Shown: in pieces, positions 1-64,000 of the stretch | How the letters are laid out: every line of letters begins with the position of its first letter | Numbering within the stretch: position 1 is the stretch's first letter | Source of the DNA: Paramesorhizobium deserti | GTDB lineage: Bacteria > Pseudomonadota > Alphaproteobacteria > Rhizobiales > Rhizobiaceae | Direction of reading: 5' to 3' | DNA: 64,000 nucleotides | NCBI RefSeq assembly: GCF_001558695.1 | Contig: NZ_LNTU01000001.1 | Coordinates: forward strand, 1-64,000 | Made by a program: the position numbers and the translations under genes | The notes under the pieces: generated by a model | What the model saw: only the letters and a program-made list of their open reading frames with translations | The model's database searches: none | Told to the model about the DNA's origin: nothing

Positions 1-1
1 G

Positions 2-811
2 GAAACCGAGCTCGGCACGCTGCGCACCTACACCGAGACCCGTTTCCAGTGGGACACGAACAACGGTGATAAGAATTATGACAGGACTAGCCCGGATGAT
101 TTTGCACTAGATGGCGCTTGGGCTCAGAACGACGACGTCACGCTGAACTTCGCCTACATCGAACTGGGCGGCCTGCGCATCGGTAAGGACGAAACCGCGT
201 TCCGTACCTTCCTCGGCTATGCCGGCAACGTCATCAACGACGACGTGATCGAGCCGAACGGCTACGACACCACGCTCATCAGCTACACCTTCACCGGCGG
301 AAACGGCTTCTCGGCCATCCTGTCGGCCGAACAGGGCGCCGGCTGGTACACCATCGACAGCTACACGCCGCACATCGTCGGCGGTCTGAAGTGGGCCCAG
401 GGCTGGGGTTCGATCGGCGCAGTCGTCGGTTATGACGCCAACATGGAAGAGTGGGCGGCCAAGGTCCGTGCCGACTTCAACGTCACCGACGCCTTCTCCG
501 TCTTCGTGATGGGCGCTTGGCAGTCCGAGGGTGACCTCGCTCACTTCCGCGAAAACTTCTACGCTTCGTGGGGTGGTGATTGGGCCGGCTGGGTCGGCGC
601 GAGCTACAAGTTCACCGACAAGGCGACCGCCAACATCCAGGTCTCCTTCGATGATGCCGAGCAGCTTGCTGTTGCCGCCAACGTTGCCTACCAGCTCGTT
701 CCGGGCTTCACGATCACGCCGGAAGTCCTGTACTACAAGGCTTCGGAAGATCTGTCCGGCGATGACGACGATGTCTGGGGCGGCATGATCCGCTTCCAGC
801 GTTCGTTCTAA
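2..811 (+). CDS. Rhizobium-type outer membrane porin, 3' part
   Basis: The reading frame is open from the window edge to a TAA stop, so the N-terminus lies outside. About 269 residues are visible. They show alternating short polar and aromatic segments typical of a transmembrane beta-barrel, an early piece reading TYTETRFQWD, and a C-terminal residue phenylalanine (RFQRSF), the usual outer membrane insertion signal. The pattern matches the porin family of Rhizobiales (Omp2/RopA type, PF02530), general diffusion pores for small hydrophilic solutes. A strong terminator hairpin follows 25 bases after the stop, so this is probably a monocistronic unit. The exact paralogue cannot be decided because rhizobia carry several such porins. 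Confidence 0.88.
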   Translation, partial: ETELGTLRTYTETRFQWDTNNGDKNYDRTSPDDFALDGAWAQNDDVTLNFAYIELGGLRIGKDETAFRTFLGYAGNVINDDVIEPNGYDTTLISYTFTGGNGFSAILSAEQGAGWYTIDSYTPHIVGGLKWAQGWGSIGAVVGYDANMEEWAAKVRADFNVTDAFSVFVMGAWQSEGDLAHFRENFYASWGGDWAGWVGASYKFTDKATANIQVSFDDAEQLAVAANVAYQLVPGFTITPEVLYYKASEDLSGDDDDVWGGMIRFQRSF

Positions 812-835
812 TCGGATGATCGCTTAAAGCATAAG

Positions 836-872
836 AACGCCAGCGGGTAACACCGCTGGCGTTTTTTGTTTT
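836..872 (+). terminator. Rho-independent terminator of the porin gene
   Basis: An 11-bp perfect stem (AACGCCAGCGG / CCGCTGGCGTT, 836-846 and 853-863) with a 6-base loop is followed by a run of T residues. It lies just downstream of the porin stop codon. Confidence 0.9.
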
Positions 873-1094
873 TGGAACTGCGTTCACGCCAGCGTGGGCG
901 AATGTCTGACAGAACTGGTGGGGACCAGACGAAAGGATCGGTACTCAGGGATCGGGGGAAAATATCAGCTTGTGAGGGGGCAAGTCCATTTGTAACCAGA
1001 CGATGGATGTGTCGATGCAAAAGATTAGCACCCTTACCTTGTATTTCTCCAATTATTTCACTAATGCTCGCCGCCGGGCTGAACAGGTGGGGGC

Positions 1095-2024
1095 ATGATG
1101 GGTACCTTGGAAAACAGGACGGCGGAAAACGGCGAACTTTATACGCCGATTATCGGCTACAATCTCCAGTATACATCTTCGCAATGCGCCACCCACAGGC
1201 TCGTCAATCAGCATTCCCTCGCCGAATTGACCGGACGGTATATCAATGTTCTCTGGGATGACGGCTCTCACAAGTATAATGTGCGGTCGTTTCTCGGCGA
1301 AATAGACGAGATACTGAAGGGGGAGCGTTTCAGCGGCTTCAGCCAGGAAATGCTCGACCGGATCATCGGTACGCTTCGCGAACGCGGCAACAGCAATGCA
1401 ACCATCAATAGAAAGATGGCGGCGCTGAGCAAGCTGCTGCGGAAGGCGTACAAGATGGGGGATATCTTCAACCTGCCGGAGTTCATCCGGCAGAAAGAGC
1501 GGGCGGGGCGAATCCGATTCCTCGAGCATGACGAGGAAAAGCGCCTTTTCGCGGCGGTCAAGAGCCGCTGCGAGGAAAGCTATCGGCTCTCCGTGTTCCT
1601 GGTCGATACCGGATGCCGCCTTGGCGAGGCGATCGGCCTCACCTGGAACGATATCCAGGATCATCGCGTCACCTTCTGGCTCACCAAATCCAACCGCAGC
1701 CGCACCGTGCCCTTGACCAAGCGGGCGCGCAAGGCGGTGGACATGCCGCATCAGAGGCTCAAAGGCCCCTTCTCGATGCTCAACCAGGTGCGCTACCGTG
1801 CGATCTGGAACGAGGCGAAGATCGAGGTGGGGCTTGGCGCGGACGATCAGGTGGTGCCGCACATCCTGCGCCACACCTGCGCCTCGCGCCTGGTGCGCGG
1901 CGGGATCGACATCAGACGCGTCCAGATGTGGCTTGGCCACCAAACCCTGCAGATGACCATGCGCTACGCCCATCTGGCGACCAACGATCTCGACTCCTGC
2001 GTCAAGGTGCTGGAGATCCGGTAG
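1095..2024 (+). CDS. Tyrosine recombinase / phage-type integrase
   Basis: 309 residues with the full catalytic set of the tyrosine recombinase family. An Arg sits in DTGCRLGEAIGL (about residue 179), a Lys in the beta-hairpin segment WLTKSNRSRTVPL, the HILRHTCASRL box supplies His and Arg (about 258-261), then WLGH, and the nucleophilic Tyr in TMRYAHL near the C-terminus. The N-terminal half contains the helical core-binding (SAM-like) domain. The enzyme would catalyse site-specific strand exchange. No tRNA gene, excisionase or obvious cargo is next to it, so the element it once served is not visible; it may be a domesticated or relic integrase. An alternative start a few codons downstream cannot be excluded. 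Confidence 0.85.
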   Translation: MMGTLENRTAENGELYTPIIGYNLQYTSSQCATHRLVNQHSLAELTGRYINVLWDDGSHKYNVRSFLGEIDEILKGERFSGFSQEMLDRIIGTLRERGNSNATINRKMAALSKLLRKAYKMGDIFNLPEFIRQKERAGRIRFLEHDEEKRLFAAVKSRCEESYRLSVFLVDTGCRLGEAIGLTWNDIQDHRVTFWLTKSNRSRTVPLTKRARKAVDMPHQRLKGPFSMLNQVRYRAIWNEAKIEVGLGADDQVVPHILRHTCASRLVRGGIDIRRVQMWLGHQTLQMTMRYAHLATNDLDSCVKVLEIR

Positions 2025-2108
2025 GACGTTCTGCCCGAAGCGGTATCGGATCTCTTCCGCTTTTCTGGATCACGGAGCGAATAATAGATGCGTCTTCTCT
2101 CCCTTGCC

Positions 2109-2238
2109 GTGGATCCTCGGGTCAAGCCCGAGGATGACGGGTTGGAGGGATGGAATTGCCAATGTCCCGCTCCGACGCCCGTCATTTAGCCTTTTCATTT
2201 TTGCAGTTGTCATCCTCGGGCTTAACCCGAGGATCCAT
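2109..2238. repeat. Inverted pair of 28-30 bp palindromes (type-1 repeat)
   Basis: Two copies of the palindromic unit TCCTCGGGTCAAGCCCGAGG with flanking GGATcc/GATGACG arms (2109-2140 and 2209-2238) lie in inverted orientation about 70 bp apart. The outer flanks on both sides share a CGATCCAGAAA-like stretch, so the similarity extends beyond the palindromes. The 464-bp gap between the integrase and the aminotransferase contains this element and nothing else recognisable. Confidence 0.85.
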
Positions 2239-2488
2239 GGCTGAGGGGCTGAAACGATCCTGTCGCCCGCTTCGCGATCCAGAAATCATAGAGGCAAACG
2301 GGATGGCCATAGCTGGTAACCAGGCTGTGCGGGAATCGACCGGCGAAACCTCATCAGCTCCCTGGCAAATTCAAGACAGCTGTCGAGCCGGTCAGCCACT
2401 TTCCTACCCTCCTCCGCTATGGCCATTGCCGGCTGATCTGTGATAGCCAAATGCACATCAATCCTGCCGAATTCCGGACCGCCCTTCC

Positions 2489-3601
2489 ATGACCACGCCG
2501 CATTTCACGCCTCTCGTCGCAAGCCTCCCCTCCACCGTCCCCTTTGTCGGCCCCGAAACGCTGGAACGCAGGCGCGGCCGGCCCTTCTCGGCGCGGCTCG
2601 GCGCCAATGAGAGCGGTTTCGGCCCTGCACCTTCGGTGATCGCCGCCATGCGGGAGGCGGCGGGCGACGTCTGGAAATATGGCGATCCGGAGAATCACGA
2701 TCTCAAGCAAGCGATCGCCGCTCATCTCGGCGTTTCGGCGCGTAATGTGAGCGCCGGCCCCGGCGTCGACTGCCTGCTGGGGCTGGTCGTGCGGCAGTAT
2801 ATCAATCCGGGCGATGCGGTGATCAACTCGCTCGGCGGCTATCCGACCTTCAACTATCACGTCGCCGGCTTCGGCGGACGCCTCGTCACAGTCCCCTATC
2901 GCGACGACAGGGGCGACCTCGGCGCGCTTCTCGACGCCGTGAAGCGCGAGAATGCGCCGCTCGTCTATCTCGCCAACCCGGACAATCCCATGGGAACATG
3001 GCTGGAGGCGGACGCGATCCAGTCCTTCATCGAGGCGCTGCCGGAAACCACCTTGTTCATCCTCGACGAGGCCTATGGCGAAACCGCGCCCGCCTCCGCC
3101 ATTCCGCCACTCGACGTGGACCGTCCGAATGTTTTGAGAATGCGCACATTTTCAAAGGCTTACGGCCTTGCTGGGATGCGCTGCGGCTATGTGGTCGGCG
3201 CGAGCGAGCAGATCACCGCCTTCGACAAGATCCGCGACCATTTCGGCATCAGCCGCATGACCCAGGTCGCGGCGCTCGCCGCGCTTGCCGACCAGATCTA
3301 TCTCCGCCAGGTGGTGGGCGAGATCGCCGCCGCGCGGCGGCGTATCGAAGAAATCGCGGCGGCAAACGGGCTCAGGACCATTCCCTCGGCCACCAATTTC
3401 ATCGCCATCGATTGCGGGCGCGACGGCGCTTTCGCGCAGCGGGTCCTCGAAGGGCTGATCGAGCGTGACATCTTCGTGCGCAAGCCGGCGGCTCCGGTGC
3501 TCAACCGCTGCATCCGCGTCAGCGTCGGTCCGCGCGCCGAGCTCGACCTTTTCGAGGAAAGACTGCCGCTCGCGCTGGCGGCAGCAGATCAATCCGTCTG
3601 A
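2489..3601 (+). CDS. PLP-dependent aminotransferase, HisC-like (class I/II)
   Basis: 370 residues of fold-type I aminotransferase. Visible landmarks are the substrate-binding LGANESGFGP near residue 31, the NPDNPMGTW loop (about 163-171), the aspartate of FILDEAYGE that contacts the pyridine nitrogen, and the Schiff-base lysine in TFSKAYGLAGMRCGY (about residue 225). The family resemblance is to histidinol-phosphate aminotransferase and its paralogues, which act on histidinol phosphate or aromatic amino acids. No histidine biosynthesis genes are nearby, so the true substrate is open; rhizobia usually have more than one HisC-like protein. The gene stands alone between two repeat elements. The start at 2489 gives a family-typical N-terminus. 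Confidence 0.85.
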   Translation: MTTPHFTPLVASLPSTVPFVGPETLERRRGRPFSARLGANESGFGPAPSVIAAMREAAGDVWKYGDPENHDLKQAIAAHLGVSARNVSAGPGVDCLLGLVVRQYINPGDAVINSLGGYPTFNYHVAGFGGRLVTVPYRDDRGDLGALLDAVKRENAPLVYLANPDNPMGTWLEADAIQSFIEALPETTLFILDEAYGETAPASAIPPLDVDRPNVLRMRTFSKAYGLAGMRCGYVVGASEQITAFDKIRDHFGISRMTQVAALAALADQIYLRQVVGEIAAARRRIEEIAAANGLRTIPSATNFIAIDCGRDGAFAQRVLEGLIERDIFVRKPAAPVLNRCIRVSVGPRAELDLFEERLPLALAAADQSV

Positions 3602-3674
3602 AACACAGTGGTTCCCGTCCTAGAGTCTGTCGGAATTCAACTGAAACGCAGACAAGAGAAAGCGCATAATCCTG

Positions 3675-3786
3675 CCGTCATTCTCGGGACAAGCCCGAGA
3701 ATCCACCATAAAGAGAGAGATAAGCGATCACCGTCCCTGACAGACTAAGCTGCGGTAGATTCTCGGGACAAGCCCGAGAATGACGG
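3675..3786. repeat. Inverted pair of type-1 palindromes, TTCTCGGGACAAGCCCGAGAA variant
   Basis: Two 28-30 bp palindromic units (3675-3706 and 3757-3786) of the variant with GGGACAAGCCC at the centre are placed in opposite orientation about 50 bp apart. They fill the gap before the purine nucleoside permease gene. Confidence 0.82.
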
Positions 3787-3841
3787 CCAGGGACGCTGTT
3801 TCAAGCCAGTTCTGATAAACTCTAGAGGAGTTCAAGACCAC

Positions 3842-4891
3842 ATGAGATCGATACGGCGTTTCAATCTTCCCGCGCCGTTGGCGTCGGCTATTCTGATGGC
3901 TGCGTCCGGCGGCGTGCTCGCCGCTGAGCCTATCAAGCCGAAGGTCATGGTGATCACCATGTTCGGCGCCGAGGCGAAGCCGTGGCTCGAAGGTGAAAAG
4001 GCCGATATCAAAATCCCCGTGCCGGGATTTGCGAAGGACTATCCCGATGTCGCCTGCAGCGCGGAAGGTCTTTGCGTACTGACAACCGCCATGGGCTACG
4101 CCAATGCCGCCAGCACGCTTTCGGCGCTGGTCCATAGCGATCTGTTCGATCTCAAGCAGACCTATTTCATCATTGCCGGCATCGCCGGGGTCGATCCGTC
4201 GAAGGGAACGCTGGGATCGGCCCACTGGGCGCGCTTCGCCATTGACGGCTCACTGCGCCACGAGATCGATCCCAGGCAGATACCGGAAGGCTGGAGCGAC
4301 GGCGTGCTGGCGCTCGGCGCCAAGACGCCCGGAGAAAAGGCGCAATGGGGCGCGGGCACGGAAGTCTACCGCCTGAACGAGAGCCTATTGCAAAAGGCAT
4401 TCGCGCTCAGCCAGGAGACGGAGCTCGCCGACAACGAGGATGCTGAGGCCTATCGCGCGCATTACACGCAGGAAGCGGCAAAGGAGAAGCCCGGCGTCAG
4501 CATCTGCGATACGCTCTCCTCCGACAGCTACTGGCATGGCGCGATGATCGCCGAAGGCATGGCCAGATGGGTCGCGCTGCTGACCGAAGGAGAAGGCAGC
4601 TACTGCACGACGCAGATGGAGGACAACGCCACATTGACGGCGCTGCGGCGCGGCGCCGATGCCGGGCTCGTCGATTTCGACCGCATCGCGCTGCTGCGCA
4701 CCGCCTCCAATTTCGATCGCGAGGGCGGGGATCAGACGGCCGTCGAATCGCTGACCGCCAAATCCGGCGGCTTCGGCCCGTCGACCATCAACGCCTATCG
4801 CGTGGCATCGACGGTCGCCAAGGCGATCATCAGCGACTGGGACAAATGGGCGGGCGGCGTGCCGGCTGCCGAGGCCGCTAGCGCCAACTGA
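3842..4891 (+). CDS. Purine nucleoside permease-like protein (NUP family), exported
   Basis: 349 residues beginning with an apparent signal peptide that ends near residue 28 (SGGVLAAEP). The mature part resembles the NUP/purine nucleoside permease family (PF06516), with the characteristic IKPKVMVITMFG start, LTTAMGYANAASTLSAL and the FIIAGIAGVDP segment. Despite the name, the family has a nucleoside phosphorylase-like fold rather than membrane helices, and none beyond the signal are visible here. The role in purine nucleoside uptake is family knowledge, not shown by the sequence. It is followed after 22 bases by a small DUF423 membrane protein, probably co-transcribed. The ATG lies just downstream of a GAGG-containing leader. 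Confidence 0.82.
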   Translation: MRSIRRFNLPAPLASAILMAASGGVLAAEPIKPKVMVITMFGAEAKPWLEGEKADIKIPVPGFAKDYPDVACSAEGLCVLTTAMGYANAASTLSALVHSDLFDLKQTYFIIAGIAGVDPSKGTLGSAHWARFAIDGSLRHEIDPRQIPEGWSDGVLALGAKTPGEKAQWGAGTEVYRLNESLLQKAFALSQETELADNEDAEAYRAHYTQEAAKEKPGVSICDTLSSDSYWHGAMIAEGMARWVALLTEGEGSYCTTQMEDNATLTALRRGADAGLVDFDRIALLRTASNFDREGGDQTAVESLTAKSGGFGPSTINAYRVASTVAKAIISDWDKWAGGVPAAEAASAN

Positions 4892-4913
4892 GCGGATAGG
4901 AGGGTTTGGGAAT

Positions 4914-5279
4914 ATGGCCGTGGAACTCTATCGTCCGTTTGTCATCGCCGGAGGCCTGAGCGGTGCCGCCGCGCTCGCCGCCTATGCGGCTTCAGCCCAC
5001 AGCGGCAGCGCCAATCTCGGCACGGTAGCGCCGCTCCTGCTGGCTCACGCCCCTGCCCTGCTGGTGTTCGCAATGCTGGCGCCGGGCAGGATGGCGGCGA
5101 GGCTCGGCGGATGGATCACATTCCTCGGCCTCATCCTCTTCTGCGGCGATCTGGTGACGCGGGATATCGCCGGCACACGGCTCTTCCCCTATGCCGCGCC
5201 TTCGGGCGGTACGCTGATGATCCTGGGCTGGCTCGTCATCGCCTGCATGGGCATCATGAAGCAGAAGGTGTCGTCGTAG
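4914..5279 (+). CDS. DUF423 family small membrane protein
   Basis: 121 residues with four hydrophobic segments (about residues 9-29, 39-56, 63-82 and 97-115). The layout and the GDLVTRDIAGTRLFPYAAPSGG-type loop region match the DUF423 (YgdD) family of inner-membrane proteins of unknown function. An AGGAGGGTTTGGGAAT leader precedes the ATG, and the gene follows the NUP gene by 22 bases, so the two are likely one transcription unit. Confidence 0.8.
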   Translation: MAVELYRPFVIAGGLSGAAALAAYAASAHSGSANLGTVAPLLLAHAPALLVFAMLAPGRMAARLGGWITFLGLILFCGDLVTRDIAGTRLFPYAAPSGGTLMILGWLVIACMGIMKQKVSS

Positions 5280-5350
5280 CCGCTGGAGCGCCACCTCTTT
5301 GGTAGAGGATTTGCATCGTTCTGGGCCGTTATCGCAGCGGCCATGCAGAG

Positions 5351-5493
5351 GAATGGATTCCGGTGACAAGCACTGGAATGACGGCAGTTTGAATGCTCGT
5401 CGATAATATCCCACGACCCGCCTGTACAACGGCTGCCGTTAGGGTGAAGTCATCCCACCTCGTCATTCCAGTGCTTCTCACTGGAATCCATGC
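5351..5493. repeat. Inverted pair of a second palindrome family (GGATTCC...GGAATGACG)
   Basis: Units at 5351-5383 and 5458-5493 carry the palindrome CATTCCAGTGCTTCTCACTGG or its inverse with GGATTCCGGTGACAAGCACT. They are inverted relative to each other and about 75 bp apart. The family differs in sequence from the type-1 repeats but has the same architecture. The 372-bp gap from 5280 to 5651 holds this element and the terminator at 5576. Confidence 0.78.
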
Positions 5494-5575
5494 CTCGACG
5501 GTGCCGCTGCCGCTCGGTGGAAAATAGTCGTTTCAACGGCTTGCGTCTGAATGCGAACCGCTCCCGCGCATAAGA

Positions 5576-5601
5576 AAAACGGGGCGCCGGCGCCCCGTTT
5601 T
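5576..5601 (-). terminator. Terminator hairpin downstream of the secreted repeat protein
   Basis: A 26-bp perfect palindrome, AAAACGGGGCGCC followed by its complement, lies 50 bases past the stop of the minus-strand gene and is followed on that strand by a T-rich run. It could also act for transcripts coming from the plus strand. Confidence 0.85.
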
Positions 5602-5651
5602 CTCCCGCAGCCGACGCCCTGATGCGGCGCGTCGCTGGAATTGCCCCCGGC

Positions 5652-6284
5652 TTAGGAAGTGCCCTTGAGCCTTGCATTGCAGAGGCTGTAATAGCCGCCG
5701 CCCTTCTGGATCCATTTCAGGCCGCCAAGAGCATTGTTGTTCTTGAGGGTATGATACTGATCGAGGCAGGTGTGCATGCGGGCCTTGCCCGGCGTCTGGT
5801 TGGAATATTGCGGGGAGACGGCCACCGGGAAAACCACGCCCTGCGGCGCCGTGATCGTCGGCGCGGCCGGCTCCTGCGCGCCATCGGTGCTCAGAGCCAC
5901 GGGATCCGCACCCGGGCCGCACTCGGCCTTGCGGAAATCGTTCCACTTCATGCCGTTCAGCGCATCGGCCGATTTCGCCGCCTCATATTTCGTGCTGCAT
6001 TCCTTCCGGCTCAGCCCCTTGCCGGACGCGGCGGCCGACTGGGTCGCAGGCGCGGCGGCCGGAGCGGTAGCGCCGGCTGCCGCGGCGTCGTCATCCGATC
6101 CGCATTCGCTCTTGCGGAAATCGTTCCACTTCATGCCGCCGAGCGTACCCGCGTCCTTGGCAGCCTTGTACTTCACACTGCATTCCTTCATCGACAGCGC
6201 ATTGGCCGGCGATGAAACGGTCAGGGCGGCCGCACCAAGGATGACGGCAGCACCGGCCAGACTTGCGATGGATCGAATAAGCAT
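5652..6284 (-). CDS. Secreted protein with ECSxKYxAAK...GMKWNDFRK repeats
   Basis: With the ATG at 6284, preceded by AAGGAGAAAC at the right spacing, the protein has 210 residues. A signal peptide (about 1-29) is followed by two near-identical repeats of about 29 residues containing ECS-KY-AAK and GMKWNDFRK-ECG, separated by Ala/Pro-rich linkers, and by a third diverged copy (CLDQYHTLKNNNALGGLKW) near the C-terminus. Each repeat carries a pair of cysteines likely to form a disulfide in the periplasm. Similar short repeat proteins occur in rhizobia and resemble PsiF-type repeats, but the function is unknown. A strong terminator follows. Confidence 0.8.
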   Translation of the reverse strand: MLIRSIASLAGAAVILGAAALTVSSPANALSMKECSVKYKAAKDAGTLGGMKWNDFRKSECGSDDDAAAAGATAPAAAPATQSAAASGKGLSRKECSTKYEAAKSADALNGMKWNDFRKAECGPGADPVALSTDGAQEPAAPTITAPQGVVFPVAVSPQYSNQTPGKARMHTCLDQYHTLKNNNALGGLKWIQKGGGYYSLCNARLKGTS

Positions 6285-6619
6285 CTCGTTTCTCCTTGTC
6301 GAGGTGCGGCGACAGTGCACCCCGCCTGTTTTTCTGTCAATTCTTGCGTGCACTCAAGGTAAAATTTCACTTCACAAATATAGAAGCGCGGTTACGGCGC
6401 GGTTTAACTTGTATTAGCACAATTGCGGGTTCCACCGCGGGGACTTGAACGCCGGACGGCTTCGATCCATTGTTCGGCAGCGATGCACGAGAAGCGTCGA
6501 CGGGAGAGATGGGCGGCATGTTTGTGGCCTCGCCGGATGCATGCCTGTCCCCATACGGGGCGATAAGAGAAGGAAACCACTCGCTCTTTAGCCCCCGCTC
6601 ATAAACAGGGAGGAATAGC

Positions 6620-7783
6620 ATGTATGCGTCGGGCCTGAAATTCGGTCTGCCTGAGGAAATTGAGGCGCTACGCGATCAGGTGCAGCGTTTCGCCCGCGAA
6701 CGGATCGCGCCGCTGGCCGCCGAGACGGACCGGAACAACGAATTCCCGATGCAACTATGGCGGGAGTTCGGCGCATTGGGGCTGCTCGGCATGACCGCCG
6801 ATGCGGAATATGGCGGCTCCGGGCTCACCTATCTCGCCCATGTGGTGGCGATGGAGGAGATCTCGCGCGCCTCCGCCGCGATCGGCCTTTCCTATGGCGC
6901 GCATTCCAATCTCTGCATCAACCAGATCAACCGCTGGGGCAGCGAGGGGCAAAAGGCGAAATATCTGCCGGATCTCTGCTCCGGCGCGCATGTGGGGGCG
7001 CTCGCCATGTCTGAACCCGGCGCGGGCTCGGACGTCGTCTCGATGAAGCTCAACGCCGAGCGGCGCGGCGACCATTACGTGCTGACCGGCAACAAGATGT
7101 GGATCACCAACGGGCCCGATGCCGACACGCTGGTCGTCTATGCCAAGACGGATCCCGATGCCGGGCCGCGCGGCATCACCGCCTTCCTCGTCGAAAAGGG
7201 CATGAAGGGGTTCACCACCGCGCAGAAGCTCGACAAGCTCGGCATGCGCGGGTCGAACACCTGTGAGCTGGTGTTCCAGGATTGCGAAGTGCCGGCGGAG
7301 AACGTGCTGGGCAAGGAGGGCGAGGGCGTCAAGATCCTGATGTCGGGGCTCGACTATGAGCGCGTGGTGCTGGCTGGCGGCCCGCTCGGCATCATGGCCG
7401 CCTGCCTTGACGCCGTGGTGCCTTATGTCCACGAGCGCAAGCAGTTCGGCCAGGCGATCGGCGAGTTCCAGCTGATGCAGGGCAAGCTCGCCGACATCTA
7501 TACCACCGCCAATGCCTGCCGCGCCTATGTCTATGCCGTGGCGGCGGCCTGCGACCGGGGCGAGACGACGCGCAAGGATGCGGCTGGCTGCATCCTCTAT
7601 GCGGCGGAAAAGGCCACCTGGTGCGCGCTGGAGGCGATCCAGGCGCTGGGCGGCAACGGCTATATCAACGACTATCCGACGGGGCGCCTGTTGCGCGACG
7701 CCAAGCTCTACGAGATCGGCGCCGGCACCAGCGAGATCCGCCGGATGCTGATCGGACGGGAGATGATGGCAGAAACGGCATGA
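6620..7783 (+). CDS. ivd: Isovaleryl-CoA dehydrogenase
   Basis: 387 residues, normal acyl-CoA dehydrogenase length. It oxidises isovaleryl-CoA to 3-methylcrotonyl-CoA in leucine breakdown, passing electrons to ETF. The FAD-binding signature [17 protein letters not shown] lies near residue 130 and WITNG near 160. The catalytic base appears to be Glu247 in [15 protein letters not shown], the position specific for isovaleryl-CoA dehydrogenases, rather than the C-terminal Glu of most relatives. GGGAGGAATAGC precedes the ATG. Methylcrotonyl-CoA carboxylase subunits lie downstream, which supports the assignment, but a toxin-antitoxin pair sits between. The 335-bp region upstream (6285-6619) shows no gene and no operator I can name. 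Confidence 0.93.
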
Positions 7784-7859
7784 TCTGGCATTCATACCGT
7801 TATTTGCCATTAAATGGCTGTTATGCCATCATGCCGTGCGATTGCCACAGGAGGCTGCG

Positions 7860-8240
7860 ATGCCCGGTAAAAGAGGCTTTTCCGAAGAACCGCAGAGCTT
7901 TGAAGGTTCGCAGACGGGCCTCGCTTCTGTGGGGCTGACCAGATTGAAGATCGGCGATGGCGGCCGCCTCGTCATCCCGGCGGAAATGCGCGCGGCGATG
8001 ATGGTGAAGCCTGGCGATACGGTGACGGCCGAGGTTGTCGATGGCGAGTTGCGCATCTACTCGCGGGCCGTCGTCCTTGCGCAGATTGCCGCCGAAGCGG
8101 CGAAGTTCAAGGCCGCGCATCCGGGTGTGAGCCTTGTCGACGAGTTGATCGCCGACCGGCGCGAGGAGGCGCGAAAGGAACTAGAAGAAGCCAACGCCTG
8201 GCGCAAGGCGCATGGCCTGCCACCGTTTGAGCCCGAATGA
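7860..8240 (+). CDS. AbrB/SpoVT-type antitoxin (VapB-like)
   Basis: The ATG at 7860 has a perfect AGGAGG five bases ahead, so it is preferred over a GTG 24 bases upstream. The 126-residue protein has an unstructured N-terminus and a SpoVT/AbrB swapped-hairpin DNA-binding core around residues 25-65 (KIGDGGRLVIPAEMR, then KPGDTVTAEVVDGELRIYSR). The charged C-terminal tail would neutralise the toxin. Its stop overlaps the toxin start by four bases (ATGA), the usual coupling of a vapBC operon. It most likely represses its own promoter. The pair separates ivd from mccB. Confidence 0.85.
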   Translation: MPGKRGFSEEPQSFEGSQTGLASVGLTRLKIGDGGRLVIPAEMRAAMMVKPGDTVTAEVVDGELRIYSRAVVLAQIAAEAAKFKAAHPGVSLVDELIADRREEARKELEEANAWRKAHGLPPFEPE

Positions 8241-8620
8241 AGCCGGCGATCATCGACACATCAGTCGTCATGTGCGCGCTCCTGAATGAGCCCGGCATGG
8301 AAAAGGCAATCCATGTATCGGAGCGCGCCTATATGAGCAGCGTCAACGTTGCCGAGGTCGTCGCAAAATGCATCGAGCGAGGCATCTCTGATCAGAAAGC
8401 ACTACTCTATCTCAGCAGCAGCAACATCTCGGTGGTCGATTTCGACCTGGACTGCGCGACGCTTGCGGGACGGCTTTGGAGAAACGCCAAGAAGGGCGTG
8501 CTTTCGCTTGGCGACCGCGCCTGCATCGCCACCGCCATACGCCATGGCGGCGTTGCGGTGACCGCCGACCGGGCCTGGACCACGCTCGACCTCGGCTGCA
8601 AGATCGAACTGATCCGCTAG
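8237..8620 (+). CDS. PIN-domain ribonuclease toxin (VapC-like)
   Basis: 127 residues of the PIN family. Acidic metal-binding residues are visible in IIDTSVV (Asp near residue 7), in VNVAEVV (Glu), in [12 protein letters not shown] (Asp) and in VTADRAW (Asp near the C-terminus). Such proteins cleave RNA, commonly initiator tRNA or rRNA, when the antitoxin is degraded. The start overlaps the antitoxin stop (ATGA). The gene ends eight bases before mccB, so the module lies within what would otherwise be a continuous ivd-mccB operon and may be transcribed with it. Confidence 0.87.
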
Positions 8621-8628
8621 GAACCGGT

Positions 8629-10236
8629 ATGACCATCCTCAAATCCCAGATCTCCCCCTCCTCCGAAAGCTTTGTCACCAATGCGACGGCGATGCGCGCG
8701 CTGGTGGAGGAAATGCGCGCCAAGGCCGCCGAAATCGAACGCGGCGGTTCGGACGAGGCGCGCGAGCGGCATGTCTCCCGCGGCAAGCTGCTGCCGCGCG
8801 AGCGCCTCGCACGGCTTCTCGACCCCGGCTCGCCTTTCCTCGAGATCGGCCAGTTCGCCGCCTTCGGCATGTATGACGGCAATATCGCCTCCGCCGGGCT
8901 GATCGCCGGCATCGGCCGCGTCGAGGGGCTGGAGGTGATGATCGTCGTCAATGACGCGACGGTGAAGGGTGGCACCTATTATCCCCTCACCGTAAAGAAG
9001 CACCTGCGCGCGCAGGAGATCGCGCTGGAGAACCGCCTGCCCTGCATCTATCTGGTCGATTCGGGCGGCGCCAACCTGCCGAACCAGGACGAGGTCTTCC
9101 CCGACCGGGAGCATTTCGGCCGCATCTTCTATAACCAGGCCCATATGAGCGCGGCCGGCATCGCGCAGATCGCCGTCGTCATGGGCTCCTGCACGGCGGG
9201 CGGCGCCTATGTGCCGGCGATGTCCGATGAAACCATCATGGTGCGCGGCCAGGCGACGATCTTTCTCGGCGGGCCGCCGCTGGTCAAGGCCGCGACGGGC
9301 GAGGACGTGACGGCGGAGGATCTGGGCGGGGCGGAGCTGCATACCCGCCAGTCGGGCGTGGCCGACCATTATGCGCTCGACGACGAGCATGCGCTTGTTC
9401 TCGCCCGGCGGATCGTGAAAAACCTGAATCGGAAGAAACGGATAGGGCTCGATCTTCGCAAACCGATTCCACCACTTTATGCGGCCGATGAGCTCTACGG
9501 CATCGTGCCGATTGATTTGAGGCAGCCCTATGACGTGCGTGAGCTGCTGGCGCGCGTGGTGGACGGCTCGGAGTTCGACGAATTCAAGAAGAATTACGGC
9601 ACGACGCTGGTGACCGGCTTTGCCCATCTCCATGGCATGCCCGTCGGCATTCTCGCCAATAATGGCGTGCTTTTCTCCGAAAGCGCGCTCAAAGGCGCGC
9701 ATTTCATCGAGCTGTGCTGCCAGCGCGGCATTCCGCTGGTCTTCCTGCAGAACATCACCGGCTTCATGGTGGGCCGCGCCTATGAGGCGGGCGGCATCGC
9801 CAAGGACGGCGCCAAGCTGGTGACGGCGGTGGCGACGGCGGGCGTGCCGAAAGTCACCATGATCGTCGGCGGCTCCTTCGGCGCGGGCAATTACGGCATG
9901 TGCGGCCGCGCCTTCTCGCCGCGCTTCCTCTGGATGTGGCCGAACGCCCGCATCTCGGTGATGGGCGGCGAACAGGCGGCGACCGTGCTCGCCATGGTCA
10001 AGCGCGAGGGCATCGAGCGCCGCGGCGGCGAATGGTCAACCGTCGAGGAAGCCGAATTCCGCGCGCCCATCCTCGAAAAATACGAGCGCGAAGGCCACCC
10101 CCTCTATTCCTCCGCCCGCCTCTGGGACGACGGCATCATCGACCCGGCGAGGACGCGCGACGTGCTGGGCCTGAGCCTAAGCGCGGCGCTCAACGCGCCG
10201 GTGGCGGAGACGTGGTTCGGCGTGTTCAGGATGTGA
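8629..10236 (+). CDS. mccB: Methylcrotonyl-CoA carboxylase, carboxyltransferase (beta) subunit
   Basis: The ATG at 8629 yields 535 residues, the usual length; the open frame continues upstream into the toxin gene but that part is out-of-frame shadow. Two crotonase-type carboxyltransferase halves are present, with [16 protein letters not shown] near residue 145, [17 protein letters not shown] near 190, and [20 protein letters not shown], then [18 protein letters not shown] in the second half. The enzyme transfers CO2 from biotin to 3-methylcrotonyl-CoA in leucine degradation and works with the biotin-carrying alpha subunit encoded 5.7 kb downstream. In many proteobacteria the two subunit genes are close together; here foreign-looking genes separate them. 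Confidence 0.94.
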
Positions 10237-10369
10237 CCGCCTTAAGAAAATTTTCCTAAACTTATCCTCATCAGTTCAGGCTCGCTCACACTTCCCGCGA
10301 CGCAACCAGCGTGGCGGGAAGGAAGACGGAAGATTCAGCCGGATCATCCGCTTCCGCAACGAGCGGGAA

Positions 10370-10675
10370 TTGCGGGATTATCTCGGGCCTGCCGGCCCAG
10401 GCCGCGAATGGCACCATATCGTGGAGAAAAGGCTCGCGGATAAAGGCATCTTTCCGCCGGAGCAAATTCACAGCACCGACAACATCATCAACTTGCCTGT
10501 CCAGGTGCACCGGCGCATCAGCGCGAGAATGAGCAGAATTGAGCCTGACTCCGGAGGGCGTATTCTGCGTTCGAAAATTGAGGAACCGTCTTTTGAAGAG
10601 CAGTACAATCACGGATTGAAGCTTGTCAGGGAAGCCTATGAGGAATTGGGTTATGATTTCAACACGATCCAATAG
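10370..10675 (+). pseudogene. Headless polymorphic-toxin tip, HNH-like nuclease domain
   Basis: The frame codes for a segment with GREWHHIVEK, then IHSTDNIINLPVQVHRRISA, a His-rich pattern typical of HNH/ColE7-like nuclease tips at the C-termini of polymorphic toxins. Only a TTG (10370) could start it within the domain; the same frame is open upstream to about 10238 and codes a plausible extension (FSRIIRFRNERELRDYL), but no ATG or ribosome site is seen and no delivery domain (RHS, filamentous haemagglutinin, LXG) is encoded. I therefore read it as the detached C-terminal end of a larger toxin, directly abutting mccB. The immunity-type gene overlaps its 3' end by 23 bases. It may be inert or translated from a weak start. 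Confidence 0.6.
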
Positions 10676-11117
10676 AACGCTGGAACAATGGACCGAAGAG
10701 TTTGTCCGCAGGCTGCAAAAGCAGACACAGGCAGATCGCGCGGAGAACATTCCCGCATACAACAGACTGCACAAGAAAATCGTTGAAGCGCTCACAGCAA
10801 TCGAGAATGCTGGATCGCCGGGGCGTGAGGTTTTGGAAGAACTGATGGAACATGAAATGCCGCAGGTCAGACTATGGGCGGCCGGACGCGTCATCCAATG
10901 GAATCCGGACCGCGCCATCCCCGTTCTGGGGCGTCTGCTTATCGAAAAGCTACCGGAGGAAAGTGCGCCGGTTGAACGCATGTCCATTCGGGGAACCGCC
11001 AGTTCTCACTTGGAGAAGTTTTTCGGTATCACAAACTTCGACCGCAACGAGTTGATCGAACCGCTGAAGGCCTATGGCATCGACGTGCCAAGACAAACCG
11101 AACGGCCATGGTTCTGA
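10653..11117 (+). CDS. DUF2019-type immunity protein
   Basis: The ATG at 10653 follows GAGGAATTGGGTT and starts inside the last codons of the toxin tip, an overlap of 23 bases typical of toxin-immunity pairs. The 154-residue product is helical, with HEAT-like segments around EELMEHEMPQVRLWAAGRV and DRAIPVLGRLL. This matches the DUF2019 family, whose members are often encoded right after polymorphic toxin tips and are thought to neutralise them. An ATG 30 bases earlier is possible but has no ribosome site. A macrodomain gene starts 29 bases after its stop. Confidence 0.68.
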   Translation: MISTRSNRTLEQWTEEFVRRLQKQTQADRAENIPAYNRLHKKIVEALTAIENAGSPGREVLEELMEHEMPQVRLWAAGRVIQWNPDRAIPVLGRLLIEKLPEESAPVERMSIRGTASSHLEKFFGITNFDRNELIEPLKAYGIDVPRQTERPWF

Positions 11118-11146
11118 GGCTCCGACCAAGCAGAAGGAGGGAAGCC

Positions 11147-11701
11147 ATGTCCGCCAAAACCCGCATGAGCGCCGTGACTGGCGACATCACCGGCATCAGG
11201 GCCGAAGCGATCGTCAATGCCGCCAACCGCTCGCTGTTGGGCGGCGGGGGCGTGGACGGGGCGATCCACCGCGCGGCGGGGCCGGAACTTCTGGAGGAAT
11301 GTCGCGGGCTCGGCGGATGCGAGACGGGTGACGCGAAGATCACCGGCGCCTACCGCCTCCCCGCCCGTCATGTCATCCATGCCGTCGGCCCGGTCTGGCA
11401 GGGCGGCGGAAAGGGCGAAGCGGAACGCCTCGCCTCCTGCTACCGCCGCGCGCTGGAACTCGCCCGCGACCACCACTGCCGCACCATCGCCTTCCCCGCC
11501 ATCTCCACCGGCATCTATGGCTACCCCAAGGACGAGGCCGCCCGGATTGCCATGCAAACGGTGGCAGCGTTTCTGGAGGGGAATGAACTGCCGGAGAAGG
11601 TTATTTTTGTCGGGTTCGATGAGGCGACGACGAGGGGGTATGAGAGAGGAATTGGAGAGCGGCTAAATCTCTATGCTGGCCATATCTTCACAGCCAGATG
11701 A
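11147..11701 (+). CDS. Macrodomain protein, O-acetyl-ADP-ribose deacetylase (YmdB-like)
   Basis: The ATG at 11147 follows AGAAGGAGGGAAGCC. The 184-residue protein is one macrodomain with GDIT near residue 10, the ligand-binding IVNAANRSLLGGGGVDGAIH (about 21-41) and the phosphate loop AISTGIYGYP (about 117-126). These residues bind ADP-ribose and hydrolyse O-acetyl-ADP-ribose or ADP-ribose on proteins. In the cytoplasm it could recycle NAD derivatives or reverse toxic ADP-ribosylation. It is placed after the immunity gene and runs tail to tail, with a 31-base overlap, into the DUF262/DUF1524 gene. Confidence 0.88.
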   Translation: MSAKTRMSAVTGDITGIRAEAIVNAANRSLLGGGGVDGAIHRAAGPELLEECRGLGGCETGDAKITGAYRLPARHVIHAVGPVWQGGGKGEAERLASCYRRALELARDHHCRTIAFPAISTGIYGYPKDEAARIAMQTVAAFLEGNELPEKVIFVGFDEATTRGYERGIGERLNLYAGHIFTAR

Positions 11702-13382
11702 GCGAGCTTTTCCTGCCAATCATCGATTTCTTCCGGTCCCCACGAAGTGTACGCACCTACGCCTTCAGTTAGACGAAGTTGACTTTGTTGATACGCAGCC
11801 CTTTTTTCGGCGAAGCTCCTATTGCCAAGCTTAACGTTGTCCGTAGGCTGCAAAAGGACCATATTCCCTAATCTCTTCCTGAACTGCTGAGCAGTCTGTT
11901 CAGGAATAGGCCAGTCGCCTGACTCCCTTTGTGGCATTACATGCTCAAGGTTATACGTGAAGCTGTCGTCAATTGTGCCTCCCAAATCGGCAGACGGGTT
12001 GGCCTCCATGTGCAGTTCGAGTGCGCGGAGATAATATCGGGCCAGAGTCGCCTTTGTAACTCTTGCTTTCGAGAAAGCTTGCATAAACTCAGCGTCGGTG
12101 CGAAGGACTCCAGCTCTAACATTTTCACGCAATTGCGTCGCCTTCGTAATAGTTCCTTCAGTCACCTGCTTTGAAAGCTGGCCATATGCGCGATCAAGTG
12201 GTCCGCCACCGCCCGAGCCTGCTACGAGGAAGCGAACCGACCAAGATAGAAACATCCTCATAGCGCGTTTGAGGCTCTCTGGTGGGAAATGCTTGATTAC
12301 TGCGAGAAGCAGAGGTTGGATTTGCTCAATCGTCAAAATGCGCGTAATGATGAATATATAGGCTCGTGTCTCTTTATCAATGCTTGGCCATCCGGAATAC
12401 TCCAATGGTGTAAGTAGACCTGCATAATCAGTCGCCAATTCGTCTAGATTGGAGACGATGTTAATTGCCTGTTGTCTGCCTTTGACTTCCTCTTTGACAA
12501 ACGCCGCAAGCTGCCGCTCTGCAGTGTAGCCATGTGTGAGAGTCCAATGATGGCGAAGGTATGTAATAAGCAAGTCTTCGTCGCCAACCATCTCAATGGT
12601 GGCGACCATCGAAGCCCACTTGTGTTGCATTTCGGGGAGGCTAGCGGCGGCCCGACCAAAAAAGAAATTCTTTAGAATATCTGTTTGCGACGCTCTCAGC
12701 CCGCGATCATTGAGCGTCTCGAACATCGTGTACGCGTTGATTGTATCTGGAACGCGGATTACAATAACCATCGCAGACTCACGAATAAATTTAATCCATT
12801 TGTATAATTCCTTTGCCTTTGCTTCTGGTTTTGTGAATTGAGCGACTATTTTTTCAACATGTTTCCGGGCTAGCGCAGCCGCATCGTATAGCCGTTGATG
12901 CGATGGAGCTTCCGGTCTATTTTTGCGCGCTGGTTATCTTGTGTTGAGGAAAGTATATTATTAACGAAGAATAAATTATCTTCGTAGTTCAGTTGTAGGC
13001 GCGGAGTATCTTCTCCAGTATTTTCATCGTAAATAAGGAGATAGTCAGAAGTGTATTTTAAGGCTGCTTTCTTTTCTGCTGAACCTAGTGTTTCTAGGTA
13101 GTCTCTGATAGCTGCTATTAGAATTGAGGTGGTGGCGAGACGCTGTTGCCCATCCGCAACCTCAAGACGATCTCCTGTCCCTTGCGTTAGGACAAGAGTG
13201 CCTAAGAAATACGGTTGCTCGCCAACTTGGATCGCAGTTGAAAGGTCCTCAAACAACGTTTCAACATGCGATCCTTCCCATGCGTAGGACCGTTGGTTTG
13301 AAGGCACCATCAATAAGTGCTGGTTCAGGGTAGCGCCTAATCCAACATCATGAGCGTTTATACCTAATCCCTTAGAGGTCAC
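11671..13382 (-). pseudogene. DUF262/DUF1524 (GmrSD-like) restriction protein, frameshifted
   Basis: Two pieces in different frames make one protein of roughly 570 residues. The N-terminal piece (from a GTG near 13382, or an upstream in-frame ATG at 13439) has VPSNQRSYAWEG and the DUF262 nucleotide-binding DGQQRLAT motif, and stops at 12870. Just before that stop, near 12885-12895, the coding sense moves to the other frame, which continues without a break as YDAAALARKHVEK, FETLNDRGLRASQTD and a C-terminal DUF1524 HNH region with NLEHVMPQ. GmrSD-type proteins cleave modified phage DNA. The gene is clearly more AT-rich than its neighbours. A single indel, real or a sequencing error, explains the break. 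If intact it would be a type IV-like restriction or related defence enzyme. Confidence 0.75.
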
Positions 13383-13671
13383 GTCAATCTTCCAGCCTAT
13401 TGAAATACCATTTACCGCCCTTCTATGGACAGCGCTCAACGTCGTGCGTCTAGCCTCTTTTCAATCAAAAAGGGAAAAACGCGCCACCTAATTCCGCTAC
13501 GTCTTGAAGGCTTACTTTTCTTCGGCTGTGTCCGCACCTCGATACTTCGATTTTCATGCGGTGCCCCCTTCAAATTCGTTGCTGTCATGTAGTCAAGCTA
13601 TAGGAATAAATGCAACTCCTTTATCGTATCACTCAGGTAAAAGAAGCGGCTTGTGGCGTATTAAATCCGCT

Positions 13672-14274
13672 TTATTCGCCATTCACCAGCGCCAGTATCA
13701 GCTGGTGCACATTCCCCCCGTCGCTCATTTCCACCTTGTCGAAATCGCGGCTTTTGCGGCGCTGTTCCTCCGAGAGTGCGGCGAGGCGGGTGGTGAGTTC
13801 CTGCCTTATCTTTTGGCATTTGGGGTCGTCGGCGACGGTCAGGCCGATGGAGATGGCCTCGATCTTCCTGACCATGTCGAGGATCATCTCGCCATGCACC
13901 CGCTCATGCGCGGTGATGCCTTTGATGAATGTGTCCCAGAGCTTCTGGGTGGCGGGCGGCAGCGGGGTTGAGGGTTTGGGGAGCTTGTGGATGATGATCA
14001 GGTGCGGGACGGCCTTTGCCAGCCGGCAGCCGCCGTTTTCCGGCACATATCTGCGCGACCATTTCAGATCGAAGGTGGTGTAGGCGATGGTGCGGCCGAG
14101 GCTTACCTTCGGGCCGTTCTCGCCGATCGATTCATAGAGCGCGATGCCGGTCTTGCCCGTGATGGCGTAATTCACGATCTTTTCGGTCGGCTTCCATTGC
14201 GCCCATGCCGGCGGCGCGGAGCCAACCGCCAGCACCATCCCCAATATCCACGAAACCCGCGTCATCCGCCGCAT
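13672..14274 (-). CDS. DUF922 family exported Zn-dependent protease-like protein
   Basis: About 200 residues, starting at an ATG at 14274 or 14265; a longer frame starts at 14319. A signal peptide ending in PPAWA is followed by a DUF922 domain with WSRRYVPE and the zinc-binding HERVHGE (HExxH-like) in the segment GITAHERVHGEMI. The family is annotated as predicted secreted metalloproteases, but no substrate is known. The 230-bp gap between it and the DUF262 gene is AT-rich and shows no gene. Confidence 0.78.
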   Translation of the reverse strand: MRRMTRVSWILGMVLAVGSAPPAWAQWKPTEKIVNYAITGKTGIALYESIGENGPKVSLGRTIAYTTFDLKWSRRYVPENGGCRLAKAVPHLIIIHKLPKPSTPLPPATQKLWDTFIKGITAHERVHGEMILDMVRKIEAISIGLTVADDPKCQKIRQELTTRLAALSEEQRRKSRDFDKVEMSDGGNVHQLILALVNGE

Positions 14275-14469
14275 TCCTTTTTGCGCGGCGACGCTAGTGG
14301 AAATGATCCGCCCGTTCAACCTGCCAGTTCTTTGTCAGTTGCTCTGTCAGGAGGGCTTCTGCCCGGTTTGTCAGGAGTGATGAGTTGGGCGCATTCTCAG
14401 TGTAACATCGCCGGACCATAACGATTGCGCATGCAATACCGATCAACCCAAGCAAAAGGGAAACGCGAA

Positions 14470-15234
14470 ATGCCCAAGCAATCGAATTTCATCTGGTACG
14501 AATTGATGACATCAGACCTCGCCGGCGCGGAGGAATTCTACAAATCCGTGATCGGCTGGAACACCGAGCGCTGGCCGGGCGAGATGCCCTATGTCATCGC
14601 CAAATCGGGCGAGACCGGCGTCGCCGGGCTGATGGACATTCCCGAAGAGGCGAAGGCCATGGGCGCGCGGCCGATGTGGCTCGCCTATATCCATGCCGAT
14701 GACGTGGACGCAGCGACTGAAAGCGTGCGGCAGGCGGGCGGCAAGGTCTATCGCGAGCCGGCCGATATCCCGGAAGTCGGCCGCTTCTCGGTCGTCACCG
14801 ACCCGCAGGGGGCGACGTTCATGCTGATGACGCCCAATATGGAAGGCCAGCCGCCGCTGCCCGAGGGCACGCCGGGAACGGTGGGCTGGAACGAGCTCTA
14901 TGCCGGCGACGGGCCGAGCGCCTTCGAATTCTATTCCGGCCAGTTCGGCTGGACGAAGGATCAGGCGATGGATATGGGCGAGATGGGCATCTACCAGATC
15001 TTCGCCATCGACGGCAAAATGTGCGGCGCGGTGATGACCAAGCCGGAGACCGTGCCCGCCCCCATGTGGCAGTTCTATTTCAACGTCGACGGGCTCGATG
15101 CGGCGCTGGCAAGGGTGAAGGAGAAGAACGGCAAAATGGTGCTGGAGCCGATGCAGGTGCCCGGCGGCTCCTGGATCGCCGGCTGCCTGGACCCGCAGGG
15201 CGCGCTGTTCTCGCTGGTCTCGATGGAGAGATAG
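14470..15234 (+). CDS. Two-domain VOC (glyoxalase/bleomycin resistance-like) protein
   Basis: 254 residues from the ATG at 14470, chosen because AAGGGAAA precedes it and the homologous N-terminus begins FIWYELMTSDLAGAEEFY. Two VOC modules are evident. The first runs from about 6 to 122 and the second, beginning VGWNELYAGDGPSAFEFY, from about 133 to 253, each ending with FS-VTDPQGATF or CLDPQGALFSLV. Such proteins are metal-dependent dioxygenases, isomerases or resistance proteins; this subgroup (27 kDa antigen-like) has no established substrate. Repeat family 3 lies directly after the stop. Confidence 0.84.
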   Translation: MPKQSNFIWYELMTSDLAGAEEFYKSVIGWNTERWPGEMPYVIAKSGETGVAGLMDIPEEAKAMGARPMWLAYIHADDVDAATESVRQAGGKVYREPADIPEVGRFSVVTDPQGATFMLMTPNMEGQPPLPEGTPGTVGWNELYAGDGPSAFEFYSGQFGWTKDQAMDMGEMGIYQIFAIDGKMCGAVMTKPETVPAPMWQFYFNVDGLDAALARVKEKNGKMVLEPMQVPGGSWIAGCLDPQGALFSLVSMER

Positions 15235-15303
15235 GGAGTAAGGGAATAGGGGAATAGGAAGCAGATTGCCCGACATACTCACTTACTCCCCTACTCCCTT
15301 CCT
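15232..15303. repeat. Inverted GGGAGTA-rich repeat (family 3), copy 1
   Basis: The purine-rich stretch AGGGAGTAAGGGAATAGGGG is followed 20 bases later by its near complement CTTACTCCCCTACTCCCTT. The pair can form a long hairpin between the VOC gene and the ATPase gene. A second copy occurs at 41746-41823. Confidence 0.75.
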
Positions 15304-15319
15304 GATAAAGCGAGGCCGG

Positions 15320-15844
15320 ATGAAACGTGTGATGATCATCGGCGGCGCGGGCTCGGGCAAATCGACGCTGGCGCGGCAGATCGGCGAGAAGACCGGCCTG
15401 CCCGTCATCCATATCGATCCCATGTACTGGAAAGCCGGCTGGGTGCAGCGCCCGCGGGAGGAAACGGCGGGGCTGGCGCTTCAAGCGGCGCAAGGAGAGG
15501 AATGGGTGTTCGAGGGCAACAATACGGCGACCATGCCGGCACGGCTTGCGCGTGCCGATACGCTGATCTTTCTCGACATCGGCACAATGCGCCGGCTCTG
15601 GCGCATTCTCCTGAGGATATGGCATCATTACGGCCAGACGCGCCCCGACATGGCGGAAGGCTGCCCGGAGCGTTTCGACTGGGCCTTCATCAAATGGGTC
15701 GCCGGCTACAGGCGGGGCGGGCGGATCGGGGCGCTCCGGATCATCGGCTCGGCCCCGCCGCACCTGAAGGTGGTGCATCTGCGCAGCCCGGCCGAGGTGG
15801 GGCGTTTTCTCGAAAGCATTCCGGAAAGGCGGAAGAAATCCTAG
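15320..15844 (+). CDS. Small P-loop ATPase/kinase, FlaR-like
   Basis: 174 residues from the ATG at 15320. The Walker A motif GGAGSGKSTLARQI lies at residues 8-21, followed by HIDPMYWKAGWV, which matches the group annotated as DNA topology modulation protein FlaR or adenylate kinase-like ATPases. A Walker B-like strand TLIFLDI appears near residue 78. The substrate is unknown. It would be cytoplasmic. The gene sits between repeat family 3 and a half-copy of the type-2 repeat at 15875, just upstream of mccA. Confidence 0.8.
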   Translation: MKRVMIIGGAGSGKSTLARQIGEKTGLPVIHIDPMYWKAGWVQRPREETAGLALQAAQGEEWVFEGNNTATMPARLARADTLIFLDIGTMRRLWRILLRIWHHYGQTRPDMAEGCPERFDWAFIKWVAGYRRGGRIGALRIIGSAPPHLKVVHLRSPAEVGRFLESIPERRKKS

Positions 15845-15874
15845 ATTGGTTATTGTTTGACGGAATCGCTAGGC

Positions 15875-15893
15875 GCCCCCCTCTGGCCTGCCG
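15875..15893. repeat. Left fragment of a type-2 repeat upstream of mccA
   Basis: GCCCCCCTCTGGCCTGCCG is the left end of the type-2 family. The rest is missing. It lies 40 bases upstream of the mccA ATG. Confidence 0.55.
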
Positions 15894-15932
15894 ACATTTC
15901 GACTGCAGTGAAAGACTTTAGGAGCGGTTAGC

Positions 15933-17936
15933 ATGTTCTCCAGAATCCTCATCGCCAATCGCGGCGAAATCGCCGTCCGCATCATCCGCACGGCCAGGCG
16001 GCTGGGGATCGGCACCGTCGCCGTCTATTCCGATGCGGACGCGGATGCGCTGCATGTGGCGATGGCCGACGAGGCGGTGCATATCGGCCCGCCAGCCGCG
16101 GCCGAGAGCTATTTGAAGGCATCGCGCATCATCAGGGCCGCGCAGGAAACGGGGGTGGAGGCGATCCATCCGGGCTATGGTTTCCTCTCCGAGAACCCGG
16201 ATTTCGTCGAGGCGGTGGAGCGCGCCGGCCTCGTCTTCATCGGCCCGTCGGCGGCGTCGATCCGCGCCATGGGTCTGAAGGATGCGGCCAAGCGGCTGAT
16301 GGAGAAGGCCGGCGTGCCCGTCGTCCCCGGCTATCATGGCGAGGCGCAGGATCTGGTGGTGCTCGCCACCAAGGCGCGCGAGATCGGCTACCCCGTGCTG
16401 ATCAAGGCCAGGGCCGGCGGCGGCGGCAAGGGCATGCGCCGGGTCGATCATCCGGACGATTTCGCCGAGGCGCTGGCCGCCGCGCGGCGCGAGGCGAAAA
16501 GCGCCTTCGGCGACGATCATGTGCTGGTGGAGAAATATATCGCCCGCCCCCGGCATATCGAGGTGCAGGTGTTTGGCGATGCGCATGGCAATGTTGTGCA
16601 TCTCTTCGAGCGCGACTGTTCCTTGCAGCGCCGGCACCAGAAGGTGATCGAGGAGGCCCCTGCCCCCGGGATGACGGACGCCATGCGCGCGGCCATGACG
16701 CAAGCCGCGGTGAAGGCGGCGAAGGCCATTGCCTATCGCGGCGCGGGCACGGTGGAGTTCATCGCCGATGTGTCGGATGGGCTGAAGCCAGACGCGTTCT
16801 GGTTCATGGAGATGAATACGCGGCTGCAGGTCGAGCATCCCGTGACGGAGATGGTCACGGGGCTCGATCTGGTCGAATGGCAGTTGCGCGTGGCGTCGGG
16901 AGAGCCGTTGCCGTTGAAGCAGGCCGATATCGCGCTTTCCGGCCATGCCTTCGAGGCGCGGCTTTATGCGGAGGACCCGGCGCGAGGCTTCCTGCCCGCC
17001 ATCGGCACGCTCGATCATCTGCATTTTGCAGAGACGGCGGCAGACGGCGCCACGCTGCGCATCGATGCCGGCGTGCGCGAGGGCGATGCGATCGCGCCGT
17101 TCTACGATCCGATGATCGCCAAGATCATCGTCCACGGCAAGGACCGCGGCACCGCCCTTTCAGCGCTGGGCGCGGCCTTGCGCGAGACGGAGATCGCAGG
17201 CTCGGTGACCAATGCCGCCTTCCTCGCCCGGCTGACGGCGCATGAGGGCTTTGCAGCGGGCGATGTCGATACCGGGCTGATCGAGCGGGATCTGGATGCG
17301 CTCACCACGCCGGCCGAGATGCCGCGCGGCGCCAGGGAATTGGCGGCGCTTGTGGCGAGCGGGCTGATCGACCGCGCCGCATCCGACGATCCCTGGGGCG
17401 CCCTTGCCGGCTACAGCCATTTCAACGCGCCGGCCTATCCGATGAGCCTCGGCCCGGCCGGGGAAACGGAGCGTTTTGCCATCGCGATCGACGGGCCGGA
17501 GCGGTTCACATTATCGGCGGGCGACAGTTCGGTTGCGCTGCGGCTGCGGCGCGACGGGCGCAACCTTCTCCTGACCGGGTCAGGCATCTTCTTGCAAGCC
17601 ACGGCGGCGCGCACGGCCGACGGCGTCACCATCTTCGCCGGCGGGACATCCCGTCATTTCCCGGTCCCGAACCCGCTGGAAAATGCCGAGAGCGAGGCCC
17701 TGCCCGGCGAAAGGCTGACGGCGCCAATGCCGGGGCTGGTCAAGCAGGTCCGGGTCTCGCCCGGCGACATGGTGAAGAAGGGGCAGCCGCTCCTCGTTCT
17801 GGAGGCCATGAAGATGGAGCACATGATCGCCGCGCCACATGACGGCATGGTCGAAGAGATCCTGGCCGAGGGCGAGCAGGTGCGCGAGGGCACGACGCTG
17901 GTGCGCTTCGCCGAGGAGGAGACCGTCGGGGCATAA
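15933..17936 (+). CDS. mccA: Methylcrotonyl-CoA carboxylase, biotin carboxylase/BCCP (alpha) subunit
   Basis: 667 residues. The biotin carboxylase part (1-450) shows ILIANRGEIAVRI, HPGYGFLSEN, the glycine-rich ATP loop KARAGGGGKGMR, EKYIARPRHIEVQV and EMNTRLQVEHPVTE. A linker domain follows, and the C-terminal biotinyl domain ends with VLEAMKMEHM, whose lysine near residue 627 carries biotin. It carboxylates the biotin that MccB uses on 3-methylcrotonyl-CoA. The length and BT-type linker fit MccA better than propionyl-CoA carboxylase, and ivd and mccB upstream support this. No HMG-CoA lyase or methylglutaconyl-CoA hydratase gene follows. A hairpin lies just after the stop. Confidence 0.93.
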   Translation: MFSRILIANRGEIAVRIIRTARRLGIGTVAVYSDADADALHVAMADEAVHIGPPAAAESYLKASRIIRAAQETGVEAIHPGYGFLSENPDFVEAVERAGLVFIGPSAASIRAMGLKDAAKRLMEKAGVPVVPGYHGEAQDLVVLATKAREIGYPVLIKARAGGGGKGMRRVDHPDDFAEALAAARREAKSAFGDDHVLVEKYIARPRHIEVQVFGDAHGNVVHLFERDCSLQRRHQKVIEEAPAPGMTDAMRAAMTQAAVKAAKAIAYRGAGTVEFIADVSDGLKPDAFWFMEMNTRLQVEHPVTEMVTGLDLVEWQLRVASGEPLPLKQADIALSGHAFEARLYAEDPARGFLPAIGTLDHLHFAETAADGATLRIDAGVREGDAIAPFYDPMIAKIIVHGKDRGTALSALGAALRETEIAGSVTNAAFLARLTAHEGFAAGDVDTGLIERDLDALTTPAEMPRGARELAALVASGLIDRAASDDPWGALAGYSHFNAPAYPMSLGPAGETERFAIAIDGPERFTLSAGDSSVALRLRRDGRNLLLTGSGIFLQATAARTADGVTIFAGGTSRHFPVPNPLENAESEALPGERLTAPMPGLVKQVRVSPGDMVKKGQPLLVLEAMKMEHMIAAPHDGMVEEILAEGEQVREGTTLVRFAEEETVGA

Positions 17937-17944
17937 ACAGAACG

Positions 17945-17976
17945 GCCGCGCCGGTGTTATTTTCACCGGTCGCGGC
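17945..17976 (+). terminator. Candidate terminator hairpin after mccA
   Basis: GCCGCGCCGGTG and CACCGGTCGCGGC form a 12-bp stem with one bulge and a 7-base TTATTTT loop nine bases after the mccA stop. There is no strong T run right behind it, so it may be a stabilising hairpin rather than an intrinsic terminator. Confidence 0.5.
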
Positions 17977-18080
17977 ACATGCGAAAACCCTGTTATTTTT
18001 CGCCGTTCCTGTTCTTGAATTCGCGATTTTTCCGATCCGTTTTCCGGATTTTGAAGAAAAATCGCACCCTTTCGGGGTTG

Positions 18081-18347
18081 TCAGTGCGTCGTCATCCAGT
18101 CGCGAGCGGCGCGCAATGCGCTGGCAAGCTCCGTCTTGCTCATGGTGGCGGCAAGCTCGCTGCGCATCGTCGCGGCGCGGTCATTGCCCTTGATGGCAGC
18201 GATGTTGAACCATTTATGGGCCGTGACGACGTCGACGTCGCAGTCGCGTCCGGTGGCGTACATCATGCCCATTTCGAAAAGGATATCGGCTTGGGCCGAT
18301 GCGCCCATGGTGCCTTGTTCCGTTCCATGCAATTCATATCGTGCCAT
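18081..18347 (-). CDS. Short Sel1-repeat-like protein
   Basis: 88 residues. The segment ADILFEMGMMYATGRDCDVDVVTAHKWFNIAAIKGNDRA fits one Sel1-type TPR-like repeat of the kind that mediates protein contacts. There is no signal peptide. Small stand-alone versions are common in rhizobia and of unknown function. The start region reads MARYELHGTEQG. The 471 bp upstream, from 18348 to 18818, hold no recognisable gene; only the ACGT-type palindrome at 18742 stands out. Confidence 0.72.
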   Translation of the reverse strand: MARYELHGTEQGTMGASAQADILFEMGMMYATGRDCDVDVVTAHKWFNIAAIKGNDRAATMRSELAATMSKTELASALRAARDWMTTH

Positions 18348-18741
18348 TGCTCAACTCCTAAATCCCTGTTGCTGGAAGCCCCGGTATTTATTGGCTTATT
18401 TCACGCCGTCCCGGTGTTCTTCCGATGCTTTCGAGATTGCCAGAAAGGCTTGAAACGCCCGTTAAGCCCCATGATTAATGGCCGCCAAACAAAATCCGAA
18501 CGGGAGGTAAACTTCGGATTCCGTTAAACATCGCAATCCCGGTTTTGCGGGCTTTTGAAGAAAATTTGCATAAAATTGCCATGGTCGAAATCAACCCGAT
18601 GCTAACCAAGGATTCGGTTGGCCTCGCGGGATCCTGTTCATCCTCTCCCTCGCAACGGGCGATTTCAGTGGCCCGGACTTCGAAAAAATCTTATTTGCCA
18701 GCCGCCGAGACGGCTTCCGTTCGCGCCGGGTTTCATTTACT

Positions 18742-18757
18742 TTTACGTCCGCGTAAG
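18742..18757. promoter_or_regulatory. ACGT-type palindrome upstream of the DUF2147 gene
   Basis: TTTACGT-CC-GCGTAAG is an imperfect 7+2+7 palindrome 62 bases upstream of the DUF2147 start codon. It resembles in layout the palindrome in the ETF-QO promoter. A regulator-binding role is an inference. Confidence 0.35.
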
Positions 18758-18818
18758 GGGTGCTTGCGGCAGGAGGAGACGCTGCCGGGCTTTTTGCCCC
18801 GTGATCGGGAGGAATGAG

Positions 18819-19166
18819 ATGATCCGCAAAATGATGTTCGCAGCCGCCGCATTGACGCTCGCCGTCGGCCCCGCGCTTGCCCAGGAGCCGATCGTCGGCT
18901 CGTGGAAGCGCCCCAACGGCACCATCATCAAATATGAGCCCTGCGGCTCCGGTACCTTTTGCGGGACGGTGATGACGGGCGAATATAAGGGCAAGTCGAT
19001 CGGCTCGATGTCCGGCACCGGCGGCGCCTACAAGGGCAAGGTCAACAAGCTCGACGAGGGCAAGACCTATACGGGCAAGGCCAGCGTCAATGGCAACACC
19101 CTGTCGCTCTCGGGATGCGTCATGGGCGGCCTCATCTGCAAGAGCGAGAGCCTGGCGCGGCAGTAA
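18819..19166 (+). CDS. DUF2147 family exported protein
   Basis: 115 residues from the ATG at 18819, which follows GGGAGGAATGAG. A signal peptide ends at LAQ (about residue 21). The mature part has GSWKRPNGTIIKYEPC, FCGTVM, GKVNKLDEGKTYTGKA and LSLSGCVMGGLICKSE, typical of the DUF2147 fold of periplasmic proteins. Two cysteine pairs may form disulfides. The function is unknown; the family is common in alphaproteobacteria. It stands alone. Confidence 0.85.
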   Translation: MIRKMMFAAAALTLAVGPALAQEPIVGSWKRPNGTIIKYEPCGSGTFCGTVMTGEYKGKSIGSMSGTGGAYKGKVNKLDEGKTYTGKASVNGNTLSLSGCVMGGLICKSESLARQ

Positions 19167-19246
19167 AGCCGTGGTAACACCGCTACGGAGATCGCGTTGT
19201 GCGTGATGGCGCGATAGAGGGTGATCGCAAAAACAGAATCAGGGCT

Positions 19247-19276
19247 TCAGGGCCGTTGCCCAGGCAGCGGCCCTGA
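19247..19276 (-). terminator. Candidate terminator of the glutathione transferase gene
   Basis: TCAGGGCCG and CGGCCCTGA form a 9-bp perfect stem around a 12-base loop, ten bases after the minus-strand gene's stop. A TTCTGTTTTTG tract follows further on that strand. Confidence 0.6.
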
Positions 19277-19285
19277 TCACTTCTT

Positions 19286-19993
19286 TCAGCGCGCCTTCTG
19301 CCCGAAGAGGATCTTCTGGGCTTCCTTGTCATTGGCGAGATTTGATTTCTCGCGCTCTTCCTTGCCCAGTTCCAGGCCGCGCTTGACGGCAGGGCGTGCA
19401 GTGACCGTCTCGAACCAGCGCTTCAGATTAGGGAAATCCTCCAGCTTCTGGTCATAGTTCTTGTAGGCGCTGACCCAGCCTACGCAGGCGATATCGGCGA
19501 TGGAATATTCATCGGCCAGATAATCACGGCCCTCCAGGCGGCGGTTCATCACGCCGTAGAGGCGATTGACCTCATTGGTGTAGCGCTCGATGCCGTACTG
19601 GATCTTCTCCGGCGCATAGAGGCGGAAATGGCCTGCCTGACCGGACATCGGCCCGAGCCCGCCCATCTGCCACATCAGCCATTCCTCGGTTGCGACGCGC
19701 TTGCGCTCGTCGGCGGGATAGAACTTGCCGAACTTGCGCCCGAGATATTGCAGGATGGCGCCGGATTCGAACACCGAGATCGGCTCGCCGCCGGGCCCTT
19801 CCGGATCGATAATGGCGGGCATGCGGTTGTTCGGCGCGATCTTCAGGAAGTCCGGCTTGAACTGGTCGCCCTTGCCGATATTGACGTATTTGACCTCATA
19901 GGGAACGTCCAGCTCCTCCAGCATGATGCTGATCTTCCAGCCATTGGGCGTTGGCCAGTAATAGAGCTCGATCGGCTTTGTCTGCGTGGTCAT
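19286..19993 (-). CDS. Glutathione S-transferase family protein, YfcG/Nu-class-like
   Basis: The ATG at 19993 follows AGGAGATTCTC; an ATG 45 bases upstream is less likely. 235 residues: a thioredoxin-like domain (residues 5-90, with TPNGWKISIMLEEL and PNNRMPAIID) then a helical domain ending ADEYSIADIACVGWV and FPNLKRWFETVTARPAVKRG. The NGxK motif in place of a catalytic Tyr/Ser is typical of the YfcG/GstB group, glutathione-dependent disulfide reductases. It is cytoplasmic. Its role here could be thiol redox or stress protection; no partner gene is next to it. Confidence 0.87.
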   Translation of the reverse strand: MTTQTKPIELYYWPTPNGWKISIMLEELDVPYEVKYVNIGKGDQFKPDFLKIAPNNRMPAIIDPEGPGGEPISVFESGAILQYLGRKFGKFYPADERKRVATEEWLMWQMGGLGPMSGQAGHFRLYAPEKIQYGIERYTNEVNRLYGVMNRRLEGRDYLADEYSIADIACVGWVSAYKNYDQKLEDFPNLKRWFETVTARPAVKRGLELGKEEREKSNLANDKEAQKILFGQKAR

Positions 19994-20180
19994 GAGAATC
20001 TCCTGAAGATGAAGGGAGGACTGCTGTGAATCCGACATAACAGATACGGACGATCACCGGTACCGCAAGGGAGGTGGATTAATCTCACGTCAACGTGTTT
20101 GAACGGCAGATGAACGGCGCTCTCAGCATGCATTCAGCCGGGTTCTGATAGCTGTTGGACCATCGAACGAGGATCGTCCC

Positions 20181-20348
20181 ATGCTTCTGCGCCGCTTCAC
20201 CATTGTCAGCCTCTTTCTGATGGGCATTGCGATCCTGACGGGCAGCATCATCCACGAAGTCCGCAAGGCCAATGCGCAAAAACCCCTTTTCAATGTTTCG
20301 GAGGTCGCGCCCGCCGGCACAGGCAATGATTTGAGGATCGGCCAATGA
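20181..20348 (+). CDS. 55-residue single-span membrane peptide
   Basis: This short frame (MLLRRFTIVSLFLMGIAIL start) has a positively charged N-terminus, one hydrophobic segment of about 18 residues and a polar tail (HEVRKANAQKPLFN). It looks like a signal anchor or cleavable signal. Its TGA overlaps the start of the next small ORF (ATGA). No homologue is recognised. Codon choice fits the genome, but no strong ribosome site was seen (CGAACGAGGATCGTCCC precedes the ATG). Confidence 0.45.
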   Translation: MLLRRFTIVSLFLMGIAILTGSIIHEVRKANAQKPLFNVSEVAPAGTGNDLRIGQ

Positions 20349-20509
20349 CCAACATGTTCGCAGCCACCGCCATCTTGCTTCGCATGGCGCTCTTCACCGC
20401 CGTCGTCATCGGCCCAATCGGCCTCTTCACCGCCGTCCAGTCCGTCAAGGCACCCGGGATCAACGGCGTGGGCCTCGTGCTCTTCGTCAGCCTGCAGCGG
20501 GTCGGATAA
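20345..20509 (+). CDS. 54-residue membrane peptide overlapping the previous ORF
   Basis: The frame starts within the previous stop (ATGA) and codes for a peptide with two hydrophobic stretches (FAATAILLRMALFTAVVIG and GVGLVLFVSL). It is too short for confident assignment. The 4-base overlap, and the fact that both ORFs have a plausible membrane peptide composition, suggest that they are translated together. AMP nucleosidase starts 62 bases downstream. Confidence 0.42.
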   Translation: MTNMFAATAILLRMALFTAVVIGPIGLFTAVQSVKAPGINGVGLVLFVSLQRVG

Positions 20510-20570
20510 GCTTTTGTGACGCGGCTCCCTGCCCCCTCCCAAGGCGGCAAAGTCTTCCATATAATGGGCC

Positions 20571-22073
20571 ATGGAAAATCGAATCGGCCATCTGCATCAT
20601 TCCGGCATCCACACGCCGCCCCACCAGGAACCCGAGCAATTCACCGATGCCCGCGCGGCGGTGGACGCGCTGCGCGCACTCTACGACCGCAACACCGCGT
20701 TCCTGCGCAATGCATTCGAGAAGGTTGCCCGCAAGGAGATCGAGGCGGAGCGTTTCCGCGCCTATTATCCCGAGCTGCGCATCTCGACATCGAGCTTCGC
20801 CCATGTCGACAGCCGTCTTGCCTTCGGCCATGTCTCGAGCCCCGGCGAATATTCGACGACGGTCACCCGTCCCGATCTCTTCGACAATTATCTCAGCGAG
20901 CAGATCAGGCTCCTGATCCGCAATCACGGCGTGCCGGTCACGGTGCAGGAATCGCTCGTGCCGATCCCCATCCATTTCGCCTTTCTCGAGGGAACCTATA
21001 TCGACGCGTCGGTGGCGGACGCCTTTTCGAGGCCCTTGCGTGATCTCTTCGATGTGCCTGATCTGACGGCGACGGACGACCGCATCGTCAATGGCGATTA
21101 CGAGCTCGCCCCCGGCGAGGCCATGCCGCTTTCGCCCTTCACTGGCCAGCGCGTCGACTATTCGCTGCACCGGCTGTCGCACTATACGGCGACGAGCCCG
21201 GCGCAGTTCCAGAACTTCGTCCTCTTCACCAACTACCAGTTCTATATCGACGAGTTCTGCGCCTATGCGCGCGAACTGATGGCGCAGGGCGGCGGCGGAT
21301 ATGAGAAATTCGTCGAGCCCGGCAATCTCGTCACCCTCGCCGGGGACGATGCGCCGTCGATAGGCATTCCGCTGCAGCGCCTGCCGCAGATGCCCGCCTA
21401 TCATCTGGCGCGGCCCGACAAATCGGGCATCACCATGGTCAATATCGGCGTCGGCCCCTCCAACGCCAAGACGATCACCGACCATATCGCCGTGCTTCGG
21501 CCCCATGCCTGGCTGATGCTTGGCCATTGCGCGGGCCTGCGCAACAGCCAGGCGCTGGGCGACTATGTGCTGGCGCATGCCTATGTGCGCGAGGACCATG
21601 TGCTCGACGACGATCTGCCGGTCTGGGTGCCGGTGCCGGCGCTCGCCGAAGTGCAGGTGGCGCTGGAAGAGGCGGTGGAGGAGATCACCGGCCTTGAAGG
21701 CTACGATTTGAAGCGGATCATGCGCACCGGCACGGTCGCCACCATCGACAACCGCAATTGGGAACTGCGCGACCAGCGCGGGCCGGTGCAGCGCCTTTCG
21801 CAATCACGCGCCGTGGCGCTCGATATGGAATCGGCAACCATCGCGGCCAACGGGTTCCGCTTCCGCGTACCCTACGGTACGCTGCTCTGCGTTTCCGACA
21901 AGCCGCTGCATGGCGAGCTGAAACTGCCGGGGATGGCGACCGAGTTCTACAAGCGCCAGGTCGCGCAGCATCTGCGCATCGGCGTCCGCGCGCTGGAGAA
22001 GCTGCGGGCCATGCCGCCGGAACGGCTGCATTCGCGCAAGCTCAGAAGCTTTTTCGAGACGGCATTCCAATAA
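20571..22073 (+). CDS. amn: AMP nucleosidase
   Basis: 500 residues, normal for the enzyme that splits AMP to adenine and ribose 5-phosphate. The N-terminal AMP nucleosidase-specific domain (about 1-175) contains YYPELRISTSSFAHVDSRLA. The C-terminal phosphorylase-like domain has NIGVGPSNAKTITDHIAVLRP, MLGHCAGLRNSQALGDYVLA, and the conserved VALDMESATIAANGFRFRVP. It regulates adenylate levels and purine salvage in the cytoplasm. Start choice follows family length. The preceding small ORFs may share its transcript. Confidence 0.92.
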   Translation: MENRIGHLHHSGIHTPPHQEPEQFTDARAAVDALRALYDRNTAFLRNAFEKVARKEIEAERFRAYYPELRISTSSFAHVDSRLAFGHVSSPGEYSTTVTRPDLFDNYLSEQIRLLIRNHGVPVTVQESLVPIPIHFAFLEGTYIDASVADAFSRPLRDLFDVPDLTATDDRIVNGDYELAPGEAMPLSPFTGQRVDYSLHRLSHYTATSPAQFQNFVLFTNYQFYIDEFCAYARELMAQGGGGYEKFVEPGNLVTLAGDDAPSIGIPLQRLPQMPAYHLARPDKSGITMVNIGVGPSNAKTITDHIAVLRPHAWLMLGHCAGLRNSQALGDYVLAHAYVREDHVLDDDLPVWVPVPALAEVQVALEEAVEEITGLEGYDLKRIMRTGTVATIDNRNWELRDQRGPVQRLSQSRAVALDMESATIAANGFRFRVPYGTLLCVSDKPLHGELKLPGMATEFYKRQVAQHLRIGVRALEKLRAMPPERLHSRKLRSFFETAFQ

Positions 22074-22348
22074 GGCCGGGGCCACTTGCCCCTTATCGAC
22101 TTCCAGCTCGCTGGAAGGTCGCGTCATAAAGGCCCGGGATCGAATAACGACCCCGCACCAGAGCGCCCGGCTTCTCTTCTCGCGTCAGACAACGGTGCTC
22201 ATCGGCTGCAGTACAAACAAGAGTAGAAAAATATCCATAACATACTTCCAGACACCCAATTATGGTTGAATTATACTTCCGAAAAACTTACGAATAAAAA
22301 TTCTTCAGTGCGAGTTCTCCTTCCATCCAAAGACCAGAGGACAGCGTC

Positions 22349-23410
22349 ATGGAATCTGCCATTCCTCCGCACCTTCGTTGCCCCCGCACGCTTTCGCGCC
22401 GTATCGCAGATGACTATCAGCCGCCATTTCCGATGTGGGTTGCCCGTGCCAGCGAAGATCTCCGCCAGGTCGTGATGGCTTATCTGGGCGTGCAGTTCCA
22501 GGGAGAGGAAAAGCGGGATCGCGCCCTTGCGGGTCTGCGCCGCATCGTGGCGGATTTTGCGCTCGAGGATGGGCCGGACCATCATGACCTGACCGAACAC
22601 CGGGATGCGCAGGGATATGGCAATCTGATCGCGCTCGCCTACTGGCGTGATCCTTCAGCCCACCGGCGCTGGCTTTCCTCACCGGCGGTGTCCGACTGGT
22701 GGACGTCGCAGGATAGGCTCGAGGACGGCATCGGCTATTTCCGTGAAATCGTGGCTCCATGCGTCGACCAGTTCGAGACGCTCTATGCATTCACGAACGA
22801 TTTTCCAGGCGTCGGCTCGATCATGAACGGTGCAAGCGATGCCATCCAGGAGCATGGCTATTGGGGTTCGATGCGGGATCGCTTCCCGCTGTCGCAAACC
22901 GACCGGATGCAGCCGAAGGGCCGGCTCAGGATCGTGGCGGGCGATCCGCATGAAGGCGGCCGTGTCCTCGTGGAAGGCCACGACGCCCTTGCGCTGATCC
23001 GCTCAGGCCAGGATTGGGCGGATACGGATGGCGAGGAGCGGCACCTCTATCTCGAGGAGATCGAGCCGACATTGCGGTCAGGCATGGACTTCCTGCGTGA
23101 CCATGGCCATGACATCGGCTGCTACAGCAACCGCTACGTCCGCTATATCGATCTCGACGGCAATCCGATCGAAAAGAGCTACAATATCGGCCATTGGCGA
23201 TCACTGGATCTTCTGGAGCGCTGGGCGGAGTCGCATCCGACCCATTTGAGAATCTTCGTCACGTTCTTCCGGGTCGCGGCCAAGCTGTCCAAGCTTCGGC
23301 TATACCACGAGGTATCCGTGTTCGACGCCGGCCATCAGACATATGAATATGTGAACTGCCACCCGCAAACCGGCATGATGCGCGATGCGGTGACCGCGCC
23401 TGCCGGATAG
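22349..23410 (+). CDS. Haem-containing aldoxime dehydratase (OxdB/OxdRE-like)
   Basis: 353 residues that match the haem-dependent aldoxime dehydratase family (PF13816), which converts aldoximes to nitriles. Family landmarks include SIMNGASDAIQEHGYWGSMRDR near residue 160-180, RYVRYIDLDGNP, the proximal haem ligand His in RLYHEVSV (about residue 315) and the distal His in NCHPQTGM (about 336). These His positions are from known Oxd structures. The usual partner genes, a nitrilase or nitrile hydratase, and a regulator, are not present on either side. The upstream 275 bp are AT-rich, consistent with a promoter or acquired gene. Confidence 0.85.
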   Translation: MESAIPPHLRCPRTLSRRIADDYQPPFPMWVARASEDLRQVVMAYLGVQFQGEEKRDRALAGLRRIVADFALEDGPDHHDLTEHRDAQGYGNLIALAYWRDPSAHRRWLSSPAVSDWWTSQDRLEDGIGYFREIVAPCVDQFETLYAFTNDFPGVGSIMNGASDAIQEHGYWGSMRDRFPLSQTDRMQPKGRLRIVAGDPHEGGRVLVEGHDALALIRSGQDWADTDGEERHLYLEEIEPTLRSGMDFLRDHGHDIGCYSNRYVRYIDLDGNPIEKSYNIGHWRSLDLLERWAESHPTHLRIFVTFFRVAAKLSKLRLYHEVSVFDAGHQTYEYVNCHPQTGMMRDAVTAPAG

Positions 23411-23559
23411 AGATTTGCGTTGACGAGATATACGCCCATGGCCGACAGTGCTTTCGGGCGGCGGCACCGTCATTGATCTCACCGCCATCATAAACGCCAA
23501 ATGGTTCTTAAACAGATCTTGGTCATGACCGGGCCGCAATCGCATCCTTACTGCGTGAC

Positions 23560-24567
23560 ATGACCGACAGGAAGAAACCATCCCCTTTCGCCTGGCTGCT
23601 TCTGGCAGCGGCGCTTCTGCTTTCCCTGCCGCTGGTGCTGGGTTTTCTCAGCCATCTCCATCCGGCCCTAGACAGCTTCGCCCATCTGCGGGCCCATTTG
23701 GCGGTCTCGATGGGCCTCTTGGCCCTGCCCCTGCTCTTCACCGCCCTGTGGCGGGAGGCGGCGATGATCCTGCTTCTCGCCCTGACGGCCTTTGCAACGA
23801 CGCTCAGCGCGATGCAGGGGCTGCTGACGGGTGCTACGAGCGTCCGGGCGGCGAGCGACGGCCAATCGCTTTACAGCCTCCTGCAGCTCAATCTGCGCTA
23901 CAACAACCGGGAATCGGCCGAGGTGCTGCGGCTGATCGCGCGCGAGAAGCCCGATATCATCACCCTGCAGGAAGTATCGACGGAGTGGGAACCGAAGCTG
24001 AAAATGCTGGAGGCGAGCTATCCCCACCGTCAGCGTTGCGGGGAAGGCCCCTTCGCATGGAGCGTGGATATTCTCTCGCGCCGCCCCTTCGCCGAGGGCA
24101 GCCAGTCGGGATGCGTCGGCAACGGGGTGATGGCGTTCGCGCGCTTCGATTTCGGCGGCGCGCCCGTTTCCGTCGTCGCGCTGCACCTTTCATGGCCCTG
24201 GCCGTTCAGTCAGCCGAGGCAGATCGATTTCGTGCTGCCGCACCTGGCACGGCTGGACGCGCCCCTGCTGATCGCGGGCGATTTCAACGCCGTTCCCTGG
24301 AGCAATGCCATGCGGCGGATCGAGGCGGCTTCCGGCACGCATCATGTGTCGGGGATAGGGCCGAGCTGGCTGCATTGGGCGCTGCCCGCCGATGTCATAC
24401 GCTATGCCGGCCTGCCCATCGACCAGGTGCTGGCGAGCGACGGCATCGATATCGCCCGGATTGCAACGCTCGGGCCCGTCGGCTCCGACCATCTGCCGGT
24501 GCGGCTCGACTTCTCCGTCCCGCCACCGCCGCGAGCGCCTGAAGGTATGCAGACGGTGATGAATTGA
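23560..24567 (+). CDS. Endonuclease/exonuclease/phosphatase family membrane protein
   Basis: 335 residues. Three hydrophobic segments in the first 90 residues form a membrane anchor. An EEP domain follows, starting LLQLNLRYNN, with DIITLQEVST (metal-binding Glu), AGDFNAVPWS (Asp, Asn) and GSDHLPVRLDF (Asp-His pair) near the end. Such anchored proteins often hydrolyse phosphodiesters outside the membrane; the substrate is unknown. A hairpin made of a collapsed type-2 repeat follows 42 bases after the stop. Confidence 0.87.
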   Translation: MTDRKKPSPFAWLLLAAALLLSLPLVLGFLSHLHPALDSFAHLRAHLAVSMGLLALPLLFTALWREAAMILLLALTAFATTLSAMQGLLTGATSVRAASDGQSLYSLLQLNLRYNNRESAEVLRLIAREKPDIITLQEVSTEWEPKLKMLEASYPHRQRCGEGPFAWSVDILSRRPFAEGSQSGCVGNGVMAFARFDFGGAPVSVVALHLSWPWPFSQPRQIDFVLPHLARLDAPLLIAGDFNAVPWSNAMRRIEAASGTHHVSGIGPSWLHWALPADVIRYAGLPIDQVLASDGIDIARIATLGPVGSDHLPVRLDFSVPPPPRAPEGMQTVMN

Positions 24568-24608
24568 GGGGTTTGGCGTCACCAACCAAGTTGGGCGCGC
24601 TTCTTCTC

Positions 24609-24640
24609 ACCCCCCTCTGGCTGCCGGCCAGAGGGGGGGT
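24609..24640. repeat. Collapsed type-2 repeat, strong hairpin
   Basis: ACCCCCCTCTGGC, five bases, then GCCAGAGGGGGGGT. This looks like both termini of a type-2 repeat joined after loss of the interior. It can also function as a transcription terminator between the EEP gene and ETF-QO. Confidence 0.7.
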
Positions 24641-24657
24641 GCTATTGCGACATCCCT

Positions 24658-24765
24658 CACATATTCACATAGACCGGTCCTTCGCCGGCATCTTTTCAAC
24701 GGCGGTCGAGACGGACACGGTCTATGTGAACATTACATATTCACATAGACCGGTCCTTCGCCGCC
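24658..24765. repeat. Direct/inverted/direct copies of the ETF-QO 3' end
   Basis: The 13-mer TTCACATAGACCG occurs at 24664 and 24740 and its complement at 24718. The direct copies extend to about 28 bases (ACATATTCACATAGACCGG...TCCTTCGCCG). One copy is the end of the ETF-QO coding sequence. The inverted neighbour forms a perfect 13-bp hairpin (24718-24730 with 24740-24752) that includes the stop codon. Confidence 0.85.
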
Positions 24766-26400
24766 TTGTGGCGGGACCCAGTTGATGTTCTGGTTCGGGT
24801 CCTTGATATCGCAGGTCTTGCAGTGGACGCAGTTCTGCGCGTTGATGACGAAGACGTCATTGCCGTCCTGCTTCACCCACTCATAAACCCCCGCCGGGCA
24901 ATAGCGCTGCGACGGGCCGGCATAGACGTCGAGTTCCGAGGTCTTCTGCAGCTCCATGTTCTTCACCTGAAGATGGACCGGCTGGTCCTCCTCATGGTTG
25001 GTGTTGGAGAGGAACACCGAGGAGAGGCGGTCGAAGGTCAGGACGCCGTCGGGCTTGGGATAATCGATCTTCTGCGCCTCGGCCGCCGGCTCCAGCGTCT
25101 TGTAATCAGGCTTGCCGTGCTTCATCGTGCCGAAGGGCGACCAGCCGCCGGTCAGCGTGTTGATCCACATGTCGAGGCCGCCGAGCGAGACGCCGAGTAC
25201 CGTGCCGAGCTTCGACCAGAGCGGCTTGACGTTGCGGACCTTCTTCAGGTCCTTGCCGATGTCGCTGCCGCGCCATGCTTCCTCATAAGACGATATCTCG
25301 TCATGGGCGCGGCCGGCGGCGATGGCGTCCGCCACATGCTCGGCCGCCAGCATGCCCGAGAGCACCGCATTATGCGATCCCTTGATGCGCGGCACGTTGA
25401 CGAAGCCGGCCGAGCAGCCGATCAGCGCGCCGCCGGGGAAGGAAAGCTTCGGCACCGACTGGAAGCCGCCCTCGGTGATGGCGCGCGCGCCGTAGGAGAG
25501 CCGCTTGCCGCCCTCGAAGGTGCCGCGGATCGCCGGGTGCGTCTTGAAGCGCTGGAACTCCTCGAAGGGCGAGAGATAGGGGTTCTTGTAGTTCAGATGG
25601 ACGACGAAGCCGACGGCCACCAGATTGTCCTCGAGATGATAGAGGAACGAGCCGCCGCCGGTCTTCATATCCAGCGGCCAGCCGAAGGAATGCTGCACCA
25701 GGCCGGGCTTGTGTTTGGAAGGATCGACCTGCCAGAGCTCCTTCAGGCCGATGCCGAACTTGGCCGGCTGCCTGCCCTCGTCGAGCTTGAACTTGGCGAT
25801 CAGCTGCTTCGCGAGAGACCCGCGCACGCCTTCGCCGATCAGCACATATTTGCCAAGAAGCGCCATGCCACGCGTATAACCGGGGCCGGGTTCGCCGTTC
25901 TTCTCGATACCCATATCGCCGGTGGCGACGCCGATCACCGCGCCATGATCGTCATAGAGCACTTCGGTTGCGGCAAAGCCCGGATAGATCTCGACGCCCA
26001 GCGCTTCCGCCCTGGTGGCGAGCCAGCGGCAGACATTGCCGAGCGAGACGATGTAATTGCCGTGATTGTTCATCAAGGGCGGCATCAGGAAATTCGGCAG
26101 GCGGACCGATCCAGCGGGGCCGAGCACCAGGAAATGGTCGTCGGTAACCGGCGTCTTGAAAGGATGGTCGCCATCCTCGCGCCAGTCGGGGATGAGCCTG
26201 TCGATTCCGATCGGATCGACAACGGCGCCGGAAAGGATATGCGCGCCGACCTCGCCGCCCTTCTCAAGCACGACGACGGAGAGATCGGGATTGACCTGCT
26301 TCAAGCGGATCGCCGCCGCCAGGCCCGCCGGTCCTGCCCCGACGATGACCACGTCGAATTCCATGCTCTCGCGTTCAGGAAGCTCGTTCGCCTCGCTCAT
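24733..26400 (-). CDS. Electron transfer flavoprotein-ubiquinone oxidoreductase
   Basis: 555 residues. The N-terminal FAD-binding Rossmann motif VIVGAGPAGLAAAIRL lies near residue 15. The middle holds the ubiquinone and membrane-binding region (GGFQSVPKLSFPGGALIGCSAGFVN). The C-terminal 4Fe-4S cluster site is indicated by RYCPAGVYEW and QNCVHCKTCDI. The enzyme passes electrons from ETF, reduced by acyl-CoA dehydrogenases such as Ivd, to the quinone pool at the inner membrane. The promoter at about 26524-26552 contains an ACGT palindrome. The gene is monocistronic. Confidence 0.96.
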   Translation of the reverse strand: MSEANELPERESMEFDVVIVGAGPAGLAAAIRLKQVNPDLSVVVLEKGGEVGAHILSGAVVDPIGIDRLIPDWREDGDHPFKTPVTDDHFLVLGPAGSVRLPNFLMPPLMNNHGNYIVSLGNVCRWLATRAEALGVEIYPGFAATEVLYDDHGAVIGVATGDMGIEKNGEPGPGYTRGMALLGKYVLIGEGVRGSLAKQLIAKFKLDEGRQPAKFGIGLKELWQVDPSKHKPGLVQHSFGWPLDMKTGGGSFLYHLEDNLVAVGFVVHLNYKNPYLSPFEEFQRFKTHPAIRGTFEGGKRLSYGARAITEGGFQSVPKLSFPGGALIGCSAGFVNVPRIKGSHNAVLSGMLAAEHVADAIAAGRAHDEISSYEEAWRGSDIGKDLKKVRNVKPLWSKLGTVLGVSLGGLDMWINTLTGGWSPFGTMKHGKPDYKTLEPAAEAQKIDYPKPDGVLTFDRLSSVFLSNTNHEEDQPVHLQVKNMELQKTSELDVYAGPSQRYCPAGVYEWVKQDGNDVFVINAQNCVHCKTCDIKDPNQNINWVPPQGGEGPVYVNM

Positions 26401-26523
26401 TCATTCCTCCGTGGCAGCCTGTTCCCGCGACCGTTCTTGGTGATAGTGTCACCCTACCGTGTTACAGAGTTGCGCGGCAGGTCATATGCGGCCAATTGTC
26501 CGGGTCAATACGACATCGGGACT

Positions 26524-26552
26524 TTATTATTTTACCTTAACGTAAACGTCAA
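26524..26552 (-). promoter_or_regulatory. ETF-QO promoter with ACGT palindrome (LiuR-like operator?)
   Basis: On the minus strand, a -35 box TTGACG (26552-26547), a 17-bp spacer and TAATAA (26529-26524) form a sigma-70-like promoter about 124 bases upstream of the ETF-QO ATG. The palindrome TTAACGT-AA-ACGTCAA (26537-26552) overlaps the -35 box and spacer. It resembles binding sites described for MerR-family LiuR regulators of branched-chain catabolism, but from memory only. Confidence 0.5.
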
Positions 26553-26636
26553 TAATCGAGTGGTTTTTCGAAGCTGCCCTTGCAATGGACTGTGCAATTT
26601 GCCACGTCATTCCTGTCAGCTTTGACGTCTCAAGTT

Positions 26637-26873
26637 ACCCCCTCTCTTGCAAATTCTAAGCGTTTAGCGTTCGCTAGCGCTCCGCTAAACGCAAGAATTT
26701 GCTTTCTCTCCCGCAAAGGGAGAGATAAGGCTGGCATTACGCGCCTCCGCCAATCTTCGAACGTTTGCGATTAGCGGAAGCATTTTATGCGAGCCTTATC
26801 TCTCCCTTTGCGGGAGAGAAAGCGACTTCAACATCTTAGCGCAGCTAGATGCTAGAAATCGCAAGAGAGGGGT
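26637..26873. repeat. Palindromic MITE-like element, about 237 bp
   Basis: Outer ends ACCCCCTCTCTTGC... and ...GCAAGAGAGGGGT are complementary. Inside are a perfect 32-bp inverted repeat (26701-26732 with 26792-26823, beginning GCTTTCTCTCCCGCAAAGGG) and a small hairpin near 26661-26693. No transposase frame is present. It fills the space between ETF-QO and the uracil-DNA glycosylase gene and its right end touches a possible GTG start of the latter. Confidence 0.85.
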
Positions 26874-26904
26874 GAAACCCACGAATCTTGATAAAGATAC
26901 GGTC

Positions 26905-27792
26905 ATGGCAAGTGAGCAGGAACCGATGGATATGGAAGGGCTGATCCGCTTTTATGCGGAGGCGGGCGTGGATAGCCCCCTATCCGACGAACCCGTCGAC
27001 CGTTTCGCTGAAGGCGCGAGGCCGAAGGCGGCTCCGCAACAGCCGCGCGCCGGCGGACAGGAAGCGGCAGCGCCGCGCCAATCCTTCGGCACGGGCAATC
27101 CATCCGTATCGCCCTCTCCTGCCCAGACGCCGCGGACAGCAGCGCCTGCCCCCGCGCGCACGGTCGTGCCTGACGAAGCGCAGGTGGCGATCGCCCGCGA
27201 GGCGGCGAGCACGGCCAACTCCCTCGAAGAATTGCGCGAACGGCTTGCGGCCTTCGACGGCTGCAACCTGAAATTCACCGCCAAGAACATGTGCTTTTCC
27301 GACGGCGATCCCGCCTCCGACCTCATGTTCATCGGCGAAGCGCCGGGGCGCGACGAGGATATGGAAGGCCTGCCCTTTGTCGGGCGTTCCGGCCAGCTTC
27401 TCAACCGGATGATCGCGGCGATCGGGCTGGAGCGGCAGAACGTTTATATCGCCAATACCATCCCTTGGCGTCCGCCGGGGAATCGCACGCCGACGCCGCT
27501 CGAAACCGAGCTCTGCCGTCCGTTCATCGAGCGCCAGATCGAGCTTGCCGATCCGAAGGTGCTGGTGGCGCTCGGCGGACCGGCGGCCAAGGCGCTGACC
27601 GGTGCGCCGGAAGGCATCCTGCGGCTGCGCGGCAACTGGAAAACGCACACGACGCCGTCCGGCAAGGTGATCCCGGTGATGCCGACGCTGCACCCGGCCT
27701 ATCTCTTGAGGAGCCCGGCGCAGAAGCGGTTTGCATGGCGGGATTTTCTTGGCGTGAAGATGAAACTGCGGGAATTAACTTCGGCTGGCTAG
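26905..27792 (+). CDS. Uracil-DNA glycosylase, 4Fe-4S family (type 4/5-like)
   Basis: From the ATG at 26905 the protein has 295 residues; an upstream GTG at 26872 lies inside the repeat element and is less likely. A long Ala/Pro-rich N-terminal extension (about 20-100) precedes the catalytic domain. In that domain are LMFIGEAPGRDEDMEGLPFVGRSG-type residues (EAPG motif), cysteines near FDGCNLKF and KNMCFS for the iron-sulfur cluster, TIPWRPPGNRTP and the C-terminal MPTLHPAYLLR. It removes uracil from DNA in base excision repair. The start is uncertain because no clear ribosome site is seen. Confidence 0.88.
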   Translation: MASEQEPMDMEGLIRFYAEAGVDSPLSDEPVDRFAEGARPKAAPQQPRAGGQEAAAPRQSFGTGNPSVSPSPAQTPRTAAPAPARTVVPDEAQVAIAREAASTANSLEELRERLAAFDGCNLKFTAKNMCFSDGDPASDLMFIGEAPGRDEDMEGLPFVGRSGQLLNRMIAAIGLERQNVYIANTIPWRPPGNRTPTPLETELCRPFIERQIELADPKVLVALGGPAAKALTGAPEGILRLRGNWKTHTTPSGKVIPVMPTLHPAYLLRSPAQKRFAWRDFLGVKMKLRELTSAG

Positions 27793-27980
27793 CAGGTGTT
27801 TTATTAGACGCTGTCCCGCCCATGCTCTACGATTGTCTTGCAAGTATTACTCCGCCATCCATCCGCCACAGCCGCTCGCTAAGCCGCATGTCGGAATTGA
27901 ACCATCGCCCGCGTCGCAATTTCTCGCGCGGCCGGCGGTTTCTTCCTCTATCTTCGGTCCTCAACATTTCGAGGTTTCTC

Positions 27981-29231
27981 ATGGCTGGCCAGATCCTGTC
28001 GATCGCCGCGCTCTTGTTCAGCACATTCCTCATGCTGGTGGGCGGCGGGCTCGCCGGCATCCTTTTGCCGTTGCGCGCCGGGCTGGAAGGCTGGTCGCCG
28101 ACGACCATCGGCTGGATCGGCACGACCTATGCGCTCGCCTTCACCGCCGGCTGCCTCATCGTTCCCCGGCTGGTGCGTCGCGTCGGCCATGTCCGGGTGT
28201 TCTCGGTTCTCCTGACGCTTCTCAGCATGTCGCTGCTCCTGCACGCGCTGGTGATCGAATCCGTCGCCTGGATGCTGTTCCGGGCGATCGCCGGCTTTTC
28301 GCTCGCCGGCGGCTACATGATCGTGGAAAGCTGGCTCAACGAGCGCGTCACCAACGACACGCGCGGCATGGTGTTCTCGATCTACATGATCGTCTCGATG
28401 ATGGGCCTGCTGATCGGGCAATATATCCTGCCCTTCGGCAATCCGGCGACGCAGACCCTCTTCATCATCTGCGCGCTGATCTATGCGGCGGCGCTGATCC
28501 CCACCGCCCTTTCCAACGCGCAGTCGCCAAAGCCGCTGACGCAGGTCTCCCTTGATCTGAAGGCGCTCTACCGCCGTTCGCCGGCGGCCGTGGTCGGCTC
28601 GCTGATCGCCGGCATCATCGCCGGCTCGTGGAACTTCCTCGCCGCTATCTATGGCGAGCAGATCGGGCTTTCGACGCTCGGCATCGCGACGATGCTCGCC
28701 ACCGCCATGATCGGCGGCGCGATCTTCCAGTATCCGCTCGGCCGCGCCTCGGATTTCGTCGACCGGCGCTATGTCATGGTGGTGGCGGGCATCATCGGCC
28801 TCGTATTGTCAACGATGATGGTCCTCGTCCATCCGGGGCCGGGATGGACGATCTATCTCCTGATGTTCCTGTTCGGCTCAGTGCTCTACCCGATCTACAG
28901 CCTGAACGTCGCCCATGCCAATGATTCCGCCGATCCGAGCGAGTTCGTGGAAGTATCGAGCGGGCTCCTGATCGTCTACGGCATCGGCAGCATGACGGGG
29001 CCGCAGGTCGCCGGACGGCTGATGGACGCCGTCGGCCCCTCGGGCTTCTTCATCACCATGGCGGCCTGCTTCGCCCTCTACGGAGCGCACGCCTTGTGGC
29101 GGATCCAGCGGCGCAGCCTCGCCATAGCGGCAGACCAGAAGCCGGATTTCCAGTTCCAGGCCTCGGAAATACAGCCGACGCCGGAAACGATGCAGCTCGA
29201 TCCGCGCAGCGAGGCGGTGGGGCAGGATTGA
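27981..29231 (+). CDS. MFS transporter, YcaD-like
   Basis: 416 residues from the ATG at 27981 (GAGGTTTCTC ahead). Twelve hydrophobic segments are visible, with the MFS loop motif GCLIVPRLVRRVGHVRVF after TM2 and a second half beginning near residue 205 (SPAAVVGSLIAGIIAGSW). The C-terminal 35 residues are polar. The layout is that of the YcaD/DUF-type MFS subfamily of unknown substrate. The open frame continues far upstream but that part overlaps the glycosylase gene in another frame and is not used. Confidence 0.87.
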   Translation: MAGQILSIAALLFSTFLMLVGGGLAGILLPLRAGLEGWSPTTIGWIGTTYALAFTAGCLIVPRLVRRVGHVRVFSVLLTLLSMSLLLHALVIESVAWMLFRAIAGFSLAGGYMIVESWLNERVTNDTRGMVFSIYMIVSMMGLLIGQYILPFGNPATQTLFIICALIYAAALIPTALSNAQSPKPLTQVSLDLKALYRRSPAAVVGSLIAGIIAGSWNFLAAIYGEQIGLSTLGIATMLATAMIGGAIFQYPLGRASDFVDRRYVMVVAGIIGLVLSTMMVLVHPGPGWTIYLLMFLFGSVLYPIYSLNVAHANDSADPSEFVEVSSGLLIVYGIGSMTGPQVAGRLMDAVGPSGFFITMAACFALYGAHALWRIQRRSLAIAADQKPDFQFQASEIQPTPETMQLDPRSEAVGQD

Positions 29232-29262
29232 AGCCAAGCGCGCTCATTTTGATGGAAACGCT

Positions 29263-30243
29263 CTACGACATCCGCCCCACGCCCGTCGCCCGGCGATTGC
29301 GTTCGGCCACAGCAAGCCTGTGCTCGCGATAGATGATGAAGATGCCGGCGCCGATGACGACCACGCCGCCGATCAGCATCTCCACCGTCGGGATGTCGTG
29401 GAAGATCAGGTAGCCGATGGCGAGGCTGAGCAGCATCGAGGTATATTCGAAAGGGGCGATGGTCGACATCTCGGCATAGCGATAGCACTGCGTCAGGAAG
29501 ATCTGCGCGATGCCGCCGGCAAAGCCCGCCCCGACCAGCATCAGGGCCTGCGCCGGCGTCGGCATCACCCAGCCGAAAGGCAGGGTGAAAAGCGCGATGA
29601 TGCTCGAGGTGATCGAGAAATAGATGACGATGGTGGGGGTGCGCTCCGTCTGGACGAGACGGCGCACGAGAAGCATGGCGACAGCGCTCAGACCAGCGCC
29701 GGCGAGTGCCGAAAGCGCGCCCAGCGTCTCCTCCATGCCGAGTTCGCCGCTGGAAAAGACGGTCAGCCTGGGCCACAGGATGACCATCACGCCGATGAGG
29801 CCGACCACCACGGCGCTCCACCGGTAAACGCGCACGGTTTCATGCAGCAGGATGGCGCTGAAGACGACGACGAAGAGCGGCGAGGCGTAGTTGATGGCAA
29901 TCGCTTCCGGCAGCGGAAGCTTGGTCAGCGCGAAGAAGCTGCAGCACATGGCGGAGACGCCGACCAGCCCGCGCCAGACATGGCTCAACCGCTCCTTGGT
30001 ATGAAACACGCCCGAGAGCTGATGCGTGACCGCGAGATAGATGACGATGGGGACGATCGCAAAGAACGAGCGGAAGAAGACGAGCTGACCGAGCGGAATG
30101 CCTTCCGCGGCCTTGAGCAGGCTCGACATCGCCACGAAGACACAGACGGATGCGACCTTGAAGCCGATGCCCCGCATGACATTGGGCTCGGCAGGACTTT
30201 CGGCACGGGTATCGGCGGGCTCCGGACGCGAGGGAGCGTTCAA
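29263..30243 (-). CDS. DMT-superfamily transporter, EamA type
   Basis: Two EamA domains of five helices each are recognisable, with the first starting GIGFKVASVCVFVAMSSLLKA and the second near LGALSALAGAGLSAVAMLL. The open frame reaches 30402 but would overlap the divergent pepN start; a TTG at 30243 preceded by AAGGATCACCG gives 326 residues and is preferred, while an ATG at 30177 is a third choice. These carriers export or import amino acids, nucleotide sugars or related metabolites; the substrate cannot be read. It is divergent from pepN. Confidence 0.82.
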   Translation of the reverse strand: MNAPSRPEPADTRAESPAEPNVMRGIGFKVASVCVFVAMSSLLKAAEGIPLGQLVFFRSFFAIVPIVIYLAVTHQLSGVFHTKERLSHVWRGLVGVSAMCCSFFALTKLPLPEAIAINYASPLFVVVFSAILLHETVRVYRWSAVVVGLIGVMVILWPRLTVFSSGELGMEETLGALSALAGAGLSAVAMLLVRRLVQTERTPTIVIYFSITSSIIALFTLPFGWVMPTPAQALMLVGAGFAGGIAQIFLTQCYRYAEMSTIAPFEYTSMLLSLAIGYLIFHDIPTVEMLIGGVVVIGAGIFIIYREHRLAVAERNRRATGVGRMS

Positions 30244-30388
30244 AACGGTGATCCTTAAGGAACATACGACGTGGTGAGTATCTCTCCATAGGCCGCATTC
30301 GATAAGAATGCCAGCAGTAATGTTGTGCGACTGGACGAAGCGGGATAGGAGATTGAAATAGAAATGCGTAGCAGGAAGCGATCGACAC

Positions 30389-33034
30389 ATGCGCACGGAC
30401 ACAGGCCAGCTCTTCCGCCTCGAGGATTATCGTCCGACGGACTATCTGATCCCGCAAACCTCGCTGACCTTCGATCTCCATCCTGAAAGAACGATCGTGC
30501 GGGCAGTTCTCTCCGTCGAGCGCCGCGAGGGCGTCAGCGCTTCGCAGCCGCTGGTCCTTGACGGGGATGATCTCAAACTCGTCGGGCTGACCGTCAACGG
30601 CGCCCTCCTCGGCGACAATGGCTATCGGGCGACGCCGGAGCGGCTGGAAATCGCCGAACTGCCGGCGGAGGACCGTTTCACGGTCGAGATCGTCACCGAG
30701 ATCAATCCGACGACCAACCGCCAGCTGATGGGGCTCTACCGCTCCAGCGGCGTCTATTGCACGCAGTGCGAGGCGGAAGGCTTCCGCCGCATCACCTATT
30801 TCCTCGACCGCCCGGATGTGCTCTCCGTCTATACGGTGCGCATCGAGGCGTCGAAGGCAGAAGCGCCGGTGCTGCTTTCAAACGGCAATCCCATGGAGGC
30901 GGGCGATCTCGCCGGTGGCAGGCATTTCGCCGTCTGGCACGATCCGCACCCCAAGCCATCCTATCTCTTCGCGCTCGTCGCGGGCGATCTCGGGTCCATC
31001 CGCGACAGCTTCACCACCCGCTCAGGGACCAAGGTCGATCTCGCGATCTATGTCGAGGACGGCAAGGAGCCGCGGGCTCTCTACGCGATGGATGCGTTGA
31101 AGCGCTCGATGCAATGGGACGAGGAGGTGTTCGGCCGCGAATATGATCTCGACGTCTTCAACGTCGTCGCCGTCTCGGACTTCAACATGGGGGCGATGGA
31201 GAACAAGGGTCTCAACGTCTTCAACGACAAATATGTGCTGGCCGACGCCGAAACGGCGACGGATACCGACTATGCCGGGATCGAGGCCGTTATCGCGCAT
31301 GAATATTTCCACAATTGGACAGGAAACAGAATCACTTGCCGCGACTGGTTCCAGCTCTGCCTGAAGGAAGGGCTGACTGTCTTCCGCGATCATGAATTCT
31401 CGGCCGACCAGCGGTCCCGCGCGGTCAAGCGCATCGCCGAGGTGAAGACGCTGAAGGCGCATCAGTTTCCCGAGGATGCAGGGCCGCTGGCCCATCCCGT
31501 GCGCCCGCGGCAATATCGCGAGATCAACAATTTCTACACGGCGACGGTCTACGAGAAAGGCTCCGAGGTGGTGCGCATGATCCGCACGATCCTCGGGCCC
31601 GATCTCTTCCGTAAAGGCATGGACCTCTATTTCGAGCGCCATGACGGGGAAGCGGCGACGATCGAGGATTTCGTCAAGGCGTTCGAGGACGCCTCGGGAC
31701 GCGATTTGAGCCAGTTCGCGCTTTGGTACGAGCAGGCGGGCACGCCGAACCTCTCGGTCAGCTATGATTACGATCCGGCTGAGAAGACGTTCACGATCGA
31801 ACTCGAACAATCGCTGAAGGCGACGCCCGGCCAGAGCCGCAAGAAGCCGATGCATATCCCGATCGAGTTCGGGCTCATCGGCTCCGACGGCAAGGACATC
31901 ACGCCGGCATCAGCAACGGGTGCGGAGGTGACGGGCGACGTCATCCATCTGCGCCAGCGCAAGGAGAAGGTGCGCTTCACCGGCATCGGGGAACGCCCCG
32001 TTCCCTCGCTGCTGCGCGGGTTCTCCGCACCTGTGACGCTGGCGAGCGAGCTGCCGCATGAAGACCTGATATTCCTGGCGCTCAACGACAGCGATCCGGT
32101 CGGGCGCTGGCAGGCGCTGACCAAGCTTCTCACCGGCGCGCTAATCGCCGGCGTCAAGCAGGTGCGCGGCGGCAAGCCGCCCGTCATCGATGCCGATATC
32201 GTCAACCTCGTCGGCGAAATCGCCGCCAACGAGACGCTCGACGCGGCCTTCCGGGCGCTTTGCCTGACGCCTCCCGGCGAAAGCGACATCGCCCGCGAGA
32301 TCGGCGACAATATCGATCCCGACGCCGTTCTGGCGAGCCGCGAGGCGCTGATCAAGGCGATCGCCGAGGCGCACCGCCAGGCATTCGCTGCGCTTTACGA
32401 CAAGCTCGCCAACACCGGCACCTTCTCGCCCGATGCGGAAAGCGCCGGGCGCCGGGCATTGCGCAACTGCCTGCTCGACTATCTCAGTGTGGCGGAAGCT
32501 GATCCTTCACACGCGACGGCGCAATTCCGCGCGGCGGACAATATGACGGACCGGGCGGCGGCGCTTGGGGTGCTCGTCCACCGCTTCGGCGACAGCGACA
32601 GCGCGCGTGAAGCGCTCGGCGCTTTCGAGGAGCGGTTCGGCGGCGACCCGTTGGTGATGGACAAATGGTTCATGGTCCAGGCAACGCGTCCCGGCGCCGC
32701 GGCGCTCGACAGGGTGCGGGCGCTGATGAGCCACAGGCTTTTCTCGCTCGACAATCCCAACCGGACGCGCGCGCTGATCGGCCTCTTCGCCACCGCCAAC
32801 CAGACCGGCTTTAACCGGGCGGACGGCGCGGCTTACGACTTCTTCGCCGACATGATCCTGAAGATCGACCGGGAAAACCCGCAGCTTGCGGCACGGCTGC
32901 TGACGGCGCTCCGGTCCTGGCGCTCGCTGGAGCCCGTGCGTCGCGAACATGCCCGCGCGGCCCTCGCCCGCATCGCGGCCACGGAGAAGCTTTCCACCGA
33001 CGTGAAGGATATCGTCGAGCGGACGCTGGGGTAA
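30389..33034 (+). CDS. pepN: Aminopeptidase N (M1 metallopeptidase)
   Basis: 881 residues, the normal bacterial PepN length. The exopeptidase motif GAMENKGLNVF lies near residue 268 and the zinc site HEYFHNWTGNR near residue 304, with the third ligand Glu in LKEGLTVFRDHEF. Beta-sandwich and helical C-terminal domains follow (the latter from about 540). It removes N-terminal residues from peptides in the cytoplasm. The gene is transcribed alone; a type-1 repeat follows 76 bases after the stop. Confidence 0.95.
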   Translation: MRTDTGQLFRLEDYRPTDYLIPQTSLTFDLHPERTIVRAVLSVERREGVSASQPLVLDGDDLKLVGLTVNGALLGDNGYRATPERLEIAELPAEDRFTVEIVTEINPTTNRQLMGLYRSSGVYCTQCEAEGFRRITYFLDRPDVLSVYTVRIEASKAEAPVLLSNGNPMEAGDLAGGRHFAVWHDPHPKPSYLFALVAGDLGSIRDSFTTRSGTKVDLAIYVEDGKEPRALYAMDALKRSMQWDEEVFGREYDLDVFNVVAVSDFNMGAMENKGLNVFNDKYVLADAETATDTDYAGIEAVIAHEYFHNWTGNRITCRDWFQLCLKEGLTVFRDHEFSADQRSRAVKRIAEVKTLKAHQFPEDAGPLAHPVRPRQYREINNFYTATVYEKGSEVVRMIRTILGPDLFRKGMDLYFERHDGEAATIEDFVKAFEDASGRDLSQFALWYEQAGTPNLSVSYDYDPAEKTFTIELEQSLKATPGQSRKKPMHIPIEFGLIGSDGKDITPASATGAEVTGDVIHLRQRKEKVRFTGIGERPVPSLLRGFSAPVTLASELPHEDLIFLALNDSDPVGRWQALTKLLTGALIAGVKQVRGGKPPVIDADIVNLVGEIAANETLDAAFRALCLTPPGESDIAREIGDNIDPDAVLASREALIKAIAEAHRQAFAALYDKLANTGTFSPDAESAGRRALRNCLLDYLSVAEADPSHATAQFRAADNMTDRAAALGVLVHRFGDSDSAREALGAFEERFGGDPLVMDKWFMVQATRPGAAALDRVRALMSHRLFSLDNPNRTRALIGLFATANQTGFNRADGAAYDFFADMILKIDRENPQLAARLLTALRSWRSLEPVRREHARAALARIAATEKLSTDVKDIVERTLG

Positions 33035-33110
33035 ATGCCGGTTTCCGTTCGGTGTGACTGACCGCTCTTGCTGCAACTGTCTGAATGCAGGTGGGGTGGC
33101 TATGTTCAGG

Positions 33111-33237
33111 CATGGATCCTCGGGTCAAGCCCGAGGATGACGGGTTAGAGGTGGGATGACAGCATCGACCGCCGCGTTTGCCATTAGCCAAAACCCTTCT
33201 ACAGTCGTCATCCTCGGGCTTGACCCGAGGATCCATT
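33111..33237. repeat. Inverted pair of type-1 palindromes
   Basis: Units at 33111-33142 and 33205-33237 (GGATCCTCGGGTCAAGCCCG and its inverse with GTCATCCTCGGGCTTGACCC) are separated by about 62 bases. The 368-bp gap between pepN and the next gene holds this element and an AT-rich promoter-like region. Confidence 0.85.
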
Positions 33238-33456
33238 CCGGAACAATGCCACTGCCGCGTCATTTCCAGCTGAAGAACCAAAAGGCTCAGACACCGGCAA
33301 TCCAACTCCAAAAAGCCGAATCATCTTTTCCATTTTGATTAAATTTTAACGAAAAGGCTGGACAGGCCGAATCAGTTTTGATTCATTGGCGATGGTTCGG
33401 ATGTGCGGCGTCCCGAATCACTTTCATCGGAAAGAGTAAATGCAGGGGGCCACAGG

Positions 33457-35799
33457 ATGGCAAATGCGGACGCGTATGACGCGCCGACGGCGAGGTATTA
33501 TGCCTCAAAAAAGAGAAGATCGAAGGCCGGGCTTTCCGGTCACGCCGGTCTGCTCGCCGGCCCCGCATATCAAAAGCTCCTGTCGCTCGAGCCGTGGCTG
33601 CGCCGCTCGATCCCGACCCTCATCATCCTTTTCCTGATCATCCTCGCCATCGCCCGGGTGCTGTCGCTGATGGCGTGGCGCGACGATATCGAGCGCAACA
33701 CCCGTTCGGCGCTGGCCCTTTCCACAAGCCACATCTCGGCGATGATCGACCGCCTGGCCAATATGCGCGGCGAAGCGGGGAGCACCGACGGCCTGTCGCC
33801 GATGGAGCTGCAGAACCTCATCGTCGATTTCCGCTCCAGGGGGCTGATTTCCCCCGCGGTGCAGATCGCGGTCGCCGACGCCAACTCCGTGGTGGTCACC
33901 GCCTCGGGCATGGAAGAGCTACGGGGCAAGAACATCGAGAGCGCCGTCATGGACGGCCAGCCGCTTTTCCTCTTCGGCGAGCGGGCGGGTGTCATGCAGA
34001 TCAAGCTCAACGGTGCGGATGCGCTTGCCTCGCTCAACCGCACCGGAAATGGCAATCTGGCCGTCTTCGCGGCGGAGCCGACCGAGACGGTTTATGCAGA
34101 ATGGCGCCGGATCGTATCGCTCAACATCACGCTCTTTGCCGGCACGGCGGGCGTGATGATGGCGATCCTCTATGCCTATTTCAGCCAGGCGGCGCGGGCG
34201 CGCGACGCCGACCAGATCTCGGATCAGATCCAGCGGCGCATCAATCTGGCGCTCGCCCGGGGGCGCTGCGGCCTGTGGGACTGGGACATGGCGCGCGGGC
34301 GCATGTACTGGTCGCGCTCGATGTATGAGATGTTGGGCTATGAGGCGCATGACGCGATCCTCTCCTTCGGCGACGTGGCGGCGATCATCAATCCCGAGGA
34401 CGGCGATCTCTATGCGATCGCCACGCAAGCGGTTGCCGGCGATATCCGCCAACTCGACAAGGTGTTCCGGATGCGCCATGCCGACGGCTACTGGGTGTGG
34501 ATGCGGGTGCGCGCCGAGATCGCCAATGAGGGCGATCTGCATCTCGTCGGCATCGCCTTCGATGTCAGCGAGCAGCACCGCTTCGCGCAGGCGACGGCGG
34601 AAGCCGACATGCGCATCCGCGAGGCGATCGAGAGCATTTCCGAGGCTTTCGTGCTCTGGGATGCCAATAATCGCCTGGTGATGTCAAACAGCAAGTTCAA
34701 CGAATATGCCGGCCTGCCCGCCGCTGCCCTCGTGCCGGGCGTCACCCGAAACGAGATCCAGCCGCTGATTCGTCCGGTCTCGCTCGAGCGCCGGATGGCC
34801 AATGCGAACGACCGCAGCGGCGCGCAGACCTTCGAGCGGCAACTGGCGGACGGGCGCTGGCTGCAGGTCAACGAGCGGCGCACACAGGATGGCGGCCTCG
34901 TCTCGGTCGGCACCGATATCACGCAGCTGAAATTGCATCAGGAGCGGCTGGTCGACAGCGAACGCCGCCTGATGGCGACCATTCATGATCTCAGCCTCGC
35001 CCGCAAAGGCGAGAAGGACCGGGTGCGCGAACTCTCCGAGCTCGCCAGCAAATACGCGGTGGAGAAGGAGCGCGCCGAAAGCGCCAACCGCGCCAAATCC
35101 GAATTCCTCGCCAACATGTCGCACGAGCTGCGGACGCCGCTTAACGCCATCATCGGCTTTTCCGAGATGATGAGCCAGGCGACGTTCGGGCCGCTCGGCT
35201 CGGACCGCTATGAGGAATATGTGCGCGATATCCACACCAGCGGCGCCTATCTCCTCAACGTCATCAACGACATTCTCGACATGTCGAAGATCGAGGCGGG
35301 GCATTTCTCGCTGGACCGTCAGGAAATCGACCTCTGCCCGCTGATCCAGGAAACGGTGCGGGTGATCTCGCTGCAGGCGCAGGACAAGAACATCGAGGTG
35401 CAGACCAGGATCGCCGAGACGATGACGCTGAATGCCGACCGCCGGGCGATCAAGCAGGTGCTGATCAACCTGCTCTCCAATGCGGTGAAGTTCTCCTCGG
35501 ACGGCGGCCGCATCTCGGTGCGCGCCCGCAAGACATCAGGCGCGCTGGTGCTGACCATCGAGGATACGGGCTGCGGCATACCGAAGGGAGCGCTGAAGAA
35601 GCTCGGCCAGCCTTTCGAGCAGGTCGAGAACCAGTTCACCAAATCCCATGCCGGCTCTGGCCTCGGCCTGGCGATCTCCCGCTCGCTGGTCGCGCTGCAT
35701 GGCGGTGCGTTGAAAATCCGCTCGACCGAGGGCGTGGGCACGATCGTCTCGGTGCGCATTCCGGTGGAGGCGACGGAAGACGAGAGCGAAGCGGCGTGA
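33457..35799 (+). CDS. pleC: PleC-like hybrid PAS sensor histidine kinase
   Basis: From the ATG at 33457 (CACAGG ahead) the protein has 780 residues. An N-terminal transmembrane helix (about 52-72) and another near residue 225-245 flank an extracytoplasmic sensor. Two PAS domains follow (about 270-390 and 395-505). The H-box [19 protein letters not shown] lies near residue 553, and the N, G1 and G2 boxes as [21 protein letters not shown], and GSGLGLAIS. This H-box is that of the PleC/DivJ/PdhS group that controls DivK and cell-cycle polarity. The neighbouring glnE supports PleC by recalled synteny with other rhizobia. No receiver domain is present. Confidence 0.8.
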
Positions 35800-35825
35800 G
35801 CCGAACCTCTACTTCGGAAACACCA

Positions 35826-36233
35826 TCATCTTGCCAGCCAATTCTCCAGCGGCAGATCAGGGATGCGGGAAAACTCGCGTTGGTCGTCTGTAACCAGCGT
35901 GGCCTTAATGGCTAGCGCCTGTGCCGCGATCCATGTGTCATTGGCCCCTATCGGGGTTCCATGCCGTTCCAGAAGGGCCCTCACCCGCCCATATTGTCGG
36001 GTAGCCTCGGCATCGAGGCCGACGAAAGGCAACCGCTCGACCAGCGCGGCAAGACGGGCACGGCTTCGCTCACCATGAGCGCTCTTTTCCGCGCCGAGTT
36101 CCAACTCTCCGAGCACGATCGCCGAGAGGCGCATATTGCTGAGAGACAGAGATTCCAAGCGTTCCCGTACGGCCGGTTGCCCTTTCAGAGCGGCGATCAG
36201 AATATTGGTGTCCAACAGATAAAGCGTCGCCAC
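35826..36233 (-). CDS. vapC: PIN-domain ribonuclease toxin (VapC)
   Basis: 135 residues with acidic PIN residues in LLDTNIL (Asp near 8), VLGELELGAE (Glu), IGANDTWIAAQAL (Asp) and LVTDDQREFSRI (Asp). The fold and length are typical of VapC, an RNase that acts on tRNA. It starts three bases after the antitoxin stop and ends 26 bases from the convergent pleC stop. Together with the antitoxin it is an insertion between pleC and glnE. Confidence 0.9.
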   Translation of the reverse strand: MATLYLLDTNILIAALKGQPAVRERLESLSLSNMRLSAIVLGELELGAEKSAHGERSRARLAALVERLPFVGLDAEATRQYGRVRALLERHGTPIGANDTWIAAQALAIKATLVTDDQREFSRIPDLPLENWLAR

Positions 36234-36236
36234 GGT

Positions 36237-36473
36237 CTAGTCATCCATCGAGGCTACATCCTCGGCGGGTGCATCTTCCGGGGCTTGCAGATCGATATCA
36301 TCCTTTTCGATCCAGAAGTCACGGAAGGCGTCGGCTGCAACGCTCGGATGATCCGGCACCAGTCGCGCCACGATTTTCCCGTGACGGGTGACAGCGATCT
36401 CCGCGCCCGCCTCGACCTCAGCCAGCAGGGCGGAGAAGCGCGATTTGGCTTCAACGACGGTGAAGGTTTTCAT
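36237..36473 (-). CDS. Phd/YefM-type antitoxin
   Basis: The ATG at 36473 is used because the Phd fold begins here (MKTFTVVEAKSRFSALLAEV), giving 78 residues. AEIAVTRHGKIVARLVPDH closes the DNA-binding domain, and the acidic tail is the toxin-neutralising part. The stop lies three bases from the toxin start. A perfect 16-bp palindrome is 18 bases upstream and probably mediates autorepression. Confidence 0.85.
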   Translation of the reverse strand: MKTFTVVEAKSRFSALLAEVEAGAEIAVTRHGKIVARLVPDHPSVAADAFRDFWIEKDDIDLQAPEDAPAEDVASMDD

Positions 36474-36490
36474 GACGACCCTCGAGAAAA

Positions 36491-36506
36491 ATGACCATAT
36501 GGTCAT
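36491..36506. promoter_or_regulatory. Palindromic operator of the vapBC module
   Basis: ATGACCATATGGTCAT is a perfect 16-bp palindrome just upstream of the antitoxin start, where the promoter is expected. Phd-family antitoxins bind such palindromes; binding here is inferred. Confidence 0.65.
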
Positions 36507-36587
36507 ATATTGTCGCCACATGTTCTCCTGTCAAGTCATCGTGGAAAGATGCTCGCTTGGCACCCACGAGGGATAAAGGGCAAGCGT

Positions 36588-39533
36588 CTACACTTTCCGC
36601 ATCGCCCCGCGCATCAGCGCATCGAATTGCTTGCGCACGCCCTTGGCGACCTGCTCCAGATGGCTCTCGACGCGCTTCAAATCCGGAAGTTCGGCGGCGC
36701 GGCATAGGAGATCGGCCAATCCCGGCGGAAGATCGTCGCTTTCCACCTTACCCGTCAGGCAGAGCCGGATCGTCTGGCTCAGGCGGGTATAAAGCCGGTG
36801 CGCATCGACCAGCTCGTCCGAGACCGACGGCTCGGCAAAGGTTGGGGCGAGATGCGCCAGAACATCGTCCGTCGCCGTCGAACGGTGTTTCATCTCCACA
36901 TTGCCGGTCAGGCCCGCGAACTGCGCGATGAATTCCAGATCGATGATGCCGCCCGGCTTGAGCTTCAAATCCCAGAGGTCGCGCGGCGGCTTTTCCTTCT
37001 CGATGAGCGCGCGCATCTCGACGACATCCTTCGCCGTCTTCGCCGGATCGCGCGGTAAAGCCAGGATGGCATCGATCTCCGATGCGACATGCGCAAGAAG
37101 CCCCTCGTCGCCCGCCACAGGCCGAGCCCGCGTCAGCGCCATGTGCTCCCAGGTCCAGGCCTCGTTGCGCTGATACTTGCCAAATGAGGCGATGTGGGTG
37201 GCGACCGGCCCCTTGTTGCCCGACGGGCGCAGGCGCAGATCGACCTCGTAAAGAACGCCTTCGGCGGTCGGGGCGGAAAGGGCTGATATCAGCCGCTGCG
37301 TCATGCGGATATAGTATTGCGAGGAAGGAAGCGGCTTCTCGCCGTCGGATTCCTCGGCATCCTCGTCATGATCATAGAGCAGGATCAGGTCGATGTCCGA
37401 GCCCGCCGTCAGCTCGCGACTGCCGAGCTTGCCCATGCCGAGAATGCCGACCCTGCCGCCGGCAACCTTGCCATGGCGGCGGCTGAACTCCTCCAGCACG
37501 GCGGCGAGCGCCTTGCCGATCATCAGGTCGGCGAGATCGGAAAACGCCCTGCCCGCGCGCGGCCCGTCGATGGCTCCCGTCAAAAGGCGGATGCCGATGA
37601 GGAAACGGTGTTCATCAGCGAAGATGCGTAGACGATCGAGTATCTCCTCATAGAGCCTGCCATTGCCGAGGAAGCTCTCAAGCCGCTCTTCGAGATAGGC
37701 CCTCGTCGGCATTTCGGCGAAGATCGCCGGATCGAGCAGCCCGTCGAAAACATGAGGCTTGCGGGTGATGATATCGGCAAGGCGCGGCGCGGCGCTCATG
37801 ATGAGCACGAGAAGGCCGAGCAGCGGCGGATTGGACTGGAGCAGACTGAAAAGCTGGATGCCGGCGGGTAGGCCCTTCAAGAGCTCGTCGAAGCGCAGCA
37901 GCGCCTCGTCCGCCCGCTTCGTCTCGCCGAAGGCCTTCAGCAAGGCCGGTGACAGCTCCGTCAGGCGTTCGCGCGCCTCTGCCGAGCGCGTCGCGCGATA
38001 GCGCCCGAAATGCCAGGTGCGGATGACGCGGCAGATGTCGCTCGGACGCTCGAAGCCGAGCTCAGACAGCGTTTCGAGCGTGCCGGGATCATCGACATCG
38101 CCGGTGAACACCAGATTGCCGGTCTCGCCGCCAAGCTCCGGCGCTTGCTCGAAGAGCGCGGCATAGTGGTCCTCGACGGTGCCGAGCGCTGAAAGAAAAT
38201 CCTTCGCGAAATCCTCGGCGTTTTCATATCCCATCATGCGTGCGACGCGCAGGAAGCCCTCGTCATCCTCGGGCAGGACGTGGGTCTGCTCGTCGGCGAT
38301 CATCTGGATGCGGTGCTCGACATCGCGCAGGAAGACGTATTTCGCGGCCAGTGCATCGCGCGCCTCGGGCGTTATCCAGCCGCGTTCGGCGAGCTTGCCC
38401 AGCATGGCGATCGTCGCAGACCCACGCAGTTCGGGAAAGCGGCCGCCTGCGATCAATTGCTGCGTCTGGACGAAGAACTCGATCTCGCGGATGCCGCCGC
38501 GGCCGAGTTTGACGTTGTGGCCGCGCACCGCGATGTCGCCCAGCCCCTTATGAGCGTGGATCTGTCGCTTGATCGAGTGCACGTCGGCGATCGCCGCGTA
38601 ATCGAGATATTTGCGCCAGACATAGGGGGCTAGCTCTGCCAGCACCTTGCGCCCGGCCTCGATGTCGCCGGCGACGGGCCGCGCCTTGATCATGGCGGCG
38701 CGCTCCCAGTTCTGGCCGCGCCCCTCGTAATAATGCAGCGCCGCCTCGACCGGGATCGCCAGAGGGGTGGAGCCCGGATCGGGCCTGAGCCTGAGATCGA
38801 CCCGGAAGACATAGCCATCCGCCGTGCGGTCCTGCAGGATGCGGACGAGACGCCGCGTCAGCCGCGAGAAAACATCAACACTCTCGAGCGGATCGCCGAT
38901 CGCTTGGCAAGTCTCGTCGATGAAGACGATCAGATCGATATCGGAGGAATAGTTGAGCTCATGGGCGCCGAGCTTGCCCATGCCGAGAATAATCCAGCCG
39001 CTTCCCGCTTGCGGCCTCGCGCGGTCGGGAAGAGCAATCTTGCCCGCCGCATCGGCATCGCGCAGCAGAAAGCAAACCGCCGCCTGGATGCAGGCTTCGG
39101 CAAGCCGCGTCAGCCAGCCGGTCGTCCCGGCGGTTTCCAACAGGCCGGCGAGATCGGCGAGCGCGATCAGCACATGGGCTTCCTGCTTCAACTTGCGCAG
39201 GGAAGCCATGAGGGTGGTTTCGGTGACCTCACTGCCTTCCCAGGCGGCCGAGATATCGGCCAGCAGCTGCTCAAGCCGCGTGTCTGGGGCCGTTTCGCAC
39301 AGCGCCTCCAGTATTGCGGGACGGCGCAAAAGCACCTCGCGGATGAAGGGCGAAAGCTCGAGGACGGCGGAGAGGAAAGCAGCCGAGGCCGGATCGGAGA
39401 GCTGCTTCAGGAGCTTCGGACAATCCGCCGCGCTTTCGCGCAGATCAGCCAGAAGCTCGGCCGCCTTCTCCGCATCAATGGGGATGAGCGACTTTGGTTC
39501 TCGTGCGAAAAATGGTTGTCCCTGTCCTGCCAA
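36588..39533 (-). CDS. glnE: Glutamine synthetase adenylyltransferase/deadenylylase
   Basis: 981 residues, the normal length. The N-terminal deadenylylase domain contains GMGKLGAHELNYSSDIDLI near residue 190; the C-terminal adenylyltransferase domain contains GMGKLGSRELTAGSDIDLI near residue 700. Each has the DxD nucleotidyltransferase residues. Both are flanked by GlnD-type helical domains. The enzyme adds or removes AMP on glutamine synthetase in response to PII, controlling nitrogen assimilation. Its upstream neighbour on the same strand is a two-component system that starts about 100 bases away, with a half type-2 repeat in between. Confidence 0.96.
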   Translation of the reverse strand: MAGQGQPFFAREPKSLIPIDAEKAAELLADLRESAADCPKLLKQLSDPASAAFLSAVLELSPFIREVLLRRPAILEALCETAPDTRLEQLLADISAAWEGSEVTETTLMASLRKLKQEAHVLIALADLAGLLETAGTTGWLTRLAEACIQAAVCFLLRDADAAGKIALPDRARPQAGSGWIILGMGKLGAHELNYSSDIDLIVFIDETCQAIGDPLESVDVFSRLTRRLVRILQDRTADGYVFRVDLRLRPDPGSTPLAIPVEAALHYYEGRGQNWERAAMIKARPVAGDIEAGRKVLAELAPYVWRKYLDYAAIADVHSIKRQIHAHKGLGDIAVRGHNVKLGRGGIREIEFFVQTQQLIAGGRFPELRGSATIAMLGKLAERGWITPEARDALAAKYVFLRDVEHRIQMIADEQTHVLPEDDEGFLRVARMMGYENAEDFAKDFLSALGTVEDHYAALFEQAPELGGETGNLVFTGDVDDPGTLETLSELGFERPSDICRVIRTWHFGRYRATRSAEARERLTELSPALLKAFGETKRADEALLRFDELLKGLPAGIQLFSLLQSNPPLLGLLVLIMSAAPRLADIITRKPHVFDGLLDPAIFAEMPTRAYLEERLESFLGNGRLYEEILDRLRIFADEHRFLIGIRLLTGAIDGPRAGRAFSDLADLMIGKALAAVLEEFSRRHGKVAGGRVGILGMGKLGSRELTAGSDIDLILLYDHDEDAEESDGEKPLPSSQYYIRMTQRLISALSAPTAEGVLYEVDLRLRPSGNKGPVATHIASFGKYQRNEAWTWEHMALTRARPVAGDEGLLAHVASEIDAILALPRDPAKTAKDVVEMRALIEKEKPPRDLWDLKLKPGGIIDLEFIAQFAGLTGNVEMKHRSTATDDVLAHLAPTFAEPSVSDELVDAHRLYTRLSQTIRLCLTGKVESDDLPPGLADLLCRAAELPDLKRVESHLEQVAKGVRKQFDALMRGAMRKV

Positions 39534-39566
39534 GATGGCCCTCCCCTCTTAAACTGCTCATTCCTA

Positions 39567-39597
39567 TATGGAGACGCCGGCGGGACAGAGGGGGGCG
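39567..39597. repeat. Half type-2 repeat
   Basis: GGCGGGACAGAGGGGGGCGC corresponds to the right end of the type-2 element. It is located in the gap between glnE and the histidine kinase gene. Confidence 0.5.
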
Positions 39598-39630
39598 CCT
39601 ACCGCCACGTCCCCATCTGGATCCACTCTA

Positions 39631-41031
39631 TCACCCACCACCCTCCGGCGCCGGAAAAGCCAGAACCGCGCGCAGGCCCGGCTTGTTGTCCTCAAGGCGT
39701 AGGCTGCCACCGTGCAGTTTCATCACCGCCTTGGCAAGGCTCAGGCCCAGGCCCAGGCCCGGCTGGGTGCGGCTTTCCTCAAGACGCACGAAGCGCTCCG
39801 TCACCCGGTCATGGCTCTCCTCAGGAATGCCGGGGCCGTTATCGGCAACGACGATCAGGACGTTCTTGTCCTGCCGCTCCATGGAAAGGGTGACCGTCGC
39901 GTTCGCCCCCTCCCCGCCGGCATATTTGATGGCATTGTCGACAAGGTTGGAAACCGTCTGGCCGACCAGTTCGCGATTGATGCGCAGCGGGGTCTCGTCG
40001 AGTTCGCCCAGCGACAAGGAAACGCCCGCGTCCTCGGCCACCGGCTCATAGAGATCGGCAACGTCGCGCAAGACCGGCGCGGCGGGCATGACCTGCATGC
40101 TCTCGCTGGAATAACCCGCTTCCAGCCGGGAAATCATGAGGATCGCATTGAAGGTGCGGATAAGCTGGTCGGATTCGGCGATGATATCCTCAAGCGCACT
40201 GCGATAGTCCTTTGTCAGCCTACCGCTTGTCAGCGCCGCTTCAGCCCGGTTGCGCAGGCGCGTCAGCGGCGTCTTCAGATCATGGGCGATATTGTCCGAA
40301 ACCTGCTTCAGGCCGTCGTTCAGTTCCTGGATGCGGCCCAGCATGGCATTGAGACTGCCGGACAGGCGGTCAAATTCGTCGCCCGACCCGGAAATCGGCA
40401 AGCGTCCGGTCAGATCGCCATCCATGATGCGGTGGGAAGCGGAAGAGAGCTGATCGATGCGGGCCAGCGCGCGACGGCCGACGAAATACCAGATCAGGAA
40501 CGCACCGACGCCCATGATGCCCAGCGCCAGCATGAGCGCGCGGCGGACGATATCGCGAAAGCGCTCGGGCTCGCCGAGATCGCGGCCGACGAGGATGCGC
40601 ATGCCGTTGGGAAGCGCGATGACGACGGCAATGGCCTTGTGAACATCGCTGGCGCTCTGCTCTCCATAGCGCTGATAGGTGAAAGCGCGCTCGACCATCC
40701 CGTCCGTATCGAGAACACCAGGCTGCAGGCTTTCGACATTGCCGGCGAGTATGCGCCCGGCGGGATCGGCGACAAGATAGAGATAGGCGCCGGGCTGGCG
40801 GGAGCGCCTGTCGATGATGCGCACCATGAGTGGAATACCGCCACGGTTATAGGCAGCGCCGATCGAGGCGACTTCCTCGCTGAGCGATTGCTGGGTCTGG
40901 TTTGTGAGAAGCGAAACCGAAAGATTCGTCATGTAGATGACGAGCGCGATGGCGCCGAGCATGAACAACAGGAGGTAGAGCGCCGACAGCCGCGCCGCGG
41001 TCGTACGCATCAGGGCGGCAAAGCGGCTCAT
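39631..41031 (-). CDS. Two-component sensor histidine kinase
   Basis: 466 residues. Two transmembrane helices (about 14-36 and 165-187) enclose a periplasmic sensor; a HAMP domain follows (about 188-240), then the H-box VSDNIAHDLKTPLTRLR near residue 247, DNGPGIPEES and GLGLGLSLAKAV. The start overlaps the response regulator stop by one base (TGATG), so the two are translationally coupled. Its place next to degP suggests an envelope or acid-stress signal, but the ligand is unknown. Confidence 0.9.
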   Translation of the reverse strand: MSRFAALMRTTAARLSALYLLLFMLGAIALVIYMTNLSVSLLTNQTQQSLSEEVASIGAAYNRGGIPLMVRIIDRRSRQPGAYLYLVADPAGRILAGNVESLQPGVLDTDGMVERAFTYQRYGEQSASDVHKAIAVVIALPNGMRILVGRDLGEPERFRDIVRRALMLALGIMGVGAFLIWYFVGRRALARIDQLSSASHRIMDGDLTGRLPISGSGDEFDRLSGSLNAMLGRIQELNDGLKQVSDNIAHDLKTPLTRLRNRAEAALTSGRLTKDYRSALEDIIAESDQLIRTFNAILMISRLEAGYSSESMQVMPAAPVLRDVADLYEPVAEDAGVSLSLGELDETPLRINRELVGQTVSNLVDNAIKYAGGEGANATVTLSMERQDKNVLIVVADNGPGIPEESHDRVTERFVRLEESRTQPGLGLGLSLAKAVMKLHGGSLRLEDNKPGLRAVLAFPAPEGGG

Positions 41032-41714
41032 CAGGCGTCTCCGGCTGCCTTCAGCATATAGCCCGCGCCGCGCACGGTATGGAGCAGCGGCGTCTTGAAG
41101 CCTTTTTCGATCTTGCCGCGCAGCCGCGAGATATGGACATCGATGACATTGGTCTGGGGATCGAAATGATAATCCCAGACATTTTCGAGAAGCATTGTGC
41201 GGGTCACCACCTGCCCGGCATGCCGCATGAGATATTCGAGCAGGCGGAACTCGCGCGGCTGCAGAATGATATCCGTGCCGCCACGGCGCGCCGTATGCGC
41301 AAGGCGATCGAGCTCGAGATCGCCGACACGGTAGATCGTGTCGGCCTCGCGGGGGCTGGAGCGCCGGCGCAGGACCTCGACACGCGCCAGAAGCTCCGAA
41401 AACGCATAGGGTTTCGTCAGATAATCGTCGCCGCCGGCGCGCAGGCCGGTGACGCGGTCATCGACCTGGCCCAATGCCGAAAGGATCAGCGCCGGCGTCT
41501 CGATGCCCTTGGCGCGCAGGCCGGCGATGACGGCGAGACCGTCGCGGCGCGGCAGCATGCGGTCGATGATCAGCACATCGTAATTGCCGCTTTCCGCGAG
41601 CGCATAGCCGGTTTCGCCGTCTCCGGCGATATCGGCAGCATGGCCCGCCTCGGCAAAAGCCTTTTCCAGGTAGCGGGCCGCCTCGCGATCATCTTCTATG
41701 ACGAGAATCTTCAT
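41031..41714 (-). CDS. OmpR-family response regulator
   Basis: 227 residues. The receiver domain has acidic residues EDD at 7-9, the phosphorylated Asp in VLIIDRMLPRRDG (about residue 51) and a Lys in YLTKPYAF. The C-terminal winged-helix DNA-binding domain contains LQPREFRLLEYLMRHAGQVV and DVHISRLRGKIEKGF. It acts with the overlapping kinase. Repeat family 3 lies 30 bases upstream of its start, so it may sit in the promoter. degP is the next gene upstream on the same strand. Confidence 0.92.
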   Translation of the reverse strand: MKILVIEDDREAARYLEKAFAEAGHAADIAGDGETGYALAESGNYDVLIIDRMLPRRDGLAVIAGLRAKGIETPALILSALGQVDDRVTGLRAGGDDYLTKPYAFSELLARVEVLRRRSSPREADTIYRVGDLELDRLAHTARRGGTDIILQPREFRLLEYLMRHAGQVVTRTMLLENVWDYHFDPQTNVIDVHISRLRGKIEKGFKTPLLHTVRGAGYMLKAAGDA

Positions 41715-41745
41715 GAGCAGCGATCATAACCGTTGGTTGCTGTGT

Positions 41746-41823
41746 AAGGGAGTAGGGAATAGGCAATAGGGATTAGTAAAAGCTATTTCCCTACTCACTA
41801 CTCACTATTCCCTACTCCCCTAT
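41746..41823. repeat. Inverted GGGAGTA-rich repeat (family 3), copy 2
   Basis: AGGGAGTAGGGAATAGGC and, 40 bases on, CACTATTCCCTACTCCCC can pair. The sequence is related to the copy at 15232. It lies between degP and the response regulator gene. Confidence 0.75.
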
Positions 41824-41944
41824 CAAAACGGGCAGCGGATCGATTGGACCCGCTGCCCTGCATTTCCGATACGCTGCCCAAACCACACAGGCAAGAAATG
41901 CCGGAGACGGAAGACTGGAAAACTGGTCTCCGGCTCTCCTGTGC

Positions 41945-43474
41945 TCAGCCCTTAGCGATCGGAAGTGCGACGAAGCGGCTCTGGTCGTTGGTCTGCAGCT
42001 GCAGAAGCACCGCGTTGCGACCCGCCTTCTCGGCGTCCTTGATCGCGGCGTTGATGTCGTCAACGTCCTTCACCGGCTTGTTGTTGACAGTGACGATGAT
42101 ATCGCCGGAGTTGATCCCCTTGTCGGCCGCATCGCTGTCGGGATCGACATCGGTGACCACGACGCCCTTGCCGTCTTCAGAGGGAACGACGGTGAGACCA
42201 TAGTCATCGAGCGTCTCGCCATCGCCGGGCTGCTGGGACGACTGACCCGTGCCCGCCTGCTCCTGATTTTTCGGCATGGCAGCGATCGAGAGGTCGATGG
42301 TCTTGGCCGCATTCTTGCGCCATACCGTCACCTCCGCCTTTTCGCCGGGGGCGATCGCCGCAACCTTGCGGGCGAGATCGCGCGGACCCTCGACCGTTTC
42401 GCCATTGACGGCGGTGATGACGTCGCCCGTCTCAATGCCGGCCTTGGCGGCCGGTCCGTCAGCCTGCGGCGAAGCGACGATCGCGCCCTTGGCCTCGGAA
42501 AGCCCGAGCGATTCGGCGATTTCCTTGGTCACCGGCTGGATCTGCACGCCGATCCAGCCGCGCTGCACGGAGCCGGTCTTGATGATCTGGTCGACGACCT
42601 GCTTCGCCGTGGAAGCGGGGATGGCGAAGGCGATACCGACATTGCCGCCGGATGGCGAGAAGATGGCGGTGTTAATGCCGATCACCTGGCCCTGCTGGTT
42701 GAAGGCGGGGCCGCCGGAATTGCCGCGGTTGACCGCCGCATCGATCTGGATGAAATCGTCATAGGGGCCGGCGCCGATATCACGGCCGCGGGCCGAGACG
42801 ATGCCCGCCGTCACCGTTCCGCCGAGGCCGAACGGATTGCCGACGGCAACCACCCAGTCGCCGACACGGACGTTGTTGTCGTCGCCGAAGGCGACATAGG
42901 TGAACTTGCGGCCCTTGGGATCGACCTTGAGGACGGCGAGATCGGTACGCGGATCGGTGCCGACGAGCTTGGCATCGAGCTCCGTCCCGTCGTCGAGGAC
43001 CACCGAATAGGCGTCGCCACCGGACACAACGTGGTTGTTGGTGACGAGATAGCCGTCATCGGAAATGAAGAAGCCGGAACCCTGCGACACCGGACGGGCG
43101 CGACCGGGGCGATTTCCGTCACGCTTCCGCTTGCCTTCCGGGCGGTCCTGGCCGCCAAACTCGCGGAAGAAGCGCTTCAGCGGGTGGCCATCGGGAAGCT
43201 GGTCGAAGCCGGGACCGGAAAAGAAGCTCGGGCCGCTGTCGGATGTCGTCTGCACATCGCTCTTGACGCGCACGCTGACGACGGCGGGGCTCACCTTTGC
43301 AACGACGTCGGCGAAGCCGGGCTGTGTGGGCCCATCGACGCTGACGGGATCGGCCAGCGCAGGCATGACGGCGCTGAGCGGCCCGTTCGCCAGGACCGCA
43401 CCGGCGAGCGCCGAAGTCATCGCCACGGCGATGAGGCTCTTGCGGTACAGGGATGGGGACTTTTCTTTCGGCAT
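41945..43474 (-). CDS. degP: Periplasmic serine protease DegP/HtrA (Do family)
   Basis: The ATG at 43474 is chosen because CCCAAGGAGAATCCG precedes it; an ATG at 43492 lacks a site. 509 residues. A signal sequence (about 12-42) is followed by the trypsin-like domain with His148 (TNNHVVSG), Asp178 (RTDLAVLKV) and Ser253 (GNSGGPAF), and by two PDZ domains (about 300-385 and 415-500). It degrades misfolded envelope proteins and can act as chaperone. A two-component system lies downstream, and an inverted repeat upstream at 43550 may be a control site. Confidence 0.94.
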   Translation of the reverse strand: MPKEKSPSLYRKSLIAVAMTSALAGAVLANGPLSAVMPALADPVSVDGPTQPGFADVVAKVSPAVVSVRVKSDVQTTSDSGPSFFSGPGFDQLPDGHPLKRFFREFGGQDRPEGKRKRDGNRPGRARPVSQGSGFFISDDGYLVTNNHVVSGGDAYSVVLDDGTELDAKLVGTDPRTDLAVLKVDPKGRKFTYVAFGDDNNVRVGDWVVAVGNPFGLGGTVTAGIVSARGRDIGAGPYDDFIQIDAAVNRGNSGGPAFNQQGQVIGINTAIFSPSGGNVGIAFAIPASTAKQVVDQIIKTGSVQRGWIGVQIQPVTKEIAESLGLSEAKGAIVASPQADGPAAKAGIETGDVITAVNGETVEGPRDLARKVAAIAPGEKAEVTVWRKNAAKTIDLSIAAMPKNQEQAGTGQSSQQPGDGETLDDYGLTVVPSEDGKGVVVTDVDPDSDAADKGINSGDIIVTVNNKPVKDVDDINAAIKDAEKAGRNAVLLQLQTNDQSRFVALPIAKG

Positions 43475-43549
43475 CGGATTCTCCTTGGGCATTGATAGGC
43501 TGGCCGAACGACCGTTGAGCACTAAATGAGCATTAGAGATAATGCCGAC

Positions 43550-43593
43550 AACCTTACCGGTTAATTTCCGCAACATGAAAGTTTGGTAAGGTT
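43550..43593. promoter_or_regulatory. Inverted repeat AACCTTACC...GGTAAGGTT upstream of degP
   Basis: Perfect 9-bp arms at 43550-43558 and 43585-43593 flank 26 bases, between the ccmH stop and the degP start. It could be a regulator site or an RNA hairpin; no T run follows on the ccm strand. Confidence 0.4.
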
Positions 43594-43602
43594 TCCGATT
43601 TA

Positions 43603-44073
43603 CTACGCCCCGCCGTCCTTCATGATCTCGGCCAGCTTCCGGCGTTCCTCGTCGGAGAGCGGTGGGGTTTGGGCCGCCGACCTGCGCCGCGCGGAGACAA
43701 GGAGGAAACCGCCGCCGATCAGCAGAATCGCGATCGGAAAGCTCCAGAGAAGAATGGTCTTGGCCTCCAGCCGCGGCTTCAGGAGGACGAACTCGCCATA
43801 GCGCGCCACGACGAAATCGAGCACCTGCTCATCGGTATCGCCGGCTTTCAGCCTTTCGCGCACGAGAACCCGGAGGTCTTTCGCCAAATCCGCATTGGAA
43901 TCGTCAATCGATTGATTCTGGCAGACCATGCAGCGCAGTTCGGCCGAAATCGTGCGGGCGCGCTGTTCCAATACGGGATCGGGGAGGATTTCGTCCGGTG
44001 TGACGGCGTGGGCTGTGGTGGCGGACAGGAGCGCGAAGGCGAGGAGGAGTGGTTTCACCACTCCCACCGTCAT
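43603..44073 (-). CDS. ccmH: Cytochrome c maturation protein CcmH (CycL)
   Basis: 156 residues from the ATG at 44073, or slightly fewer from a GTG near 44064. A signal peptide ends at TTAHA. The haem-handling thiol motif is [10 protein letters not shown], then [26 protein letters not shown] and a C-terminal helix (about 103-123). CcmH reduces or presents the apocytochrome thiols during c-type cytochrome assembly. The open frame reaches 44460, but upstream of the ATG it reads through a type-1 repeat, so the longer form is artefact. The repeat's GATGACGG edge includes the ATG. Confidence 0.88.
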
Positions 44074-44254
44074 CCTCGGGCTTGACCCGAGGATCCACGG
44101 CAAGGAAGCACCAATCTTCTCGCCGCACTGACGCATTCCAGCAAGCAGGAACCGCCCAATATCTCTCTTGATAATCATACAATCCCGTTGCGCATGATAG
44201 TCCCGCTTCCGCCCCCTTGCCGTGGATTCTCGGGTCAAGCCCGAGGATGACGGC
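44068..44254. repeat. Type-1 element, about 185 bp, between ccmF and ccmH
   Basis: Inverted ends CCGTCATCCTCGGGCTTGAC (44068) and its counterpart ending CCCGAGGATGACGG (44254) enclose an interior that, read on the minus strand, matches those at 60782 and 63305 (GGCAAGGG-GCGGAA-CGG). A right half of a type-2 repeat follows at 44267-44292. Confidence 0.85.
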
Positions 44255-44312
44255 GGGAGGATGGGAAGATGGCCGGCAGGCCAGAGGGGGGTATCTGGAG
44301 CCAGCGTTTCCA

Positions 44313-46304
44313 TCATGCCGACGCCTCCGCCGGGCCGGAGCGCGGCCCCTTCGCCCTCGCCGGCGCGCCGATGCGCAGGCGGCGATCGAGCAATGAGATG
44401 CACCCGCCCGCCATCATCGCCAGCGCGCCGAGCCAGATCAGCGTGACCAGCGGCTTCCACCAGACGCGCACGACGATACCGCCGGCGGCCAGATCGTCGC
44501 CCAACGAGATATAGAACTGGTTGACGCCATGGGTGACGATGCCCGCCTCGGTCGTCGGCATGCGGCGCGCGGGATAGAAGCGTCTGGCCGAGACGATGGT
44601 ATCGACCTGCCGCGCGGCGTTGTCGAGAAGCGCGAAGCGCCCCTGCTGCTCGGTATAGTTCGGTCCGATCGCCGGGGTGAGCCCGTCATAGCGCAGCCGG
44701 TAGCCGGCGACGGGCAGCGTCTCGCCCGGTTTCATCGCTACCACCTGCTCCGTGCCGAACGTGGTGACGCTGACGATGCCGAGCAAGGTGATGCCGAGCC
44801 CGAAATGGGCGAGCGCGGTACCGAAGACCGAGCGCGGCAGGCCGACGAAGCGGGCAAAAGCGGTCGCGGCGGACACCTTGCCGATGCCGGCCTTGAGCGC
44901 CAGATCGGTCAGACTGCCGGCCATCACCCAGACGGCAAGGCCGATGCCGAAGGCGGCAAGCACCTCGCGGGCAGACGTCTTGTAGAGGATGAAGCCGGTG
45001 ACGAGCAGCGCCAGGGCGAAAGCCGTCAAGAGCCGCTGGCCGACGCCGAGGAGATCGCCACGCTTCCAGGCGAGCAGCGGACCGAACGGCACGGCCGCCA
45101 GCAGCGGGATCATCAGCGGGCCGAAGGTCATGTTGAAGAACGGCGCGCCGACGGAGATCTTGTCGCCGGTCAGGGCTTCGAGAAGCAGCGGGTAGAGCGT
45201 GCCGACCAGCACGGTCGCCGTGGCCGTGGTCAGGAACAGATTGTTGAAGACCAGCGCACCTTCGCGCGAGATCGGCTGGAACAGGCCGCCGCTCGACAGG
45301 CTCTGCGCCCGAAAGGCGAAGAGCGTGAGGGAACCGCCGATGAAGAGGGTGAGGATCGCCAGGATGAACAGGCCGCGGCCGGGATCGGTGGCGAAGGTGT
45401 GGACCGAGGTCAGCACGCCGGAGCGCACGAGGAAAGTGCCGAGCAGCGACAGCGAGAAGGTGAGAAGCGCCAGCAGCACCGTCCAGATCTTGAGCGCGGA
45501 ACGCTTCTCCATGACAAGGGCGGAATGCAGGAGCGCCGTGCCGGCAAGCCACGGCATGAAGGAGGCGTTCTCCACCGGATCCCAGAACCACCAGCCGCCC
45601 CAGCCCAGCTCGTAATAGGCCCAGTAGGAGCCCATGGCGATGCCGCCGGTTAGGAACATCCAGGCCGTCAAGGTCCAAGGCCGCACCCAGCGCGCCCATG
45701 CCGCATCGATCCGGCCCTCGATGAGGGCTGCGACGGCAAAGGAGAAGCAGACGGAAAAGCCGACATAGCCGAGATAGAGAAGCGGCGGGTGGATGGCGAG
45801 GCCGATATCCTGAAGGATCGGATTGAGGTCCTGTCCCTCCAAAGGCGCCGGGGCGACGCGCGCGAAAGGATTGGACGTGGCGACGATGAAGAGGAGGAAG
45901 GCCGTGCCGATCCAGCCATGGACGCCCAGAACGTTGGCTTTAAGCGCGGGCGGGAGATTGTTGCCGAAAAAGGCGACGAGGGCGCCGAAAAAGGCGAGGA
46001 TCAGCACCCAGAGCAGCATGGAGCCTTCATGATTGCCCCAAACGCCGGTGATCTTATAGAGAAGCGGCTTTTGCGAATGCGAGTTCTCGACCACGTTGAG
46101 GACGGAGAAATCGGAGACGACATAGGCGTGGACGAGCATCGCAAAGGATAGGGCGATCAGGGCAAAGACGGCAAAGGCCGTCGGCACCGCGACCGCCATC
46201 ATGCGCGGATCGCGGCGCCTGGCGCCGGCAACGGGCAGGACCGACTGCACCAGCGAAAGCGCCAGTGCCAGAACCAGTGCGAATTGTCCGATCTCGGCGG
46301 TCAT
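44313..46304 (-). CDS. ccmF: Cytochrome c haem lyase subunit CcmF (CycK)
   Basis: 663 residues with about fourteen transmembrane segments. The WWD motif [18 protein letters not shown] near residue 235 binds haem, with conserved His residues in [11 protein letters not shown] and ALVMEKRS. It is the central part of the haem lyase with CcmH and CcmI. In many rhizobia the cyc genes are close-packed; here the gaps to ccmE (213 bp) and ccmH (239 bp) contain repeats. Confidence 0.95.
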
Positions 46305-46321
46305 CTGCAGTCGTGCACTCC

Positions 46322-46490
46322 AACACCCCCCTCTGGCCTGCCGGCCATCTCCCCCATAAGGGGGGAGATTACGCTGCCATTTACCTTGCCGCCAATCGCG
46401 GATCTTGCAGAATATGCGCCATCAGCAATGCAAGCCAATCTCCCCCCTTGTAGAGGAGATGCCCGGCAAGGCAGAGGGGGGTGATCAAAT
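46322..46490. repeat. Type-2 repeat element, complete copy 1
   Basis: Left end AACACCCCCCTCTGGCCTGCC, then CATCTCCCCC-TAAGGGGGGAGATTACG; interior with CAATCGCGGATCTTGCAGAA; right end GCCAATCTCCCCCCTTGTAG...GGCAGAGGGGGGT. It shares ends and interior with 55370-55535 and sits between ccmF and ccmE. Confidence 0.87.
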
Positions 46491-46517
46491 GCCAGCGTTT
46501 TCATAGCGTCAATTGTC

Positions 46518-46952
46518 CTACTCACCCTGCCAGACGCCCTTTGCCTTCAGGCTGTCGGCAACCTCCTTCGGCATGTAATTCTCATCGTGCTTGGCAAGGA
46601 CGCTGTCCGCCGTGAACGTTCCGTCCGGCCCGAAGCGCCCTTCCGTGACGACGCCCTGCTCTTCCCGGAAGAGATCGGGCAGGATGCCATCATAGGTCAC
46701 TTTCACGCTCTTGATGGTGTCGGTAACCGCAAATTGAACCTGTGTGCCGGCGCCGCGCACCACCGTGCCCTTTTCCACGAGGCCGCCCAGGCGGAACCGC
46801 GCGCCCGACGTCATGTCCTCGGCCGTCAGGTCCGCAGGCGTGCGAAAATAGCGTATATCCTGGCCGAAAGCGATCAGCATCAGGGCCACTGCGAGCGCCA
46901 GCACCCCCATCGCGCCTGTGATCACAGCAAGACGTTTCTGTTTGCGGCTCAC
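46518..46952 (-). CDS. ccmE: Haem chaperone CcmE (CycJ)
   Basis: 144 residues. One N-terminal transmembrane helix (about 8-28) anchors an OB-fold periplasmic domain. His122 in [11 protein letters not shown] is the covalent haem attachment site, with the nearby Tyr. CcmE takes haem from CcmC and delivers it to the CcmF complex. The start overlaps the ccmI stop by four bases. Confidence 0.95.
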
Positions 46953-48085
46953 GGTTTTGTCTCCGTCAACTCCAATCCAAGCTCCTTGGCAAAGGCCATG
47001 AGGTCGTTACGCTTTTCGCCGGCCAGCGCATCGCTGCCGCGCTTGAGCGCCGCAAGCGCATCGTCGCGGCGGCCAAGAACCAGATAAGACCTGACGAGCC
47101 GCTTCCAGCCTTCCAGATCGTCGGGATTCTGCTTCAACCGCTCGTCGAGACCTGCCACCATCGAATTGATCATCTCGTTGCGGTCTTCCGCAGCCATCTT
47201 CGCGGCCGCTTCAACATCCCCCTGACCGGGCCCGCTTGCCGGGGCTGCATTCCTGATCTCGGCGATCGCCGCCCCAAGCTGATCGCGCCAAGGCGCATCG
47301 GCAGGCGCTTTGTCGAGGAAGGCCTGCAGCATGTCCGCCGCTTCCTCGTTCTTGCCTTCCTGCATCAGGCCCCTGGCGATCATGAAACGCGGCCTGACAT
47401 CGCCCGGATCCAGCGCCGCGGCGCGCTCGAACATGGCCTGCGCATCCCCGGTGATGGTCCCGCCGGCAGCGGTGGCCAGCGCCTCGCCAAGGCCGAACGC
47501 GCGTTCGGCCGATTCTCCCTGCAGGCGGACCGCGTTGCGATAGGCGTTGACCGCGTCATCGGCCCGGCCCAGGCGCAGGTAAACCGGCGCGAGAACGTCC
47601 CAGCCCCGCCCGTCATCGGGATTTTGCGCGAGATGCGCCTCGGCCCGCGCGATCAGTTCGCTCACCGATCCATCCGCCGGGTTGCTGGCCATGCGCCCGG
47701 CCAGCGGCTGCGCCGGCATATCGGGAGAGCCCGTCAGGGCGTAAAGGCCCCACGAGATCAGCGGCACGGACAGCACCGCCGAAAGAACGAGCCAGCGCGC
47801 GCGCTGCACGCTCCGGGGCGCGGAGCTCCCCTGCCCGGCCTCTTGCTCCGCCTTCAGCATACGGCGGGCGATTTCGGCGCGCGCCTGCTCGGCGCTTTGC
47901 GGATCGATCAGCCCGCGTGCCGCGTCGGCTTCAACCTCGCGCATCTGATCGCGGTAGACTTCAAGGTCATACTGCCCGTCCGCGGCGGTTGCCGCTCTCC
48001 GCCGCGTCAATGGCAGGAGAACCGCAAGCGTCGCGGCAAATGTCAGAAGAACAGCAATCAGCCAGAATTCCATGCGGGCAGACAT
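46949..48085 (-). CDS. ccmI: Cytochrome c maturation protein CcmI (CycH)
   Basis: 378 residues. Two N-terminal transmembrane helices (about 8-26 and 92-112) surround a cytoplasmic loop with a leucine-zipper-like [19 protein letters not shown]. The periplasmic TPR part (about 130-378) is typical, with repeats such as [25 protein letters not shown]. It is the apocytochrome chaperone of the haem lyase. First gene of the ccmIEFH group. Confidence 0.92.
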
Positions 48086-48206
48086 AATCGCCCGGCGTCA
48101 CGAATCCAATCGGGAACCGGACGAATAGGGCAATTCGCCGCAAATTTGCGGTCGATTAATGCGGCGAGCAATTTGCTGCGCGGGCGGGACTGTGCCCGCA
48201 CATATC

Positions 48207-48656
48207 CTATGTCAGCGGCGTCCAACTGCCGTCGGGGTTGCGGCATGCGGTTCCGCGCACGGTCTGCGGGGAGCCATCGATCGTGAAGCTGTGCGTATAT
48301 TGCCGGCAGTTCTGCGAGCCCACCTGATAGGGCTGGGCGGCCACCACTTCCCCCGACTGCGCGCCGGAAGCACTCTTCCAGCTCGTCGCCTGGCCGACGG
48401 GGCTATATTCCAGCGCCTTATATTCCGCCTCGAGCGCCTTCTTGCGATCCGCCGGGGCGAGCCTGCCTGCCGATGCGCCGAGGAGGCCGTTGCCCAATTC
48501 GCCCAGCACGCCGGAGCCGACGCCGCTCGCCGAGGGCGCATTCACCGGCGCGACGGTATTCGGACCTACGGCAGGTCCCTGGCCGGAAATGGTGCTGCAT
48601 GCGGACAGGCTGAGCAGGGAGATGATGACCGCGATCGGCGCAACAACAGGTTTCAT
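48207..48656 (-). CDS. Surface lipoprotein, 17-kDa antigen-like
   Basis: 149 residues. The lipobox SLSACS places the acylated Cys near residue 20. A Gly-rich stretch (GVGSGVLGELGNGLLGASAG) resembles the glycine-zipper of 17-kDa surface antigens, and the C-terminal domain QNCRQYTHSFTIDGSPQTVRGTACRNPDGSW is the RT0821-type outer membrane surface antigen signature. It is probably in the outer membrane. No function is known. Confidence 0.85.
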   Translation of the reverse strand: MKPVVAPIAVIISLLSLSACSTISGQGPAVGPNTVAPVNAPSASGVGSGVLGELGNGLLGASAGRLAPADRKKALEAEYKALEYSPVGQATSWKSASGAQSGEVVAAQPYQVGSQNCRQYTHSFTIDGSPQTVRGTACRNPDGSWTPLT

Positions 48657-48746
48657 GATAATCTCGATTTGATCTGGTTATGAATATCGAATGTTTGCCA
48701 AAGCTTATGTCAAGCGTTCTAATGATCTCAGCGCTAAAGACAATCG

Positions 48747-50150
48747 TCAATTTTCAACAAGGGGTAGAACGATCCGCGCGGCAAGGCCACCCAGGCGCGA
48801 TTTCTCCAGCCTGAGCGTTCCCCCATATTCGCGCACCGTGTCCTGCACGATGGAAAGACCGAGGCCTGTGCCTGGCTTGGTCTCGTCGAGACGATGGCCA
48901 CGCATCAGCGCTTCCTTGATCTTTTCCGGCGCGAGGCCCGGACCGTTATCCTCGATGGAGACCTCGAAGCCGGCATGCGGCGGCATGTCGGCCTTTGTCT
49001 CGAAATGCGCTGGCGCAAGGCTGACCTTTATGACCGAGCGGCCCCATTTCGCGGCGTTCTCCATCAGATTGCCGATGATCTCCTCGAAATCCTCGCGCTC
49101 GCCGGCGAAGATGGCGTTGGGCAGATTGTTGTCGAAGCTGATCTGGTAGGCGGGGTTCAACTTGGCGGTGACGCGGATCATCCGCTCCAGGACCGGGACG
49201 ACAGGCGTGCGGAAAACGACGCTGTCGCGCTGGGCGGCGATGCGGGCGCGCTGCAGATAATGCTGGACCTGCACCTGCATGGCCTGACTCTGCTCGACCA
49301 CCACCCTGCCCTTTTCGCCGCCGATGCTACGGCCTTCGTTGACCAGGACTGAAAGCGGCGTCTTCAGGGAATGGGCGAGATTGCCGACCTGCGTGCGCGA
49401 GCGCTCGACGATGCGGCGGTTGTTCTCGATCAGGGCGTTCATCTCCTGCGCCAGCGGCGCGATCTCGGTCGGCAATGTGCCGTCGACGCGCGCTGACCGC
49501 CCCTCGCGGATATCGGCCAGCGAAGCGCGGACCCTGTCGAGAGGACGCAGGCCGAACAGGATTATGGCCGCGTTGATAAGAATGCTGCCCAGGCCGAAAA
49601 TACCGAGATAGGTATAGAGCGTGTTGCGGAAATCGCGGATTTCCTTCTTCACCTCGCTCAGATTTCCCATCACGCGGAAGCGCGCCACGCGATTGGCCGC
49701 GTCGAGGACCACTTCCGTTTCGACGACGGAAAGCTCCTCGCCCTTGAGACCCTTCTCCGTATAGGTGCGTGTAAAGGACTGGTCGAAGGGCGCCTTGGAG
49801 AGCGGCATCTGCGGGACGGTGTGTCCGGCGAGCGACGGCGATTCAAGCCGGCCCTTCAGATTGTCGGAGACCGGCTCCACCGACCAGTACCAGCCGGAAA
49901 GCGGGCTGGAATAGCGGATTTCGCCCAGTTCCGGCCGCCCCTGCAATTCGCCGTCGGGAGAGACGCTGACGGCCCCGACCAGGCTGAAGAGATGGGCTGA
50001 AAGAAGCCGCTGGAAGCTGCGCTCGCTCGCCTCGCGGTAGAGCGCGGAAATGACCGTGGCCACGACCACCAGCGCAATGATGACCCAGACCGTCGACAGA
50101 GTGACAACACGCAGCGCCAGCGAGCGCCAGGTCGGGATAAAGCGGAGCAC
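48747..50150 (-). CDS. feuQ: Sensor histidine kinase, FeuQ-like
   Basis: 467 residues. Two transmembrane helices (about 17-37 and 175-197) frame a periplasmic sensor of 135 residues; HAMP follows, then the H-box GNLAHSLKTPLSVLVNEG near residue 262, and DNGPGLAPEK and GTGLGLSIVQD. The PhoQ-like layout, order beside ccm genes and small exported gene upstream of the regulator fit rhizobial FeuQ, which with FeuP responds to osmotic conditions and controls cyclic glucan export. The start is two bases from the feuP stop. Confidence 0.8.
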   Translation of the reverse strand: MLRFIPTWRSLALRVVTLSTVWVIIALVVVATVISALYREASERSFQRLLSAHLFSLVGAVSVSPDGELQGRPELGEIRYSSPLSGWYWSVEPVSDNLKGRLESPSLAGHTVPQMPLSKAPFDQSFTRTYTEKGLKGEELSVVETEVVLDAANRVARFRVMGNLSEVKKEIRDFRNTLYTYLGIFGLGSILINAAIILFGLRPLDRVRASLADIREGRSARVDGTLPTEIAPLAQEMNALIENNRRIVERSRTQVGNLAHSLKTPLSVLVNEGRSIGGEKGRVVVEQSQAMQVQVQHYLQRARIAAQRDSVVFRTPVVPVLERMIRVTAKLNPAYQISFDNNLPNAIFAGEREDFEEIIGNLMENAAKWGRSVIKVSLAPAHFETKADMPPHAGFEVSIEDNGPGLAPEKIKEALMRGHRLDETKPGTGLGLSIVQDTVREYGGTLRLEKSRLGGLAARIVLPLVEN

Positions 50151-50152
50151 CG

Positions 50153-50833
50153 TCAGTTTGGAGCGTCCTTCGTCTGATCAGCCCTGATGCGATAGCCCAT
50201 GCCGCGCACGGTTTCGATGAGATCGATACCCATCTTCTTGCGCAGGCGGCCGACGAAAACCTCGATGGTGTTGGAATCGCGATCGAAATCCTGGTCATAG
50301 AGATGCTCGACCAGCTCGCTGCGCGACACCACCTGATCCATATGATGCATGAGATAGGAAAGCAGGCGGAATTCGTGCGAGGTGAGTTTCAGCGGCACGC
50401 CGTCGACGCTGACCTTCGAGGATTTCGTATCGAGGCGCAGCGGTCCGCAGATCAGTTCCGACGAGGCATGCCCCGCCGCGCGGCGGATCAGCGCCCTGAG
50501 CCGCGCCAGGACCTCCTCGATGTGGAAGGGCTTGGCGACATAATCGTCGGCGCCGGCGTCGATGCCGGCGACCTTGTCGCTCCAGCGGTCGCGCGCCGTC
50601 AGCATCAGAACCGGCATCGTGCGTCCGTCGCGGCGCCAGCGCTCCAGAATGCTGATGCCGTCCATCTGCGGCAGGCCGATGTCGAGAACCACCGCGTCAT
50701 AGGGCTCGGTATCGCCGAGATAGTGCCCCTCCTCGCCGTCATAGGCGCGGTCCACGACATAGCCCGCCTCGACCAGGGCCTCCGCTATCTGCCGGTTGAG
50801 ATCCTTGTCGTCCTCGACAATGAGGATTCGCAT
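50153..50833 (-). CDS. feuP: OmpR-family response regulator, FeuP-like
   Basis: 226 residues. The receiver has EDDKDLNRQ, the phospho-acceptor Asp in AVVLDIGLPQMDG (about residue 51) and Lys in YVAKPFH. The C-terminal winged helix contains LTSHEFRLLSYLMHHMDQVVSR and VFVGRLRKKMG. It is co-transcribed with the kinase gene downstream. Confidence 0.84.
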   Translation of the reverse strand: MRILIVEDDKDLNRQIAEALVEAGYVVDRAYDGEEGHYLGDTEPYDAVVLDIGLPQMDGISILERWRRDGRTMPVLMLTARDRWSDKVAGIDAGADDYVAKPFHIEEVLARLRALIRRAAGHASSELICGPLRLDTKSSKVSVDGVPLKLTSHEFRLLSYLMHHMDQVVSRSELVEHLYDQDFDRDSNTIEVFVGRLRKKMGIDLIETVRGMGYRIRADQTKDAPN

Positions 50834-50869
50834 ATCGCCGCTCCCTATCGGTTACGCAATTCCCGCCGG

Positions 50870-51166
50870 TCAGTTGGCGGGAACAGCAACCTCGACACGA
50901 CGCGGACGCTCACCGTCGCGGCCGGGGACCAGCACCACAACGACGCAGACATCGCGCCCGTTCTGCACGGCCGGTGTCGCCTTGGTCAGGGTTCCGCCCT
51001 GCTGGGCGGCAACCTGCTGCCCGATCGCGACACAATCGCCGGCCACGCGCGTCAGAAGCGTGCCCGTTCGCGGAGCCGTCAGCGGCAAGGTCGCCGCATG
51101 CGCAGCCGATGCGCCGGCGAGCACCGCCAGAACGGCAATAAGTTTGGGAGCAGAAAGATGTTTCAT
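50870..51166 (-). CDS. Small exported protein upstream of feuP (FeuN-like candidate)
   Basis: 98 residues with a signal peptide ending at AAHA (about residue 25). The mature 73 residues have two cysteines (DCVAIGQQV and DVCVVVVLV), suggesting a disulfide. The ATG at 51166 is the second of two adjacent Met codons. Its place 36 bases before feuP fits the small periplasmic protein that modulates FeuQ in some rhizobia; that link is inferred from position and length. Confidence 0.65.
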   Translation of the reverse strand: MKHLSAPKLIAVLAVLAGASAAHAATLPLTAPRTGTLLTRVAGDCVAIGQQVAAQQGGTLTKATPAVQNGRDVCVVVVLVPGRDGERPRRVEVAVPAN

Positions 51167-51268
51167 CATGGCGCCTTCTATAGCGCTTTCTAGCTGAACA
51201 ATGAATGAACGGTAAAGGCCCCGACAGCCCTTGCCGAGGCCTTCTACCTTATATCGTTAAACAGTTGC

Positions 51269-51475
51269 TTACGAAATCCTGGAATCCGCGTTGAAACGGC
51301 CGACGATGGCGATCAGTCCGGAGAGGGCGGTGACGAATTGCATGATGATCTCGACCAGCGACGGCTGGTCGATGGTCTCGGTGGAAATGCCGAGCAATCC
51401 GGCGATCGAGACGGCAAAGGTCACTGCGGAGGCCCATATGGTCTTGGAGAGATACCAGGGTTTTACTGCGTTCAT
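51269..51475 (-). CDS. Small holin-like membrane protein at the end of the GTA cluster
   Basis: 68 residues with two hydrophobic helices (about 11-30 and 42-60) separated by a short acidic loop. MNAVKPWYLSKTIWASAV is similar in style to phage holin-like proteins. Its ATG overlaps the stop of the tail protein gene by four bases, so it belongs to the GTA transcript. A role in release or lysis is inferred. The gene end lies 100 bases from the exported protein gene. Confidence 0.65.
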   Translation of the reverse strand: MNAVKPWYLSKTIWASAVTFAVSIAGLLGISTETIDQPSLVEIIMQFVTALSGLIAIVGRFNADSRIS

Positions 51476-54400
51476 GCGGGTTCACCTTTCTGTGGTTGGG
51501 TTTTTTTGATAGGGAGCGTGGATGACGGAAGAGAAATCCGGGCATACCTGCCCGTCCCGGTCCGGGCGCTGACCATCGCCACCGCCAGTTCGAACGGTTC
51601 GTCAGGACCGCCCAGATCGGCTGCCTGCTCCTGCGCGGTATAACGCCATGACGGCGCGCTCACCTCGGCCCGGCGGACGAGCGCCCCTTCCCGCCGGATT
51701 TCGACCTGATAGAGCTCCTGCTCCTCGCCAAGCGGAATATCGGCGCCGAGCCAGCTGTCGGCATCGATGCGGCCGCGCCGGATCCAGTTTGCCGCGAGGT
51801 CACCGTTCTCCAAGCGCCTCACGGCCAGATGGACCGGGCTCAGCGGCTCGAACGCCCGCAGGCCGCCGGCGGCTGCGACCGTATCGAAATAGGTGTCCGA
51901 AAAGTCGCGCCCCGATGTGCCGACCCGCCAGTTGAGCGACAAGCCGATTTCCGATGCCTTCAGGCCCGCGGGAACCACCGCCTCGTCGAGCAGCACGAAA
52001 GGCGTGCCGGCCGGCTTCGGCGTTGCGGCCTCTTCCTCCGTGCCAAGCTGGCCGCGCAGCAGGCAGGAGAGCCGCCATTGGCTATCGGCCACCTCCGCTG
52101 CTTCGAGAAACTGGAAGACCTCCCAACGCCCATCCGGCGCCTGCAGCAGGCCGGCATTGGCACCGTTGAAGAGCTGCGCCATCGGCTGGGAGCGCAACTC
52201 CCCGGCGTAGAGCAGCATGTCAACCGACTGCGCGGTCATGAACCTGCCGCTATTGCCCGGCGGCAGCGGCGTGATCAGTTCGCCGATGATGGCTCTGCCG
52301 CCGACAAGCGTACGCAGGGAATAGCCGTCCGCCTGCGGCGAGGCATAGGCGCTGACGCCGCGCCATGGCCTGGCATAAGCGGCAAGACGGAGCTGGCTCG
52401 CCGCCTCCTCGGCGCCCGGCCAGGCGGGCAGGTCGATCATGTGGATAAGCGGTTTTCCGTCATTCGCCGCGGGATTGCCCGGCGGCGCCGGCGGTAGAAT
52501 ACCGTTATCAGGGAAACGCATATGCGGCGCGATGGCGACCGCCTGGACATTGCGCGCCGCGCCGTCTTCCAGAGCGGTCACCACGAATTCCGTTTCCCCG
52601 GCATCGCCGGTGCCGCCGGAAAGGCGGATCCGGTCACCAACCGTCAGATCCGCATGGTCCCAGGGGACGGAAAGGCTGCGCGTTCGCCGCTCCGCCCAGC
52701 GCCTGCGCAGCCAGCTTTCCGCCAGCGCCTTCGCCTGCCCGGTCTCCATAGCGCCCGCCAGCGTCAGCGTCTCGATGCCCTGTCCACGACCTTCGGTCCT
52801 GACCGCAGCCGCGCTGCCCGTCTGGTAATCGCGCAGCGGATCGGTGAAGAACACCTCCACCGCTCCGGGAAGCTCGTTACGGTCTTCGAGCACGGATATC
52901 AGCGAGGCCGCTTCATCCGGCAGGACGATGTCCTCGACCACACGGGCCGGGGAAAGCCTGGCGGCACTGCGGAAGACGAACCGGCCGTCCGCTTCGAAAG
53001 CATGGACGCCGAAGAGCTCCAGCAGAGGCTCCAGGACGGAACGCGCCGTCGCCGGCTCGCCGATGACGAAGCCTGAGAGGTAACCATCGGCGGCTGATGC
53101 ATCAGGCGTCTCTAGTCCGAAGTCCCGGAAGATGGCCGAGATCAGCTCGTCGAGTGCGACGCCGCTCAGCCGGCCGTTCAGCCAATGGCCGAGACGCCAG
53201 TTGCCGGCATCGCCCCAGAGATCGCCATTGAGCGGGAATTCAGGAAAAGGACGGGTGTCCCACGCCCAGAGATAGATGCGGCTTTCATCCAGCATCCGTC
53301 CGCCATAAAGGGGCGAGACGGGATTGCCTGCATTCTCCGGCCGGCTCCAGTAATCGAGATGCGCATCGAGAAAGCGGCTCTGCGCCAGATCGGACCGCGA
53401 GCCGTCGGAGAAATAAGGAATGGCGTTTTCGGAGGATTTCGGGTCGGGAAAGACATTGGGCTGATTCGGCCCCTTGTCCACGGCGGGACAGCCGAGCTCG
53501 GTGAACCAGAACGGCTTCGATTTCGGCTGCCATGCGGTGGGCACCGCGCTTTCCGCGCCATTGATCCGGTTATAATGCGGGTTCTCCCACCAGCTCTTCA
53601 AATCCTTGTAGCGGAAGACCCAGGGCTTGCCGGCGAGGCCGTCGGTAATCGGTGTGCGGACGCGGTTCCGGCGATCCTCGTCGCTGGCGTAATACCAGTC
53701 GAAGCCCTCCCCGCCGGCAATCGCATCGACAAGGCCGTTGCTGTCGTGAGCGCCAGAGAGATTATCCGGACCGAAACGCCGGTCGTCCTCGTCGCGCCAG
53801 TCCGAGAGCGGCATGTAATTGTCGATGCCGACCGCGTCGATCGCCGAATGCGCCCAAAGCGGATCGAGATGGAAATAGACGTCGCCGCTGCCGTCCTGCG
53901 GGTGGTGGCCGAAATATTCCGACCAGTCGGCGGCATAGGTCAGCCTGCAGGAGTTCCCGAGACGGGAACGCATTTCGGCGGCGAGATCGCAGAGAGCGGA
54001 TACGAAGGGAAAGCCGTTTGCCTCGTCGCGCAGGATCGTGAGCCCCCGCAGCTCCGAACCCAGGATGAAGGCATCGACGCCGCCGGCTTTCGAGACCAGA
54101 TCGGCGCAATGCCGGACAAACCGGCGGTAGCCCCACTCGCCATCGAGAAAGGCGGCGATCTGATCGGCCGCCGCAGCCGTGCGATCGGCGCTTGCAGGAT
54201 AACAGGTGATGCGGCCGCGCCAGGGATAGGCGGGCTGGCCTTCCCCGCCATAGGGCGATGGCAGGCTGTTGCCGGCGGCGATGTCCATCATGACGAAGGG
54301 ATAGAAGGTGACCTGCAAGCCCCGCGCCTTCGCATCGCGGATCGCGGCGACGACGCTGTCGTCCGCCGGCGTGCCACCATAGGCCGCGCCCTCCCCATTG

Positions 54401-55338
54401 CGCGAGACGAGATGCGCCTGCCCCCGACCCAAACCGGCGACGGCCCATGCCCGGCTTGGCTTTCTGGCCACCCGTTCGACCACGCCGGGGCGAATGCGGC
54501 ATTCACCGGCGCGCAGATCGTCACCGAACCAAGGCACGACCAGCGCCACATGCTGGAGGTTGGGGCAGAGCGCCTGAAGCTCGTCCATAGCGGCGTGCCA
54601 GTCGCTCTCCGCACGCAGCGCGTTGCGGTTGAGCGCCCGCGTCTCTCCCGGCTTCGGCTCATCCGTCACCACGTCAGGCGAAAGGCCGAATTCGGTCGAA
54701 CCCGGAATGAGCGCCACCGCCGTGATGCGCTTTGCGAGAGCGCCGACGGGCCGCATCACCTCGAACTGGATCTGCGGCAGCCGGTTGCCGTATTCATCGA
54801 TTGGTATGCGCTCGAAGACGACATAGGCGGTGCCGCGATAGGCGGGCGCATTGTCTGCCCCCTGCTTCGCCTCGATCAGCGGATCGGGCAGCTGGTCCTC
54901 GGTACCGCGATAGACGCGCATTTCCACCGTGGTCTGGTCGAGCTCCCTGCCGTCCACCCAGATGCGGCGGATGCCTGATATCTCGCCCTCCGCGATGGCA
55001 TAGGCGGCATTGGCGAAATAGCTGTAGGTCGTGCTCTTCGCCCCGCCCTTGCCGCCCTGGCGGGTGGTCTTCGATGTCTCCTCGAAGCGGGTGGCCCAGA
55101 TCAGCGTGCCGGAAAGGCGGGCCGTGCCATAGACGAAGGGAAGCGCCGCGCCCTCCTCCGCCGTCGTCGGCTTGGCGCCGGCGAGGCGCGGCCCCTCCAC
55201 ATGGCGCGTCGCGTTGATGAGCGCGGTATCGACAAGATAGCCGCCCAGCGCGCCCGCCGCCGCACCGATCGTGCCACCAAGCGTGCCGAAAAAGCCGCCG
55301 AGATAGGCACCGGCGGCCTGGAGAACGAGTGTCGCCAT
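51472..55338 (-). CDS. GTA TIM-barrel/phage tail protein (RcGTA g15-like)
   Basis: 1288 residues. A Gly/Ala-rich hydrophobic N-terminus (about 6-40) precedes a region typical of the GTA host-specificity protein. The GTA TIM-barrel domain (about 415-720) includes FVRHCADLVSKAGGVDAFIL, AVGIDNYMPLSDWRDE and KPFWFTELGCPAVDKGPNQ. A phage-tail_3 module follows (about 770-960, with LSGGTGDAGETEFVVTAL) and then a long baseplate-like C-terminus. It is thought to form the tail tip that touches the recipient. It is the last large gene of the cluster. Confidence 0.94.
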   Translation of the reverse strand: MATLVLQAAGAYLGGFFGTLGGTIGAAAGALGGYLVDTALINATRHVEGPRLAGAKPTTAEEGAALPFVYGTARLSGTLIWATRFEETSKTTRQGGKGGAKSTTYSYFANAAYAIAEGEISGIRRIWVDGRELDQTTVEMRVYRGTEDQLPDPLIEAKQGADNAPAYRGTAYVVFERIPIDEYGNRLPQIQFEVMRPVGALAKRITAVALIPGSTEFGLSPDVVTDEPKPGETRALNRNALRAESDWHAAMDELQALCPNLQHVALVVPWFGDDLRAGECRIRPGVVERVARKPSRAWAVAGLGRGQAHLVSRNGEGAAYGGTPADDSVVAAIRDAKARGLQVTFYPFVMMDIAAGNSLPSPYGGEGQPAYPWRGRITCYPASADRTAAAADQIAAFLDGEWGYRRFVRHCADLVSKAGGVDAFILGSELRGLTILRDEANGFPFVSALCDLAAEMRSRLGNSCRLTYAADWSEYFGHHPQDGSGDVYFHLDPLWAHSAIDAVGIDNYMPLSDWRDEDDRRFGPDNLSGAHDSNGLVDAIAGGEGFDWYYASDEDRRNRVRTPITDGLAGKPWVFRYKDLKSWWENPHYNRINGAESAVPTAWQPKSKPFWFTELGCPAVDKGPNQPNVFPDPKSSENAIPYFSDGSRSDLAQSRFLDAHLDYWSRPENAGNPVSPLYGGRMLDESRIYLWAWDTRPFPEFPLNGDLWGDAGNWRLGHWLNGRLSGVALDELISAIFRDFGLETPDASAADGYLSGFVIGEPATARSVLEPLLELFGVHAFEADGRFVFRSAARLSPARVVEDIVLPDEAASLISVLEDRNELPGAVEVFFTDPLRDYQTGSAAAVRTEGRGQGIETLTLAGAMETGQAKALAESWLRRRWAERRTRSLSVPWDHADLTVGDRIRLSGGTGDAGETEFVVTALEDGAARNVQAVAIAPHMRFPDNGILPPAPPGNPAANDGKPLIHMIDLPAWPGAEEAASQLRLAAYARPWRGVSAYASPQADGYSLRTLVGGRAIIGELITPLPPGNSGRFMTAQSVDMLLYAGELRSQPMAQLFNGANAGLLQAPDGRWEVFQFLEAAEVADSQWRLSCLLRGQLGTEEEAATPKPAGTPFVLLDEAVVPAGLKASEIGLSLNWRVGTSGRDFSDTYFDTVAAAGGLRAFEPLSPVHLAVRRLENGDLAANWIRRGRIDADSWLGADIPLGEEQELYQVEIRREGALVRRAEVSAPSWRYTAQEQAADLGGPDEPFELAVAMVSARTGTGRYARISLPSSTLPIKKTQPQKGEPA

Positions 55339-55369
55339 GGAGTTTCCCTTATTAAAGCAGTGCCTCGGG

Positions 55370-55535
55370 CAACACCCCCCTCTGGCTTGCCAGCCATCTC
55401 CCCCACAAGGGGGGAGATTACGACTTTATCAACGTTCGACTTCAATCGCGGACGTTGCAGAACGGGGGCGGAGAGTTGTGTCGGCCAATCTCCCCCCTTG
55501 TGGGGAGATGCCCGGCAGGGCAGAGGGAGGTATAG
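55370..55535. repeat. Type-2 repeat element, complete copy 2
   Basis: CAACACCCCCCTCTGGCTTG at the left and GGCAGGGCAGAGGGAGGT at the right, with the same internal pieces as 46322-46490 (TCAATCGCGGACGTTGCAGA, GCCAATCTCCCCCCTTGTGG). The last 34 codons of the NlpC/P60 gene lie within it. Confidence 0.88.
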
Positions 55536-55947
55536 CCGGAAACCCAAACACCGCCGCCACCCTTCTCCGCCATTGCGGAACCAGCGCCGAGGCCATCACA
55601 CGATGGCCCTCATAGGCGTGGATGAAGCGGTTTTCGGGCGCGAGAATCCCCAGATGCTTGGCGGCAACCGAGGGACGCCAGCGGAAGACCAGAAGGTCGC
55701 CCGGCTGCATCGCTTCAACGGGCTTTTCCACCATGTGCCGGCGCGCCGCCTCGATGAGCGGATCGCCGCCTCCGGCTTCCGCCCAGTCGGGTGCATAAGC
55801 GCCCGGCGCTTCCGGCTCCTCGCCATAAAGCGCGCGCCAGATGCCGCGGACGAGGCCGAGACAATCACAGCCAATACCTTTCGACGATCCGCCATGGCGG
55901 TAGGGCGTGCCGATCCAACTTTTCGCCTCAGCCAAAATTGCGTTCAT
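55429..55947 (-). CDS. NlpC/P60 peptidase of the GTA (g14-like), repeat-derived C-terminus
   Basis: 172 residues. The catalytic Cys is in GIGCDCLGLVRGIW (about residue 28) and the His in AAKHLGILAPENRFIHAYEG. This is a cell-wall hydrolase of the tail that probably opens the peptidoglycan of the recipient. The domain proper ends near RRVAAVFGFPA; the following 34 residues (IPPSALPGISPQGGR...) are encoded by the type-2 repeat and are not part of the family. The start overlaps the g13 stop by four bases. Confidence 0.9.
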   Translation of the reverse strand: MNAILAEAKSWIGTPYRHGGSSKGIGCDCLGLVRGIWRALYGEEPEAPGAYAPDWAEAGGGDPLIEAARRHMVEKPVEAMQPGDLLVFRWRPSVAAKHLGILAPENRFIHAYEGHRVMASALVPQWRRRVAAVFGFPAIPPSALPGISPQGGRLADTTLRPRSATSAIEVER

Positions 55948-56819
55948 GGCACCAGCGGGCCTCCGTCGAATTCATCACCGCCGCTGACGTAAGCATAAGC
56001 CGCATCATTGCCGGGCAGATGCGGGAAGCCGCGAAAGCTGACGCCGTTGGCGAATTTCGCCTTGCATTGCGCGAAGCTCTTGTCGCAGCCGGCGATGATG
56101 CGGAACGTGTCGCCGACCGCCACGGGGTCCGTCGGGATATCGCGCAGCGCGATGCGGTTTGCCGCATGGCTGACGACGACCGTCGTCCGTCCCGCATTCG
56201 CCCCGCTATCCCAAGTCAGGTGGCCATTGTCGAACCAGCCGGACCGGAAATGCTCAAGACCGGTTACGAGAAAGGCGGCGTCATCGGTCTGGATCACCCG
56301 CCCTTCCGCAAAATAACGCGGATCGGCGGCGTTGACGCCGCAGCGCCGGTCGCCCAATTCCGCATCGCAATTGCGCATGACGCGGCGGCCATGGATCTTG
56401 TTGAGGCCGGCGGCGGCGCTTTTCAGCTCGGCGGTGAACTTGCCGTCGGAGCACGCGATCTTGCCTATGCCCGAGCGGCGCAGCAGGACGTTGTCTCCCG
56501 GCAAGGACCAGTTGACGAGATAGGTCTCGACCGTCGCACCATCATAAAGACCGCGCTCGATATCCGCCCGGTCGATGGCGAGCGAAGAAAGCGCGCCTTC
56601 GATCTCGGCGCTATCGATGGAAAGGCCCAGCGCCGTCGCCGCCTCACTGCCGGTCATCCCCGTCTGCAGTTCGCACATGACATCCGAAACGAGCAGCGGC
56701 CGGTCATGGTCGGTGAAGCCTAGGGCGACACCGTCCTGCCGGCGGATGATCCAGGCGAAACAATGGGTTGTAACCGTCCTCTGCAGATGTGATTCAAGGG
56801 TTTTCGGAATGGGGATCAT
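55944..56819 (-). CDS. DUF2163/phage BR0599-type protein of the GTA (g13-like)
   Basis: 291 residues. An N-terminal DUF2163 domain begins CFAWIIRRQDGVALGFTDHD, and the C-terminal BR0599 motif is CDKSFAQCKAKFANG with FRGFPHLPGND. Cysteine residues (RRVMRNCDAELGDRRCGV) may bind metal in the hub. It belongs to the tail tip hub of RcGTA. Its stop overlaps g14. Confidence 0.92.
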   Translation of the reverse strand: MIPIPKTLESHLQRTVTTHCFAWIIRRQDGVALGFTDHDRPLLVSDVMCELQTGMTGSEAATALGLSIDSAEIEGALSSLAIDRADIERGLYDGATVETYLVNWSLPGDNVLLRRSGIGKIACSDGKFTAELKSAAAGLNKIHGRRVMRNCDAELGDRRCGVNAADPRYFAEGRVIQTDDAAFLVTGLEHFRSGWFDNGHLTWDSGANAGRTTVVVSHAANRIALRDIPTDPVAVGDTFRIIAGCDKSFAQCKAKFANGVSFRGFPHLPGNDAAYAYVSGGDEFDGGPLVP

Positions 56820-56851
56820 GATGGGAGCCTTTCATATTGTAGGCATCGCTC

Positions 56852-56965
56852 GCCCCCTCTGCCCTGCCGGGCATCTCCCTATTCCTCTGTCGTCATCCTC
56901 GGGCTTGACCCGAGGATGACAATGGGAGGTGCGGGAGATGGCCGGCAGGCCACAGGGTGTAACAG
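56852..56965. repeat. Type-2 repeat ends enclosing one type-1 palindrome
   Basis: CGCCCCCTCTGCCCTGCCGGGC at the left and GGAGATGGCCGGCAGGCCAC at the right are type-2 ends. Between them is a single type-1 palindrome (56890-56920). It separates g12 and g13. Confidence 0.75.
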
Positions 56966-56974
56966 CACTCCCGC

Positions 56975-57592
56975 TTAGGTTTTCACCTCGATGATCGGGA
57001 TCGAAGGTATCTCACCGGCCTGGAACGAGGCGATGCTGGCGGTGAGCCGGTCGGTATCGAAGCGCACCGCGACATCGAAGACAAAGCCGGCGGTGACAGA
57101 GGCCCCATTGGGCGGGATGGCGTCTGGGGCGAAGGTCACGATGCCGGTCAGGCTATCGACGGTGAACGCCTCCCCTTCCACCATCTCCACCCCGGCGACG
57201 GCAATCCTGACCATTTCGGCGACCGGCTTGGTGACCGGGCGGACATAGGCTCCCTTGCCGTAGTGCTTGACCAGCTGGAAATCGGCCGTGACGCCGTCAC
57301 CCGTGCCAATCAGTTCATCATCCGCCTCCTGATCGAACGGATCGCGGAAGCGGAAGGCGTGGAGCGAGCCATGCCGCGCCTCGAAGAAGGCGAGCACCTC
57401 CCGGAGGTCCTGCAGCGAACGCAACCCCGTGCCGACATCGAAATGCCGGCGCGACTGCGCCCAGCGCGCATTGCGCTTCTCATGGCCCGATGTGAGCGTG
57501 ACGATCTCGTTGCGCCATTCCGGCCCTCCCGTTGCGCCGAAGGAGACGCCGAGGGGAAAGCGCACGTCGTGGAAGGAAGAAATTTCGGCCAT
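56975..57592 (-). CDS. DUF2460 protein of the GTA (g12-like)
   Basis: 205 residues from the ATG at 57592; a GTG at 57601 is possible. The family signature FHDVRFPLGVSFGATGGPEWRNEIVTL region opens the protein, followed by HGSLHAFRFRDPFDQE and ITFAPDAIPPNGASVTAGFVFDVAVRFDTD-like residues. It is a distal tail protein. It overlaps the g11 stop only if the GTG is used; the ATG leaves a gap of five bases. Confidence 0.93.
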   Translation of the reverse strand: MAEISSFHDVRFPLGVSFGATGGPEWRNEIVTLTSGHEKRNARWAQSRRHFDVGTGLRSLQDLREVLAFFEARHGSLHAFRFRDPFDQEADDELIGTGDGVTADFQLVKHYGKGAYVRPVTKPVAEMVRIAVAGVEMVEGEAFTVDSLTGIVTFAPDAIPPNGASVTAGFVFDVAVRFDTDRLTASIASFQAGEIPSIPIIEVKT

Positions 57593-57597
57593 GATGT

Positions 57598-58146
57598 TCA
57601 CAAGCTCCTTGTTCCACGCCGGGCGGCCCGCGCCAGCATGCCCGACACCTGCGCCTCCGATTTGCGGAAGGAGGCGGCATCCGGCGTCGATACATTGAAG
57701 ACGACCTGCATCGGCTTTGTCCTGCCGCCCGCCGCCACGCCGAGCCGGCCATCCGCGCCACGGGCGAGCGGCAGGATCGCCTCCGCGCCCGCCTCGCCGG
57801 TCAGCCCCAGCGAACCGCCGGCCATGCCGAAATAGGTGGGGCTCGACACGACGCCGCCCTTGGCGAAGGGCGTGACGCCGCCCAGGCCGCCAAGCAGGCC
57901 GGAGAAGAGCGACGACATAAGCCCCTGCAGCGGCTTCATGCCGGCATCCAGCGCCAGCCCCGCCAGATTGGTCGCAAGTCCGCGCAATACGTCGTCGAGG
58001 CTCCGCCCGCTGACGGCCGCTCCCTTCAACGCCGCCGTCAGGCTGGCCCCGAACCGGCCGGACTTCTTCTGCAGATCGTCGAGCGCGCGATCAAAGGCGC
58101 TGGTATCGGCGTCGATCGCGACCGTCACATTCTCGGTTTCTGTCAT
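57598..58146 (-). CDS. Tail tape measure-like protein of the GTA (g11-like)
   Basis: 182 residues. The N-terminus DADTSAFDRALDDLQKKSG is a tape measure start, the middle has Gly/Leu-rich hydrophobic segments (LMSSLFSGLLGGLGG), and the C-terminus has FAKGGVVSSPTYFGMAGG and GEAGAEAILPL, found at the ends of phage tape measure proteins. The short length matches the short GTA tail. It follows the tail-chaperone frame by three bases. Confidence 0.9.
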   Translation of the reverse strand: MTETENVTVAIDADTSAFDRALDDLQKKSGRFGASLTAALKGAAVSGRSLDDVLRGLATNLAGLALDAGMKPLQGLMSSLFSGLLGGLGGVTPFAKGGVVSSPTYFGMAGGSLGLTGEAGAEAILPLARGADGRLGVAAGGRTKPMQVVFNVSTPDAASFRKSEAQVSGMLARAARRGTRSL

Positions 58147-58149
58147 GTC

Positions 58150-58356
58150 TCACCTGTCGGGAAATGCTTGGCAGAGGGCGTCGAACGCTTCGCGCGATGG
58201 CGCATTCGCCGCTCGTGCCGTGAGGCCCAAAGCCGCCGCCAGCTCGCGCGGCGTCATGGCCCAGAAGGTTTTTGGAGAAAGCCGCAGATGCCCCAGCCCC
58301 GCCTGCATGGCTGCATCCCAGGGAAATGGAGGTGCTGATTCAGCCGCGGCTCTTAA
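58150..58356 (-). CDS. Tail assembly chaperone-like frame (rcc01693/g10.1-like), no own start codon
   Basis: The frame carries PFPWDAAMQAGLGHLRLSPK and TFWAMTPRELAAALGL, the signature of the small tail chaperone family (phage_TAC_6/DUF2376). Between the upstream 58440 and this domain no ATG, GTG or TTG occurs in frame; the only ATG (58308) would cut off its first conserved residues and give 52 residues. The frame is -1 relative to g10 and is entered at AAACCCT just before the g10 stop. I therefore propose that it is made as a g10 fusion by -1 frameshifting, as in many tailed phages. Confidence 0.7.
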   Translation of the reverse strand, partial: LRAAAESAPPFPWDAAMQAGLGHLRLSPKTFWAMTPRELAAALGLTARAANAPSREAFDALCQAFPDR

Positions 58357-58700
58357 GGGTTTGGCGCAGAATCGCTTTCCGGCTTTGATGTCGTTCCGAA
58401 AGTGGCGGTCAAAAGCTCGCTGACGATGCGGGCAAAACCCGCCGCGCCGCCATCGGCCTGCATCCCGGCCACGTCTTCCTCGGTGACGCTGTGGCCGCCG
58501 CCGCGCAAGCCCGCCGTGATGATGCGCACCATGTCGCGCGCCGAAAGCCGGGCTGAGGAAAAACGTGCGATCAGCGCCGTCAGATCCTCCGCCTCGAAGG
58601 CCGCCTCCAGCTCGGCGAGGCTCCCAAGCGTCAGGCAGAGCGCCCATTCGCGACCATCGAGAACCGCCGCCACCTCGCCGCGATGCCGGTTCACCATCAT
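58353..58700 (-). CDS. GTA gp10-like tail protein
   Basis: 115 residues. NRHRGEVAAVLDGREWALC and LTLGSLAELEAAFEAEDL open the GTA_gp10 (PF11836) domain. The C-terminus ends ESDSAPNP. In phages the equivalent gene encodes the shorter tail assembly chaperone, consistent with frameshifting into the next frame. The start overlaps the tail protein stop by four bases. Confidence 0.9.
   Translation of the reverse strand: MMVNRHRGEVAAVLDGREWALCLTLGSLAELEAAFEAEDLTALIARFSSARLSARDMVRIITAGLRGGGHSVTEEDVAGMQADGGAAGFARIVSELLTATFGTTSKPESDSAPNP
58356..58362 (-). promoter_or_regulatory. Candidate -1 ribosomal frameshift site
   Basis: Read on the minus strand the heptamer is A-AAC-CCT, which fits X-XXY-YYZ in the g10 frame; after the slip the codons are AAA and CCC. 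The g10 stop TAA follows directly. C in the Y position is less usual than A or T, so efficiency is uncertain. Confidence 0.45.
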
Positions 58701-59110
58701 ATGAGCTCTCCGAAGGTGATCACGCCGGCCGATTCCAGCGCGATCTCGAAGGTGACCTCCGCATCGTGATTGCCGCCATATTCCAGCGCGGTGATCTGGA
58801 ACGGCCCGTCGAGCGTGCCGAAATCGGGCAGGATGATCCGCCAGGCGAGGATCTCGCCATTGAAGAAGGCGGCGCGGGTGAGCGCATCTGACGCGGCATC
58901 CCTAAAGATGCCGGAGCCGGTGACGGTGGCGCGCTGCACGCCGCTGCCGCCGAGCAACTGCCGCCACCGGCCGGCGGCATCGGCGTCGGTGACGTCGACC
59001 GTCTCGGCATTGAAGGCGATGCGCTTGGCGCGCAGGCCCGCGCAGGTTTCATATCCTCCGTCGGGACGGGCGAGCTTCAGCAATATGTCCTTGCCTCTCT
59101 GGGCGGGCAT
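58697..59110 (-). CDS. Major tail protein of the GTA (g9-like, TP901-1 family)
   Basis: 137 residues. AQRGKDILLKLA, then TCAGLRAKRIAFNAETVDVT and a central WRQLLGGSGVQRATVTGSG signature mark the major tail tube protein. It forms the tail tube. The gap to g8 (109 bp) contains a half type-2 repeat. The start is fixed by a preceding AAGGAGA. Confidence 0.93.
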   Translation of the reverse strand: MPAQRGKDILLKLARPDGGYETCAGLRAKRIAFNAETVDVTDADAAGRWRQLLGGSGVQRATVTGSGIFRDAASDALTRAAFFNGEILAWRIILPDFGTLDGPFQITALEYGGNHDAEVTFEIALESAGVITFGELI

Positions 59111-59144
59111 GGAGAGTTCTCCTTATAAGCGGAAGAATACGTTC

Positions 59145-59210
59145 CCCCTCCGGGCTACCGCCAATCTCCCCCTTGTGGGGGAGATACCCGGCAGGACAGA
59201 GGGGGGTGAT
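59145..59210. repeat. Half type-2 repeat between g9 and g8
   Basis: GCCAATCTCCCCCTTGTGGG then GGAGATACCCGGCAGGACAG and AGGGGGGT match the right part of the type-2 element. It occupies the g9-g8 gap. Confidence 0.75.
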
Positions 59211-59219
59211 TGAAGTGCG

Positions 59220-59627
59220 CTATGCTTGTTCCGTCACCGCACGATATCTCAGCAGCCCGTGATAACCGTCGCGCTCGTCATCATTGCGGGCCTGCGAATA
59301 TTGCAGCGCCATGTTGATGAGCCGGTGTCCGTCGAGCGTCAGGGCGGCCTGCGTTATCCGGGTGGCGATCAGCTCCATGATCTCCAGCACCTGCTTCCTG
59401 CCGCCGGCGCGCGCCCAGACATGGATGGTGAAGAGATGCTCGTCGCCAACCTCGCTGTCGGTGCTCCAGTCATAGACCGCGGTCTGGCCGAAGGTGACGT
59501 AAGGGAAGGCAGCGGCGGCCGGTATGTGATCGTAGATATTGGGCCCGCCCAGTTTCGCCGCCAGGGCAGCATCACCGGAAAGGGCGAGATAGACCGCCTT
59601 CTGCAGTTCCATATTGGCGCTCGTCAT
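59220..59627 (-). CDS. DUF3168 protein of the GTA (g8-like)
   Basis: 135 residues. LQKAVYLALSGDAALA and YDHIPAAAAFPYVTFG open the DUF3168 domain; the tail terminator-like fold continues with FTIHVWARAGGRKQVLEIM. Homologues of RcGTA g8 join tail and head. The start at 59627 has GGAAGGAAG upstream, and an internal ATG at 59612 is possible. Confidence 0.92.
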   Translation of the reverse strand: MTSANMELQKAVYLALSGDAALAAKLGGPNIYDHIPAAAAFPYVTFGQTAVYDWSTDSEVGDEHLFTIHVWARAGGRKQVLEIMELIATRITQAALTLDGHRLINMALQYSQARNDDERDGYHGLLRYRAVTEQA

Positions 59628-59805
59628 CGGTTTCGTCTTCCTTCCGTGCGTCCGTTCTCGGTTCCATCAGCCCTTCCCGCAGTTCTTTATTTTTGCGCAA
59701 GTCCGGACGGAAAACCGCTTCACACTTTTCCTGGACTTGCTCGACGCCACGCCAGCGCAAGCTGCGGATCAGGCCATCCATGGTGAGAGCCATAGAGAGC
59801 TTCAT
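59572..59805 (-). CDS. Small unrecognised gene between GTA g7 and g8
   Basis: 77 residues. The ATG at 59805 overlaps the g7 stop by four bases (ATGA), the same spacing as the other GTA junctions. The N-terminus MKLSMALTMDGLIRSLRWRG is followed by a charged helix (VQEKCEAVFRPDLRK) and acidic residues (DARKEDETDDERQYG). The 3' end overlaps g8 by 56 bases in another frame. I do not recognise the family. Confidence 0.55.
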   Translation of the reverse strand: MKLSMALTMDGLIRSLRWRGVEQVQEKCEAVFRPDLRKNKELREGLMEPRTDARKEDETDDERQYGTAEGGLSRPFR

Positions 59806-60137
59806 CGGCCCTCCTCCCTCACCCGAGCGAGACAATAGCGGCCGCTTTCATCGGGATCATGAACGGTGAGGATAGTGAAGCACCGCCCGCCCTTGCGCAG
59901 CCGCATGCCGCTCGCGATATCATCGCGAAAGCGCATCGTGATGCGGTGGGTGATCTCCTCGAGCGGCTGCGCTCCGAAGTACCGCACCGTATCGGAAACC
60001 GGCTCGATACGAGCCCAGAGGGTGGCGATCTCCTCCCATGTCTCCCTATAGCCGCCGATGCCGTCGGCAACTGGCCGGAGCCGTTCGAGCGCCAGTTCGC
60101 TCGTCAACCGCCCGGCATCGATGAAGACCGTGTTCAT
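59802..60137 (-). CDS. Head closure/head-tail adaptor of the GTA (g7-like)
   Basis: 111 residues. The start overlaps the g6 stop by four bases. GYRETWEEIATLWARIEP, EITHRITMRFRDDI and GRCFTILTVHDPDE are typical of the SPP1 gp16-type head closure family. It joins the connector to the tail. Confidence 0.93.
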   Translation of the reverse strand: MNTVFIDAGRLTSELALERLRPVADGIGGYRETWEEIATLWARIEPVSDTVRYFGAQPLEEITHRITMRFRDDIASGMRLRKGGRCFTILTVHDPDESGRYCLARVREEGR

Positions 60138-60700
60138 AGCGAAACCCTGCGCCAGATATCGACGAGGCGGTCGAAGGCCGGCGGGAAGGAGACCGGCTGC
60201 GCCTCACCGTCGAACGCACCGCGAAACTCGTAGAGATGGGCGGTGAGCGTCAGGATGGCGTGCTTCAGGCTATCTGGCACATCCGCGCCGGTTTCGCCGA
60301 AACCCGCCACGAAATCGATCTCCAGCCCGCCGAGTGCGGACGATCCCGCACGCGGGCTGAGATAGAGCCGCTGCGGCCGCGAGCCCTTGTGCAAATGGCG
60401 CTCGCCCGCGCCGATCGCCGCCGGCGTGCCGTCGGGCTCGTATGCGCGAATTTCCACGATTTCCCGCACGGGATAGCGGAAGAGCGCGATGCGGCCCGAG
60501 CGCGGCCAGCGGTCGAGATGGAGCCGCCAGGTCTGGTCGATCAGCGCCAGCCCCGTTTGGGCTTCCACCACCTCGCGCGCCGTGCGCAGGAGCTGCTCGA
60601 TAACGGCGTCCTCGCTAGTGGAGGAAATCTTGAGAAAAGCGCGCGCGTCGGCGAGCGTCACCGGCTCTGCCGCCGGCGGCGTGATCAAATGCATGGTCAT
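60134..60700 (-). CDS. Head-tail connector of the GTA (g6-like, phiE125 gp8 family)
   Basis: 188 residues. ITPPAAEPVTLADARAFLKI and AREVVEAQTGLALIDQTW open the family signature; the C-terminal helix is PDSLKHAILTLTAHLYEFRG. It is an adaptor ring protein bound to the portal. The 340-bp gap to the capsid gene contains the nested repeats. Confidence 0.93.
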   Translation of the reverse strand: MTMHLITPPAAEPVTLADARAFLKISSTSEDAVIEQLLRTAREVVEAQTGLALIDQTWRLHLDRWPRSGRIALFRYPVREIVEIRAYEPDGTPAAIGAGERHLHKGSRPQRLYLSPRAGSSALGGLEIDFVAGFGETGADVPDSLKHAILTLTAHLYEFRGAFDGEAQPVSFPPAFDRLVDIWRRVSL

Positions 60701-60744
60701 GGGGAAGTCCTTGGAGTGTTCAGGTAAAAACGTCGGCGGGACAA

Positions 60745-61006
60745 CGCCCCCTCTGGCCTGCCGGCCATCTTTCGCCTGCTATCGTCGTCATCCTCGGGCT
60801 TGACCCGAGGATCCATGGCAAGGGAGCGGAAGCGGTACTGTTACCTGCACCGGGATAGTGGATCGTCAGTCCGGATACGTTATCCGCTAACTGGAATGCA
60901 TCGATGTAGCGAGAAGGTCAGCGCCCCTCAGCCGTGGATCCTCGGGTCAAGCCCGAGGATGACGACTGGAGGGGCGGCGGAGATGTCCGGCAGGACAGAG
61001 GGGGCG
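60745..61006. repeat. Type-1 element nested inside a type-2 element
   Basis: Type-2 ends are at 60745-60772 (CGCCCCCTCTGGCCTGCCGG) and 60979-61006 (GGAGATGTCCGGCAGGACAG). Between them lies a complete type-1 element (60782-60966), with inverted palindromes at 60784-60817 and 60932-60964. The 340-bp capsid-g6 gap contains no gene. Confidence 0.85.
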
Positions 61007-61040
61007 CTGTCCTGCCAGCGTTTCTATTTAGCAATCTGCC

Positions 61041-62300
61041 TCAATCCCCGAACTTCAACAGCTTGATCGCATCGAAATCCTGGACGCCTCCCCCGACGCG
61101 CTTGGTCGTATAGAACAGCACATAGGGCTTGGCGGAATAGGGATCGCGCAGGACGCGGACGCCGGTGCGGTCGACGACCAGATAGCCGCGGGCGAAATCG
61201 CCGAAGGCGATGGCGCAGGCATCCGCCGCCATATCCGGCATGTCCTCGGCCTCGACAAGGCCGAAGCCCATCAGCGAGGCCTTGCCGCCCAGGGCCGCCG
61301 GCGGCTGCCAGAGATAATTGCCGTCGCGGTCCTTGAGCTTCCGCAGCGCGCTCTGCGTCTTGCGGTTCATCACCCAGGTCGCGTTCTGGCGATAGCCGGA
61401 TTTCAGGGAATAGACGAGGTCGATCAGCACGTCGGAAGCGTCTTCCGCCGGCAGCGCGCCGGCGACGCCGGTGGCGATCGTCCCAAGCCTGCCCCATTGC
61501 CAGTCCGCTTCCTCGACGGTCGCATAATTCAGAAGCCCGCGCGGCTTGTTGACGCCGTCGCCATTGACGAAGGCGGCGCTTTCCTGCTCGGCGAAGGCGG
61601 TCTCCACTTCCGACGATATCCACTGCTCGACATCGACCGCCGCATCATCGAGAAGCGAGGCGGTGGCGGCCGGCATGGCGTAGAGCTCCATCGTCGGGAA
61701 CTGCAGCTCGGCAAGCACGCCCGACGCGGTTTCCGGGCGCGCGTCCGTCTCGCCGACCCAGCCGACCGCGGGACCGCTGACCGAGAACGGCTTCTTCAGC
61801 ACCGCGCCGGAGACCTGACGCACCGAAGCAATGGAGCGGATAGGCGAAAGGCCGGCAAGCCGCCTGCCGATCTCGGTCTCGATCTCCGGCGGCACCAGAT
61901 AGCCGCCATCGGGACCGGAGCCATAGGAATGGGCCTTCGCCTCCAGCCCGCGCAGCGCCTGCTCGTCGCCCCGGCGGACATAGGTTTCGAAGGCGTTCTT
62001 GTGTTCGAGCGAGGCAGCCGGGTTTCCGCGCCCCAGCGCCGGACGAGCCTGCTTCAGGAGCATCTGATCGAGCGCCTGCTTCTGCTCCTCCAGGCTGCGG
62101 TTGATGCGGTCGACCTTCTCGACGGTCAGCACATCGGGACCCATGCGCTTCTCGATCTCAACCAGCCGCTCGTCATTGGCCTGCTTGAAGGCGTCGAAGG
62201 CCGACATGAACTCGTCGAAGGCCTCGGCCACGTCCTGCGCATTGCCGAGCGCCTTGATCTCGACGCCCTTCTTCTCGGATGGAATAGTGTCTTCCTGCAT
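61041..62300 (-). CDS. HK97-type major capsid protein of the GTA (g5-like)
   Basis: 419 residues. A coiled scaffold-like N-terminus (about 10-85, with DEFMSAFDAFKQANDERLVE) is followed by the capsid fold beginning GLEAKAHSYGSGPDGGYLVPPE near 135, RRLAGLSPIRSIASVR, and ending VRVLRDPYSAKPYVLFYTTKRVGG. The N-terminal part is removed by the g4 protease. The start touches the g4 stop by one base. Confidence 0.95.
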   Translation of the reverse strand: MQEDTIPSEKKGVEIKALGNAQDVAEAFDEFMSAFDAFKQANDERLVEIEKRMGPDVLTVEKVDRINRSLEEQKQALDQMLLKQARPALGRGNPAASLEHKNAFETYVRRGDEQALRGLEAKAHSYGSGPDGGYLVPPEIETEIGRRLAGLSPIRSIASVRQVSGAVLKKPFSVSGPAVGWVGETDARPETASGVLAELQFPTMELYAMPAATASLLDDAAVDVEQWISSEVETAFAEQESAAFVNGDGVNKPRGLLNYATVEEADWQWGRLGTIATGVAGALPAEDASDVLIDLVYSLKSGYRQNATWVMNRKTQSALRKLKDRDGNYLWQPPAALGGKASLMGFGLVEAEDMPDMAADACAIAFGDFARGYLVVDRTGVRVLRDPYSAKPYVLFYTTKRVGGGVQDFDAIKLLKFGD

Positions 62301-62881
62301 TATCGTTCCTTCTTGTGAAATTTACCGGCGGCGGCGCGGATGCGCCTGGCCAGCGTTGCGAATTCCCTTGTTGTCGGCAGCCTCCCCCGCTTGACGTTTG
62401 CGATGCGGGCGGAAGGCAGCATGGGGAAGGTGACCACCGAGATTTCCCAGAGATCGGCCTCGACGATGCGGCGGATGCCGGTCCGCGTCTCCTTGCGCGC
62501 ACGCACGGTGCGAAAGCCGACGGAAAGCCCGTCAAGGGCGCCGCTGCGCATCAGCTCCAGCGCGTCGCGCGCCCGGGGCACGCCCTTGGCCAGGCGGCCT
62601 TCCACATAGAGGCCACGCACATCTTCCCTGATCACGGTCCAGACGCCGATCGGCTCGTTGGCATCATGCTGCCACAGCATGCGGATGCCCGACGTGCCGC
62701 GCACCTTCAGCGATTTTGCAAAAGCGCCCAGCTCGATGACGTCCCGGCCGAGATCCACCTCGCCGAAGAGGCTGGCATAGCCGGAAAAGCTGCCGTCGAT
62801 TTCCACCTGTTCAAGCGCCAGCCCGGCCAGTTTCGTCTCAAGCTGCAATTTCGGCCGCAGCCTGGCCTGGTCAGCCCTCAT
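62300..62881 (-). CDS. HK97 prohead protease of the GTA (g4-like)
   Basis: 193 residues from the ATG at 62881, preferred because GGAAGGTCCGTG precedes it. DGSFSGYASLFGEVDLGRDV, then MLWQHDANEPIG (catalytic His near 71) and GALDGLSVGFRTV (Ser near 119) are the U35 serine protease signature. It matures the capsid protein. The stop overlaps the capsid start by one base. Confidence 0.94.
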   Translation of the reverse strand: MRADQARLRPKLQLETKLAGLALEQVEIDGSFSGYASLFGEVDLGRDVIELGAFAKSLKVRGTSGIRMLWQHDANEPIGVWTVIREDVRGLYVEGRLAKGVPRARDALELMRSGALDGLSVGFRTVRARKETRTGIRRIVEADLWEISVVTFPMLPSARIANVKRGRLPTTREFATLARRIRAAAGKFHKKER

Positions 62882-63245
62882 CACGGACCTTCCTTTCCTG
62901 TCGTTCTGGAATGAAATCGGGAAGCGGCGCGGCCTTCATGCGCTCGGCGAAGCGGTTGAAGATGCCGAGCGCCGACCAGGCGGCGAGGCTTGCGGCGGCC
63001 GATCCCATCAGCATCAGCTCCGCCTTGCCGAGACTGCCGTCGATGGCGAGCTCCTCGGCGATCTTCACGCCCGCCGCGCCGCCAAAGACGAGGCCGCAGA
63101 TGATGCCGACGGCGAAACGGATCGCCGCCTCCTGCTTGCCCTTGGGCAGCATATAGGCGAGCGACACGGCGGAACCGGCAACCGCGCCTGCGGCCTTCGC
63201 CAGCAACACCCACGCCGTATCGCCCATTTCCTGAAACGCGCTCAT
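62871..63245 (-). CDS. DUF6107-like small membrane protein in the GTA cluster (g3.5-like)
   Basis: 124 residues from the ATG at 63245, after GGAGACCCCC; the open frame upstream reads through a type-1 repeat and is discarded. Three hydrophobic segments (about 15-31, 40-60 and 73-95) alternate with charged loops (MLPKGKQEAAIR). Similar proteins are found between portal and protease genes in rhizobial GTA clusters. The function is unknown. Confidence 0.75.
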   Translation of the reverse strand: MSAFQEMGDTAWVLLAKAAGAVAGSAVSLAYMLPKGKQEAAIRFAVGIICGLVFGGAAGVKIAEELAIDGSLGKAELMLMGSAAASLAAWSALGIFNRFAERMKAAPLPDFIPERQERKVRDEG

Positions 63246-63304
63246 GGGGGTCTCCATTCCTAAGGATCGGATGTCGCGGGACAGCGCCCACTTGGGCATT
63301 CCCT

Positions 63305-63492
63305 CTATCGTCGTCATCCTCGGGCTTGACCCGAGGATCCACGGCAAGGGGCGGAAACGGCATTATCGTCCGCAACGGAATTACGAATGGCCAGCCCGGA
63401 TATTGATCGTACTTGCAAGCTGGAACGAGTCGATGGGCACGCAGGTAGCGCTCCTCAGCCGTGGATCCTCGGGTCAAGCCCGAGGATGACGA
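63305..63492. repeat. Type-1 element, about 185 bp, between portal and g3.5
   Basis: Inverted palindromes at 63308-63343 and 63458-63490 flank an interior that matches those of 44068 (on the other strand) and 60782 (GGCAAGGGGCGGAAACGG and CTCAGCCGTGGATCCTC at the end). The 297-bp gap between portal and g3.5 contains nothing else. Confidence 0.88.
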
Positions 63493-63542
63493 TTGGATAG
63501 ATGGAGTCGCCAATATCCCGCCACAGCACCTGCCAATGGCTG

Positions 63543-64000
63543 TTAATACCCCACCGCCTGCCGCTTCTCCTCGTCGGTCAGGAATGGCGCATCGGAAATG
63601 CGCCGCCAGAGGGCGTCGCGTTCGGCCGAAAGCCCTTCGATGCGGTCGTAATCATGCTCCAGCCGGAGATCGTCGCCATAAAGCGGCCCGAGCCAGTTGC
63701 CGAGCGCCTTGGCGGTGCGCGCGATCAGCGGCAGCACGGTAAGCCGGTAGAAGGCGCGGTTGGCCTCGGCATAATTGGCGTAGGTGTTGTCGCCGGGAAT
63801 GCCGAGCAGCATCGGCGGCACGCCGAAGGCGAGCGCGATGTCGCGGCTGGCGGCATTCTTCGCCTCGATGAAATCCATGTCGCGCGGGGAAAGCCCCATC
63901 GCCTTCCAGTCGAGCCCGCCTTCCAAGAGCAGCGGACGCCCTGCCCCCGCCGCGCCGGTATAGCCATCTTCCAGCTCGGCTTTGAGCCGCGCAAACTGCT
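63543..64000 (-). CDS. HK97-type portal protein of the GTA (g3-like), C-terminal part
   Basis: About 152 residues are seen; the frame is open to the window edge. RPLLLEGGLDWKAMG, then FIEAKNAASRDIALAFGVPPMLLGIPGDNTYANYAEA is the usual portal signature before the C-terminus, which ends AVGY. The portal ring is where DNA enters the head. The terminase and the first GTA genes would lie beyond the window. Confidence 0.95.
   Translation of the reverse strand, partial: QFARLKAELEDGYTGAAGAGRPLLLEGGLDWKAMGLSPRDMDFIEAKNAASRDIALAFGVPPMLLGIPGDNTYANYAEANRAFYRLTVLPLIARTAKALGNWLGPLYGDDLRLEHDYDRIEGLSAERDALWRRISDAPFLTDEEKRQAVGY

What the first reader, a model, noticed from the sequence alone, without database searches (positions are those of the whole stretch)
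58150..58700. Possible programmed -1 frameshift that fuses GTA g10 to the tail assembly chaperone
The chaperone-type frame (PFPWDAAMQAGLGHLRLSPK) has no standard start codon in frame from 58440 to its conserved region; the only internal ATG would remove the first conserved residues. It is exactly -1 to g10, and g10 ends with A-AAC-CCT followed at once by TAA. A slip on this heptamer gives AAA-CCC and enters the chaperone frame two codons later. Tailed phages commonly make their tail assembly chaperone pair by such a frameshift (established for lambda G/GT and many others). I am not aware whether this is described for GTAs. C in the Y position makes the site weaker than classical ones.
Basis: partly seen in the sequence, partly recalled or inferred. 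Interest (0 to 1): 0.72.

Follow-up and report, generated by a model that had tools for sequence, protein, structure and literature searches.

The report
Ribosome slip makes GTA tail chaperone
In this bacterium and many relatives, the gene for a tail-building helper of a virus-like gene transfer particle has no start of its own and appears to be read only when ribosomes slip back one base at the end of the preceding gene, a trick known from true viruses such as lambda.

Summary
On the minus strand, g10 (58700-58353) ends A.AAC.CCT.TAA. The chaperone frame (PF09550/TIGR02216, 58326-58153) lies at -1, is open through the heptamer and has no ATG/GTG/TTG between 58647 (deep inside g10) and the domain. 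A slip at AAACCCT (58362-58356) would give the whole 115-aa gp10 plus 68 residues.

It is more than chance. All 6 held genomes of the genus keep AAACCCT directly before the g10 stop, whether TAA, TAG or TGA. Of 230 distinct Alphaproteobacterial junctions, 117 have no start codon near and 113 of these are in the -1 frame. Zero-frame X_XXY_YYZ heptamers lie in the last 60 nt of g10 in 113 of 149 loci without ATG/GTG (other frames 5 and 8), against 6 of 46 with an NTGA overlap start and 0 of 22 with another frame relation. The contrast survives pairing on a (weak) tree. An SD-like stretch peaks about 10 nt upstream of the heptamer.

Best explanation: programmed -1 frameshifting makes a lambda G/GT-like chaperone pair in many GTAs; other lineages use a separate, overlapping gene. 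No protein evidence exists. My searches found no paper describing this for g10/g10.1. Known mechanism, new setting.

The parts
58353..58700 (-). g10: first (lambda gpG-like) tail assembly chaperone, zero-frame product of 115 aa
   Evidence: ORF; PF11836 2e-31 (Pfam names it Phage_TAC_11 but describes it as tail tube protein, GTA-gp10); predicted fold, mean pLDDT 86, best BFVD match a tail assembly chaperone, others labelled tail tube protein
58356..58362 (-). slippery heptamer A_AAC_CCT (AAA-CCC after the slip); AAC and CCT are the last two sense codons of g10
   Evidence: sequence; 6 of 6 genus loci keep it
58353..58355 (-). g10 stop codon TAA, directly after the heptamer
   Evidence: TGA in 4 and TAG in 1 of the five other genus loci
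58150..58356 (-). -1 frame extension: ten-codon linker LRAAAESAPP, chaperone domain and stop TGA (68 aa added to gp10)
   Evidence: KPL-AA-FPW pattern shared by the six genus loci, substitutions favour codon position 3
58153..58326 (-). g10.1 / rcc01693-type domain (PF09550, TIGR02216), the putative lambda T-like part
   Evidence: predicted helical fold, mean pLDDT 88; dN/dS 0.10-0.27 over its first 35 codons against 7 relatives
58375..58380 (-). weak SD-like GGAAAG ending 12 nt before the heptamer, candidate stimulator
   Evidence: best duplex only -3.5 kcal/mol here; set-wide peak about 10 nt upstream
58697..59110 (-). g9 major tail protein, upstream neighbour
   Evidence: PF06199 8e-44, TIGR02126
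57598..58146 (-). g11 tape measure protein, downstream neighbour
   Evidence: NF058675 4e-40, below its curated cut-off

Best explanation
The chaperone domain behind g10 is made by programmed -1 ribosomal frameshifting. Most ribosomes finish g10 and stop. A minority, with Asn-AAC and Pro-CCT in the P and A sites of A_AAC_CCT, re-pair one base back on AAA-CCC, skip the adjacent stop and add 68 residues, giving a 183-aa gp10-TAC fusion. An SD-like stretch about 10 nt upstream probably stimulates the slip in many relatives. By analogy with lambda G/GT, free gp10 would coat the tape measure protein and the rare fusion would recruit the major tail protein. Shown here: anatomy, conservation, frame relation, heptamer enrichment, the SD-like peak. 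Inferred: that slippage happens, its rate, and the roles in tail assembly.
For: No nearby start in the -1 frame. Of 117 no-start junctions 113 are in the -1 frame. Heptamers in zero frame, other frames and control stretches. Loci with NTGA starts have a heptamer in 6 of 46, loci without start in 93 of 113 (Fisher 2e-16, relatedness ignored); on a tree, median draw of 25 independent pairs: 13 against 1 (p 0.002). AAACCCN has T 37, C 3, G 1 and GGGAAAN has G 14, C 2, mostly the fourth bases that allow A-site re-pairing, in line with E. coli rules (PMC4066793, abstract and passages). Where the g10 stop lies inside the domain, loci without an upstream heptamer code the domain's start as CCC-TTT in 26 of 30, those with one in 6 of 25; ATG/GTG loci in 4 of 59. 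SD-like peak at -10. g10 is longer in the slip class (median 121 against 105 aa). Purifying selection on the domain.
Against: No protein or reporter data. No efficiency for A_AA.C_CC.U itself was seen; the C_CC.Y group is modest in E. coli. No conserved downstream structure (mean z -0.34, p 0.07; window z +1.08), and the window's own SD-like stretch is weak. 20 of 113 no-start and 16 of 36 TTG loci lack a strict heptamer; 28 of these 36 have a zero-frame C_CCY tetramer, 8 do not. TTG overlaps the stop in 36 loci. Amino-acid conservation alone can make heptamers: the domain's last 60 nt have them in 34 loci in one wrong frame. With FPW-touching heptamers left out, the tree test is weaker (median 13 against 2, p 0.007, worst draw 0.049).
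Confidence: 0.87

Rival explanations
1. P-site slip with the stop codon waiting in the A site: tRNA-Pro on CCT/CCC re-pairs to CCC while termination is slow, so only C_CCY-stop matters and the X run is secondary. The product is the same fusion.
For: CCC plus Y directly before the g10 stop in 37 of 149 none+TTG loci; 16 of these lack the AAA run (GGACCCT, GCGCCCT, TTCCCCT and others).
Against: 19 of 37 AAACCCT copies and all 41 CCCTTTC copies are not adjacent to the stop; the AAA run is kept in all 6 genus loci.
Confidence: 0.25
2. Non-AUG or TTG start coupled to g10 termination (TTGA overlap) makes a separate chaperone.
For: TTG overlapping the g10 stop is the only nearby start in 36 of 230 junctions, including 4 of 6 genus loci. 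The window has one near-cognate ATC at 58389.
Against: The window has TTA (TAA stop) and another genus locus TTA (TAG stop), with the heptamer kept. 113 -1-frame junctions have no ATG/GTG/TTG. The SD-like peak would lie about 16 nt before such a TTG (reckoned), too far for a start; in 46 NTGA loci the peak is about 4 nt before the start.
Confidence: 0.07
3. The chaperone starts at the internal ATG (58308), lacking FPWDAA.
For: That Met is in 90% or more of 40 aligned sequences; both public phage records that carry the pair annotate the gene from the equivalent ATG.
Against: FPW is conserved and begins helix 1; the alignment with that Met includes loci with a proper upstream start; does not explain frame and heptamer conservation.
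Confidence: 0.03
4. Decayed gene that lost its start; the heptamer is chance.
For: None beyond the missing start.
Against: dN/dS 0.10-0.27; missing start in 113 junctions with the same frame.
Confidence: 0.01

Closest known systems
Lambda G/GT tail assembly chaperones (-1 frameshift; the heptamer GGGAAAG is recalled)
   Same: Two-part chaperone between major tail protein and tape measure gene, -1 frame, fusion of the first product with a second domain; review passages in PMC5009743. Some GTA-type loci also have GGGAAAG, eight times directly before the stop.
   Different: Here a chromosomal GTA cluster, mostly AAACCCY or CCCTTTN sites, no conserved 3' structure found; not shown by experiment.
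RcGTA g10 / g10.1 (rcc01692 / rcc01693; tail chaperones 1 and 2 in PMC11409702)
   Same: Same families and gene order.
   Different: The passages seen treat them as two genes and mention no frameshift (PMC11409702, PMC9765227). I did not fetch the R. capsulatus locus; one class-level family with ATGA starts (L223, L226) may be its group, by recall.
Caulobacter phage Seuss tape-measure chaperone (KT001914, annotated ribosomal slippage)
   Same: Joined CDS just before the tape measure gene; its products are weak fold matches of g10.
   Different: Only weak similarity (Foldseek E about 0.2); a phage genome.
E. coli dnaX frameshift with upstream SD stimulator (recalled, no call)
   Same: SD-like stretch about 10 nt upstream of the heptamer.
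   Different: Different heptamer; no downstream hairpin found here.

Membership tests
Lambda-type -1 PRF tail assembly chaperone pair | Two adjacent ORFs between major tail protein and tape measure genes | tested here: met
Lambda-type -1 PRF tail assembly chaperone pair | Second frame at -1, open through the slip site, no own start nearby | tested here: met
Lambda-type -1 PRF tail assembly chaperone pair | Zero-frame X_XXY_YYZ near the end of the first ORF, conserved | tested here: met
   36 of 149 none+TTG loci lack a strict heptamer
Lambda-type -1 PRF tail assembly chaperone pair | First product resembles phage tail assembly chaperones in fold | tested here: met
   best BFVD match a tail assembly chaperone, E 2e-4, TM 0.62, with mixed labels below it; no PDB match
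Lambda-type -1 PRF tail assembly chaperone pair | Second domain resembles a phage T domain | tested here: inconclusive
   best match annotated tail assembly chaperone but E 0.37
Lambda-type -1 PRF tail assembly chaperone pair | 3' stimulatory structure (often present, not required) | tested here: not met
   mean z -0.34, p 0.07; window z +1.08
Lambda-type -1 PRF tail assembly chaperone pair | Fusion protein made in a fixed minor ratio | not testable with these tools
   needs reporter or mass spectrometry
RcGTA-type GTA head-tail cluster | Head-tail gene order with GTA families | tested here: met
   NF048004 GTA_megatron, TIGR02217, TIGR02218, TIGR02219, capsid, protease, connector above cut-off; the portal piece at the window's end is incomplete and below cut-off; g8, g9, g10, g10.1
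RcGTA-type GTA head-tail cluster | Tape measure reaches NF058675 cut-off | tested here: not met
   137.8 bits against 220, E 4e-40, 182 aa
RcGTA-type GTA head-tail cluster | Particles package host DNA | not testable with these tools
   no experiment

The most novel reading that the evidence does not exclude
GTA tail chaperones switch repeatedly between two architectures, a frameshift-made fusion and a separate gene coupled by an NTGA overlap, with several slip sites (AAACCCY, CCCTTTN, GGGAAAG) replacing one another under an upstream SD-like stimulator. The host chromosome thus keeps recoding alive for a gene cluster that no virus any longer propagates, and offers a natural series for asking why lambda-like tails need the fusion.
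Probability: 0.6. Interest if true: 0.72.

Novelty: new member of a known kind. Interest (0 to 1): 0.6.

Why it matters
It would show that domesticated gene transfer particles keep viral recoding in their host chromosome, explain why g10.1 can be annotated from an internal ATG, and give many relatives with fused or separate chaperones, so the need for the gpG:gpGT fusion and ratio could be tested by comparison. An intact slip site could also serve as a sign that a GTA cluster is under selection.

Tried and rejected
Transcriptional slippage: no long homopolymer run at the window's junction. A 3' stem-loop or pseudoknot: folding of 50 nt downstream gave no clear signal; the window's stretch is less stable than shuffles (z +1.08). 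Solved structures: no relative of g10 by sequence; for the chaperone only a short match to a designed protein; no PDB fold match for g10. PHROGs: g10 matches a tail family at 3e-6, the domain nothing below 0.02. treekit's own independent-pair test used only starred branches (5 pairs) and was uninformative; I then wrote a pairing over all branches of the same FastTree tree, which is poorly supported, so the 25-31 switches are soft. In those tests the TTG (36) and other-frame (22) rows were left out, and also 13 loci with an ATG/GTG that does not overlap the g10 stop, 8 of which have a heptamer. Phage search for g10/TAC found two records only; both carry AAACCCTTGA. Literature on GTA frameshifts: searches (open-licence library only) showed no paper on g10/g10.1 slippage in the listings and passages I saw; PMC10299305 proposes a +1 shift in a different Wolbachia gene (passages).

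Full report
Observation. The genes lie on the minus strand of a GTA head-tail cluster (GTA_megatron 1669 bits and other families). g9 (58697-59110), g10 (58353-58700) and the short tape measure gene (57598-58146) flank a frame with the rcc01693 domain (58153-58326). g10 ends GCG CCA AAC CCT TAA; one base back the frame reads GCC AAA CCC TTA AGA and stays open to TGA at 58152-58150. The domain begins F-P-W. Upstream in that frame the only ATG/GTG/TTG is at 58647, far inside g10. A slip at 58362-58356 would add 68 residues to the complete 115-aa gp10.

Relatives. PF09550 is found in 6 of 6 held genomes of the genus and 186 of 297 of the order. I analysed 135 loci, mostly the better scoring ones; a number of listed rows and the unlisted matches were not fetched, and the second, partial hit L008 was dropped. 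80 named loci came, a capped list (best 80 of 505 confirmed); 79 were usable. One search found g10 in 52 of 385 class genomes; of its 30 loci three were duplicates and 24 of the other 27 showed both genes. Merged: 238 loci, 230 distinct junctions.

Frame and start. Of 230 junctions, 208 have the chaperone at -1. By start codon in that frame (from 36 nt before the g10 stop to the domain): none 113, TTG only 36, GTG 23, ATG 36; 22 have another frame relation, of which 18 have ATG or GTG and 4 no start. So 113 of 117 no-start junctions are in the -1 frame (binomial p about 2e-48, relatedness ignored).

Heptamers. In the last 60 nt of g10 the 149 none+TTG loci have a zero-frame X_XXY_YYZ in 113, a +1-frame one in 5 and a +2-frame one in 8; ATG/GTG loci 14, 2 and 1 of 59; other-frame loci 0, 0 and 1 of 22. 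Codon shuffles of the 76 no-start order loci expect 20.5 loci; 63 were seen. Because FPW itself can code CCCTTTCCC, I recounted without heptamers touching those codons: 92, 5 and 7 of 149. A control stretch, the last 60 nt of the chaperone gene, gave 13, 34 and 6, the 34 presumably from the conserved F-P-D there (inference), so protein conservation alone can make heptamers. Against that being the whole cause at FPW: where the g10 stop lies inside the domain (55 loci), CCC-TTT codes the start in 26 of 30 loci without another heptamer and in 6 of 25 with one; in ATG/GTG loci 4 of 59, but also in 17 of 94 none+TTG loci whose g10 stops earlier (on the first 38 order loci Fisher p 4e-4).

Chemistry. 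AAACCCN has N = T 37, C 3, G 1; GGGAAAN G 14, C 2; CCCTTTN C 41, G 10, T 6, A 2. In E. coli the best motifs let the A-site tRNA re-pair fully; C_CC.Y is among six tetramers well above background with a pseudoknot; A_AA.C_CC.A is below threshold (PMC4066793, abstract and passages). Of the 36 loci without a strict heptamer 28 have a zero-frame C_CCY, often right before the stop. A shifty tetramer is in zero frame in 144 of 149 none+TTG loci (other frames 22 and 67) against 20 of 59 ATG/GTG loci (other frames 4 and 12).

Stimulators. For 105 sites (none+TTG loci with a heptamer of seven listed cores), duplex energy with the anti-SD peaks for 8-mers ending 10 nt before the heptamer (mean -5.0; g10 body -1.3 kcal/mol). 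The best in a 20-nt stretch is -7.9 against body -3.7 and mononucleotide shuffles -6.3. In 46 loci with NTGA starts the peak lies about 4 nt before the start and is weaker, -3.2. Downstream structure is not supported. The window itself has only GGAAAG at 12 nt.

Trade-off and tree. 46 loci have ATG or GTG overlapping the g10 stop; 6 of them also have a heptamer, against 93 of 113 no-start loci. On a FastTree tree of g10 plus domain, 25 independent pairs: heptamer only in the no-start member 13, only in the start member 1 (median of 300 draws, p 0.0018, range 0.0005-0.013); parsimony counts 25 changes. With all ATG/GTG loci as the start class there are 31 pairs, 18 against 3 (p 0.0015); without FPW-touching heptamers 13 against 2 (p 0.007, worst 0.049). 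The tree is weak; treekit's supported-branch version had only 5 pairs and did not decide. A none or TTG locus with heptamer occurs in 33 of 60 family labels; coded and named labels may overlap, and loci without a label are left out.

Translation of the linker. The six genus loci read KPL-AA-...-FPW with linkers differing by whole codons; in 14 near pairs of loci substitutions beyond the g10 stop fall 28, 23 and 44 at codon positions 1-3 of the -1 frame (p 0.022). Domain dN/dS over 35 codons is 0.10-0.27 against seven relatives.

Structure and literature. g10's model best matches an annotated phage tail assembly chaperone, with tail tube labels further down; the small domain's match is weak. 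A review describes the lambda pair and its 30:1 ratio (PMC5009743 passages). RcGTA passages seen speak of two chaperone genes (PMC11409702). PMC8601537 (passages) mentions the usual frameshift for phages of R. capsulatus; its one mention of frameshifting is not about the GTA. Most subscription papers were not searchable, so prior mention cannot be excluded.

Verdict. The frameshift reading is well supported by comparison and unproven by experiment.

Noticed in passing
window 56884-56929, 60779-60824, 63305-63350 (and inverted 60920-60970, 63447-63497): Closely similar palindromic elements (GTCATCCTCGGGCTTGACCCGAGGAT) recur between genes of the GTA cluster; a second, looser family (GAGATGCCCGGCAGG...) lies at 55505, 56935, 59181 and 60980.
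   Followed up: partly
L008 (G003:C13:13221-13322): A same-genus genome has a second, partial PF09550 match; a run of A followed by TAG lies just upstream, possibly a prophage chaperone with its own slip site.
   Followed up: no
L248 4330-4410 and L249 4333-4389 (MW091529.1, MW462191.1): Two records filed as bacteriophages carry a GTA-like cluster with AAACCCTTGA at this junction; both annotate the chaperone from the internal ATG.
   Followed up: partly
L177, L236, L182, L059, L076: Loci that have both an NTGA start and a zero-frame heptamer, possible intermediates between fused and separate chaperones.
   Followed up: no
window 57598-58146: The tape measure gene is short (182 aa) and falls below NCBI's cut-off for the RcGTA tape measure family.
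   Followed up: no
L104, L121, L130, L136: After AAACCCT the zero frame of g10 runs into CCG CCG CCG, a proline run that might pause ribosomes at the slip site.
   Followed up: no
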